Source: Alphaproteobacteria bacterium (GTDB taxonomy: Bacteria > Pseudomonadota > Alphaproteobacteria > Rs-D84). Taken from it: DNA of 33,380 bases. Position 1 is the first letter of the stretch. Each line of letters opens with the position of its first letter. The translations under genes were made by a program, and so were the position numbers. The DNA lies in contig WRJH01000006.1 in the NCBI GenBank assembly GCA_009782315.1, positions 1 to 33,380 on the forward strand, in the 5' to 3' direction. Below the pieces are notes generated by a model that had not been told where the DNA came from, searched no databases, and saw nothing but the letters and a program-made list of their open reading frames with translations. This document shows positions 1 to 33,380 of the stretch, piece after piece.

Positions 1-11
1 CGCCGCCATAA

Positions 12-38
12 AAAAGGACCGGATAATTCCGGCCTTTT
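12..38. terminator. Hairpin terminator 3' of the surface-protein gene
   Basis: AAAAGGaCCGGA-TAAT-TCCGGcCTTTT inverted repeat just past the stop at 42; T/A-rich on both sides. Confidence 0.5.
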
Positions 39-41
39 ATA

Positions 42-1805
<1,764 letters not shown>

Positions 1806-1864
1806 TTATTATTTCTTGCCCGAATTAAAGCATAAAAGTGCGGTGCGATACAAGTGATTTTTGC

Positions 1865-1940
1865 AGGGGCGCTTCCTCTCCCCTTGCGGGAGAGGATAGA
1901 TATTCTTACGAGCAAAGCGAGTTAGAATGTCTTGGCGAGG
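1865..1940. repeat. Palindromic intergenic element (two adjacent hairpins)
   Basis: CCTCTCCC-TTGC..-GGGAGAGG (1875-1895) and ATTCTTAC-gagcaaagcga-GTTAGAAT (1902-1928). Confidence 0.6.
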
Positions 1941-1952
1941 GGTTCATTGCTT

Positions 1953-4520
1953 TCATTCCACCCGCGCCAAATCGTCGTACTCTTTATATTTCGCGTCGCT
2001 TGTAACGCGGTATTCGTACGGCTCGCCATCTTTTGCATACCGGCCGAACAATTCCGCGGCCTTTTGCACGGCGGCGTTAATCATTTCCGCCGCATCCGCA
2101 CCGGAATATTCAATCGGCCGGACATCCCTATTCTTTAATTGTACGAATTTCATCACGATTTCCGATGTCTTATGCCCTATGCCGTATCCGTCTTCGCTTC
2201 GCTTCGCCGCGACGTGTGCCCTATGCCTTAACATATACGCTTCCAGCGGCAATTGCGGCATATTGCCTTCGCCCAATTGTTTTTTATTCGGCGCCGCGCC
2301 GGTTTTGATATCGATGACGGTATCGCCAATAATCATATCCGCGCGCGCCCGAACCGTCCGCCCGGCTATTACGCAATCCAATGGAATCTCAACACCCGAC
2401 CCGTCATCTATGCTCTTTGCCCTATGCTCTATGCTCTGTCGCAACAAAGCTGCGACACTCGGCGCGATTTCCAAAAACCTTTTGCGCCAGAAATGAAACA
2501 GAATGGAATCCGCCGGCAATATTTCCCGCGCCCGCGCATCCAATTCGGCGACAATATCTTCTTCTCTATGCTCTATGCTCTTTGCTCTATGCTCTATTAC
2601 TTCGTGCACCAGAATGCCGAATTCCTTTGCGCCCGGCTCGCGTCCCGGGTCGTCCTTTGGCCTTAACCGCAATATATGCCGCGCATAAAAGGCGTACGGG
2701 TTGTGTATCAGCAATTCCAATTCCGTTACATAAACGTCGTCGTTTATCGCGGGCGGCCGCGGCGCCGACGTATCCAAAGGTTCGTACGGAACAGCGTCAA
2801 TCGCCCGAACCTTTTGCAACCAATCATCGTAAGGCGTAAGGCGTAAGGCGTAAGACGAATCGTCGTCTTGTGTCTTACGTCTCACGGACTCACGCATTAC
2901 GGGTCGCGCTTGCGCGACCGCTATGCGCGACAAAAACCGCGATTCCGTATTTTCGCCGCCGCCGGACATTTTCGACCGGGTCCAATAAATTTCCGGCCCG
3001 CACGACAGATTGATAAAATCCAACGCCATCAATGAAACTTTCCTCTCTGGCGGCGGCAATCCGATGCTGTCCGCAATCCGCCGCGGCAGCCACGGATTTT
3101 CATACCCCATCGCCGGAAACATTCCTTCGTTCAATCCGGTCAGAATAACAGTGTCCGCCGTCTGCATGCGCGATTCTATCGTGCCGACGATTGAAATGGT
3201 TGCGCCTTCGTTTCGCGGCGGCCTGATTGATACCCCGTTCAGGCATTCGGCAACCATGCTTCGCAAATCCCCCGGCGCCAGTTCCAAACCATGCGCGGTC
3301 AAAATATCGGATAAAATTTTCAGCGATTCAAAAACGACGACCGAATCTTCGTCGTTAAATTCCGCCGCCGCGTTTGCGACCGTATCGAACAGATTTGATT
3401 TTTTATATTCGTTGTAAAACTTGAAATCCGAATCATCATCCAGCAAGTTCAATATAAACCGGCCCAAAGCTGTCGCGCTTCCTTTTGTCCCGCCGGAAAA
3501 ATCATAATTCGCGCCGCGCCTGGATAAGGATTCGCACAATCTTTGCGCCGCCGAAATATCCGGCGACACGATTAAAACCGATGCTCCGGCGCCGGATTTT
3601 TCCATTGCGATTTCGGCGACAACTTCGGCCTCTTCCGATTCGCGCGCGCAGTCAATGCGCTGGACGTGGCTCGTGCTGGTGGCTGGCGGCTCGTGATTCG
3701 GATTGTTGGAAAACGCACCGTTCAAAAAACCTATATTGGATTCGCCGACATCTATCATATTCACTTCTTCCGGCTTGACGCCGACCCGCTCTAAAAATTT
3801 AATTTCGGAAAAGTAAGGGTCGCATACATTCTGTGCCGCAACCTTATGTCTTACATCCCCTGGAAAAATGATATATCCGTTGGCAAGCCCCGCGACACGC
3901 TCCATCAAATCGGCCGTCGCGGGAACGGACGCCGTCGACCCGCATACGATGATTCTGCCGTATTGACCCATGTTGTTTATCCATGACCGGATATCGCTGT
4001 TCCGACGCTGCGCCACTGTCTCGCGCCCAGGAAAACATAGGGGCAGAGCTTTTTGCGCCAAATCCAAAAACCGGGCTTTTTCTCTGAAATGTTCGGCGAA
4101 TTCCGGACCGACCAACACCTTCCAATCTATGTCCCGTCCCATGCCCTCGTTTTCAAGATAATCCATCATTCGGATTAAATCTTTTGCAGACGCCATGTTC
4201 GCGCCCGCGCCGTATCCGTTCGCGGCCGACAGCATTTTCGACAGAACAATTGTCCTTTCCAAACCTGACACCGTATCTGCGGCTCCGGATTCCTCATCTT
4301 CCGCGGTATCGTCCGCCGCCTCGCCCAGCGCGACCAGTTTGGGAAGTATCGCCGCACCGCCCGCGCGCCCTGCAATCATTCGTTCGACCGTCCGAACCGC
4401 GCGCCGGCTGGGCAGAAAAATTATGTCGTTTGAAAAATCGGCACCGGACAAGATGTGCCACAAAGCATCTGATAACTTTGCCGGATTGCTGGCGCAAAAT
4501 ATATTCGCTTTTCGCTTCAC
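1953..4520 (-). CDS. addB: Double-strand break repair protein AddB (alphaproteobacterial type)
   Basis: 855 aa; N-terminal IFLPSRRAVRTVERM; helicase-like middle (TVILTGLNEGMFP); C-terminal PD-(D/E)XK nuclease ADMIIGDTVIDIKTG...PQLPLEAYML; GTG start overlapping the engB stop. Confidence 0.9.
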   Translation of the reverse strand: MKRKANIFCASNPAKLSDALWHILSGADFSNDIIFLPSRRAVRTVERMIAGRAGGAAILPKLVALGEAADDTAEDEESGAADTVSGLERTIVLSKMLSAANGYGAGANMASAKDLIRMMDYLENEGMGRDIDWKVLVGPEFAEHFREKARFLDLAQKALPLCFPGRETVAQRRNSDIRSWINNMGQYGRIIVCGSTASVPATADLMERVAGLANGYIIFPGDVRHKVAAQNVCDPYFSEIKFLERVGVKPEEVNMIDVGESNIGFLNGAFSNNPNHEPPATSTSHVQRIDCARESEEAEVVAEIAMEKSGAGASVLIVSPDISAAQRLCESLSRRGANYDFSGGTKGSATALGRFILNLLDDDSDFKFYNEYKKSNLFDTVANAAAEFNDEDSVVVFESLKILSDILTAHGLELAPGDLRSMVAECLNGVSIRPPRNEGATISIVGTIESRMQTADTVILTGLNEGMFPAMGYENPWLPRRIADSIGLPPPERKVSLMALDFINLSCGPEIYWTRSKMSGGGENTESRFLSRIAVAQARPVMRESVRRKTQDDDSSYALRLTPYDDWLQKVRAIDAVPYEPLDTSAPRPPAINDDVYVTELELLIHNPYAFYARHILRLRPKDDPGREPGAKEFGILVHEVIEHRAKSIEHREEDIVAELDARAREILPADSILFHFWRKRFLEIAPSVAALLRQSIEHRAKSIDDGSGVEIPLDCVIAGRTVRARADMIIGDTVIDIKTGAAPNKKQLGEGNMPQLPLEAYMLRHRAHVAAKRSEDGYGIGHKTSEIVMKFVQLKNRDVRPIEYSGADAAEMINAAVQKAAELFGRYAKDGEPYEYRVTSDAKYKEYDDLARVE

Positions 4521-5089
4521 GCCTTACGCCCTATTATTTCATCGCGCAATTCTTCCATGCCTGTCTTTTTTTCGGCCGACGTGGCGATTACACATCCTGT
4601 CGACGCGCCGCGTTTCGCGACCACCCCTTCCGTCTGCGCCTGGCATTCCGCGGCGGCCGTCTTTGATATCTTGTCCGTCTTGGTCAATACGACCTGGTAA
4701 CGGATTGCGTTCGCGTCGCAGAAATTCATCATGTCGATATCGGAATCTTTAAGGCCGTGCCGCGAATCGACCAGTATGAACAGGCGTTCCAACCGTCCCC
4801 GCGACAACAGGTATTTTTCCAATCGCGCCGCCCATTTCGCAATATCCGTCTTTGACGCCTTTGCATATCCGTATCCCGGCAAATCGGCCAATATTATGCC
4901 GGACCAATCGAAAAGATTTATCTGTTGCGTCCGGCCGGGCGTATTAGATGTTCGCGCGGCGCGCATGCCGACCAGCGCATTAAGCAGCGAAGATTTGCCG
5001 ACATTGGACCGCCCGATAAACGCGTATTCCGGCGCGCACCCTTTCGGCAATGATTCGACGGTATCGAACGAGCCTATGAAATTAACCAT
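4517..5089 (-). CDS. engB: Ribosome biogenesis GTP-binding protein YihA/YsxC/EngB
   Basis: GRSNVGKSSLLNALVG, TPGRTQQINLF, LADLPGYGYA, LTKTDK motifs. Confidence 0.95.
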   Translation of the reverse strand: MVNFIGSFDTVESLPKGCAPEYAFIGRSNVGKSSLLNALVGMRAARTSNTPGRTQQINLFDWSGIILADLPGYGYAKASKTDIAKWAARLEKYLLSRGRLERLFILVDSRHGLKDSDIDMMNFCDANAIRYQVVLTKTDKISKTAAAECQAQTEGVVAKRGASTGCVIATSAEKKTGMEELRDEIIGRKA

Positions 5090-5894
5090 GTTTTATTACC
5101 TTTTCGTATGCTTCGGATTTGCTTAACCCCGTGCGGTTTGAAATTTCGGCCGCCGCTTCTTTGGTCTTGTGCCCGGCGGATACGATTTCATTGACAATAT
5201 CGTTGATTTCCGAATCTGACATCTTAACTTCCGGGGCGGGCTCTATCACCAGTACAATCTCCCCCCGTATGCTCTCTGCTATATGCTCTATGCTCTCCAA
5301 CAGTTCCGACGGGTATCCGATTATTGTTTCTTCGTGAATCTTTGTAATCTCGCGGACTATTGCGACGCGGCGTTCCGGACAGACGCGCGCCATCATCCCG
5401 ATTGTGTCCAGGACGCGGTTCGGCGATTCATAATATATTATGGTGTGCCGGATTTTATTGTCTTCGCGAAGATGTTTTTCATCTTTGAAAAATCCCAGAT
5501 AAGTAAACCGGTCCGTGGGAAATCCGGAAAGCACCAGCGCGGACGCGAATGCCGTCGGACCCGGCACGACGAATACCGGCGCGCCTGATTTGCGCGCCGC
5601 GCGGCAAAGGCGGAACCCCGGGTCGCTTATCCCCGGCATTCCGGAATCGGACACCAGCGCGACGGACATTCCGGATAAAATTTTTGCAACCAAATCGTCC
5701 GCCATATCCTGTTCGTTATGTTCGTGAAAGGCGACGCGCTTGGTTTTTATATCGAAATGCGCGGCCAGCTTGCCGGTGACGCGGGTATCTTCGCACGCGA
5801 TTAAATCCGCATTGCGCAAAGTTTCCGCCGCCCGCGGCGACATGTCCGAAAGGTTTCCTATGGGCGTTCCGACGATATAAAGTCCGGGCGTCAT
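5082..5894 (-). CDS. rsmI: 16S rRNA (cytidine1402-2'-O)-methyltransferase
   Basis: LYIVGTPIGNLSDMSPRAAETL, CEDTRVTGKL, SDSGMPGISDPG, VPGPTAFASALVLSGFPTDRF. Confidence 0.95.
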   Translation of the reverse strand: MTPGLYIVGTPIGNLSDMSPRAAETLRNADLIACEDTRVTGKLAAHFDIKTKRVAFHEHNEQDMADDLVAKILSGMSVALVSDSGMPGISDPGFRLCRAARKSGAPVFVVPGPTAFASALVLSGFPTDRFTYLGFFKDEKHLREDNKIRHTIIYYESPNRVLDTIGMMARVCPERRVAIVREITKIHEETIIGYPSELLESIEHIAESIRGEIVLVIEPAPEVKMSDSEINDIVNEIVSAGHKTKEAAAEISNRTGLSKSEAYEKVIKHG

Positions 5895-5956
5895 TTTTCA
5901 TTTCCCTTTATAATTTTTTTATATTATGATTTTACAATTCTTTCCGGGGGATTTCA

Positions 5957-7597
5957 ATGTTTATCAAAAATAAAATCTTTATATGCGCTCTTTTCACCAT
6001 CGTTCTGGGCGGCTGCGCCACGATTGCGAACCGCGATTGGGGCAAGGAATACGGCGAAGTTCCCGCGACCGGCGTTCCGTCCGACATAGCGCCCAGCTTT
6101 TATAATCTTGAATACGGCGAATTTGAAAACAGACCGGCGCACGCGCCCGTCATGGACGGAAACGTGAAACAGGTTTCCGTGCTTTTGCCTTTAACCGGGC
6201 CGAACGCTGGTCTTGGCGCGGGGATACGCAACGCGGTTGAAATCGCGTTTTTACAGAAACAGCCGGCGGGCGTAATCGTCACGTTTAACGACCTTTCGGG
6301 CGACAAGGCCGCCAAGACCGAAAAAATAAAAAGCGTGCTGGAACGAAATCCCGACATGATAATCGGCCCGATTTTCAGCGAAGACGTGGAAATATTACGA
6401 ACATTGAAATCCGCCGGCACGCCCGCGCTGACATTCACGTCCAGCCACAGCGTCCTGGGCGGCGGGGTGTTCACTCTGGCTTTGCTGCCGAACCAGAGCG
6501 TAGAGGCCATAATAAAATCCGGCGGCGGCGCGCCGGACGTGACCCAATTGATGATTCTTGCGCCGGATACAAAGGCGGGGCACATGCTGGCCAATACGGC
6601 GTTAGAGGCCGCGGGATTCTATAACATAGGCGTATCCGGCCTTTATTATTACAAAGAAAGCGACATGAATTCCCAGAAATCCGTCGCGGAAAAGGCGGCG
6701 TTGTGGAACGCGCGCCAACAGGCCGCGACGCGCGCCAAGGAAATCCTTTCGGACATTCTGACCAATCATGACATGGATGCTTCCGAACGCGACGACATAG
6801 AATCACAGCTGGAACTTTTAAGCAAATCCGACACCGTCGGAAGCCTGCCGTTTGATGCGGTTTTGTTTTTGGGCAACGCCGGGGATTCGCGGTCGCTTGC
6901 ATCGTTTATGCGGTATTTCGACGTGCCGGGTGCGACGGTCCGGTTTTTGGGAACAGCAATGTGGGATACGGAAGTCATGTGGGGCGATGTTACGTTCAGC
7001 GGCGCTGAATATTCCGCCCTGCCCGCGATATCCCAGGACTTTGTAAGGGTTTATTCGGACCTGCACGGCGCTATGCCGAACAGGATGAATTCTATGGGGT
7101 ACGATGCGGCCATGCTGACCATCGGCGCGCTTACCGGGAAACGCGTCCCGGCGGCGCATCTTTTGGACCCGGCCGGATATAACGGCCTTGACGGCCTGGT
7201 GCGGCTGCGCCCGAACGGAACGAACGAACGCGCTTTGCAGATTATGCGCCTGAACGCGTCCGGCGCGCCGCGGATAAAGACGCCGGCGGCGCGGAATTTC
7301 ATGACGCCGCTGTACAAGACGGAAATACCGCGCGCGGGCCGGCCCCGGGAAATAGAACCGTCCGCCGCATTCGACCCGATGGATTACATAACGCTGCCGG
7401 CGCATCTGGCCGGCCGGCATAATGCCCGGAAATCCGACGCGCCCGAAACCTATGACGCTGCGGCGAATCCTGTAATAATCATAACCGAAGAAGATTCCGA
7501 CGCGCCTGTCGAAATCGACCCGGATTTTACGCCGGTTAAAATCGACGCGGTCGACCGGCAGATGGTCGACAGCGTGACGGTCACGCAAAGACAATAA
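5957..7597 (+). CDS. Penicillin-binding protein activator / LpoA (LppC)-like lipoprotein, periplasmic-binding fold
   Basis: Lipobox IVLGGC; VSVLLPLTGPNAGLGAGIRNAVEIAF; PDMIIGPIFSEDVE. Confidence 0.8.
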   Translation: MFIKNKIFICALFTIVLGGCATIANRDWGKEYGEVPATGVPSDIAPSFYNLEYGEFENRPAHAPVMDGNVKQVSVLLPLTGPNAGLGAGIRNAVEIAFLQKQPAGVIVTFNDLSGDKAAKTEKIKSVLERNPDMIIGPIFSEDVEILRTLKSAGTPALTFTSSHSVLGGGVFTLALLPNQSVEAIIKSGGGAPDVTQLMILAPDTKAGHMLANTALEAAGFYNIGVSGLYYYKESDMNSQKSVAEKAALWNARQQAATRAKEILSDILTNHDMDASERDDIESQLELLSKSDTVGSLPFDAVLFLGNAGDSRSLASFMRYFDVPGATVRFLGTAMWDTEVMWGDVTFSGAEYSALPAISQDFVRVYSDLHGAMPNRMNSMGYDAAMLTIGALTGKRVPAAHLLDPAGYNGLDGLVRLRPNGTNERALQIMRLNASGAPRIKTPAARNFMTPLYKTEIPRAGRPREIEPSAAFDPMDYITLPAHLAGRHNARKSDAPETYDAAANPVIIITEEDSDAPVEIDPDFTPVKIDAVDRQMVDSVTVTQRQ

Positions 7598-7617
7598 AGC
7601 CGGACTTTTATTAAAAC

Positions 7618-7639
7618 GCGCCCTGTCGGGCGCATTTTT
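7618..7639 (+). terminator. Intrinsic terminator after the LpoA-like gene
   Basis: GCGCCC-TGTC-GGGCGC-ATTTTT. Confidence 0.8.
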
Positions 7640-7643
7640 CACC

Positions 7644-7672
7644 TTGCATTTTTTGTCAAAATTCAATATACT
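7644..7672 (+). promoter_or_regulatory. Sigma70-like promoter for pyrE-pyrF
   Basis: TTGCAT - 17 nt - TATACT. Confidence 0.55.
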
Positions 7673-7720
7673 TCACCCCGGGCGAGAGGGGAATAAAAAC
7701 CGAAACAAAAAGGAACGGCA

Positions 7721-8476
7721 ATGCCATACTTCACCACCATGTATTCAAAAGATGAAATAACCCGCATAAAGGGTGAATTCGTCCAGGGCCTTATCGACAG
7801 CAACATGCTTAAAATCGCGCCGTCCCCTGCGGACGAAAGCCAGTGGTTCAAACTGAAAACCCCGAAACCGGACGGCAGCCCAAACATGTCCCCGTTGTTT
7901 TGGAGCATACAAAGCATCCAGGATAATCCGGATTTGTGGGACTGCGCGGTGATTTTGCTGGGCTATACGGCCGAAGAGCTGGGACTGCAATTCGACAAAG
8001 TGGTCGGCGTCCCCGAAGGCATGACGGCAACGGCGGCGGTCGTCGGGTATGAATTGGGCAAAGGCGTCCTGACCATCAGAAAACAGGAAAAAGACCATGG
8101 CCAGGGCGGACTGCTTATCGGAAATCTGAATCCGGACGACAGGGTCCTTGTCCTTGAAGACGTGGCGACAACCGGTATGTCCATTCTGGGCGAAGCGGCG
8201 CTGAAACTGCAAAAGGTTTCGGGAAAACAAAATGTAAAGGACGCAATCGTCATGCTGGACCGCCAACAGGGCGCGGTCGACAAATTGGCCAAAGGATTTT
8301 ATGAAACCAAAGTGGACGGCCAAATGACGATAGCGAATCCGGACAATCCGCACCCGGTGCGCCTGCATTCCGTCCTTACCCAGACAGAGGCGATTCAGTA
8401 CTGGATCCCGGAATCCTCGCATCACAAGTCGATGAAGCCGGTTATCGAAAAATACCTGTCGCAAAACACGAAATAA
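7721..8476 (+). CDS. pyrE: Orotate phosphoribosyltransferase-like protein
   Basis: PRPP-binding motif VLVLEDVATTGMS; 11 nt upstream of pyrF; AAAGGAACGGCA SD region. Confidence 0.8.
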   Translation: MPYFTTMYSKDEITRIKGEFVQGLIDSNMLKIAPSPADESQWFKLKTPKPDGSPNMSPLFWSIQSIQDNPDLWDCAVILLGYTAEELGLQFDKVVGVPEGMTATAAVVGYELGKGVLTIRKQEKDHGQGGLLIGNLNPDDRVLVLEDVATTGMSILGEAALKLQKVSGKQNVKDAIVMLDRQQGAVDKLAKGFYETKVDGQMTIANPDNPHPVRLHSVLTQTEAIQYWIPESSHHKSMKPVIEKYLSQNTK

Positions 8477-8487
8477 AAGGAACGAAC

Positions 8488-9339
8488 ATGAACCCATATG
8501 AAAAAATTATAATCGCGCTGGATTATCCGTCCGCGGACAAGGCGCTGGAACTGGTGTCCCAGCTCCGGGACACGCCGGTAAAATACAAAGTCGGAAAACA
8601 GCTGTTCACGGCCGCCGGTCCCGATATCGTAAAGCGAATCCAAGACCTGGGCGGATACGTATTCCTGGACTTGAAATACAAGGACATCGGCGCGACCATG
8701 CAAGGCGCGGCAGAGTCCGCTTCCAATCTTGGCGTCGATTTGTTCAACGTGCATACCATGATTGGGTTGAACAATATGCGCTCCGCAAAGGCCGGCATAG
8801 CACAGGCGGCGAAAAAAGCGGCGAAAAAGGCGGAAGAGGAAAACAAACCAAATCTGTTCAAGGCGCCGCGCGTCATCGGCGTGACTCTGCTGACCGACCA
8901 GGACCGCAACAATCTGCGCCTGCTCGGCATCAATATGACCGTTGAAAATTATGTCATACGTCTGGGCGCGCTGGCCAAGTATGCCGGCCTTGACGGTGTT
9001 GTCTGCTCTCCGCGCGAATTGCCGGCGATGCGTTATCTGTTCGGCGAATCCGCGACATTGGTCACGCCGGGAATTCAGCCCGCGTCCATGGAACAGAACG
9101 AACAAAAACGCGTCATGACTCCGGGCGAAGCGATTGAAAACGGCGCGTCGATGATGGTCATCGGCCGCGCGATTACCAAGGTCGCCGACCCGGTCCAGGC
9201 GACGGACGACATAGCCCAGGAAATTTACGACGCTATGCCGAATTGGGGCACCAAGACATTGGACGCCAAGGGCAAGGCCAATATCGAAAAACAGCTGAAA
9301 AACCTGGCGCTGTTGATGGCAAAGTACAATCAAAAATAA
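8488..9339 (+). CDS. pyrF: Orotidine 5'-phosphate decarboxylase
   Basis: IIALDYPSADKALELV, KVGKQLFTAAG, VFLDLKYKDIGATM, LVTPGIQP, MVIGRAITK. Confidence 0.9.
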   Translation: MNPYEKIIIALDYPSADKALELVSQLRDTPVKYKVGKQLFTAAGPDIVKRIQDLGGYVFLDLKYKDIGATMQGAAESASNLGVDLFNVHTMIGLNNMRSAKAGIAQAAKKAAKKAEEENKPNLFKAPRVIGVTLLTDQDRNNLRLLGINMTVENYVIRLGALAKYAGLDGVVCSPRELPAMRYLFGESATLVTPGIQPASMEQNEQKRVMTPGEAIENGASMMVIGRAITKVADPVQATDDIAQEIYDAMPNWGTKTLDAKGKANIEKQLKNLALLMAKYNQK

Positions 9340-9343
9340 AAAG

Positions 9344-9365
9344 ACGGCCGAAAGGCCGTTTTTTT
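9344..9365 (+). terminator. Intrinsic terminator after pyrF
   Basis: ACGGCC-GAAA-GGCCGT-TTTTTT. Confidence 0.85.
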
Positions 9366-9367
9366 AT

Positions 9368-9901
9368 CTAGAAACTGTACGTCACCGTCAGTCCGGTAAA
9401 ATTATAACCTTTGTTGATATCGGTCAGGTTGCCGTTGGAAAAATGTTGGATAAAAAATTCCAGACCGAAATTGTTTTCGAATTTATATCCGATGAACGCC
9501 TTTTCGCCGAATGTAAACCAGGAATCCAGGAATTCGGTTTCTTTATCCCTTATGAATCCGCCGAATCCGGCGCCCAGATAAAAACTGTTCCATGAAAGCA
9601 GCGCGACGTCCAAAGACATTCCGCTGAACAGCCAGGTGTCGGCGGCCTCTCCGCCAGATATCCCCGTCTGAATATTTATGCGGCTGTCCCGGCGCATGAA
9701 TTCTATCGGCTGGGAATATTGCAGCATCATGATGCCGTTCAATTTCGAAGTCATGGAATTGCCCATACCCTTGCCCAGGTATACCGCGAATTGATTTATT
9801 TCGTCGCCGAACATGACGTTGGTTTTATTCGAACAGGCGCAATCCGCGAATACGGGCCGCCCAATCATGGCCAATGCGGCCGCAAACAGAATTTTTTTCA
9901 T
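9368..9901 (-). CDS. PagL-like lipid A 3-O-deacylase (acyloxyacyl hydrolase family), outer-membrane beta-barrel
   Basis: Signal peptide; GAGFGGFIRDKE; FGLEFFIQHFSNGNLTDINKGYNFTGLTVTYSF (PagL-like HxSN context, C-terminal aromatic residue). Confidence 0.7.
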   Translation of the reverse strand: MKKILFAAALAMIGRPVFADCACSNKTNVMFGDEINQFAVYLGKGMGNSMTSKLNGIMMLQYSQPIEFMRRDSRINIQTGISGGEAADTWLFSGMSLDVALLSWNSFYLGAGFGGFIRDKETEFLDSWFTFGEKAFIGYKFENNFGLEFFIQHFSNGNLTDINKGYNFTGLTVTYSF

Positions 9902-10009
9902 TTTTATATCCTTTTATATATCGGAATACTAATAGAAACGACGGCCGCGGTCAATTTTATAAAAGGTAATTATACGGATAATCGACCCGATACAAAAACT
10001 TCTGGTTTA

Positions 10010-10158
10010 ACTACCCCGGAATTTTTAAGCTCACTTCGTTCGCTAACAAATTCCGACCCTTCTGGGAAGGGTATGACTGTGCACTTTTATGCCCTTCCCA
10101 GAAGGGCCGGAAAGCTGGAAGACTGTGTAAGCAGGCGACCATAGCTTTCCGGGGTAGT
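10010..10158. repeat. Large composite palindrome between the pagL-like gene and tRNA-Tyr
   Basis: Outer arms ACTACCCCGGAA (10010-10021)/TTCCGGGGTAGT (10147-10158); inner TTCCG..CCCTTCTGGGAAGGG (10051-10071)/CCCTTCCCAGAAGGG..CGGAA (10092-10112). Confidence 0.85.
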
Positions 10159-10242
10159 CAAATACGCAGGTCTAATAAATGTATAATCACCTTATAAAAA
10201 CTTGATTTCTGTGAAAATATAGTTATAATTCGCGGGCTTAAT

Positions 10243-10328
10243 GGGCGTGCGCCGGAGTTGGAGAGCCGGGGCAGACTGTAAATCTGTTGTCTTTGACTGA
10301 GATGGTTCGATTCTATCCACGCCCACCA
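10243..10328 (+). tRNA. tRNA-Tyr (GTA)
   Basis: Acceptor GGGCGTG/CACGCCC, anticodon arm GCAGA-CTGTAAA-TCTGT, class II variable arm GTC-ttt-GAC, T-arm GATGG-TTCGATT-CTATC, encoded CCA. Confidence 0.95.
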
Positions 10329-10460
10329 CCAATTTTCCCCGAGCAAAGCGAGGAATGGAAAATTGAGTGCCACACGAAGCCCCTGTGGCACGAAGCCTTG
10401 GCGAAGTGCTATTGGCGGAGTGTGGCTTTAAAAGGCTCAAGGTTTTTACCTTGTGCCCCG

Positions 10461-10499
10461 CCAAAATTCAAACGACCCTTGCGGTCGTTTTAATTTTGG
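10461..10499 (+). terminator. Extended hairpin with CTTGC loop, terminator-like
   Basis: CCAAAATTcAAACGACC-CTTGC-GGTCGTTTtAATTTTGG. Confidence 0.7.
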
Positions 10500-10536
10500 T
10501 GAACTTGGGATAGAAATCGTGCTATAATAACCTTGT

Positions 10537-11130
10537 ATGAAAAAATTACTTTTGATTTTGCCGGTCGTTCTTATTGGGTGCGCCACCACGACTCCAAAAG
10601 TGGAAATCAGCGCAAACCCTGCCGATTATAGATTCGAATTCCCCGACGATTACGAAATTATCTGTTCGGTCCAAGAAAATTACCCAAGGTTCAAAGGCGT
10701 AAAATACGCTCCGTTTGAAGGCGACCCCTACTGGTCCTGTGTGATTCAAAACGATGAACGCGCGTTTATTTATACCATCCGGCTTTATGGCGATGGACCG
10801 GACGGTATAAATATCCCGGACAGCGGCATGAATACTTTATATATTTTCGACAAAAAGACGGAAAAATTAAATAAAATAGAAACCAACAAAAACACCATCT
10901 CTTTCAAGTTCGGGGTTCAAGACGGACAACTTATAATGTGGCGGCAAGACATGGGGGGCAAAGGGTATCCGTTCCGGGTTTATGATTTGGACAGTTTGAA
11001 ACTGATAAAGGAATTCTATTCATCCGACGACGACCTTTATTTCAAACGAAGCACCTGGGCAAAATATCCGACATTTTTGCAACGGGAACTGGACGACAGA
11101 GACCCCTATTTATTGCGGGATAATTTTTAG
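10537..11130 (+). CDS. Hypothetical lipoprotein
   Basis: MKKLLLILPVVLIGC lipobox; no recognised domain. Confidence 0.7.
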   Translation: MKKLLLILPVVLIGCATTTPKVEISANPADYRFEFPDDYEIICSVQENYPRFKGVKYAPFEGDPYWSCVIQNDERAFIYTIRLYGDGPDGINIPDSGMNTLYIFDKKTEKLNKIETNKNTISFKFGVQDGQLIMWRQDMGGKGYPFRVYDLDSLKLIKEFYSSDDDLYFKRSTWAKYPTFLQRELDDRDPYLLRDNF

Positions 11131-11205
11131 GATTAGTTGTTATAACTGGTCCGAAAGCCGCCCGCCCGCTCCCGACAAAATCAAACAATTTTCTTTATCG
11201 GGATT

Positions 11206-11991
11206 TTATATATCCACCCGCTCGATTTCTATGGCGCGCCCGAAAAGCTGTTCGGCGGCGGCAATATATCCACGCGTCATGTCGGTTATCCCAAAGAACC
11301 GGCCGGCGCCGCGCGACAGCCTGCCCTCAATCTCCGGATGGCGGCGCAAATAGTCGGCAAGCTTTGGCGGCAGCACTTCGTCCTGTGAAATTATCCGCGC
11401 GCGCGGTAAAATCCGGCGTATCAGCCCTTTATAGACCGGATAATGCGTGCACCCCAGAACCAGGGTTTCGACATCGGCGATCGGCGCAAGATAATCCGAT
11501 ATGATTTCTTTCGCGTATTTGTCGCCGCCGTTTTCTATAAGCGGCACCAACAATGGCGTGGCGACCGCCCGAAACCGCCTGTTGGGCGCGATTTTCAAAA
11601 GCTCGGACTCGTAAACGCCCGACGCGACCGTCGAAACCGTTCCGATAAGCCCTATATTATTTGCGTCCGCCGCCTCTTCTATGGTCGGCACGACTATCCC
11701 AAGCACGCGCCTGTCCGGAAAATTGGCCGGCAGCCACTCGCGCTGTATTCGTTGCAGGGCCGCGATAGACGCGGTGTTGCACGCTATTATTACAAGCGCG
11801 GCGTCTTTAACGCGCATAAGCCAATCGACGCCTTTGCGGGTCCGTTCGTAAATCTTTTCTTTCGACCTGGCGCCATAAGGAAGATAGGCCGTATCGCCCA
11901 AATAGGCGAAATCGTAATGCCCAAGCGGCCCGAACACCGCCTTTGTCATGACAAGTCCGCCAAGCCCCGAATCAAAAACCCCTATTTTCAT
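11206..11991 (-). CDS. murI: Glutamate racemase
   Basis: IGVFDSGLGGLVMTKA, YLGDTAYLPYGARS, ACNTASIAAL, VLGCTHYPV. Confidence 0.95.
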   Translation of the reverse strand: MKIGVFDSGLGGLVMTKAVFGPLGHYDFAYLGDTAYLPYGARSKEKIYERTRKGVDWLMRVKDAALVIIACNTASIAALQRIQREWLPANFPDRRVLGIVVPTIEEAADANNIGLIGTVSTVASGVYESELLKIAPNRRFRAVATPLLVPLIENGGDKYAKEIISDYLAPIADVETLVLGCTHYPVYKGLIRRILPRARIISQDEVLPPKLADYLRRHPEIEGRLSRGAGRFFGITDMTRGYIAAAEQLFGRAIEIERVDI

Positions 11992-12056
11992 TAAATCACC
12001 TTGCCGTGATTATATATTATATTTTTCGTCGGATACACAGCTTTTTATTTTATAAT

Positions 12057-12084
12057 TTGACAAAATCATTTATTGTTCTATTAT
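12057..12084 (+). promoter_or_regulatory. Sigma70-like promoter
   Basis: TTGACA - 16 nt - TATTAT upstream of the ORF at 12113. Confidence 0.6.
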
Positions 12085-12112
12085 ACCCATAATATCAACA
12101 AAGCATACGGGG

Positions 12113-12388
12113 GTGAAAATGTCATACCGCAAAACAAATAAAGTACGGAAAAAACCGGAATACACGAACGGCCGGTTCAGCGGCGCTTTGACGCGGGCGG
12201 AATACATAGTTACGACGCATTTTTATAAAGTGTATAAAATCGAAAGCGAAACAAAAGGCGTCAGTTATTCCATAATTCCGAAAAAGCACCAGGGCGCGGA
12301 CAAGCTTATCGTCAAACTGACTTCCGCGCAATTCGAAGCGCTTAACCGTATGTACGATGTCTGGGACAACCGTACAAACAAAAGATAG
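12113..12388 (+). CDS. Hypothetical 91 aa protein
   Basis: ORF behind a good promoter; no recognised family. Confidence 0.5.
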   Translation: MKMSYRKTNKVRKKPEYTNGRFSGALTRAEYIVTTHFYKVYKIESETKGVSYSIIPKKHQGADKLIVKLTSAQFEALNRMYDVWDNRTNKR

Positions 12389-12434
12389 CCCGCGCCGCAA
12401 TACGACGTCGTATTCGGGACAAGGGGGCATTTTT

Positions 12435-12463
12435 TTGACAATTGCAAATATACCTGCTATGGT
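12435..12463 (+). promoter_or_regulatory. Sigma70-like promoter
   Basis: TTGACA - 17 nt - TATGGT upstream of the ORF at 12500. Confidence 0.55.
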
Positions 12464-12499
12464 TGCCCGCGAGAGGGGACAAACCAAAAGAGATTACAC

Positions 12500-13144
12500 A
12501 TGTCATCAAAAAAAATATGGCTGGTCGACAAGAGTTTGGCCAACTGGGACAGCGAATTTCCAAAATATCAAGATTACACCATGACGCAACAGATAGCGTT
12601 GCCAAGTCATCCGGATGATATCGTTCTTGCCGGCAACATACTGGAAATCGGCAACGAAAAATTTAACATATCCCCCGAAGACGCCCGGGCGATATCCGAT
12701 AAAATCCTGAAAGGCGGGGCGCGTTTTCCGTACAATATGAGAATCTGGTACCGCTGGACGTATCAAGATTCAATATACAGCAGGAACAGGCTTATCCTGC
12801 AAGGCGACGTCGTTTATGATTTTGATATCGATGTGTGCGCGTCGATTCCAAATCGTTTTGCGGAAAAATGCCCCGTTATGGACAAGTCAAGCCGGTTCTA
12901 TCGCGACGGGGGCGAAGAGATGTTAAGGCTTAATGTGTACGATAAGCCGAGCGTATCTTTTTCGATGTTTGAACGCGATTTTTTTTCAAAGGCGGAAATG
13001 CGCAATTATACGTTGCCCGCATGGACCAACGACTTGGGTTTAATAGAGGTAAAAAGGCCTGCGCCGTTCAGCGACGACAATATGACGTTGTATCCGAAAC
13101 TCGCCGAAATCGCGTATACGGCCGCAAGAAAAAGAGCACATTAG
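12500..13144 (+). CDS. Hypothetical 214 aa protein
   Basis: ORF downstream of a promoter; no recognised family. Confidence 0.6.
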   Translation: MSSKKIWLVDKSLANWDSEFPKYQDYTMTQQIALPSHPDDIVLAGNILEIGNEKFNISPEDARAISDKILKGGARFPYNMRIWYRWTYQDSIYSRNRLILQGDVVYDFDIDVCASIPNRFAEKCPVMDKSSRFYRDGGEEMLRLNVYDKPSVSFSMFERDFFSKAEMRNYTLPAWTNDLGLIEVKRPAPFSDDNMTLYPKLAEIAYTAARKRAH

Positions 13145-13211
13145 GGCGCCCGCATTTTTCCTTGAAAACCCGAATATTCTCTGATACAGTCACCGCACGA
13201 TTAGACGGCAG

Positions 13212-13333
13212 AAATTGATTTTAGCGCGGCGGATAATGCGTATTGCGCGGTTTTTAGCAAGGGAGTGTATTCGATATACACGACCGCGATAAAAACAAGC
13301 AAACGCAAATTAGACGCCCGATATAATCAATTT
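13212..13333. repeat. Long imperfect palindrome directly upstream of tRNA-Gly (copy 1)
   Basis: Outer arms AAATTGATT/AATCAATTT; inner GTTTTTA/TAAAAAC; apex GTGTAT-tcgat-ATACAC; similar to 30977-31101. Confidence 0.85.
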
Positions 13334-13339
13334 ATGATT

Positions 13340-13414
13340 GCGGGCATAGTACAAGGGCTAGTATGCAAGCCTTCCAAGCTTGAGATGAGGGTTCGATTCC
13401 CTCTGCCCGCACCA
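13340..13414 (+). tRNA. tRNA-Gly (TCC)
   Basis: GCGGGCA/TGCCCGC acceptor, CAAGC-CTTCCAA-GCTTG anticodon arm, GAGGG-TTCGATT-CCCTC T-arm, encoded CCA. Confidence 0.97.
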
Positions 13415-13420
13415 AAAATA

Positions 13421-13441
13421 AAACGGCCCTTGCGGCCGTTT
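13421..13441 (+). terminator. Hairpin with CTTGC loop after tRNA-Gly
   Basis: AAACGGCC-CTTGC-GGCCGTTT, extended outward by CCAAAAAT/ATTTTTGG. Confidence 0.7.
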
Positions 13442-13569
13442 CATTTTTGGTTTGTGTAGGTTTGAATTGAACCCGGTAAAGCCGCGAAGCGGCGAAGGGT
13501 TCGAATCCGAGTATATGAGAACAAGCCGTAGGCGAAGTTCGAATAACTACGAGGATACGCGCAGGCGCA

Positions 13570-13620
13570 ACCCGGGTCCCGACGAAATCAAAGATTTCGG
13601 CGGGCGGGAATGCGCAGAGC
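13570..13620 (+). repeat. GGGTCCCG hairpin element (copy 1)
   Basis: CCCGGGTCCCGaCGAAATC-AAA-GATTTCGgcGGGCGGG; similar to the reverse complement of 28905-28952. Confidence 0.65.
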
Positions 13621-13640
13621 GAATCCCTCTGCCCGCACCA
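13619..13640 (+). repeat. Duplicated 3' end of tRNA-Gly (partial)
   Basis: gcgaATCCCTCTGCCCGCACCA matches the 3' terminal tRNA-Gly sequence cgATTCCCTCTGCCCGCACCA. Confidence 0.8.
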
Positions 13641-13755
13641 CACTTCGCGTCTTTGACGCTTCGTGTGGCTTCGCCACGCGAAATGCGGAAAATTACACGC
13701 GAAGTAGTGCCAGCCGAAGTCCGCCACAGGCGTGACGAAAGCCGGGCCGTTCCTT
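13638..13755 (+). repeat. tRNA-trailing structured element (copy A)
   Basis: CCACACTTCGCGTCtttGACGCTTCGTGTGG hairpin starting at a tRNA-type CCA; similar to 31177-31295. Confidence 0.7.
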
Positions 13756-13879
13756 TTCGACCGTTCCGGTTGTTTTATGCCGTAAAATCGGGAAAAATTA
13801 AAATTGACATATTATGCGATAACTTATTATCATGGTTGAAACGGGAAGCGTAGAGAGAAATTAAAACAATAGGCTTACC

Positions 13880-14452
13880 ATGACACACAAATTCACCCCA
13901 TGGCTTAAACAACCTAAAATGAATATTGATTCGCACTATTCCGAAAATGGCAACTATGGCATTCTTGGACCCAGGGCGGTCGTCATATTATCCGGTTCGT
14001 CCAGCGACCAGGATATTGTCGGCGCCGGAACCGATATACTGCGCGCTTTGGATGTTGGATTTCAATATCATGCTTTGTCCGCTCATCGTCATCAATTGGA
14101 ATTGGGAAATTTTGTCGACGGGATTTTACAGGAACAGCAAACGTACGTTCTTATCGGGGTTGCGGGTATGGCGGCGGCCCTTCCCGGCGACCTTGGCGGA
14201 AAAGTTATAAAATTCCAACAAACTCACGGCGACAATATCATGGTGCCGCAAGTGTATGGAATCCCCGGAAACAGCAAAGACAGTTCTGCATTCAACGACA
14301 ACGCCGCGATTGGCAGCATTGCCGCCCTTCCCCCCGGCCCCGCCGTTTCAATGTTCGGCCTTGGGAAACCAGGTATGGTCAACGCCAGTATGGCCGCGGT
14401 CAATTTGTTGGATATGATATTATATGTCAAACGGCAAAACGCGAAACAATAG
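13880..14452 (+). CDS. purE: PurE-family (N5-CAIR mutase / AIR carboxylase-like) protein
   Basis: VVILSGSSSDQD, LSAHRHQ, GVAGMAAALPG, GKPGMVNASMAAVNLL match the PurE architecture, though divergent. Confidence 0.7.
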   Translation: MTHKFTPWLKQPKMNIDSHYSENGNYGILGPRAVVILSGSSSDQDIVGAGTDILRALDVGFQYHALSAHRHQLELGNFVDGILQEQQTYVLIGVAGMAAALPGDLGGKVIKFQQTHGDNIMVPQVYGIPGNSKDSSAFNDNAAIGSIAALPPGPAVSMFGLGKPGMVNASMAAVNLLDMILYVKRQNAKQ

Positions 14453-14492
14453 ACCGTCGGCCAAAGGGCCGACGCATCTTAAAACTCCAAAT

Positions 14493-14522
14493 AAAAAAAC
14501 GCCGCTTTCGCGGCGTTTTTTT
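14493..14522. terminator. Bidirectional terminator
   Basis: AAAAAAACGCCGC-TTTC-GCGGCGTTTTTTT between convergent genes. Confidence 0.9.
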
Positions 14523-15234
14523 ATTCCGCGAAAACCTTTTCTATCGCGCCCAGGAATTGCAGCGCGGGTTCGCCCAAATGACGCGCTTTTTCCATAACCC
14601 GCCGGGCTTCCTGTATGAATTCGCTTTCCCCATGCACTTGTTTATACACCTGCATGCGATTGGCGTGGGATTGCACGGCATTGCTATCATATGCATCATG
14701 TTCATTGAATTCGCCTTGCAATGCGGTTGCAATGTCCAATTGTCGAATTGCCAATGCACGGAATTTTTCCGAATTTTCCGGACAACCCAACCGCATCAAA
14801 TCCGCATAAATCCGCGCATTTTGTATAAAATATTCATAGGCGTCGTATCTTCTGGCGTCAATTTCATTTTCGTCATTAATCTTTTCCAGCATTTTTATTT
14901 CCACAGCTTCGCATGTCCTTTCGGGAAGCTTTTCGGTTTTCGCGGCCAGTACTGGCACCGATGGTTTCACTTTATTAAAGACACTTTTTATACCGACGCA
15001 ATTTTTGCTGTATACATTGTTCAGTTCTTTTAACTGCAACGCCCGCGCGGTCATGCTTTCCGCCGTGGTGCCCATGCCCCCGGTCAGAGAAAAATCCCGT
15101 ATCTTTGTTTCCAACTCTTTACAAGTTTCTTTTGACATGCCGCTGTCAAACCCGCCGTGCGCGGCCAGCCATCCGGCCGCAACCCCGATACCCAGCGCCG
15201 AAACAATAATAATAGTAATTCCAAGTTTTTTCAT
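14521..15234 (-). CDS. Hypothetical membrane-anchored or periplasmic protein
   Basis: N-terminal hydrophobic segment ITIIIVSALGIGVAAGWLAA; no recognised domain. Confidence 0.65.
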   Translation of the reverse strand: MKKLGITIIIVSALGIGVAAGWLAAHGGFDSGMSKETCKELETKIRDFSLTGGMGTTAESMTARALQLKELNNVYSKNCVGIKSVFNKVKPSVPVLAAKTEKLPERTCEAVEIKMLEKINDENEIDARRYDAYEYFIQNARIYADLMRLGCPENSEKFRALAIRQLDIATALQGEFNEHDAYDSNAVQSHANRMQVYKQVHGESEFIQEARRVMEKARHLGEPALQFLGAIEKVFAE

Positions 15235-15252
15235 TTTTCTCTCCTTTTTTGT

Positions 15253-15963
15253 TTATCCCACTATCCCGTTTTTGATAGTGATTATTTTATCGGCCTGCTG
15301 GGCCAGGTTCATATCGTGCGTCACGAACAGCATTGCCATCTTGTGCTGGCGCGCCTGCGAAAGCAATAAATCGAACACGACGCCCGCATGTTTCGGGTCC
15401 AGGCTGCCCGTCGGCTCGTCCGCAAGTATTATATCCGGTCCGTTCGCCAACGCGCGCGCGACGGCTGTCCGCTGTTGCTCGCCGCCGGACATTTCCGCCG
15501 GCCTGTGTTCCGCGCGGTGCAGAATATTTACGGATTTCAATAATTTTTTCGCGCGCGCGCCCGCGGCGCTTTCCGAAACACCGGCCGCCAGCATGGGCAG
15601 CGCGACATTCTCTTCTGCGGAAAAATCTTCCAACAGATTATGCCGCTGGTAAACAAAGCCCAGTTTGTCGCGGCGCACGTTCGTGCGCTGTTCCTCTGTC
15701 ATCTTGTGCGTCGGCATGCCCGATATGAATATGTGTCCGCGCGTGGGCTGTTCCAATAATCCCACGCATTGCAAAAGGGTCGACTTGCCACAGCCCGACG
15801 GCCCGACAAGCGCGATAATTTCCCCCCGATGCAAATCGAATCCGCCGCCGCGCAATATGGCCAGCGGCTGTCCGCCCTCTATAAACGTCTTGCCGATTTC
15901 GCGGACGGACATCACGATTTCGCGGCGCTTTAGGGTTGATAAAGATTTCAGTATCGACGCCAT
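15253..15963 (-). CDS. lolD: Lipoprotein-releasing ABC transporter ATP-binding protein LolD
   Basis: Walker A GPSGCGKST, signature MSGGEQQRTAVARAL, Walker B IILADEPTGSLD; near lolC. Confidence 0.9.
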   Translation of the reverse strand: MASILKSLSTLKRREIVMSVREIGKTFIEGGQPLAILRGGGFDLHRGEIIALVGPSGCGKSTLLQCVGLLEQPTRGHIFISGMPTHKMTEEQRTNVRRDKLGFVYQRHNLLEDFSAEENVALPMLAAGVSESAAGARAKKLLKSVNILHRAEHRPAEMSGGEQQRTAVARALANGPDIILADEPTGSLDPKHAGVVFDLLLSQARQHKMAMLFVTHDMNLAQQADKIITIKNGIVG

Positions 15964-15966
15964 TTT

Positions 15967-16503
15967 CTATTCCTTTGTATCCAGCCAGTCCGACAAAACA
16001 TTCAATCTTGATTCGAAATTCTGACTGATATTCAATTTGTTTTGTTTCCAGTTTTTCAAGTAACCCAGCCCATGCCATTCCAATCCAGCAACTTCGCTTT
16101 CATCAGGGTTCATTTCCGATATTCCTAAATCCGTAAAGACAACGTATATATCGGTGAAATACGACGGGTATCTTGGGCCGATATGAAACAAAGTCTTTAT
16201 GAATTCGAACCTGTCCTTTGGAAAATCCAATCCCAATTCTTCCAACGTTTCCCTTTGCGCCGCGTCAAGGCCAGCCTCGCCCGCCGAAACCCTTCCCGTG
16301 ACAGAGACCCTTACCTCGCCGAACGTTCCGTGCTGGCGCTTTCCGTCCCGATGCACCAGAATTTTCCCGGCTGAATTTACCAGCCATACGGCGACCGTCC
16401 TGATGGTCAGCTGTTCCGCGTATATTTCCCCCATGGTGGCGACACGTCCGGTTTTGTTCCCGTCCGGGCCGTAAATATCAAACCGTTCTTCCGTACTATT
16501 CAT
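15967..16503 (-). CDS. NUDIX hydrolase
   Basis: NUDIX box region GRVSAGEAGLDAAQRETLEELGL; lies between lolC and lolD. Confidence 0.85.
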   Translation of the reverse strand: MNSTEERFDIYGPDGNKTGRVATMGEIYAEQLTIRTVAVWLVNSAGKILVHRDGKRQHGTFGEVRVSVTGRVSAGEAGLDAAQRETLEELGLDFPKDRFEFIKTLFHIGPRYPSYFTDIYVVFTDLGISEMNPDESEVAGLEWHGLGYLKNWKQNKLNISQNFESRLNVLSDWLDTKE

Positions 16504-17752
16504 ACCTTAACACTTCCACCGGGTCGGTTTTCGCCGCGCGCCACGCCGGATACAAAGTCGCCAAAAACGACAGCATGATTGCGACAATAGCGATTCCAGC
16601 AACCGATACCGGGTCTATGCGCGACGGCAATTCCGACAGGAAATACATTTCCGGCGGAAACAGATTGCGCCCGGTCGCCCATTGGATAAACTGTCTGATG
16701 TCTTCTATGTAACGCGCTACGACGATGCCCAAAGCCGTCCCGAACACCGCGCCTATGGCGCCGATACTGGTCCCGGCCAGCACGAATATTTTCATCATGG
16801 AATTCCGGCTGACCCCGACGGTGCGCAGCACGGCGATGTCGCGCGATTTGTCTTTGACCAGCATGACCAAAGACGACACTATATTAAACGCCGCGACTAT
16901 GATGATAAGCATCAGTATCAGGAACATGACGTTCCGTTCGACCTGCAAGGCGCCGACGAATCCCTTGTTCAAATCGCGCCAGTCGCGAACCACGAACCCG
17001 GGGGGCAGCATGCCCCGCAAAGCGTCCGCCACCGCGTCGGTCTTTTCCGGATTGCGCAGGAATAAATCGACATGCGATACGGAATCCGGCGAATTCAGAT
17101 ATTTCTGCGCGCCTTCCAGCGTCATGAATATAAAACCGGAATCGTATTCGTACATTCCCATCAGAAAAGTCGATTTCACGGGATAAGACATTATGCGCGG
17201 CATGGTTCCGAAAGCGGTCGGCGTGCCGTTGTTCGCGGCGATAAGCGTCACGGAATCATTCATGGTCAGGCGCATGTTCCGCGCCAGCACCTGGCCCATC
17301 ACTAATTGTCCGTCCGCAATGTCGGAAAGTTCGTTTCCATAAATCTTGGTCCCGGCCGCGGTGATTGCGGCCAAATCGGTCATGCGCATGCCGCGCAGCA
17401 TGGCGCCGGAATTGACGCCGTTCGCGGACGCCATCACCTGGCCCTCCATAACGGGAACGATGCCGTTTATATTCGCGGCGACAATTTTGTTCTGTTTGAT
17501 TTTGTCGACCAGAAAATCGTAATCGGATATAGCGCCGTTCTGATGATATACGACCACATGCCCGTTCATTCCGACGATGCGGGAAAGCAGAGTGTGATGG
17601 AACCCGGACATGACGGACATAACGACGATAAGCGTCGCAACGCCCAGCATTATGCCAAGCAAAGACACCCACGATATGACGGACACGAATCCTTCCTTGC
17701 GCTTTGCGCGCAGGTAACGGAACGCTATTTTTGTCTCTAATTTGGTGAACAC
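16496..17752 (-). CDS. lolC: Lipoprotein-releasing system transmembrane protein LolC/LolE
   Basis: FEXIALRYLRAKR-like start (ETKIAFRYLRAKRKEGFVSVISWVSLLGIMLGVATLIVVMSVMSGF), FtsX-like C-terminus. Confidence 0.9.
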   Translation of the reverse strand: MFTKLETKIAFRYLRAKRKEGFVSVISWVSLLGIMLGVATLIVVMSVMSGFHHTLLSRIVGMNGHVVVYHQNGAISDYDFLVDKIKQNKIVAANINGIVPVMEGQVMASANGVNSGAMLRGMRMTDLAAITAAGTKIYGNELSDIADGQLVMGQVLARNMRLTMNDSVTLIAANNGTPTAFGTMPRIMSYPVKSTFLMGMYEYDSGFIFMTLEGAQKYLNSPDSVSHVDLFLRNPEKTDAVADALRGMLPPGFVVRDWRDLNKGFVGALQVERNVMFLILMLIIIVAAFNIVSSLVMLVKDKSRDIAVLRTVGVSRNSMMKIFVLAGTSIGAIGAVFGTALGIVVARYIEDIRQFIQWATGRNLFPPEMYFLSELPSRIDPVSVAGIAIVAIMLSFLATLYPAWRAAKTDPVEVLRYE

Positions 17753-17763
17753 TAATCAGACCT

Positions 17764-17848
17764 TTGATTTATGATTTCCGATTTAGGATTTCTGATTTAA
17801 TCAGGACAAAGCCAAATCATAAATCAGAAATCCTAAATCGGAAATTAA
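17764..17848. repeat. Inverted pair of GATTTNN heptamer arrays
   Basis: GATTTAT GATTTCC GATTTAG GATTTCT GATTTAA, then the reverse-complement array; perfect shared core ATTTCCGATTTAGGATTTCTGATTTA. Confidence 0.9.
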
Positions 17849-19119
17849 TCTTTCCTTACCTCTACCACGCGCGGGCTCATAAACACCACCAGTTCCGCGA
17901 ACGGCGAAATCAGCGTTTCCGGCGTTTCAACAAACGAATGGGTCGGTATGCCGATAATCACGTAATTGTCGCCCAAAGAAGACGGAACGCTGAACGACGC
18001 TATTTCCCCGCCGCGCGTGCGCAGCGCTATTTTCGCGTCTATTTTCTGATAGCCGCCGTAATCGCCGAACCGTCCGGTCGCGCCGATTATCAGGTCGGTT
18101 TCCAGGCGTTCCTCGCGGGTGCATTGGCCGATGTCGAAACGCGACTGCCAGCCGTTGGGTATGGAAAACGTCCCCTGGGATATAAGGACGACGTTCGATT
18201 GCTGGCCCAGAAAGGTCTGCAGCGTTTTGGTATTGATTTCGGAACTGGTGACAAGCAGGCGGCCCACGACGCCGGGTATCGACATCTTTACATTTTTCTG
18301 TCCGAACGCGGGCAGCATGTTCATCCATATAATGGGGTTATCCGACCGGGGATACACGCGGTACACGTCGATGTCCCACGCGATTATGTATTTCTGCGCG
18401 CCCAGGTCGGCGATGATTTGCCTGGCCTCGCGCTCTGTCTGGTAATTGCCTTCCAGGATAAGCGTCTTGTCTTCCCAGTTGACCATCAGGTTTCGCATAT
18501 TGGCGCCGCGGAACGCGTCGACCAGCGCCATAATCATATTCTGGTCTTTGGGCATTTTAACCAGCCAGCGCGCATTGCGTTTCAGCGTCAAATCCCGCAA
18601 ATCCGAATCGAACGAATAATACGCCTTGCCCATTGTGGTTATCAGTTCGGTCGCGTCTTCAACCTGTCCGGACGCTATGGACCCGGATATTTTGTCCAGT
18701 ATCGGTTCGCTTTCAAGCACGTTTATTCCCGTGCCGGCGAACATTCGTTCCAAGACTTGGGATACGGTCTGCGATTCAAAATCGAAATCGTTCACGCCGA
18801 TATCGGGCAGCGGGTCGCCGGCGTCAAGCCGCACCATTTCCACATCTTCCTGCGGCAGAATGGACAGGACACGCTGGTTTCCCCAGTCGACGATGCAGCG
18901 CGCGGGCAAATCCAGCGCAAACCGGCGCGCGGTGTCGGTGGTCAGCGCGGCCTTGCGCGGATATATCGGCACGGACCTTTCGTCTATGACCAGCGTGTCG
19001 ATGACGCGCACGGTGTCGAATTCCTGCCGCGGCTGACATGCGGGCAATAAAAGGCATAGGGCATAAGGCATAAGGCATATGCGTTTTGTATTTGTCATAA
19101 TTTTTTTCAACGATTTCAT
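17845..19119 (-). CDS. Secretin-like lipoprotein (PilN/BfpB/GspD-type)
   Basis: Lipobox ALCLLLPAC; secretin-like C-terminal end ISPFAELVVFMSPRVVEVRKD. Confidence 0.6.
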   Translation of the reverse strand: MKSLKKIMTNTKRICLMPYALCLLLPACQPRQEFDTVRVIDTLVIDERSVPIYPRKAALTTDTARRFALDLPARCIVDWGNQRVLSILPQEDVEMVRLDAGDPLPDIGVNDFDFESQTVSQVLERMFAGTGINVLESEPILDKISGSIASGQVEDATELITTMGKAYYSFDSDLRDLTLKRNARWLVKMPKDQNMIMALVDAFRGANMRNLMVNWEDKTLILEGNYQTEREARQIIADLGAQKYIIAWDIDVYRVYPRSDNPIIWMNMLPAFGQKNVKMSIPGVVGRLLVTSSEINTKTLQTFLGQQSNVVLISQGTFSIPNGWQSRFDIGQCTREERLETDLIIGATGRFGDYGGYQKIDAKIALRTRGGEIASFSVPSSLGDNYVIIGIPTHSFVETPETLISPFAELVVFMSPRVVEVRKD

Positions 19120-19189
19120 ACCTTGTCCTCTATGTGCGATGTTTCGACAATTTCTTTTATGCCTTATGCCCTATGACTTATGCCATATC
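19051..19189. repeat. Inverted pair of GCATAAG/GCATAGG heptamer arrays flanking the start of the secretin-like gene
   Basis: Left arm GGCATAGGGCATAAGGCATAAGGCATAT (19053-19080); right arm tatgccttatgccctatgacttatgcc (about 19158-19186). Confidence 0.9.
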
Positions 19190-19481
19190 AAATATTCATA
19201 ACTTTTTCAAATTCTTCCAGCGTCATTTCGTGCATGGGCTTTACAGGCGGCGTGACCCATTCCTTTACCGATTCGAATTCCTGTCTGTACGCATCCATGC
19301 GCGCGGCGTCGATTGCGCCGGCCGGCCCGTTCACTATCATTTCCAGAACGTCCGCGGCAAAGAACCGCCCGGCGTATCCTTCGATGGGGATTCCGCCCTT
19401 TATCACGCTGATTGCCGCCTGGACGGTTTTCATCTGTTCGTAAAACGCCGCCAGATTTTCAAATTTTTCGACTTTGCCCAT
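19188..19481 (-). CDS. Hypothetical 97 aa protein
   Basis: ORF MGKVEKFENLAAFYEQM...; no recognised family. Confidence 0.55.
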   Translation of the reverse strand: MGKVEKFENLAAFYEQMKTVQAAISVIKGGIPIEGYAGRFFAADVLEMIVNGPAGAIDAARMDAYRQEFESVKEWVTPPVKPMHEMTLEEFEKVMNI

Positions 19482-19548
19482 GTCCTTCCTCCGCTGGTCT
19501 CCTTATTATAAAAACTATTGCCCATGTTATGCAAATGAATTATACTAT

Positions 19549-19657
19549 AAGGCATAAGTAATAAGGCATAAGGCATAAAAATCTTGAAATTATGGAAAAA
19601 GACTTTAACCGGCTCAAAACGCATATGCCCTATGCCCTATGCCCTGTGCCTTATGGC
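19549..19657. repeat. Inverted pair of GCATAAG-type heptamer arrays flanking the start of a lipoprotein gene
   Basis: Left arm aaggcataagtaataaggcataaggcataa (about 19549-19578); right arm gcatatgccctatgccctatgccctgtgccttatgg (19621-19656). Confidence 0.9.
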
Positions 19658-20006
19658 GCTTTGCGCCTGCTCTTCGTCGAACCGCGGCTCTATCGACAAC
19701 GCGACCATATTGAATTGGGAAAACGAAATGGTCACGACCGAACAATTTGTGCGCGACCACAGGGCGTGCCTTGGCATAAAGCGTTCCCCGCACGAACCGC
19801 GGTCGCGGGTATCGAATCTTCTTATGCCGAATTCCGCGACCCAGCTGCCCGAATGGGACGGCCTTTGGGTGACATTCCAATCCAACGAACATACGGACGT
19901 CGGCCAGCGGATGCTGCTTTCCGTTCCCGCCAACACGACGTCGCAGTCGGTCGGTGCATACCGCAGATGCATGTTCCGCAAGGGATACCTGCTGCGCGCG
20001 GCATAA
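19584..20006 (+). CDS. Hypothetical lipoprotein, TTG start
   Basis: MKLWKKTLTGSKRICPMPYALCLMALCAC signal/lipobox-like N-terminus; the overlapping frame at 19592 lacks a lipobox. Confidence 0.6.
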   Translation: MKLWKKTLTGSKRICPMPYALCLMALCACSSSNRGSIDNATILNWENEMVTTEQFVRDHRACLGIKRSPHEPRSRVSNLLMPNSATQLPEWDGLWVTFQSNEHTDVGQRMLLSVPANTTSQSVGAYRRCMFRKGYLLRAA

Positions 20007-20012
20007 AATAAA

Positions 20013-20906
20013 ATGAAGAAACAGCCTTATCTTTTTATAACATCCGAACTGTCAAGGGGGCTTGTGTCGCTTGCGACCTGTATGCAGCGCCGGGGAATTC
20101 CGGTATTCGTCGCGTCCCCCGCCGGATGGGGCGAATCTTCGCGCCTGCGGATACCGCACTTTCGCATCGGAAGACTTCGCATATTCGGCCGCACGTTTCT
20201 GTTTTCCAGCGATGATTTTCGCGCGGGCGTTCGGTCCGAAAACCCGCGGGTTTACGCCATAGACCGCGCCGCGGCCAGGCTTGCCCGCGCAAGAAAACTG
20301 GACATCGCAAACGGGGATGTGGAATTCGGCATCGACCTTTCGGTATTTAATCCGCAAAGCGTGTCGACCCTGCGCCAGACGCGGTTTTTATCCGAATTCA
20401 ACATTGCGCCGCATCAAAAGCTGGTGACGGTCGTCAGTCCGCCGGGGCTGAACCTGGACGCGCTGATACGCGCGATGAAAATCGTGGATTCGTCCGACCT
20501 GGTCGTCGCGATTTTCGGGATAAGCGACAAATCCGTCGCCGCGCGCCTGGTCGGAAAAATAGAAAAATCCGGCCGTCATATAATATGCACCAGTCCGGAT
20601 TCGGACGCGGCGACCGTCCTGCGCTCTTCCTATGCCGTTTTGTCGCTGGGCGCGGCCGACCCGGCGCTGATGATGGCCGCGCTGGCCGTCGGCCGGCCCG
20701 CGATATGGTCCGAAAACGAATGCGGCATAAATCCTAACATAGCGCTGGAATCCGCCGCATCCCCTGAAAGTATCGCCGCCGCGCTGGATGTGGCGCTGGC
20801 GCTGAACGCGTCGGAACGCGAAAAAATCGGACGGCGCAATACGGCCGCGGCAAGCGAATTCGACGTGGATAGCGCGATACGAAAACTGGTCGGCGCGGGC
20901 TGTTAA
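20013..20906 (+). CDS. Glycosyltransferase-like protein (GT-B C-terminal-half features)
   Basis: LVTVVSPPGLNLDALIRAMKIV...DLVVAIFGI...SYAVLSLGAADPALMMAALAVGRPAIWSENECGINPN. Confidence 0.4.
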   Translation: MKKQPYLFITSELSRGLVSLATCMQRRGIPVFVASPAGWGESSRLRIPHFRIGRLRIFGRTFLFSSDDFRAGVRSENPRVYAIDRAAARLARARKLDIANGDVEFGIDLSVFNPQSVSTLRQTRFLSEFNIAPHQKLVTVVSPPGLNLDALIRAMKIVDSSDLVVAIFGISDKSVAARLVGKIEKSGRHIICTSPDSDAATVLRSSYAVLSLGAADPALMMAALAVGRPAIWSENECGINPNIALESAASPESIAAALDVALALNASEREKIGRRNTAAASEFDVDSAIRKLVGAGC

Positions 20907-20935
20907 TTCCCGGTTATTTATGATATAATAAAAGT

Positions 20936-21619
20936 ATGAACAAGACCGTTTTATTTTGGTTGGCTTTTGGCGCCTCTGTCCTGGCCGCCATATACCTTAT
21001 TGTGCGAATTTCCATGACCGGCGGCGGCGCCGTCACGGCGGTTTCGCTGGACGCCGGCGCGGGGCCGCTTTCGGCGCGCGATATTTCGACCGCGATAAAC
21101 ATCAGCGGCGGCCGGTCTTTGCATTCCGCGGATACGGACCGGATTTTTTCGGAAATATCGGGAATTCCTGCGGTCCGCTTTGTATCCGTCCGGAAAATCC
21201 CGTCCGGAAAATTGGCAATCGCCGTGCGCCAGCGCGAAGTCGTTGCCGTCTGGACCGACGGGGCAAAGTTTTACCCGCTTGCCGCCGACGGACGCCGGCT
21301 TGACAATGCAATTGCCGACGCGCCCGCTGGGACCTTGGTGTTTTCCGGAAAACTGCCCGACGATATATCGGCTGTCGTCCGTACTGTAAAAGGCATCCCG
21401 GGACTTTCCGGGTTTTTGCGGCGCGTGGAATGGACCGACGGCCGCAGATGGAATCTGTACACCAATTCCGGGATTAAAATCATGCTGCCGGAATCGGACA
21501 TGGCGGCCGCGCTGAAACGTCTGGTCATTCTGCACAATCAAAACCGGATACTGGACCGCGGAATATCCGTGCTGGACATGCGGGATATGGAAAGAACATT
21601 GGTAAAAATAAAAAACTGA
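20936..21619 (+). CDS. ftsQ: Cell division protein FtsQ
   Basis: Single N-terminal TM, POTRA-like region with VSVRKIPSGKLAIAVRQREVVAVW, then ILDRGISVLDMRDMERTLVKI; directly upstream of ftsA. Confidence 0.8.
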   Translation: MNKTVLFWLAFGASVLAAIYLIVRISMTGGGAVTAVSLDAGAGPLSARDISTAINISGGRSLHSADTDRIFSEISGIPAVRFVSVRKIPSGKLAIAVRQREVVAVWTDGAKFYPLAADGRRLDNAIADAPAGTLVFSGKLPDDISAVVRTVKGIPGLSGFLRRVEWTDGRRWNLYTNSGIKIMLPESDMAAALKRLVILHNQNRILDRGISVLDMRDMERTLVKIKN

Positions 21620-21652
21620 GAACTGAAAATCAGTTCTCAATTTTCAGTTCAC
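21609..21652. repeat. AACTGAN heptamer inverted repeat between ftsQ and ftsA
   Basis: aactgagaactgaaaatcagttctcaattttcagttc; GAACTGAAAAT/ATTTTCAGTTC arms. Confidence 0.8.
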
Positions 21653-23437
21653 ATGAACCTATTAGACTCATCTTATCTGTGCCTTGATATCGGAACTTCC
21701 GGGGTTTCCGGAATGGCGGTCCGGATATCGGGCGGACGGCTGTCGTCGCAACAGACCGCCTCGTTCGAATCCAGCGATATAACAAAGGCCATAAAAAAAA
21801 CCGTGGATATTTTGGAACAATCCATGGGCGTTCGGTTCGATTCCGCATTTGTGACCGGAAATTTCGGCGCAATCGATTATAAAATCATACCTATCAGAAA
21901 AGATTGGGCCAGAGAGCGCAGGATAACAAGTTCGGACATTTCATCCGCGATTATGGACGCGCCCGAAATACGGGGCGGTGCGTCCGTTCTTCATTTGATT
22001 CCGCTGCGGTACGATTTAGAGGATTTTCCAAACATATCGACGCCGGTCGGCCAGGTGTCGAAAAGTCTGTCCGCGATTTTTTGCGCCGTATCGGCGGATA
22101 CGGACGGCATAACGCGCGCGCGCGAACACCTGCGCGCGGCGCACATCAGACCGCGGGAATATTTTGACACGTCCTTTCTTTTGGCCCAGACCGTGCGGCC
22201 GGCCAAAGAATCGTCGTTGTTTATCGATTTGGGCGCGTCGCATACGGCGGTGTCGCTTTGGACAATCCGCGGCCCGATGCTTTTGAAACGGATTCCCGCC
22301 GGCCAGCACGCGGTTACCGACGCCGTCGCCGGCGGACTGGGCCTGCAATGGGGCGCGGCCGAAAAAATAAAGCGCGACAACATATCGCTGGACAGCGGGG
22401 ACAGGGACCGCTTCACGCCCGCATGCGAAAGCGACCAGCACGATTTCACCCGCGCGGATGTCAACGATTTGGCCTTGCCGGCGCTGTATGAAATATTGCA
22501 ACAGGCGGCCGATTTATCCAAGGCATCGCGCGCGAAATATAATCCGACAAAAATATATCTGACCGGGGGCGGCGCGGACATTCCGGGAATGACGGGCGCC
22601 GCGCAAAACATATTCGGGGCGGATGCGGAAATTCCGGGTCCGGGGGCGGCGGCCGCATCATGCGCCGCGTACGTCTGGTCGCGGTATGCGCCCCGCGCCG
22701 CCACAATAGTAATGCGGAAAAAAAGGCGCGGCTTCATCCTGACCGGCATTGCGGGCGGAGTGAGAAAACTGTTCCGGGGACGCAAAAAACAAAAAGCGAT
22801 TCCGATTATGCCCAGCACCCTGGCGTTCAACATGCGCGACATGGCGACGTACGCGCGGTTTCGTTCGGGCGGAATTTCAATGATTCATGTCGACATAATG
22901 GACGGGCTGTACACTTCCGAAATGGCGGGCGGACTGGATGAATTAAAATTCATACGAAAACATACGGACGCCCATCTGCATGTTCACCTGATGACCCAAA
23001 ACCCGGAAACCTGGGCCGCCGCCGCAATGGAATCCGGCGCCGATACGATAATTGTTTCGACCGGAACATACGGCGTCCGCGCCGCGATTGCAAAAATAAA
23101 GTCATGCGGAAAACGCGCAGGGATTGCAATCGGCCCGGACAGTCCGCTTGGGATATTAAAACCCATACTGCGCGAAATCGACGAAGTGCTGGTAATGTCG
23201 GTCGCGCCGGGCAAAGGCGGCCAGAAATTTTTACCGGGCGCCGCGACACGCATAGCGGCGCTGGTCGCGGCGCGAAAAACGCATAAATTGAATTTCAAGA
23301 TTTCCGTGGACGGCGGAATCAATCCGGACACCGCGAAAGAATGCTGGGCGGCGGGCGCGGACGCGTTAGTGTCCGGCAATTTTCTGGCAAAGGCGGCCGA
23401 CTTTCCCGCCGCGGTCCAGGAATTAATCCTGCGTTAA
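21653..23437 (+). CDS. FtsA - ribulose-5-phosphate 3-epimerase fusion (FtsA about residues 1-382, Rpe about 383-594)
   Basis: FtsA motifs LCLDIGTSGVSG, SLFIDLGASHT, IYLTGGGADIPGM and amphipathic FILTGIAGGVRKLFRGR; then Rpe motifs IMPSTLAFNM, MIHVDIMDGLY, HVHLMTQNP, VLVMSVAPGKGGQKF, ISVDGGIN, ADALVSGN; one uninterrupted frame. Confidence 0.93.
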   Translation: MNLLDSSYLCLDIGTSGVSGMAVRISGGRLSSQQTASFESSDITKAIKKTVDILEQSMGVRFDSAFVTGNFGAIDYKIIPIRKDWARERRITSSDISSAIMDAPEIRGGASVLHLIPLRYDLEDFPNISTPVGQVSKSLSAIFCAVSADTDGITRAREHLRAAHIRPREYFDTSFLLAQTVRPAKESSLFIDLGASHTAVSLWTIRGPMLLKRIPAGQHAVTDAVAGGLGLQWGAAEKIKRDNISLDSGDRDRFTPACESDQHDFTRADVNDLALPALYEILQQAADLSKASRAKYNPTKIYLTGGGADIPGMTGAAQNIFGADAEIPGPGAAAASCAAYVWSRYAPRAATIVMRKKRRGFILTGIAGGVRKLFRGRKKQKAIPIMPSTLAFNMRDMATYARFRSGGISMIHVDIMDGLYTSEMAGGLDELKFIRKHTDAHLHVHLMTQNPETWAAAAMESGADTIIVSTGTYGVRAAIAKIKSCGKRAGIAIGPDSPLGILKPILREIDEVLVMSVAPGKGGQKFLPGAATRIAALVAARKTHKLNFKISVDGGINPDTAKECWAAGADALVSGNFLAKAADFPAAVQELILR

Positions 23438-23839
23438 TCTTCGGACTTCGCCTTCCTGTTCTATATAAATATGTATGGTATCCGCGGGCAGAATATGCGA
23501 CGCTATCCCGGGCCATTCAATCAGAGTGATATCGTTCGCGCACGCATGCGGCAGGCCGATTTCGGTAAGTTCCGACGGGTCGGATATTCGATATAAATCG
23601 AAATGGGAAATTTTGATTCCGCCCGGCGCGTCATAGCTTTGCACCAGCGTGAACGTAGGGCTGGGCACGACGGTATCCGCGCCGCAAAGCTGTTTGATAA
23701 CCGCGCGCGCTATTTCGGATTTGCCCATACCCAAATCGCCGTGCAACGCGACGGTCGCCGGCGCGCGCAAAGCCTTTGCGAATTCTTGCGCCCACGCCTT
23801 TGTTTCATTTACATCTTTCAAAATTGTTTTATCCGGCAT
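23423..23839 (-). CDS. tsaE: tRNA threonylcarbamoyladenosine biosynthesis protein TsaE
   Basis: VALHGDLGMGKSEIARAVI, VPSPTFTLVQSY, HFDLYRISDPSE, LIEWPG. Confidence 0.95.
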   Translation of the reverse strand: MPDKTILKDVNETKAWAQEFAKALRAPATVALHGDLGMGKSEIARAVIKQLCGADTVVPSPTFTLVQSYDAPGGIKISHFDLYRISDPSELTEIGLPHACANDITLIEWPGIASHILPADTIHIYIEQEGEVRRLTQD

Positions 23840-23849
23840 TTTTGCATCC

Positions 23850-25838
23850 TTATTCCAACAATAACAAGTCTTCTTCCAGCCGGCGCATAATGTCGCGGAT
23901 TTCCCCGGCTTTTTCGAATTCCAAGTCTTCGGCCGCGCGGCGCATTTGCTTGCCCAGCTTGTCTATTTCCTTCCTCATCGATTCCTTGTCCATAACGCCT
24001 TTGTCATTATAGATGAATCTGCGGGCTTTGTCCGTTTTTATTTCGCGGTTCTTGACTTCGCTGTAAACCGCTTTCGCGACGGACTTTGGGACAATTCCAT
24101 ATTTGGTATTGTGCGCCGTTTGCTTTGCCCGGCGGCGCGCAGTTTCATCCAGCGCGGCGCGCATGGAATCGGTGATTTTATCCGCGTACAGAATGACCCT
24201 GCCCCTTTCGTTTCTTGCGGCCCGGCCGATTGTTTGGATAAGAGAACGTGTCGAACGCAAGAACCCTTCCTTGTCCGCGTCCATTATTGCGACCATCTCG
24301 CACTCTGGAATATCCAACCCTTCGCGAAGCAGATTTATGCCGACCAGGACGTCGAATTTCCCCATGCGAAGTTCGCGCAGCAATTCTATGCGCTCTAACG
24401 TTTCTATATCGGAATGCAGGTATTTCGCGCGTACGTCGTTTTCGACCAAATAGTCGGTCAATTGTTCCGCCATCTTTTTGGTCAAAGTGGTCACCAGTAT
24501 GCGGCCCTTTATTTTCTTGACCTCGTGCAATAAATCGTCGACCTGGTTGGTTGTCGGACGGACGTCGCATTCGGGGTCAAGCAAACCGGTCGGGCGTATA
24601 ACCTGTTCCACGACCACTCCGCGCGACTGCCCTATTTCCCAATCGTTCGGCGTTGCGGATACGAATACGGTCTGCGGACGGGACGCGTCCCATTCTTCGA
24701 ATGTCAGCGGACGGTTGTCCATCGCGCTGGGCAATCTGAATCCGTATTCGGAAAGCGTTTCCTTTCTGGCCCTATCCCCCCGTGACATTGCGCCGATTTG
24801 CGGCACAGTCACATGGCTTTCGTCGACGAATAAAATCGCGTCTTTCGGCAAATATTCGAACAATGTCGGCGGCGGCTGGCCAGGCAGACGGCCGGACAGA
24901 TAGCGCGAATAATTTTCAATGCCGCTGCAAGTCCCCGTCGTCTGCATCATCTCTATATCGAACATGGTCCGCGCGCGCAGACGCTGCTCTTCGACATATT
25001 TCATATTGTTCTTGAAATATTCCAGACGAGGTTCCAAATCGCGCCGGATTTCATTCACCGCCTGTAAAACCGACGGCATGGGCGTCGCATAATGAGTGTT
25101 CGGATAAACGCATGCCATGTTAATTTTGCGAATTTTTTGCCCGGTCAATGTGTCGAATTCCGATATCTCTTCGACATCTTCGCCAAAGAAAGACAGCCGC
25201 ACGCCCGTATCCTGGGAATGCGACGGGAAGATATCCAAAGAATCGCCGCGCACGCGGAATTCGCCGCGGTTGAATCCGATATCGTTCCGTTTGTATTGCA
25301 ATCGGACCAATTCGTCGATAACGGATTTGACGGGCAGCTTGTCGCCGACCGATACAGACATCTTCATATCGGAATATGTTTCCGGACTGCCCAAACCATA
25401 TATGGACGATACGCTGGATATTACGATTGTGTCGCGAAAGTCCAGCATGGCGCGCGTCGCCGCATGCCGCATGCGGTCCAGCTGTTCGTTTATCGACGCG
25501 TCTTTGTCTATGTATGTGTCGGTTGTGGGAACGTATGCTTCCGGCTGGTAATAATCGTAATAAGACACGAAATATTCGACGTGGTTGTTCGGAAAAAACT
25601 GTTTCATTTCGGCGTATAATTGCGCGGCCAGAATTTTGTTGTGCGCCATAATCAGCGCGGGCCGGCCGGTTTCGGCGATAATGTTCGCCATGGTGAAAGT
25701 CTTGCCGGACCCGGTTACACCCAACAGAACCTGGTTCTTTTCGCCGGCATTAATTCCGGCCACCAGTTCGGCGATGGCAACCGGCTGGTCGCCGGTGGGT
25801 TTGTATTCGGAGATAAGGTCGAAAATTTTGTTTTTCAT
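23850..25838 (-). CDS. uvrB: Excinuclease ABC subunit B
   Basis: [60 protein letters not shown]-terminal UVR motif. Confidence 0.98.
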
Positions 25839-25893
25839 TTGCCATATCTATATAAGCACATTATAATTGAATTACAAGAGAGAGTTAGTTTTC

Positions 25894-28467
25894 ATGAAAG
25901 CCCGCACCAGACGCAAATTTTTATGGACAGGCACGGCCGTTCTGCTGTCCGCCGTTATCGCGGGCGTTGTCCTTCCGTCGTTTATCAATCTGGACAGACT
26001 GCGGCACGCGCTGGAGTCCACGGTCAAGACCCAAACCGGAATCGACGTGAAAATAGACGGGCCCGTTCGGCTGTCGCTTTTGGGCCACGCGGCCATCAGC
26101 GCGCAGGGCGTCCGGATTCCTGCATACGGCGGACGCGCGGAATACGTGTCGTTAAGAATTCCGTTTCTTTCGATATTCAATCCGGACGTGGCGGCGGCGC
26201 ACGGCACCATTGTTTTGGAAGGCGCAAATTTGAATATAGAAAACCTGGCGCCGGCGCAGATTCCCGGACGCATAACGTTCAAAGACGGCCGGATTACGTT
26301 CAAGCATAAAACATACAAAGACATAAACGGCGTTCTTAAAAACAATACGTTCAGCGGTACGGTCCGGACGGACGAACACAAATACACCGTAGAGGTGGAC
26401 GGCAATTATTTCATAATTACAAACCCAAACAAAAAACTGCACTTGCGGGGGCGGCTTTTGACGGGTGAATCCGGAAACGCATCGGCGGCGGGGCACATTG
26501 TTTTGGAAACGTCGGACGCGAACAAATTTTTTGAATTCGATATCCCGAAAATACAATCGCGCGTCAAATTCGAATCGGATTTCGAATGGGGGGACGGGGG
26601 CGTGCGATTTTATAACATATCGGGCGCGGCATACGGCGGCGATTTTGGCGGCGACATAGAAATCGATTTCAAAAATTCCCGCAAAAAGATAAATCTGGCC
26701 CTGAACGACATGGATATGGATTTGTCGTTTTTACTTCAAAACCCGGCCTTTTTGCACAATTCCGACATACGGTTCGGTGGAGTCGGCCGGTTCAAAATCG
26801 GCGGATATGAATTTTCCGCGCTGCGGCTTTCGTCCGTATCCGACGGCGATGCGGTGACTGTCCGAAACCTGGCCGCCAGCGGACCTGACGTGTCGCTTTC
26901 GGCGCGCGGACAGATACGGGGCGATACTGCAAAGGATTTGGAACTGATATTCCAGAACACGGGCGCATCCTTTCGCTGCGTACTGTCCGGAAACCGCGCG
27001 GCGTGGTCTTGCGCCCGCTGGGATTATATGTCGGCGGAATTTTCCGCAAGCGGGTCCGCGGGCGCGGGCGCGGATTCTTTCGATTTGGAATTTAATTCCG
27101 AAAATTACGACCCGGCAAAATCTTCGCTTGCCGCACAGTTCTCGGCCCTGGGTTCCATATTCCGTCGGAACGTCGGCACGGTCCGGTTCAATCTGGGCGG
27201 CGGATTGCACGGGAACGCGTCAATTAAAGACAAGGATTTTTCCATATCGTATTACGGCCATCGCAACACCAGCATTGCGGCGCTGCCCGTCCCCGTCCGG
27301 GATATGCCGCCGCTGCCGGCCGGCATGGTGAATGCGATTGGCGAAATGACGGCCGTGCATATCGAAAACGGCACCGCGTCTTTTTCATTCAAAACGAACG
27401 ATTGGGAATTCTCGCAACATACGGACGGACAGTTTGTTTTGGGCGGAAACATGGCGGCGCTGATTCGCGCGTACGCGCCGTCCGCGGACGTGCAGTTTAT
27501 TAATCCGAACGCAAACGTCGCCGCGCGCGGCAAATGGACGCGCCCGTACATATCAGATTTCGAATTGGCGACGCCGGGCGGCACTTTTGTCGGAACGTTC
27601 AATGGCCTGGCATTCGATTTGCACGGGCCTTTGCTGGACATCGATAGTTTGATTAATAAAAACTATGCGGACAATTATGAATCCGTGAAATTCACCTCGG
27701 CGGAACCGATTACATTGCCGTTCGCGCTGAACGTGTCTTTGGCGCTGACCGCGGACCGGATAAAATTCGGCGGCGAAACGTACGAAAAATTCGTATATTC
27801 CCTGCGGCCGGGCGCGCAGACTATGTCCGTAACCGACAGTATGCGCGGCAGCCTGCTGGCGCAGATTACGCAAAAATCCGCGAACCGGTATAGGGTTGAA
27901 ATCCAGTCCGGAAATTTCGAAATAAAGGGCGCGGTCCTGCCCCCGTCATCGCACCTTAATATTTCGGATACCGCGATGACTGCGCGCGCGGTTTTAGAGA
28001 CAAGCGGATTTACCGCAGCGGATTTCCGGCGAAACATTGCGGGCGACGTTGATATTACTTTCGAAGGCGGAACGCTTACAGGATTCGGTTTCGACAATTT
28101 TTATGACAACGCCGGGCGGATTACAAGAACGAACGCCGAATTCGCGCTGTCGGACGCTATTGCCGGCGGCCGTTCCGCGTTGCGGTCGCTGCATCTTTCC
28201 GGACGCTATGAAAACGAAGTCTTTCGAACGACCGCGCCGCTTTTCGCGGCGACTCGCCATACCGAATATACGGGCGATTTGACCGTGCGCCGCGGCATCG
28301 CGTCGGGCAACTTGCAGATATTGCTGCGCGGGACAAGTCCGGCGCCGGCCCCGTTGTCGGTAAGCATATCGCACGGCGGCGCGCGCAATTATTCTCTTGG
28401 TGAAATAATGCAGACTTTCGATGCGGATTTCATGCGGGAATTCACGAAATTGTATCCTAAATTTTAA
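25894..28467 (+). CDS. AsmA family protein
   Basis: N-terminal TM, then LPSFINLDRLRHALESTVKTQTGIDVKIDGPVRLSLLGHAAISAQGV; C-terminal AsmA-like region; ORF opens at 25867 but the likely Met is 25894. Confidence 0.85.
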   Translation: MKARTRRKFLWTGTAVLLSAVIAGVVLPSFINLDRLRHALESTVKTQTGIDVKIDGPVRLSLLGHAAISAQGVRIPAYGGRAEYVSLRIPFLSIFNPDVAAAHGTIVLEGANLNIENLAPAQIPGRITFKDGRITFKHKTYKDINGVLKNNTFSGTVRTDEHKYTVEVDGNYFIITNPNKKLHLRGRLLTGESGNASAAGHIVLETSDANKFFEFDIPKIQSRVKFESDFEWGDGGVRFYNISGAAYGGDFGGDIEIDFKNSRKKINLALNDMDMDLSFLLQNPAFLHNSDIRFGGVGRFKIGGYEFSALRLSSVSDGDAVTVRNLAASGPDVSLSARGQIRGDTAKDLELIFQNTGASFRCVLSGNRAAWSCARWDYMSAEFSASGSAGAGADSFDLEFNSENYDPAKSSLAAQFSALGSIFRRNVGTVRFNLGGGLHGNASIKDKDFSISYYGHRNTSIAALPVPVRDMPPLPAGMVNAIGEMTAVHIENGTASFSFKTNDWEFSQHTDGQFVLGGNMAALIRAYAPSADVQFINPNANVAARGKWTRPYISDFELATPGGTFVGTFNGLAFDLHGPLLDIDSLINKNYADNYESVKFTSAEPITLPFALNVSLALTADRIKFGGETYEKFVYSLRPGAQTMSVTDSMRGSLLAQITQKSANRYRVEIQSGNFEIKGAVLPPSSHLNISDTAMTARAVLETSGFTAADFRRNIAGDVDITFEGGTLTGFGFDNFYDNAGRITRTNAEFALSDAIAGGRSALRSLHLSGRYENEVFRTTAPLFAATRHTEYTGDLTVRRGIASGNLQILLRGTSPAPAPLSVSISHGGARNYSLGEIMQTFDADFMREFTKLYPKF

Positions 28468-28829
28468 AGGCCCAGCATGTTGTCGAACATCGACCTGGCC
28501 ACTCTTTGGCCATGGGAATCCGCGTAATAATGGTGTCCGGTATTGTCCATCGCCTTGTAAAATCCGGTTGCGTATAATTTGATTCCGCGCTGTCCGATGA
28601 CCAGCATTTTATCGGACCCGATTAAATCGGCGCGGGGCCCGAATACGAACTTGCCGAAATAATCGCGCGCGTCTTTGGACAGGTTGCACAAATACGGCGC
28701 GTACAGCACGTCGCCGTATTTTATAAGGGAATCCAGCTTGTACTTGTGCCCGTTCGTCGACAGAATATACGACTGGTAAGGCGACAGTTTCATGCGATGC
28801 GAAATATGCTCTATTTGCGTAATGTTCAT
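28464..28829 (-). CDS. Hypothetical 121 aa protein
   Basis: ORF MNITQIEHISHRMKLSPYQSYIL...; convergent with and overlapping the asmA stop. Confidence 0.55.
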   Translation of the reverse strand: MNITQIEHISHRMKLSPYQSYILSTNGHKYKLDSLIKYGDVLYAPYLCNLSKDARDYFGKFVFGPRADLIGSDKMLVIGQRGIKLYATGFYKAMDNTGHHYYADSHGQRVARSMFDNMLGL

Positions 28830-28882
28830 GATTCAATCATAAACGAAACGCGCACGCTTTCTATAAGAACTACTTCATAGGC

Positions 28883-28981
28883 AAAAAATCAATTGAAACA
28901 ATACATCTGCGACCCACCCCGCGCAATCTTTGATTGCGCCGGGACCCAGGTTTGCATTTGCTTCGTTCTAATTGATTTTTT
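28883..28981. repeat. Palindromic element containing the GGGTCCCG hairpin (copy 2)
   Basis: Outer arms AAAAAATCAATT/AATTGATTTTTT; inner GCGCAATC-TTT-GATTGCGC. Confidence 0.85.
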
Positions 28982-28983
28982 AA

Positions 28984-30768
28984 TTAATTCTTCTTGCGAA
29001 TTTGAATATGCACTTCCCGCAGGTTTGTTTCACCGACCGCCGACGGGCTGCCCATCATCAAATCCTGGCCGCGCTGATTTGTCGGAAATGCGACAATTTC
29101 GCGCAGGTTCGGTTCGGAAAGCATTTCACATATCAGGCGGTCGATTCCGAACGCGCATCCGCCATGCGGCGGCGCGCCGTATTGGAACGCGGTGTACATT
29201 CCGCCGAATTTTTCCTTTACCGCATCTTCGTTCATTCCGACGACGGAAAACAGTTCCAGCATGACGCGCGGATTGTAATTGCGCAGGCCGCCGGAACAAA
29301 TTTCGTGCCCGTTCAAAACCATGTCGAATTGATACGCTTTTAATGCCAAGGGGTCGGACAGGTCCAGTTTTTCCAAATCACCCTGGGGGCGCGAAAAAGG
29401 ATTGTGTCCAAACGCGATTCCGGTCGGCGAATTTTCGTCTTCTTCAAAAAACGGAAAATCTTCGACCCAGCATAATTTGAATTCTTTTTGGTCGATTTCG
29501 CACAGTTCGACGCCGAACCGGTCACGCAGGCGCCCGGCGGATTTCGCGGCAACGGATTCTTTTTCACAAATAAAGAAAATGCTGTCGCCCTTTTGCACAT
29601 TGGTCTTGACGAGAATTGCTTCGATTTGTTCCGGGGTCAATTTCTTTGCAACGGGCCCTTTTGGACCGTCTTCCGCAAATACGATATAGCCAAGTCCTCC
29701 CAGGCCCAATTCGGTTTTGGCGAATTCTTCCGTTTTATCGAACCATGAACGCGGCCGGTCCGCAGAACCCGGCGCTGGAACCGCGCGCACAACGCCGCCG
29801 GATTTCACGAAATCCGCAAAAATTGCGAATTCGGAATTTTTGAATATATCCGACACATCCGATATTATGATGGGATTGCGCAAATCCGGTTTGTCCGTGC
29901 CGTATTTCAGCATGACTTCGGAATAAGTGAAGTGCGGAATTTCGGCCACGATTTTCGCATCCGGCACCATGTGGCCGATTAATTCCGGAACCAAATCGTC
30001 GCAGACTCTCTGTATATCGCCCTGTTCCACAAACGACATTTCGATGTCCAGCTGGTAAAATTCCAGCATTCGGTCCGCGCGTAAATCTTCGTCGCGCATG
30101 CACGGCGCGATTTGAAAATACCGGTCGAATCCGGAAATCTGGATTATCTGTTTCCATTGCTGCGGCGCCTGGGGCAGCGCATAAAACATTCCGTGATGGT
30201 ACCGCGACGGAACTATAAAGTCGCGCGCGCCTTCGGGTGATGTCGCGCCCAGTATGGGCGTTTGAAATTCAGAAAATCCGAAATCCCACATTTTGTCGCG
30301 CATGAATTTGATTGCGGCATTGCGGAATAATATGTTGCGGTGCATATTTTCCCGGCGCAGGTCAAGGTAGCGGTATTTCAGCCGCAATTCTTCGTTGGTT
30401 TCTTCATCCCCGAACACCTGGAACGGCAATTGTTCGGATTCGGTCAGGATTTTGAATTCGCGCACCTTTATTTCAATCGCGCCGGTCGGGATTTTATCGT
30501 TGACGGCGGCATTGTCGCGCGCGACGACTTCGCCCGTTATTGTTATAACTGATTCCGGGCGGATTTTTTCCGCACCGGAAAGCGCCCTGTCCGCGATATC
30601 CAAAACGCATTGGGTGATTCCGTAATTGTCGCGCAGGTCGATGAAAAGCAAAGACCCGTGGTCGCGCTTTCGATGTATCCAGCCGGACAGGACGACGGTC
30701 GCGCCAACGTCGGATTTCTTTAATTCCCCGCAGGTATGGGTACGATATATTGATTTTAATGACAGCAT
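28984..30768 (-). CDS. aspS: Aspartyl-tRNA synthetase
   Basis: YRTHTCGELKKSDVGATVVLSGWIHRKRDHGSLLFIDLRDNYGITQ, RYLDLRRENMHRN, FSEFQTPILGATSPEGARDF, GMGID-equivalent GCAFGIDRL; ATG at 30768 preferred over the GTG at 30777. Confidence 0.97.
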   Translation of the reverse strand: MLSLKSIYRTHTCGELKKSDVGATVVLSGWIHRKRDHGSLLFIDLRDNYGITQCVLDIADRALSGAEKIRPESVITITGEVVARDNAAVNDKIPTGAIEIKVREFKILTESEQLPFQVFGDEETNEELRLKYRYLDLRRENMHRNILFRNAAIKFMRDKMWDFGFSEFQTPILGATSPEGARDFIVPSRYHHGMFYALPQAPQQWKQIIQISGFDRYFQIAPCMRDEDLRADRMLEFYQLDIEMSFVEQGDIQRVCDDLVPELIGHMVPDAKIVAEIPHFTYSEVMLKYGTDKPDLRNPIIISDVSDIFKNSEFAIFADFVKSGGVVRAVPAPGSADRPRSWFDKTEEFAKTELGLGGLGYIVFAEDGPKGPVAKKLTPEQIEAILVKTNVQKGDSIFFICEKESVAAKSAGRLRDRFGVELCEIDQKEFKLCWVEDFPFFEEDENSPTGIAFGHNPFSRPQGDLEKLDLSDPLALKAYQFDMVLNGHEICSGGLRNYNPRVMLELFSVVGMNEDAVKEKFGGMYTAFQYGAPPHGGCAFGIDRLICEMLSEPNLREIVAFPTNQRGQDLMMGSPSAVGETNLREVHIQIRKKN

Positions 30769-30772
30769 GGTC

Positions 30773-30901
30773 GGCACCTTTTGTTTTCGTTATCCCAGGG
30801 GCGATGAATTCCACCGCGGTGCCACCCTGATTTTTATCTTGTATGTCCTGCCATCCCTGCTCTCTCGTTTGTCAGACGCGTCATCGCGGGGTCGGTTAGA
30901 C
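30773..30901 (-). promoter_or_regulatory. T-box riboswitch-like leader of aspS
   Basis: Exact core AGGGTGGCACCGCG (30828-30815), antiterminator helix CAGGG/CCCTG (30829-30825 with 30800-30796), AGAGA and GATG motifs upstream. Confidence 0.8.
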
Positions 30902-30907
30902 ATTCAA

Positions 30908-30935
30908 AGTATAGACGACTTTTCCCAAAAATCAA
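30908..30935 (-). promoter_or_regulatory. Sigma70-like promoter of the aspS leader
   Basis: TTGATT - 16 nt - TATACT on the minus strand. Confidence 0.6.
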
Positions 30936-30976
30936 GTTGATTTTCGAATTACTATTGTTATAATGCCTTTCGTCAG

Positions 30977-31101
30977 AAATCAATATGAATGCGTTAGATG
31001 CTGCGTATTGCGAAGTTTTTGACGCGGCGGAGTGTATTCAATATACACGACCCGCGCAAAAACGAGTAAACGCAAAGCAGATAATGAATTCAGATTGATT
31101 T
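30977..31101. repeat. Long imperfect palindrome directly upstream of tRNA-Thr (copy 2)
   Basis: AAATCAATaTGAAT/ATTCAgATTGATTT outer arms; CTGC/GCAG, TGCG/CGCA, GTTTTT/AAAAAC, CGCGG/CCGCG, GTGTAT/ATACAC inner pairs. Confidence 0.9.
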
Positions 31102-31105
31102 ATGG

Positions 31106-31179
31106 GCCCCCATAGTATAATGGTAGAACACGTCCTTGGTAAGGACGAGACGCAAGTCCGATTCTTGCTGGGGGCACCA
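31106..31179 (+). tRNA. tRNA-Thr (GGT)
   Basis: GCCCCCA/TGGGGGC acceptor, CGTCC-TTGGTAA-GGACG anticodon arm, GCAAG-TCCGATT-CTTGC T-arm, encoded CCA. Confidence 0.96.
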
Positions 31180-31295
31180 CCCTTCGCGTCTGCGACGCTT
31201 CGGGTGGCAGGCCACCCGAATAGCGGAGAAGTGAACCGCGAAGGAGTGTCGCCCGAAGCGCAAAGCGCGAAGGGGGACAAAGGCCGGGCCCTACC
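31177..31295 (+). repeat. tRNA-trailing structured element (copy B)
   Basis: CCACCCTTCGCGTCtgcGACGCTTCGGGTGG hairpin starting at the tRNA CCA; similar to 13638-13755. Confidence 0.75.
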
Positions 31296-31365
31296 CCTGC
31301 TTTCTTTTCCTATCGTTTTATGATATAATGCCTGGGTGTTTGTTCCCAATTTATAAAGGCCTGAA

Positions 31366-32565
31366 ATGACAAAATCACCCGCCCTGCCCAACGATTCCAA
31401 ACTGCTTTTGGCCATCCATTCGCTGCACAAGATTTCCAGCCTGTTCCTGGGCACCTTTCTGATTTCGTTCATAATGCAGAATTCCGTAAATGAAATCCTA
31501 TCCGTTTCCTTGTACGAACTGTTCACGCACATGGCATTGGGGGTTGGATTTTTTATCCTTGCCGACTGGGTCAAAAGAAAAGACAAGGTTTCCGTTTTCA
31601 AACTTAACCTGATTCCAAAGATAATCTGCCTGGGGGCGATCGTGTTCTTAAAAGAATCCATAATTCATTATATCGTTCCGCTGGCGATTGTGTACGGAAT
31701 GCACGTGGCGTTGTACTGGTCTCCATTGCACGTTATGACCGGCGAAAAAATCCCGGCCGACCTGATGTCGCGGTTTGTCAGCTATCGTTCGCTGGTCAGC
31801 CGCGTGACAAAGGTTGTCGCGCCGCTTATCCTGGGGCTGTTCATCACTGCGGGTTCGTACGAAGACATGGCCGTGGCGCTTTTGGTTTTGTGCTTTGTGG
31901 AATTCGGGCTGATGTTTTTTATGAAGCCGTCGATGCACAGGTTAAAGAAAAAAGTGGACCTTTTCGGATTCTGGCGCTGCATGATGCGGTTTCCGGTTAT
32001 CCGGCGGCTGTTTTTTATCGAAACATTGCGCGGATTTTCCATAGACGGCGCGCTGGGCACCATCGTCATAATGTATACGGTTTATATGTTCAAGACCGAC
32101 CTGAACCTGGGTATATTCACCACTATATTCTCTATATTTGCAATCGGCACCGCTTTTCTTTTCGGCAGGTTCGGCAGAAAGTCGGCCTTTTCGCGGTTGA
32201 TGTTCGCATCTACTTTGGCGGCATTGTGCAGTTTGGCGCTGTTCGTCACGTACACGTCCGAAATAACGTTTTTGATATATAATTTCGTATACGTGACCGC
32301 CATCGCGGTCATGGATATAATCGCCGAAACCAACATGTACTGTCTGTCCAAATCGAAATGCGTGACAAAGAACCATAAAGTCGAATACTTTCTTTTCCGG
32401 GAATCCGCGCTGAACGCCGGCCGCACGGTTGCGTATACCAGCCTGTTTTTGGTCGGAATATTCGGCGGATACGAATGGCTGCGCTGGTACCTGGTGGTTT
32501 TGACGGCGGCAATCGTCATGGTCGGGTTCATGTCCATACGGATAAACAGTTGCATAAATAACTAG
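31366..32565 (+). CDS. MFS-like transporter / multi-TM membrane protein
   Basis: About 10-12 hydrophobic segments and MFS-like loop SRFVSYRSLVSRVTKVVAPLILGLF. Confidence 0.65.
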   Translation: MTKSPALPNDSKLLLAIHSLHKISSLFLGTFLISFIMQNSVNEILSVSLYELFTHMALGVGFFILADWVKRKDKVSVFKLNLIPKIICLGAIVFLKESIIHYIVPLAIVYGMHVALYWSPLHVMTGEKIPADLMSRFVSYRSLVSRVTKVVAPLILGLFITAGSYEDMAVALLVLCFVEFGLMFFMKPSMHRLKKKVDLFGFWRCMMRFPVIRRLFFIETLRGFSIDGALGTIVIMYTVYMFKTDLNLGIFTTIFSIFAIGTAFLFGRFGRKSAFSRLMFASTLAALCSLALFVTYTSEITFLIYNFVYVTAIAVMDIIAETNMYCLSKSKCVTKNHKVEYFLFRESALNAGRTVAYTSLFLVGIFGGYEWLRWYLVVLTAAIVMVGFMSIRINSCINN

Positions 32566-32633
32566 CATTTTCGATAAATCTGTTGTATAGAACCACAAGC
32601 AGGGAAAGAGAGTTATCAAAAGGAACCAAAGCC

Positions 32634-33380
32634 GTGAACTATCCAAACCAGTCCGAGCGTCCCGAACTTTTCAAAATAATGAACGAAGAAATAGCCCGCG
32701 TAAAGGCGACCGTCAAACCGGGGGAACAGGTACTGCTGGCCCTGTCCGGCGGGGTTGATTCGTTCGTCACCGCCGTAATGATACACGATGCAATCGGCGA
32801 CCGGTTAAAATGCGTGTTCGTGGACCACGGCGGAATGCGCAAAGGCGAAGCGGACGCGATAAAGACCCTGTTTACGGAGCGCTTTGGCACTAATTTCATC
32901 GCGGTGGACGCGTCCAAAGAATACTTAAAAGCAATCCGCGGCGTCACCGATTCCGAAGAGTTGCGCAAAATAATCGGCAAAAAATTTATCGAAGTGTTCG
33001 CGGCCGCGGCCGGCCGGTTTGATAATATTAAATATTTCGGCCAGGGAACTATAAAAACGGACCTGGACGAAAGCGGCGCGGACGGGCATAAATTCGTAAA
33101 GACGCACCATAACACCGGAATCGACGCGCTTGTCGCCGAACGCGGCTGGGAACTGGTCGAACCGTTAAAACGGTTTAATAAAGAAGAAGTCCGAACGGTG
33201 GGCAGCTGGCTGGGCATTCCGTTGCCTCATCTGAACCGCCAGCCGTTTCCGGGACCGGGCAATTATCTGCGCGTTATCGGCGGTGCGGTTACGGCCAAAG
33301 ATTTGAAAACGGTTTCCGAATTCGATTCAATCGTCCGCAAAAGTATTGAACATTATTATTTGCCGGACGCAAAGCAATAC
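32634..33380 (+). CDS. guaA: GMP synthase ATP-pyrophosphatase subunit/domain (GuaA C-terminal type), truncated by the window end
   Basis: My translation from GTG 32634: VLLALSGGVDSFVTAVMIHDAIGDRLKCVFVDHGGMRKGE...YFGQGTIKTDLDES...KTHHNTG...ELVEPLKRFNKEEVRTVGSWLGIP...RQPFPGPGNYLRVIG; SD AAAAGGAACC. Confidence 0.88.
   Translation, partial: MNYPNQSERPELFKIMNEEIARVKATVKPGEQVLLALSGGVDSFVTAVMIHDAIGDRLKCVFVDHGGMRKGEADAIKTLFTERFGTNFIAVDASKEYLKAIRGVTDSEELRKIIGKKFIEVFAAAAGRFDNIKYFGQGTIKTDLDESGADGHKFVKTHHNTGIDALVAERGWELVEPLKRFNKEEVRTVGSWLGIPLPHLNRQPFPGPGNYLRVIGGAVTAKDLKTVSEFDSIVRKSIEHYYLPDAKQY

Follow-up and report, generated by a model that had tools for sequence, protein, structure and literature searches.

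The coding repeats of the Neisseria opa genes are built from the pentamer CTCTT, for which Stern et al. 1986 is reportedly the reference given in citing papers. According to the accessible parts of the literature, this 5-nt unit encodes part of the leader peptide and is known for switching (PMC3899988, PMC3960869). In Rickettsia, palindromic units of about 100-150 bp are dispersed through the genome of an alphaproteobacterium, and some of them are fused inside the reading frames of protein genes, where the available portion of the source regards them as neutral or slightly harmful (PMC2229807). The TAACTGA repeats of Beggiatoaceae are abundant 7-nt direct repeats near start codons, in which one strand is closed by a stop in every frame and the other encodes a single heptapeptide over and over; they are mostly intergenic and thought to be regulatory, and a link to signal peptides is not mentioned in the part of the source at hand (PMC4679880). 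PARCELs, as presented in the extracts available, are palindromic coding repeats of 25-residue amphipathic domains, which are mobile within genomes and have been recruited into the membrane proteome (PMC2996958).

The heptad arrays of an uncultured gut-associated alphaproteobacterium, reported here, share features with each of these systems. As in opa, the tandem unit is not a multiple of three and encodes part of the leader of surface proteins, a non-triplet repeat inside a signal-peptide coding region being found in 27 genes; however, opa is one gene family with a 5-nt unit, whereas here the unit is of 7 nt, the genes are many and unrelated, and the arrays come with inverted partners and a common core holding the start codon and n-region. 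As in Rickettsia, palindromic units are dispersed and some sit in protein-coding genes (18 pairs, one inside a UvrD-type helicase gene), but here the heptad arrays form what we infer to be an N-terminal export signal. The Beggiatoaceae repeat is another unit: ours are TATGCCY and TATGCTC, and no TAACTGA family was present among the period-7 runs of our sample. PARCELs, unlike the arrays, are not signal peptides. By analogy, the arrays may combine the workings of an opa leader repeat with those of a palindromic element inside a coding gene, but because switching and mobility are untested they have not been shown to belong to either class. A literature search restricted to open-access papers, which is no proof of absence, returned no dispersed signal-peptide repeat, and no opa or Rickettsia repeat that supplies signals to many unrelated proteins.

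We propose an exaptation: in many envelope proteins that are unrelated to one another, the arrays have come to serve as the hydrophobic core of the Sec signal peptide or, in some, of the first transmembrane helix. We put the probability of this reading at roughly 85%. The sequence features, location bias and orthologue comparison behind it are observed; that the signals work in export is inferred.

The source genome (G000) is a MAG of 814,626 bases in 60 contigs, 88% complete, and the window, meaning the whole 33,380-nt stretch of DNA analysed, is its contig 6. Our sample of 348,941 bases (43% of the genome) consisted of the window and 20 further stretches (L-numbers), whose selection was partly guided by array matches. 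Its 347 genes were called with a simple dicodon method, giving a coding density of 0.89, and the start sites of array genes are predicted. Arrays are termed type A (TATGCCY) or type B (TATGCTC), together TATGCYY. Signal calls were made with our own heuristic, without SignalP or LipoP; 94 of the 347 genes were signal-like, a count that includes some membrane helices. For comparison we used the nearest relative (G025, record WRCO01) and two array-poor congeners (G021 and G011).

Arrays at the start of two window lipoproteins

The first lipoprotein gene (17845-19119, minus strand; start codon 19117-19119) encodes 424 amino acids, with the signal MKSLKKIMTNTKRICLMPYALCLLLPA/C. Naming the protein from profiles was ruled out, as there was no match in Pfam, NCBIfam or PDB; the name secretin-like is thus that of the original prediction, retained by eye only. 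It has 43 orthologues of 58-80% identity, in records labelled Alphaproteobacteria, Rickettsiales, proteobacterium or bacterium (one is Candidatus Enterousia), and many record names mention rumen, sheep, horse or deer. Directly after the gene, at 17765-17845, lies an inverted pair of another heptad (TGATTTA / AAATCAT), and many non-TATGCYY heptad families occur in the genome.

The array census placed a TATGCCY array at 19053-19079 (minus strand), which is sense for the secretin-like gene and encodes its h-region. The adjoining core at 19080-19156 (minus strand) contains a likely ribosome-binding site (AGAGGACAAGG), the ATG and a basic n-region, and 70 of its 75 aligned bases match the core of the LspA gene. 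Beyond the core, at 19157-19188 (plus strand) and at the 3' end of the preceding minus-strand gene, is an inverted partner array that would be expected to base-pair with 19053-19079 at the RNA level (fold -42.6 kcal/mol, z -5.2).

The second lipoprotein gene (19584-20006, plus strand) encodes 140 amino acids and could be assigned to no named family by Pfam and NCBIfam searches. The same layout was found in the array listing and the survey of facing pairs: an inverted partner array upstream (19547-19578, minus strand), a core with the TTG start at 19584 and a basic n-region (19579-19623, plus strand), and a sense TATGCCY array encoding the h-region (19624-19655, plus strand), with a predicted fold for 19545-19670 of -41 kcal/mol (z -4.3). 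The array begins 40 nt after the TTG. Seven other sample genes have an ATG at equal spacing, and the first heptad starts exactly 40 nt after the start codon in eight of the 27 genes. In-frame ATGs are present within the window arrays, but initiation there would lose the basic n-region. The region before the lipobox cysteine (19655-19667, plus strand) is encoded by a GC-rich palindrome, GGCGC-TTT-GCGCC, whose stem is of 5 only and may be due to chance.

The original prediction held that heptamer arrays encode the signal-peptide core of both lipoproteins, and both arrays do lie in frame, within MKSLKKIMTNTKRICLMPYALCLLLPA/CQPR in the secretin-like protein and MKLWKKTLTGSKRICPMPYALCLMALCA/CSSS in the second. 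The features of a Sec lipoprotein signal (basic n-region, hydrophobic core, small residue before the lipobox cysteine) are present as judged by our heuristic alone, which calls both proteins SPII, along with eight further array genes of the sample; lipidation and export are inferred. The mature proteins had been said to be unrelated, and this was borne out: in a whole-genome search the match of the second lipoprotein to the first was confined to residues 1-31, at 63% identity. This N-terminus is common to four other places in the genome. Not foreseen in the prediction were the inverted partner of each window array, across the start codon, and the 25 further sample genes that share an array-encoded N-terminus.

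The stated arithmetic, that three heptads encode seven residues and that a change in copy number alters length or frame, is correct. Since 7 is prime to 3, 21 nt of array encode the same seven residues in every frame, which for TATGCCT are YALCLMP (mean hydropathy 1.56) and for TATGCTC are YALCSML (1.67), each including a Met and a Cys; TATGCCC gives a value of 0.79. An array can therefore join a coding sequence in any frame, and all three are used by the 27 genes (15, 5 and 7). Adding or removing one or two heptads would put the gene out of frame. The antisense strand of the array has a stop in all three frames. When all 2340 cyclic heptamers were considered, 133 were open, free of charged or N/Q/H residues and of hydropathy at least 1.5. 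Random hydrophobic stretches can serve as signals.

Distribution of arrays in the genome and in its relatives

Three consecutive TATGCYY heptads (with at most two mismatches) were matched 264 times in the 815-kb genome, compared with once for the reversed pattern. The 349-kb sample contained 144 period-7 runs, against 7, 17, 3, 12, 7 and 7 runs of periods 5, 6, 8, 9, 10 and 11 respectively, and this excess over both the reversed pattern and the other periods indicates that the arrays are not due to chance. Types A and B made up 61 of the 144 runs. Their placement was strongly biased, with 22 sense and 0 antisense arrays at gene 5' ends, 13 antisense and 0 sense at 3' ends, and the remainder internal antisense (8), internal sense (4) or intergenic (14).

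The 13 antisense arrays that form gene 3' ends (as in L057:3818-4783 and L047:5345-6055) supply the stop codon and a short tail, for example GHKA. Antisense arrays within genes have lost their stops and encode SIEHRAK-like linkers. Two TATGCTC arrays on the plus strand, at 2407-2437 (stops lost, coding SIEHRAK) and 2564-2597 (coding EHRAKSIEHR), are antisense in the window gene 1953-4520, which has a PDDEXK nuclease domain, and another at 5268-5296 (plus strand, coding SIEHIAESI) is antisense in gene 5082-5894 (TP_methylase/RsmI) and is missing from its G025 orthologue. Other heptads of the genome encode hydrophilic tails and linkers or sit between genes. What becomes of an array seems to depend on the residues it encodes.

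Some further repeats and fusions were noted. All three ACCAGCC arrays of the sample (L044:10419-10446, L049:11773-11797 and L050:4292-4312) are at gene 5' ends and give hydrophilic SHQPPAT tails. One ORF (L051:8066-10093) fuses YbeY with apolipoprotein N-acyltransferase (Lnt) and has a heptad array inside the membrane part of Lnt. Within the window, 14.5 perfect tandem copies of the dinucleotide TG (1728-1756), near the 5' end of gene 42-1805, code THTHTHTH, and a single ORF (21653-23437) fuses an FtsA-like part to ribulose-phosphate 3-epimerase, the two parts being adjacent in the same order in G025 and G021.

A sense array in an open 5' frame, after start extension, was found in 29 sample genes. 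Two of these, rplK and rplP, were removed because the array precedes their true start, leaving 27 genes in which the array encodes a hydrophobic N-terminus. Arrays lie before these two ribosomal-protein genes and before one cytosolic-looking gene, so not every 5' array is a signal. Among the 27, 25 look secretory, one is LspA, with the array in its first helix, and one is unclear (L048, 1500-2888). The Pfam names are OmpA family, SurA_N_3 (below cut-off), BamB, LpoB, signal peptidase II (LspA), LptE, D-Ala-D-Ala carboxypeptidase with SPOR (DacA), DUF2147, MliC, M23, LolA and PagL; the other genes of the set had no Pfam match, and L047:17087-18340 is BamD-like by eye only. By the heuristic, arrays are carried by 26 of 94 signal-like genes (LspA being one of the 26) and 10 of 18 SPII-like genes in the G000 sample, by 15 of 103 and 5 of 14 in G025, and by none of the 84 signal-like genes of G021 or the 120 of G011.

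A Fisher test of arrays against signal-like genes within the sample was discarded: an array creates the very signal being scored, which makes the test circular. The orthologues in G021 and G011 allowed a test independent of the array. The orthologue had a hydrophobic N-terminus for 18 of 19 array genes compared with 61 of 158 others (Fisher p 1.8e-6). These orthologues, found by their mature part, have ordinary signal peptides at the corresponding position, and homology resumes just after the array. For the secretin-like protein, 42 of the 43 orthologues lack a TATGCYY array at the start and have their own lipoprotein-type N-terminus by eye, while the 43rd and nearest carries a TATGCTC array instead. 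The comparison supports the proposal that repeat DNA was co-opted as the export signal or replaced the ancestral one, with export still an inference.

Four genes have type A in G000 and type B in G025 (secretin-like, BamB, LolA and LspA, the last mixed with one A unit), the reverse holds for M23, LptE and an L059 gene, and the array is absent from G025 in LpoB, the BamD-like gene and an L062 gene. That the nearest relative often carries the other heptad or none in orthologous genes indicates that replacement has recurred. The 5'-end bias is repeated in G025 (13 sense, 0 antisense), and in two species of another genus (G100 and G139) A and B occur in orthologues that are 45% identical. Among 201 genomes of the order, 9 had an exact array match, as did 3 among 398 genomes sampled from the phylum; both counts include the source genome. 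Nine array loci were read in other genomes of the family, and seven are signal-like N-termini; of the other two, one (G004) is deep in a long ORF that has a segment resembling, by eye, the Lnt-like gene, and the second (G175) falls within a short ORF. In the two matching genomes outside the order, no signal-like ORF had the array. Two leaders in G011 contain an ACTTTTT array (TFYFLLF).

The palindromic unit and competing explanations

Eighteen neighbouring pairs of arrays face each other, inverted array first, across cores of 44-105 nt; three other pairs within 400 nt do not. In 19 of the 27 array genes an inverted partner lies at most 190 nt upstream, with the start codon and basic n-region in between. 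Similarity extends to the core: when the 43 nt preceding the array were compared between genes, 15 of the 351 pairs scored higher than any of 1755 shuffles, and the core is kept in copies that serve no signal (L057:3716-3820 and L047:5254-5361). A palindrome with a stem of at least 7 follows the array in 10 of the 27 genes, against 2.2% in coding controls rich in GC. Of the 122 long palindromes in the sample, however, only 10 adjoin these arrays, so the palindrome is not a defining part of the unit; whether it belongs at all is the least settled point. Perfect palindromes with a stem of at least 9 in coding sequence number 46 in the G000 sample, 8 in G021, 22 in G025 and 24 in G011.

A unit would thus run from the inverted array through the core (ribosome-binding site, start codon, basic n-region) to the sense array. 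Inserted at a gene 5' end, it would replace the old n- and h-region and leave the cleavage site and mature protein in place. Units may have spread through the genome by an unknown route, with copies at the 5' ends of secretory genes being retained, we infer, because the hydrophobic core can replace the old signal in any frame. The stronger version, in which a mobile palindromic unit is a complete, frame-indifferent signal-peptide cassette, sometimes with a palindromic cleavage region, whose repeated insertion rewrites the secretion signals of the lineage with heptads that differ between species, is held only tentatively, at slightly under even odds. Movement of units as units is inferred, and no empty site or target duplication was seen for the arrays. 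A Y1 transposase as mobiliser, as for REP elements, gained no support: Y1_Tnp (PF01797) had no match in this 88% complete genome (controls matched in 5 of 14).

Could the inverted arrays act instead on RNA or DNA, as a start-codon hairpin, translation control, terminator or protein-binding site, with signal coding incidental? Paired arrays do fold strongly, forming a stem whose loop holds the start codon (z -9.4 for LspA, in addition to the two window values; -0.08 for a negative control, the BamB gene piece L047:10900-10960), pairs also occur before rplK and rplP and between convergent genes, and the Beggiatoaceae heptamers just before start codons are proposed regulator sites in the available text of that report (PMC4679880). 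However, 8 of the 27 genes have a single array without a partner at an unchanged location, secretory families are over-represented among the array genes even when the array itself is disregarded, and the array replaces a conserved hydrophobic stretch of the orthologues, so we consider this explanation unlikely, although both roles could coexist. Slightly less probable still is phase variation, in which envelope proteins would be turned off by a frame shift when one or two heptads are added or dropped, as in Neisseria opa. The unit length of 7, with which copy changes that are not a multiple of three break the frame, and the leader location both fit this idea, but the arrays of signal genes are short and uniform (24-33 nt) and many are imperfect. 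This range was measured across the 27 genes and is uninformative on variation at one locus. Moreover LolA, LptE and LspA, families that are usually essential in Gram-negative bacteria, would be a poor choice for switching.

The arrays might also be selfish or neutral repeats that are tolerated where an N-terminus was hydrophobic to begin with, because they do least harm there, and that bring no benefit. Consistent with this, other heptads land in intergenic DNA, tails or linkers according to the residues they encode, and antisense arrays inside genes have been turned into harmless linkers. This is a serious possibility, which we rate a little below an even chance, but it is compatible with current signal function and differs only on whether selection favoured the arrays, a question that the frequent turnover between heptads does not decide. 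By contrast, we give almost no credence to an assembly artefact, with one repeat spread by the assembler, or to chance codon periodicity of hydrophobic leaders. The MAG is indeed fragmented, into 60 contigs, but the same heptads also occur in intergenic DNA and as inverted pairs, a second genome (G025) shows a bias of the same kind with other heptads in the same genes, and seven of nine array loci in other genomes of the family are signal-like N-termini. Exaptation of the arrays as signal-peptide cores remains our preferred reading.

One consequence is a warning that N-terminal similarity between lipoproteins can stem from a repeat and not from common descent. On the exaptation reading, repetitive DNA could yield a new export signal in a single step, given a unit that encodes hydrophobic residues and has a length sharing no factor with three, so that it reads alike in any frame. 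The results suggest that a sizeable share of the envelope proteins of a lineage can draw their signals from one recent, recurrent DNA source.

Follow-up and report, generated by a model that had tools for sequence, protein, structure and literature searches.

FtsA is usually viewed as the membrane anchor of FtsZ, the division protein of nearly all bacteria, and a locus in which ftsA runs in frame into the gene for ribulose-5-phosphate 3-epimerase (Rpe) raises the question of whether such a protein is genuine and what it does in the cells that carry it. The gene lies in the 33,380-nucleotide stretch of contig WRJH01000006.1 that was analysed, here called the window, from an alphaproteobacterial genome of 0.81 Mb that is 88% complete (Table 1). 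A sequence-only reading had described one uninterrupted frame of 594 codons with FtsA followed by a full-length Rpe, and both points hold: translation gives 594 residues without an internal stop, and SHS2_FTSA (27.1 bits), FtsA (34.6 bits) and Ribul_P_3_epim (148.2 bits) match one chain in this order, all above their curated Pfam cut-offs, in agreement with a two-domain AlphaFold2 model. Against the NCBIfam equivalog TIGR01174 the FtsA half scores 58.7 bits, below the cut-off of 175.85, and the best score in the family is 85.7 bits (genome G127); judged from its sequence, this half is a divergent FtsA. A PilM-type identity was rejected, with 40.2 bits against 67.3 for FtsA (PDB), 17 against 58.7 bits (NCBIfam), and FtsA placed first by Foldseek. 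The Rpe half passes PF00834 (148.2 bits, cut-off 21.1) and NF004076 (182, cut-off 165) and does not reach the TIGR01163 equivalog (160 against a cut-off of 212.6).

Table 1. Parts of the ftsA-rpe gene and its upstream neighbour, in window positions.
Feature	Position	Strand	Residues and basis
ftsA-rpe fusion CDS	21653..23437	+	594 codons plus stop; translation, family matches, family-wide conservation
FtsA-like domain	21653..22687	+	residues 1-345, with the SHS2/1C subdomain at about 88-144
ATP phosphate-1 motif CLDIGTSGV	21680..21706	+	residues 10-18; D12 and G14 in 86/86
Basic amphipathic linker	22688..22798	+	residues 346-382; putative counterpart of the FtsA C-terminal membrane helix
Rpe TIM-barrel domain	22799..23434	+	residues 383-594
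Rpe motif HVDIMD	22886..22903	+	H412, D414 and M416 invariant
Rpe motif HLM	22985..22993	+	H445 and M447 invariant
Rpe motif DGG	23309..23317	+	D553, catalytic/metal position, invariant
ftsQ	20936..21619	+	Pfam match; directly upstream of ftsA-rpe

The AlphaFold2 model draws on 22 family members and reaches a mean pLDDT of 87.5, with residues 375-382 as the sole stretch below 50; from N- to C-terminus it begins with an FtsA fold, continues through a long helix (332-373) and closes with a TIM barrel. Its best Foldseek matches in the PDB are FtsA (3wt0, 1e4g and 7q6f; E 1e-22 to 1e-23) and then the Rpe 2fli, with which the Rpe half shares 37% identity at an rmsd of 1.5 A and a TM of 0.92 by target length. 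Despite the high pLDDT, pTM is 0.60, and no inter-domain contact is predicted with confidence.

The fusion is genuine and family-wide, and not an artefact. The search covered 202 genomes of the order, 184 of them from family Rs-D84 (f1), which comprises Candidatus Enterousia and relatives and corresponds to Rs-D84 in GTDB at both order and family rank (PMC12306168), and 18 from sister families. A match to FtsA-Rpe is present in 177 of the 184, which answers the earlier suggestion to look for the two-domain architecture in related genomes, and at least 150 matches from at least 149 genomes (the window's own included) cover residues 1 or 2 to 591 or beyond in a single stop-free frame. No stop lies near position 22799, and the frame is full length in at least 148 other genomes. 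A GTDB scan returned 80 loci from many independent projects, with the guts of termites, chickens, horses, ruminants and mice among their sources; one of these loci lies on the chromosome of Candidatus Enterousia intestinigallinarum (OX097180.1), a single contig of 1,001,484 bases. An assembly chimera or a frameshift is ruled out by the full-length open-frame matches together with this single-contig chromosome. Outside family Rs-D84, no fusion appeared among the matches listed for 388 genomes drawn across Alphaproteobacteria. No description of an FtsA-Rpe fusion was found in the open-access literature searched, and as far as that literature shows the fusion is undescribed, as had been supposed; an earlier report elsewhere is possible.

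Immediately before the gene, ftsQ is present at 80/80 related loci and adjoins ftsA-rpe in 74 of the 76 testable ones. Upstream of ftsQ, the window carries a 297-aa frame (20013-20906, + strand) that neither Pfam nor NCBIfam recognises; by eye it resembles a glycosyltransferase, and tblastn found it in only 3/80 related loci. At the edge of the window, positions 42-1805 (- strand) encode a predicted 587-aa surface protein, cysteine-rich and repeat-like, with an N-terminal (TH)n run.

An alignment of 86 distinct proteins, 589-597 aa in length and with the OX097180.1 protein among them, indicates that both halves are under constraint. The metal-ligand and catalytic positions of Rpe, which had looked retained in the single protein, are so throughout, with H412, D414, M416, H445, M447 and D553 each present in 86/86. 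The replacement of the FHxE loop is a trait of the whole family (S469 and T472, 86/86), and the turnover of Rpe may differ with the altered loop; the exchange of the late GS for GN stands for the window protein and is rare among homologues (4/86). In the FtsA half, the ATP positions D12, G14, D192, G305 and G306 are found in 86/86, G194 in 85/86 and G307 in 84/86. Mean pairwise identity across the 86 proteins is 72% for Rpe, 53% for FtsA and 32% for the linker. The basic amphipathic segment noted ahead of Rpe is real, forming a linker of 36-40 residues with a net charge of +6 to +14 in all 86 homologues; this FtsA-type segment, a putative membrane helix, is internal in the fusion and not C-terminal. 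An internal start that would release a free Rpe was rejected, as M386 is not conserved and is Leu in 36/86. The column aligned to E. coli R300, the FtsZ-tail arginine, varies in family Rs-D84 (I, H, K, N, R and others). Loss of this arginine was not accepted as proof of lost FtsZ binding, since sister family f2 has FtsZ yet is also without it.

The sequence-only reading remarked that no ftsZ follows ftsA here, which is right and understates the matter, as the searches recovered no FtsZ from the family's 184 genomes. Pfam Tubulin scores above its cut-off in 0/184 family Rs-D84 genomes and in 17/18 sister-family genomes, and the ftsZ model TIGR00065 in 0/13 and in 8/8 others of the order, respectively. 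A profile of sister-family FtsZ that includes a degenerate protein from genome G014 matched nothing in the 184 genomes (best E 0.034, 11 bits), and a HMMER search for FtsZ with all filters off in every frame of OX097180.1 gave a best E of 0.65. As a class control, FtsZ was found in 380/389 Alphaproteobacteria genomes, and five of the nine without it were all five of the Rs-D84 genomes sampled. That FtsZ was missed through incomplete metagenome-assembled genomes is contradicted by its detection in 0/184 genomes and by its absence from the single-contig chromosome. The earlier reading presumed a canonical, FtsZ-tethering FtsA, and its idea of a carbon-metabolism enzyme or sensor placed at the divisome is conjectural; as the family has no detectable FtsZ, its division context is different from, and stranger than, the one supposed. 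No report on ftsZ in Rs-D84 was found in the open-access literature searched, and the paper on Rs-D84 (PMC12306168) is silent on ftsZ and division. The fusion and the loss of FtsZ are one event each on one branch, so that their coincidence is suggestive and carries no statistical weight for a causal connection.

Observations on FtsZ elsewhere concern other branches. Genome G014 (sister family f4) carries a degenerate FtsZ (L190:6519-7745, - strand; TIGR00065, 31.4 bits) that has lost both its GTP-binding loop, GGGTGTG, and its C-terminal IPxF motif, and has no clear FtsA match, as its two TIGR01174 matches look like MreB and DnaK. Genome G012 (f3) has an FtsZ without the usual C-terminal IPxF(L)R tail (L196:9033-11036) and an FtsA without much of subdomain 2B, the region that binds the FtsZ tail (L228:3320-4381), which looks like a loss of the FtsA-FtsZ interface on both sides. 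With these defects in G014 and G012, the system is decaying in several branches of the order. In sister families f2, f3 and f6 (L192, L193, L195, L196), ftsZ stands far from ftsQ-ftsA and beside phage-like genes, which by eye encode head-tail connector, large-terminase-like and tail-like products. In the alphaproteobacterial family f96, the single-contig 1.5 Mb genomes G380 and G455 have no FtsZ match, and 5.4-5.6 Mb genomes under the same genus label do have one.

The sister families point to a likely origin of the fusion. Elsewhere in the order FtsA is encoded on its own, with a length of about 353-430 aa, and in f3, f5 and f6 rpe is the next gene after ftsA, with the stop of ftsA overlapping the start of rpe as TAATG in f6 (G201) and f5 (G017) and as ATGA in f5 (G015); in f2 an ABC-transporter-like gene lies between the two. 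The last residues of FtsA in sister families form a short amphipathic helix (e.g., KVKNWIKEHL), and at this position family Rs-D84 has the basic linker running into Rpe. The simplest origin would be a merger of the translationally coupled neighbours ftsA and rpe in the ancestor of Rs-D84. In a tree of Rpe, the Rs-D84 proteins sit on a long branch whose nearest sister was not resolved, and the case for an origin in place thus rests on gene order. As the separate genes already adjoin in sister families, the origin of the fusion needs no functional coupling. An 891-aa Rpe frame in genome G008 was dismissed as chance read-through upstream of a normal rpe.

Apart from FtsZ, much of the machinery for division and wall synthesis is retained. 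Family Rs-D84 keeps FtsQ, FtsL, FtsI, FtsW, MurG, MreB, RodA and PBP2, and the window's own genome has an FtsW-like gene beside murG, an FtsL/FtsI-like pair, MreB, RodA and PBP2. On OX097180.1 all eight proteins, as well as transketolase, are found at E 7e-21 or better. The fused rpe is the only rpe in most genomes of the family; a second, standalone rpe, which the earlier reading suggested looking for, is usually absent, with genome G170 as the exception. Standalone Rpe-family genes in G170 (L234:5977-6654) and in G005 of family f2 (L235:6510-7172) are the sole extra copies in the sampled genomes, and both are clustered with genes that look like sugar-nucleotide transferases and HAD proteins. 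The window's own genome and most relatives have a transketolase, which fits the published non-oxidative pentose pathway of Rs-D84, which is without transaldolase (PMC12306168). Genome G127, which is 100% complete, has no transketolase match (PF00456), yet its FtsA-Rpe active site is intact.

These observations are probably best explained by a genuine, ancient fusion that yields a membrane-anchored bifunctional protein, a working epimerase joined to an FtsA with an FtsZ-free task in septal wall synthesis. The internal helix would hold the protein at the inner membrane face, and its Rpe half would interconvert ribulose-5-phosphate and xylulose-5-phosphate for transketolase. The FtsA half, freed from tethering FtsZ, would polymerise and switch on the FtsQLB/FtsWI septal synthase; because its FtsA score is low, this division role is deduced from its fold and its place after ftsQ. 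An FtsZ-independent role has a precedent in E. coli, where FtsA is proposed to activate FtsW directly (review PMC10591338). MreB could perhaps act as the spatial cue, a part suggested for it in Chlamydia (PMC7029139) and Wolbachia supergroup J (PMC10591338). The data can be explained without either activity regulating the other. The intact Rpe site of G127 in the absence of a transketolase match counts against this explanation, as do the low FtsA scores and the altered FHxE loop.

Other readings give the fused enzyme or the FtsA half a different part. Rpe enzymes form dimers or hexamers, and the barrel might be a structural part of the division machine, its oligomer cross-linking FtsA at the membrane so that arrays or a ring take the place of the FtsZ scaffold. 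The exact coincidence of the fusion and the absence of FtsZ at family level, the very constant lengths of protein and linker, and the better conservation of the Rpe half than of the FtsA half would all fit. We nevertheless regard this as unlikely, as catalytic residues that never vary speak for selection on catalysis, enzymes tend in any case to be better conserved than FtsA, and adjacency alone accounts for the fusion. The fullest form of the idea, in which the Z-ring is replaced by a ring or patch of FtsA filaments cross-linked, and perhaps metabolically gated, by the fused oligomeric epimerase, is speculative to the same degree; if true, a metabolic enzyme would be the scaffold of a tubulin-free divisome. 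Slightly less credible is a metabolic sensor, in which binding of a pentose phosphate to Rpe would alter FtsA polymerisation and tie division to carbon supply: the residues that bind the ligand do not vary, even in G127 with its missing transketolase match, but the linker is poorly conserved and the model has no confident inter-domain contact.

It is equally improbable that the FtsA half is vestigial and merely anchors Rpe to the membrane, with MreB, RodA and PBP2 running division in the way suggested for Chlamydia and Wolbachia supergroup J. MreB is present, the FtsZ-less Wolbachia J keep the same three proteins (PMC10591338), and the FtsA domain is divergent, its FtsZ-tail arginine column being free to vary; set against this, the ATP motifs are conserved (D12 and D192 86/86, GGG 84-86/86), the full fold and the SHS2 subdomain are kept, ftsQ, ftsL, ftsI and ftsW are retained, and genomes of about 1 Mb seldom keep vestigial genes. 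Least probable is that the Z-ring is an ordinary one, served by a fused FtsA, and that its FtsZ has diverged too far for sequence searches to detect. The missing GGGTGTG loop of the G014 FtsZ does show that extreme divergence occurs in the order, but the profile containing that very protein matches nothing in Rs-D84, and on the single-contig chromosome FtsZ gets no better than E 0.65, where queries for wall, division and shape proteins reach E 7e-21 or better.

Compared with known systems, the protein that we favour as a bifunctional epimerase and FtsA shares with FtsA (TIGR01174; PF14450 and PF02491) the actin-like fold with SHS2/1C, the ATP motifs, the place after ftsQ and a basic amphipathic segment, putatively the membrane helix, after the core, and differs in being very divergent (58.7 against 175.85 bits) and shortened, with that segment internal, no detectable FtsZ partner and Rpe attached. 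With Rpe (PF00834; NF004076; 2fli) it shares the complete TIM barrel and all metal and catalytic residues, whereas here the enzyme is the C-terminal domain of an FtsA of putative membrane type, has its FHxE loop replaced and falls below the TIGR01163 cut-off. Division without FtsZ is known from Planctomycetes, Chlamydiae and Ureaplasma (PMC7029139) and from Wolbachia supergroup J (PMC10591338). Chlamydiae and Planctomycetes have in common with Rs-D84 the lack of FtsZ and the retention of FtsQ, FtsI, FtsW and MreB wall-synthesis genes. In the PVC groups, however, ftsA has generally gone as well, bar a few cases (PMC12283558), and pathogenic Chlamydia is among those that discarded it (PMC7029139), whereas Rs-D84 belongs to the Pseudomonadota and not to the PVC superphylum and keeps FtsA family-wide, fused to an enzyme. 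Wolbachia supergroup J is likewise an alphaproteobacterial case of FtsZ loss with MreB, RodA and PBP2 kept (PMC10591338), but it has lost almost all essential divisome genes, whereas Rs-D84 keeps FtsQ, FtsL, FtsI, FtsW and FtsA and its loss of FtsZ spans a whole family of gut bacteria. A whole FtsZ-less family with an enzyme-fused FtsA was not found in the open-access literature searched, though an earlier report elsewhere is possible.

The fusion would be a clear example of overlapping neighbours merging in reduced genomes, and Rs-D84 brings to the Pseudomonadota an instance of FtsZ loss that extends across a family. With more than 180 sequenced species, Rs-D84 has no detectable FtsZ, has kept FtsA and the septal synthase, and has fused that FtsA to an enzyme of carbon metabolism, thereby setting apart, in nature, what FtsA does with FtsZ from what it does without it. 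The fusion makes the organisation of FtsZ-free division testable with one protein, and this gut family of tiny genomes offers a new route to asking how bacteria divide without FtsZ.

Follow-up and report, generated by a model that had tools for sequence, protein, structure and literature searches.

Published accounts place T-box riboswitches in Firmicutes, Actinobacteria, Chloroflexi and Deinococcus-Thermus only, apart from two deltaproteobacterial leuA genes (PMC3766115, PMC2494555). Canonical and actinobacterial T-boxes carry a purine-flanked Stem III together with one of two further parts, a distal Stem I or Stem II plus the IIA/B pseudoknot (PMC7583486). According to the same work, tRNA binding by a truncated Stem I depends on Stem II and IIA/B, Stem III is indispensable for sensing, and a basal G-U wobble in helix A2 is held to sense the 3'-aminoacyl group. 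A literature search limited to open-licence papers yielded no paper on alphaproteobacterial T-boxes.

Here we describe the leader of aspS in a 33,380-nt stretch of alphaproteobacterial DNA, referred to below as the window (Table 1). Comparative sequence analysis leads us to regard this leader as very probably a translational, tRNA-Asp-sensing T-box riboswitch of a new minimal architecture with three working parts. Like it, the class II (translational) T-boxes in the ileS leaders of Actinobacteria (Mycobacterium, Nocardia) have a short Stem I with a K-turn below the codon, a UGGN bulge and masking of the Shine-Dalgarno site by alternative pairing. These RNAs need, however, a Stem II with an S-turn and the IIA/B pseudoknot (PMC7583486), whereas the window leader has no Stem II, no IIA/B and no Stem III hairpin, and its gene and host are aspS and an alphaproteobacterium. 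The glycyl (glyQS) T-boxes of Firmicutes likewise do without Stem II and pass from the K-turn into a flexible linker, but their long elbow-docking Stem I, their Stem III and their terminator are all missing from the window leader. With the class I family of Rfam (RF00230) the leader shares the antiterminator with its 7-nt bulge and the logic of codon plus UGGN; it differs in lacking the distal Stem I and in a basal A2 pair that is G-C, not G-U. The leuA T-boxes of Geobacter and Pelobacter (Deltaproteobacteria) also belong to Proteobacteria as then defined (PMC2494555, PMC3766115), but are described as typical and are neither alphaproteobacterial nor minimal. Codon, UGGN, bulge, K-turn and alternative pairing support reading the window leader as a T-box in the broad sense, one that would fall into neither established architecture.

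Table 1. Coordinates of the aspS leader and gene within the window
Feature	Position	Strand	Basis and details
Candidate sigma-70 promoter TTGATT-16-TATACT	30908..30935	(-)	Sequence; transcript start expected near 30901
Stem I	30855..30891	(-)	Outer helix 30891-30886/30860-30855; inner helix 30878-30876/30868-30866
Specifier loop CUGACAA	30869..30875	(-)	Codon GAC (Asp) 30873-30871
Single-stranded linker with purine string AAGAUAAAAA (30840-30831)	30830..30854	(-)	Resembles RRRxG-[Stem III]-AA without Stem III
Antisequestrator	30796..30829	(-)	RF00230 positions 183-216
Sequestrator GGUGCC over Shine-Dalgarno site	30773..30778	(-)	Complementary to bulge GGCACC
aspS, aspartate--tRNA ligase, 594 aa	28984..30768	(-)	NCBIfam PRK00476; ATG start 30768

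Results

A conserved leader in front of an alphaproteobacterial aspS

The host is a gut bacterium with an alphaproteobacterial genome of about 0.8 Mb, and the relatives used for comparison are MAGs of its order, Rs-D84 ('Candidatus Enterousia'), a group with reduced genomes that lack amino acid biosynthesis (PMC12306168). The aspS product scores 737.5 bits against NCBIfam PRK00476 (cut-off 443) and is 77-78% identical to its nearest family members, compared with 50-55% for other families of the class, in agreement with the initial annotation, which had taken the enzyme for an alphaproteobacterial one. An alternative upstream start codon, GTG 30777, would put the start within GGTGCC. The promoter, the leader of about 130 nt and the GATG and AGAGA motifs named in the same annotation are all present on the minus strand; the promoter has 9 of 12 consensus matches, which in a consensus scan is by itself not above chance.

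A second promoter-like site on the opposite strand (TTGATT-16-TATAAT, 30937-30964, plus strand) overlaps the aspS promoter and faces a tRNA-Thr(GGT) gene (31106-31179, plus strand) that adjoins the leader in divergent orientation. In many gut relatives (L030, L032, L041, L046), tRNA-Thr(GGT) lies directly upstream of the aspS leader on the same strand. Elsewhere in the window, a 594-aa ORF (21653-23437, plus strand) joins an FtsA/PilM-like N-terminal part to a ribulose-phosphate 3-epimerase C-terminal part, an unusual fusion.

Searched with Infernal as the initial annotation had proposed, RF00230 (gathering cut-off 93 bits) does match at the right site, with 23.1 bits and an E-value of 0.0015-0.0023, but the match stays below the cut-off and covers only the antiterminator, model positions 183-216. 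At the gathering threshold the window contains no match, and a search of the host's own genome at E 10 returns the window leader and one chance match only. The survey of relatives, also proposed at the outset, gave an RF00230 match in 31 of 60 related genomes and 17 of 29 genera. In most cases the match immediately precedes aspS or a second synthetase of aspartyl/asparaginyl type, and the leader seen in the window recurs before aspS in about 90 relatives. When 12 leaders of gut lineages, but not the window, were used to build a covariance model (R2), its single match in the 33 kb was the window leader at 30898-30786, at 62.2 bits and an out-of-sample E-value of 6.9e-14. Together with the relatives, this result supports the original proposal that aspS of this alphaproteobacterial genome has a T-box leader.

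Another model, R1, matched strongly, at one site per genome (two in G016), in most of the family members that were searched, and gave no T-box match in genera g4 and g10. Across 385 genomes of the class a strong score was obtained in this family only, two other families having longer aspS T-boxes. A DNA-pattern scan of a named genome collection retrieved 99 stretches, mostly from alphaproteobacterial gut, rumen and termite MAGs, several of them Candidatus Enterousia; the few matches from outside the Alphaproteobacteria were Patescibacteria leaders or else apparent chance matches or ordinary T-boxes.

The plain fold energy of the window leader is not better than that of shuffles (z -0.3), and single-sequence folding is thus no evidence here. 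Judged by sequence comparison, the window leader is weakly significant to Rfam when taken alone and far beyond chance when its relatives are included. Annotation with RF00230 at its cut-off overlooks a whole family of regulators. A chance resemblance or an assembly chimera, for which the sub-threshold RF00230 match might be cited, has next to no probability: conservation and covariation at the same gene in many independent MAGs refute both, and the chimeric contig that the initial annotation had kept in view is excluded because independent MAGs, from the same genus as well as from elsewhere in the family, repeat the arrangement of leader and aspS.

A short, covarying Stem I with an aspartate codon in its loop

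Our alignment of 92 short leaders (A1) was collected with a pattern that fixed the codon as RAC and left the outer Stem I helix unconstrained. Over the whole proposed structure, 91.4% of cells are paired and 14 of 22 pairs have two-sided changes; there are 337 two-sided compensatory cells against a shuffled mean of 119, a count reached by none of 500 shuffles, and slid registers are at most 54% paired. The outer Stem I helix is 84% paired, with two-sided changes at all seven pairs and all six standard pair types at several of them, and RNAalifold recovers both Stem I helices along with the antisequestrator. In the window the outer helix has 5 bp and one C-A mismatch, and the 3' side of the loop is longer by 1 nt.

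The two covarying helices enclose a GA/GA loop with three extra bases on its 5' side. The corresponding columns read GA at 92-93 (91/92 and 92/92 leaders) and GA at 111-112 (84/92 and 90/92), and in the window GAU-GA (30885-30881) lies opposite GA (30862-30861) in a K-turn-like internal loop. This NNU-GA/GA arrangement is the signature of a K-turn, predicted here directly below the specifier loop, as in canonical T-boxes (PMC7583486). The earlier suspicion that Stem I may be reduced was right: it is a short hairpin that stops at the specifier loop, with no long, elbow-docking distal end (IDTM).

The specifier was initially sought in the GAC of AGGACATAC (about 30849-30841). We reject that position, which sits in the unconserved, variable linker; the conserved GAC lies in the loop at the tip of Stem I. 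The codon column holds GAC in 83 and AAC in 9 of the 92 leaders. Because the collection pattern required RAC, an unbiased statement about the codon rests on 22 pattern-free short leaders, found through RF00230 or aspS and read by eye: those of aspS comprise 19 with GAC and 2 with AAC, and the single leader of the second synthetase has AAC. The specifier codon thereby matches the amino acid of the downstream gene, AspRS or an aspartate--tRNA(Asn)-ligase-type enzyme. AAC is also the codon of leader L150. A rule under which aspS would carry AAC only where the second synthetase is absent fails, several genomes without that synthetase having GAC.

An antisequestrator bulge complementary to the tRNA 3' end

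The exact T-box core AGGGTGGCACCGCG at 30828-30815 and the CAGGG/CCCTG helix at 30829-30825/30800-30796 were correctly read on the minus strand by the initial annotation. This helix (CAGGG/CCCUG in the RNA) forms A1 of the antisequestrator and is followed by the 7-nt T-box bulge UGGCACC (30824-30818) and by A2, which comprises 6 bp (GCGGUG/CAUCGC) and a GAAUU loop. The basal A2 pair, expected to be a G-U wobble, is G-C in 92 of 92 leaders. In 20 of 20 relatives the UGGC of the bulge complements the encoded GCCA 3' end of tRNA-Asp, the N of UGGN being complementary to the discriminator base. In T-boxes before archaeal-type tyrS genes of the same order the bulge reads UGGU, which fits A73, and a terminator is present. 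With UGGC before aspS and UGGU before tyrS, the bulge base thus follows the gene. Searches with cmsearch, ARAGORN and a pattern found no tRNA-Asp gene in the 88%-complete assembly of the window genome; genomes of the same genus have one.

The tRNA-Asn of the window genome also ends in GCCA and is likewise complementary to UGGC, and the leader could conceivably sense tRNA-Asn as much as tRNA-Asp, with a non-discriminating AspRS supplying Asp-tRNA-Asn to GatCAB and the codon drifting between GAC and AAC. Several relatives do have AAC in front of aspS; gatB occurs in the window genome, as it does in 56 of the 60 related genomes; and the second AspRS/AsnRS-type synthetase is patchy among related genomes and was not found in that of the window, its 'AsnRS' paralogue in relatives having aspartate--tRNA(Asn) ligase as best NCBIfam description. 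A non-discriminating AspRS with GatCAB is plausible and would explain why AAC can replace GAC. Equal sensing of the two tRNAs nevertheless appears unlikely to us, as GAC is found in the window and in about 90% of aspS leaders and a single codon reads one anticodon. We accordingly keep tRNA-Asp as the probable ligand.

A purine-rich linker in place of Stem II and Stem III

Where Stem II would be, RNAalifold leaves about 25 nt unpaired. The linker columns (140, A in 88/92; 141, purine in 92/92; 142, G in 74/92; 145, A in 90/92; 147-148, AA in 92/92) give a purine consensus AAAG-UUAU-AAA, in which the purines that flank Stem III are kept and a short insert stands in place of the hairpin. By the 92-leader alignment and RNAalifold, the minimal leader has neither a distal Stem I nor Stem II, IIA/B or a Stem III hairpin. 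In longer leaders of the same order, namely those of the second synthetase, of aspS in genus g2 and of other families, a Stem II-like GAAAG...CUUUC and CGGG-UAU-GCCCG are still present, and the same purines flank a Stem III hairpin; at the linker position the long paralogous leaders have AAAAG-[hairpin]-AAAA. Since longer leaders of the order retain Stem II-like and Stem III elements, the minimal form of the window most likely arose by loss.

Such loss might have abolished tRNA sensing as well, leaving a degenerate T-box whose antisequestrator and sequestrator act as a fixed translation brake. The lost elements, Stem II and Stem III, are among those described as indispensable (PMC7583486), and some genera of the family (g4, g10) have lost the entire T-box. 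Yet compensatory changes maintain the Stem I helices, and about 90 genomes preserve the codon, the K-turn, UGGC and GGUGCC, which makes a mere brake very unlikely in our estimate.

Alternative pairing over the Shine-Dalgarno site

The sequestrator GGUGCC is exact in 78 of 91 relatives and has one mismatch in a further 10, against 0.1% and 6.8% in shuffled downstream sequence. In the window this hexamer and the Shine-Dalgarno site overlap, 4 nt upstream of the ATG, a direct layout that is similar in 8 relatives; in 68 others, mostly of gut lineages, about 50 nt separate GGUGCC from the start, and a further complementary segment is present. The GGCACC/GGUGCC pairing and the antisequestrator are mutually exclusive. 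Left unconstrained, the leader folds into the sequestrator at -46.5 kcal/mol, compared with -43.9 kcal/mol for the antisequestrator, and the cost of 2.6 kcal/mol for enforcing the latter fits a switch whose default state is off.

The stretch from the antisequestrator to aspS in the window leader holds no intrinsic terminator. As the alternative pairing covers the Shine-Dalgarno site, we infer that the output is translational; the CAGGG/CCCTG helix of the initial annotation is retained, but not its role as an antiterminator. Control mainly by transcription, through premature termination that is possibly Rho-dependent with the leader untranslated, would resemble the minimal T-boxes of Patescibacteria and the tyrS T-boxes of the order, which end in hairpins followed by T-runs. 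Little credence attaches to such control in the window, given the missing intrinsic terminator and the position of GGUGCC on the Shine-Dalgarno site, similar in 8 relatives, and masking of that site is the output we prefer.

In gut Enterousia-type leaders (L053-L151), GGUGCC has a second possible partner further downstream, and this segment may mask the Shine-Dalgarno site. With moderate support, the layout of this clade is possibly a four-segment relay; the relay pairing is moderately above shuffles there and is not needed for the window.

Discussion

Our analysis suggests how a leader of this kind might couple the charging state of a tRNA to translation. The short, K-turn-bearing Stem I hairpin would display GAC (AAC in some relatives) in its loop, where uncharged tRNA-Asp would pair through its anticodon GUC while its free GCCA end pairs with the UGGC of the bulge. 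Binding would hold the antisequestrator closed and leave the Shine-Dalgarno site free, and AspRS would be made. The 3' end of charged tRNA could not seat, and the bulge would then pair with GGUGCC and block initiation. AspRS would in this way be raised when aspartate is scarce, a response that would suit bacteria without amino acid biosynthesis (PMC12306168). What the comparison shows is conservation of sequence and structure; binding of the tRNA, the sense of its charging and the translational output are inferred. Against a minimal T-box stand the absence of Stem II, IIA/B, Stem III and the A2 G-U wobble, and an RF00230 score below the cut-off. The mismatch and the longer loop side in the window's Stem I count against it too, as do a plain fold and a promoter match no better than chance and the failure to find a tRNA-Asp gene in the assembly.

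On this evidence we lean towards the view that an RNA of about 95 nt can read a tRNA by means of a K-turn hairpin whose loop holds the codon, a purine string and an antisequestrator, dispensing with elbow docking, Stem II and the Stem III hairpin, and that it would represent a third T-box architecture, translational in Rs-D84 and transcriptional in some Patescibacteria. The minimal element lacks both Stem II and Stem III, parts held necessary by structural work (PMC7583486), and as a natural RNA without them it makes directly testable how little RNA is needed to read a tRNA and its charging state. It would also offer a compact sensor for engineering.

Very similar minimal leaders stand on aspS or the second synthetase in some Patescibacteria (L216-L218, L221), where they reach 50-71 bits with R2 and end in terminator-like hairpins and T-runs in place of GGUGCC. 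The Patescibacteria concerned are Vogelbacteria, Taylorbacteria and relatives, with minimal or short T-boxes on aspS-type genes, and 12 of the 148 genomes from that order gave an R2 match. T-box cores before probable thrS and ileS genes also occur in this set of Patescibacteria loci, which includes L219 and L230 as well.

Other families of Rs-D84 carry the archaeal-type tyrS T-boxes (L003, L006 and L007, in G037, G043 and G040, respectively), in which UGGU is combined with terminator hairpins followed by T-runs; that of L003 is nearly full length, at 90.4 bits. Their features suggest that the tyrS T-boxes are transcriptional and came with the gene. The long T-boxes of the second synthetase (L008, L013, L017 and others) have Stem II-like, IIA/B-like and Stem III elements and the codon AAC, and they are found in some genomes whose aspS leader is minimal. 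Genome G016 has two aspS genes (C26 and C100), each with its own minimal GAC T-box, and one of the two is divergent from a second synthetase that bears a long T-box.

Follow-up and report, generated by a model that had tools for sequence, protein, structure and literature searches.

The aspS leader analysed here very probably works as a translational T-box that turns on aspS when tRNA-Asp is uncharged, a reading drawn from sequence comparison and folding. The leader lies on the minus strand of the window (the whole 33,380-nucleotide stretch of contig WRJH01000006.1), and the reduced T-box variant that it carries, found in a gut-type alphaproteobacterium and thus in an unexpected lineage, appears to be new. 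The finding matters because nearly all T-boxes reported so far come from Gram-positive bacteria, and because parts that were thought essential are missing here. The original prediction of a translational T-box at this site is supported by the conservation of the pairing partner of the core among relatives, by the lack of terminators and by the predicted opening of the Shine-Dalgarno (SD); the frame of that prediction turned out to be incomplete.

Layout of the aspS leader

Features of the leader are listed in Table 1. On the minus strand, positions 30829-30796 read CAGGG-TGGCACC-GCGGTG-GAATT-CATCGC-CCCTG, followed by AAAAGGTGCC and the aspS start codon ATG at 30768-30766. Helix A1 is formed by CAGGG (30829-30825) and CCCTG (30800-30796), helix A2 by GCGGTG and CATCGC, and the seven nucleotides TGGCACC (30824-30818) make up a T-box bulge of the UGGNACC type. 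The Rfam model RF00230 (its positions 183-216) matches this core at 23.1 bits, which is under the gathering score of 93 bits. The basal helix of Stem I is ATGTCT/GGACAT in the single-sequence fold, and its lower helix is CCCCGC/GCAGGG in the family consensus structure, where covariation was found in the lower and specifier helices. The kink-turn of the window has a GAT bulge (30885-30883) and GA (30882-30881) facing GA (30862-30861), with one additional nucleotide on the 3' side compared with the family.

Table 1. Features of the aspS leader and gene identified in the window.
Feature	Position	Strand	Basis
Sigma-70-like promoter, TTGATT-16-TATACT	30908..30935	-	Consensus scan, 9/12
Ultrashort Stem I (basal helix, lower helix, kink-turn, specifier hairpin)	30843..30903	-	
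Kink-turn and specifier hairpin, CGT-CTGACAA-ACG	30861..30885	-	Family alignment and reading by eye
Specifier codon GAC (Asp) in the 7-nt terminal loop CU-GAC-AA, purine next	30871..30873	-	
Purine-rich linker AAGATAAAAA at the place of Stem II, IIA/B and Stem III	30831..30840	-	
T-box core and antisequestrator	30796..30829	-	Rfam RF00230 match; A1 and A2 covariation
Shine-Dalgarno AAAAGGTGCC, containing the sequestering GGTGCC (30778-30773)	30773..30782	-	
aspS, bacterial-type aspartyl-tRNA synthetase, 594 aa from ATG	28984..30768	-	NCBIfam NF001750 and TIGR00459 above cutoff

The consensus scan places the predicted transcription start at about 30901, at the base of Stem I. Shuffles of this region contain 1.2 such promoter sites on average, so the promoter is weak as sole evidence. 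A complete canonical Stem I concealed further upstream was considered and rejected, with the predicted promoter abutting Stem I and the Rfam model matching the 3' domain only. A search of the window's own genome with the covariance model gave one match in total and thus no further T-box, and near-matches to the T-box motif were not commoner there than in a reversed control.

Several observations concern the region upstream of the leader. A tRNA-Thr(GGT) gene (31106-31179) adjoins the aspS leader in the window in opposite orientation. In many Enterousia (L015, L018, L045, L050 and others) tRNA-Thr lies directly upstream on the same strand as the leader, and the 5' end of these leaders might derive from tRNA 3' processing because no clear promoter follows the same-strand tRNA-Thr. 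Another group (L043, L052, L057, L063, L074 and L115) has, in place of tRNA-Thr before the T-box, a promoter-like stretch with TGTCCCAACTTTTATG or TGTCCCATGATTTTATG that ends in GGGGCACCAG and could form a short hairpin. A dispersed, imperfectly palindromic repeat of about 100-140 nt occurs in the window at 30960-31100 and 13206-13309. Five copies are present in the genome of the window, the others being 76-83% identical to the window copy. Three of the copies adjoin a tRNA gene (Thr, Gly, Arg), and in several related genomes the T-box is preceded by a similar copy.

Pairing of the core with the Shine-Dalgarno and the two folds

The core GGCACC (30823-30818) had been proposed to be perfectly complementary to GGTGCC (30778-30773), which overlaps the aspS SD, and both letters and coordinates were found to be exact. 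When the 25 nt 3' of the core are shuffled, GGTGCC appears in 0.08% of cases. The proposal that this helix excludes the CAGGG/CCCTG fold was likewise borne out: in forced folds the core:SD helix crosses and replaces A1, and the A2 hairpin is compatible with both states. The comparison of the two states identified core:SD as the minimum-energy state (-23.2 kcal/mol, vs -19.1 kcal/mol for the antisequestrator), so that A1 can be forced at a cost of 4.1 kcal/mol. When a longer leader is folded, the OFF pairing of the minimum-energy structure extends past the six pairs, with GGT:ACC before the ATG and CAG:CTG after it. Folding in silico further indicated that the ON fold leaves the SD more open in 10/10 leaders of the direct type, in which the core partner overlaps the SD. 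Single-sequence folding energies did not clearly set the leader below its shuffles, and the case therefore rests on comparison.

Analysis of homologous leaders

AspS relatives were gathered from whole genomes and named contigs. Most come from Alphaproteobacteria MAGs that carry the label Candidatus Enterousia or Rickettsiales, and the record titles of several point to animal guts. A T-box core was identified before the AspS start at 98 loci, representing 86 distinct leaders. Comparison of these leaders did not refute the predicted complementarity: a full six-pair partner of the core is present in 80 of the 86, against a shuffle expectation of 1.7 of 86 and a maximum of 7 in 1000 rounds, and it is all Watson-Crick in 71 of the 80. 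A good partner is missing in four of the 86 leaders (L060, L078, L081 and L083). GGTGCC was not found before the ATG in five AspS leaders of the family that lack a T-box (L034, L035, L079, L082 and L116), nor in T-box leaders outside the family (e.g. L123, L129 and L179).

Covariation was analysed in an alignment of 59 leaders, using 21 pairs and 500 shuffles. The alignment supports four helices, namely lower Stem I, the specifier helix, A1 and A2, with 92.9% of cells paired and double changes at 14 of the 21 pairs; neither value was reached by any of the 500 shuffles, and the signal was lost when the helix partners were slid. Unguided RNAalifold recovered 18 of the 21 pairs and no helix in the linker between Stem I and the core. 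The consensus structure also has no helix between Stem I and the core, so that neither Stem II nor the IIA/B pseudoknot nor Stem III is present there.

Specifier and tRNA match

Among the 59 leaders, the specifier is GAC in 53 and AAC in 6 and never another codon, with AspRS genes downstream. A purine directly follows the specifier in all 59, and the sequence signature of the tandem G.A of the kink-turn is canonical in 52. The specifier helix of 3-4 bp covaries (GC, AU, CG, GU; UA, CG) and closes a loop with the consensus A-Y-U-[G/A]AC-R-[A/C]-C. Reading of two codons as GACAAC is disfavoured, the second triplet being variable (AAC, GAC, ACC, GCC, AAA).

The bulge UGGC is complementary to a tRNA 3' end GCCA. 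This is the 3' end of tRNA-Asn in the window's own genome and of tRNA-Asp in ten relatives. In the MAG that contains the window no tRNA-Asp gene was found, probably owing to the incompleteness of this MAG. Two T-boxes from other alphaproteobacterial genomes carry UGGU in the bulge and not UGGC. Both look canonical and have a strong terminator; from ORF reading, one (L137, genome G417) precedes a DAHP synthase-like gene and the other (L141, genome G040) a tyrosyl-tRNA synthetase-like gene. They may represent horizontal transfer or contamination.

In the proposed mechanism, GAC in the terminal loop of Stem I would pair as the complement of the tRNA-Asp anticodon. When tRNA-Asp is charged or absent, the core would pair with the SD, as in the default minimum-energy fold, and translation would be off. 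Uncharged tRNA-Asp would bridge the specifier loop and the bulge and stabilise A1/A2, and the SD would thereby be released.

Expression platform

No U-tract terminator follows the core in the window, as had been claimed. The scan of homologous leaders for intrinsic terminators gave no grounds for refutation either, with none in 84 of the 86 leaders and weak ones in two; as positive controls, two canonical T-boxes of other alphaproteobacteria gave strong terminators in the same scan (-24 and -27 kcal/mol). These results bear on the alternative of a transcriptional T-box, in which the core pairing would build an intrinsic terminator and the antiterminator would let RNA polymerase pass. This is the mode of the great majority of known T-boxes, and canonical T-boxes with strong terminators do exist in two other alphaproteobacterial MAGs. 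However, a hairpin with a U-tract 3' of the core is lacking here apart from the two weak exceptions, and the core partner sits within the SD in the window and in the other direct-type leaders, which makes transcriptional control extremely unlikely for this leader.

A different alternative accepts SD sequestration as proposed and places the main effect on expression in mRNA decay, or in Rho acting on the untranslated message. Such effects on untranslated messages are known for other translational switches, and the sequence is compatible with them; as the leader showed no dedicated site for RNase or Rho, we regard this version as improbable and retain control of translation itself as the preferred reading.

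Comparison of the position of the core partner revealed two types of leader. In the direct type (9 of the 80 leaders, including the window) the partner lies 2-5 nt upstream of the ATG and overlaps the SD. In the relay type (71 of 80) it lies 38-81 nt upstream of the ATG and the SD is separate. The direct core:SD pairing of the original prediction therefore holds for the window, whereas most relatives would use a relay. Relay leaders contain a third element (anti-SD) that can pair with both the mid element and the SD; the mid:anti-SD pairing has a mean z of -3.6 compared with shuffles. The letters of the anti-SD track the SD type (GGGACC or GGTGT), the own type fitting better in 30/37 and 25/28 cases. 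In the OFF state of the relay, core:mid and anti-SD:SD would form; in the ON state mid:anti-SD would form and leave the SD free. The sequences thus suggest that the relay of core, mid, anti-SD and SD retains the logic of the direct type. In silico, 51 of the 72 relay leaders show the SD opening that this model expects, and the OFF fold is more stable in only 13 of 72, the ON fold usually being the more stable one; for these reasons the relay is less secure than the direct form.

Comparison with known T-boxes

The core with A1/A2, the Stem I specifier, the NCCA complement and the kink-turn signature were all found in the leader, and this set of sequence features points to membership of the T-box class. 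Compared with the canonical transcriptional T-box (RF00230), the window shares the core AGGGUGGNACCGCG, A1/A2, the UGGN:NCCA match, the specifier and a synthetase gene downstream. It differs in having no long Stem I, Stem II, IIA/B, Stem III or terminator; the score stays below the gathering cut-off, and Stem III with its flanking purine motif is missing, although a purine-rich linker persists. Glycine T-boxes (glyQS) also naturally lack Stem II and IIA/B, but they retain a long Stem I with a tRNA-elbow platform, and Stem III.

The translational T-box of actinobacterial ileS (PMC7583486) resembles the window leader in its short Stem I, apical-loop specifier and kink-turn, in the absence of an elbow-binding module, and in predicted control by sequestration of the SD by the core without a terminator. 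The parallel to Actinobacteria drawn in the original prediction is thus apt as regards the probable way of working. It fails as regards host and structure: the host here is an alphaproteobacterium, tRNA-Asp (or tRNA-Asn) is the predicted ligand, and the window leader lacks Stem III as well as two parts that ileS keeps, the IIA/B pseudoknot and a Stem II with S-turn. A review calls Stem III indispensable for T-boxes and reports that tRNA binding by a truncated Stem I without Stem II was barely detectable (PMC7583486). Against that review, the family of the window is either a telling exception or a sign that some other contact has been overlooked.

We lean slightly towards regarding this leader as the smallest T-box known. 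The tRNA would then be read solely by the 7-nt anticodon-like loop (CU-GAC-AA, loop-loop with the anticodon) and the NCCA bulge, with no elbow contact, Stem II, IIA/B or Stem III; a sister genus would use the relay, and tRNA-Asp and tRNA-Asn may both be sensed, which would fit a non-discriminating AspRS.

The two-codon amidotransferase/aspS T-box of Clostridium acetobutylicum (Saad 2012, 2013, as cited in PMC4206432) similarly controls indirect Asn-tRNA synthesis; it has another architecture and lineage, and here there is a single specifier position, GAC or AAC. T-boxes have been listed in Firmicutes, Actinobacteria, Chloroflexi and Deinococcus-Thermus, and Alphaproteobacteria are not among the carriers in those surveys (PMC2494555, PMC3766115). 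The sole Proteobacteria T-boxes in the first survey are those of Geobacter/Pelobacter (then Deltaproteobacteria), which, unlike the window leader, are described as typical and precede leuA (PMC2494555). The translational class of TBDB was searched in Actinobacteria. No literature joining T-box, Alphaproteobacteria and aspS was found, which, with partial literature coverage, is weak evidence of novelty.

Distribution, descent and synthetase context

The covariance model matches 163 of the 183 genomes of the family (109 of the 115 of high quality) and three genomes from other families of the order. A class sample of 385 gave two further, weak matches, and the Rfam model adds three aspS T-boxes in family f95 (G289, G399 and G567). 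In the window and most of the family the specifier precedes the core by 43-50 nt. In nine relatives, including the own-family genus g2, this distance is about 75-145 nt and an S-turn is present, with an F-box CCCGTTA or CCCGTAA in seven of the nine. The element probably descends, by reduction, from a T-box with Stem II and the IIA/B pseudoknot. The simplest reading is that both were lost within the family.

Among 25 genomes checked, none has AsnRS above the curated cutoff and 24 have GatB; therefore AspRS is probably non-discriminating here and charges both tRNA-Asp and tRNA-Asn. In four genomes (G004, G020, G009 and G045) the T-box stands ahead of an archaeal-type AspRS of about 440 codons (leaders L126, L127, L128 and L130), and the first search for AspS gave no bacterial-type hit there. 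The covariance model matches the leaders of G004, G020 and G009, none of which was in its training alignment, at E about 1e-19 to 1e-18. Identification of the ~440-aa proteins as AsnRS was rejected, since all score above cutoff as aspartate--tRNA(Asn) ligase (NF003483). Since the T-box has been kept before a replaced synthetase, the switch tracks function and not gene family. Genome G016 carries an archaeal-type AspRS-like gene in addition to two bacterial-type aspS genes, both of which have a T-box leader of their own (L125 and L134).

The distribution also bears on the possibility that the T-box has decayed and lost tRNA binding, leaving a leader that is constitutive or a simple RNA thermometer. 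The loss of Stem II, IIA/B and Stem III and the poor Rfam score would suit such decay. Strong covariation, a specifier restricted to GAC or AAC, a matched discriminator base, a leader kept before a replaced synthetase gene and the presence of the element in nearly the whole family (163/183) argue against it and leave it very unlikely. A working, reduced T-box remains our preferred reading. This form directly tests which parts of a T-box are needed for tRNA reading, and the relay is an example of how translational output can be re-wired around an unchanged sensor core. Overall, an alphaproteobacterial family appears to control aspS by a T-box, even after replacement of the synthetase itself.
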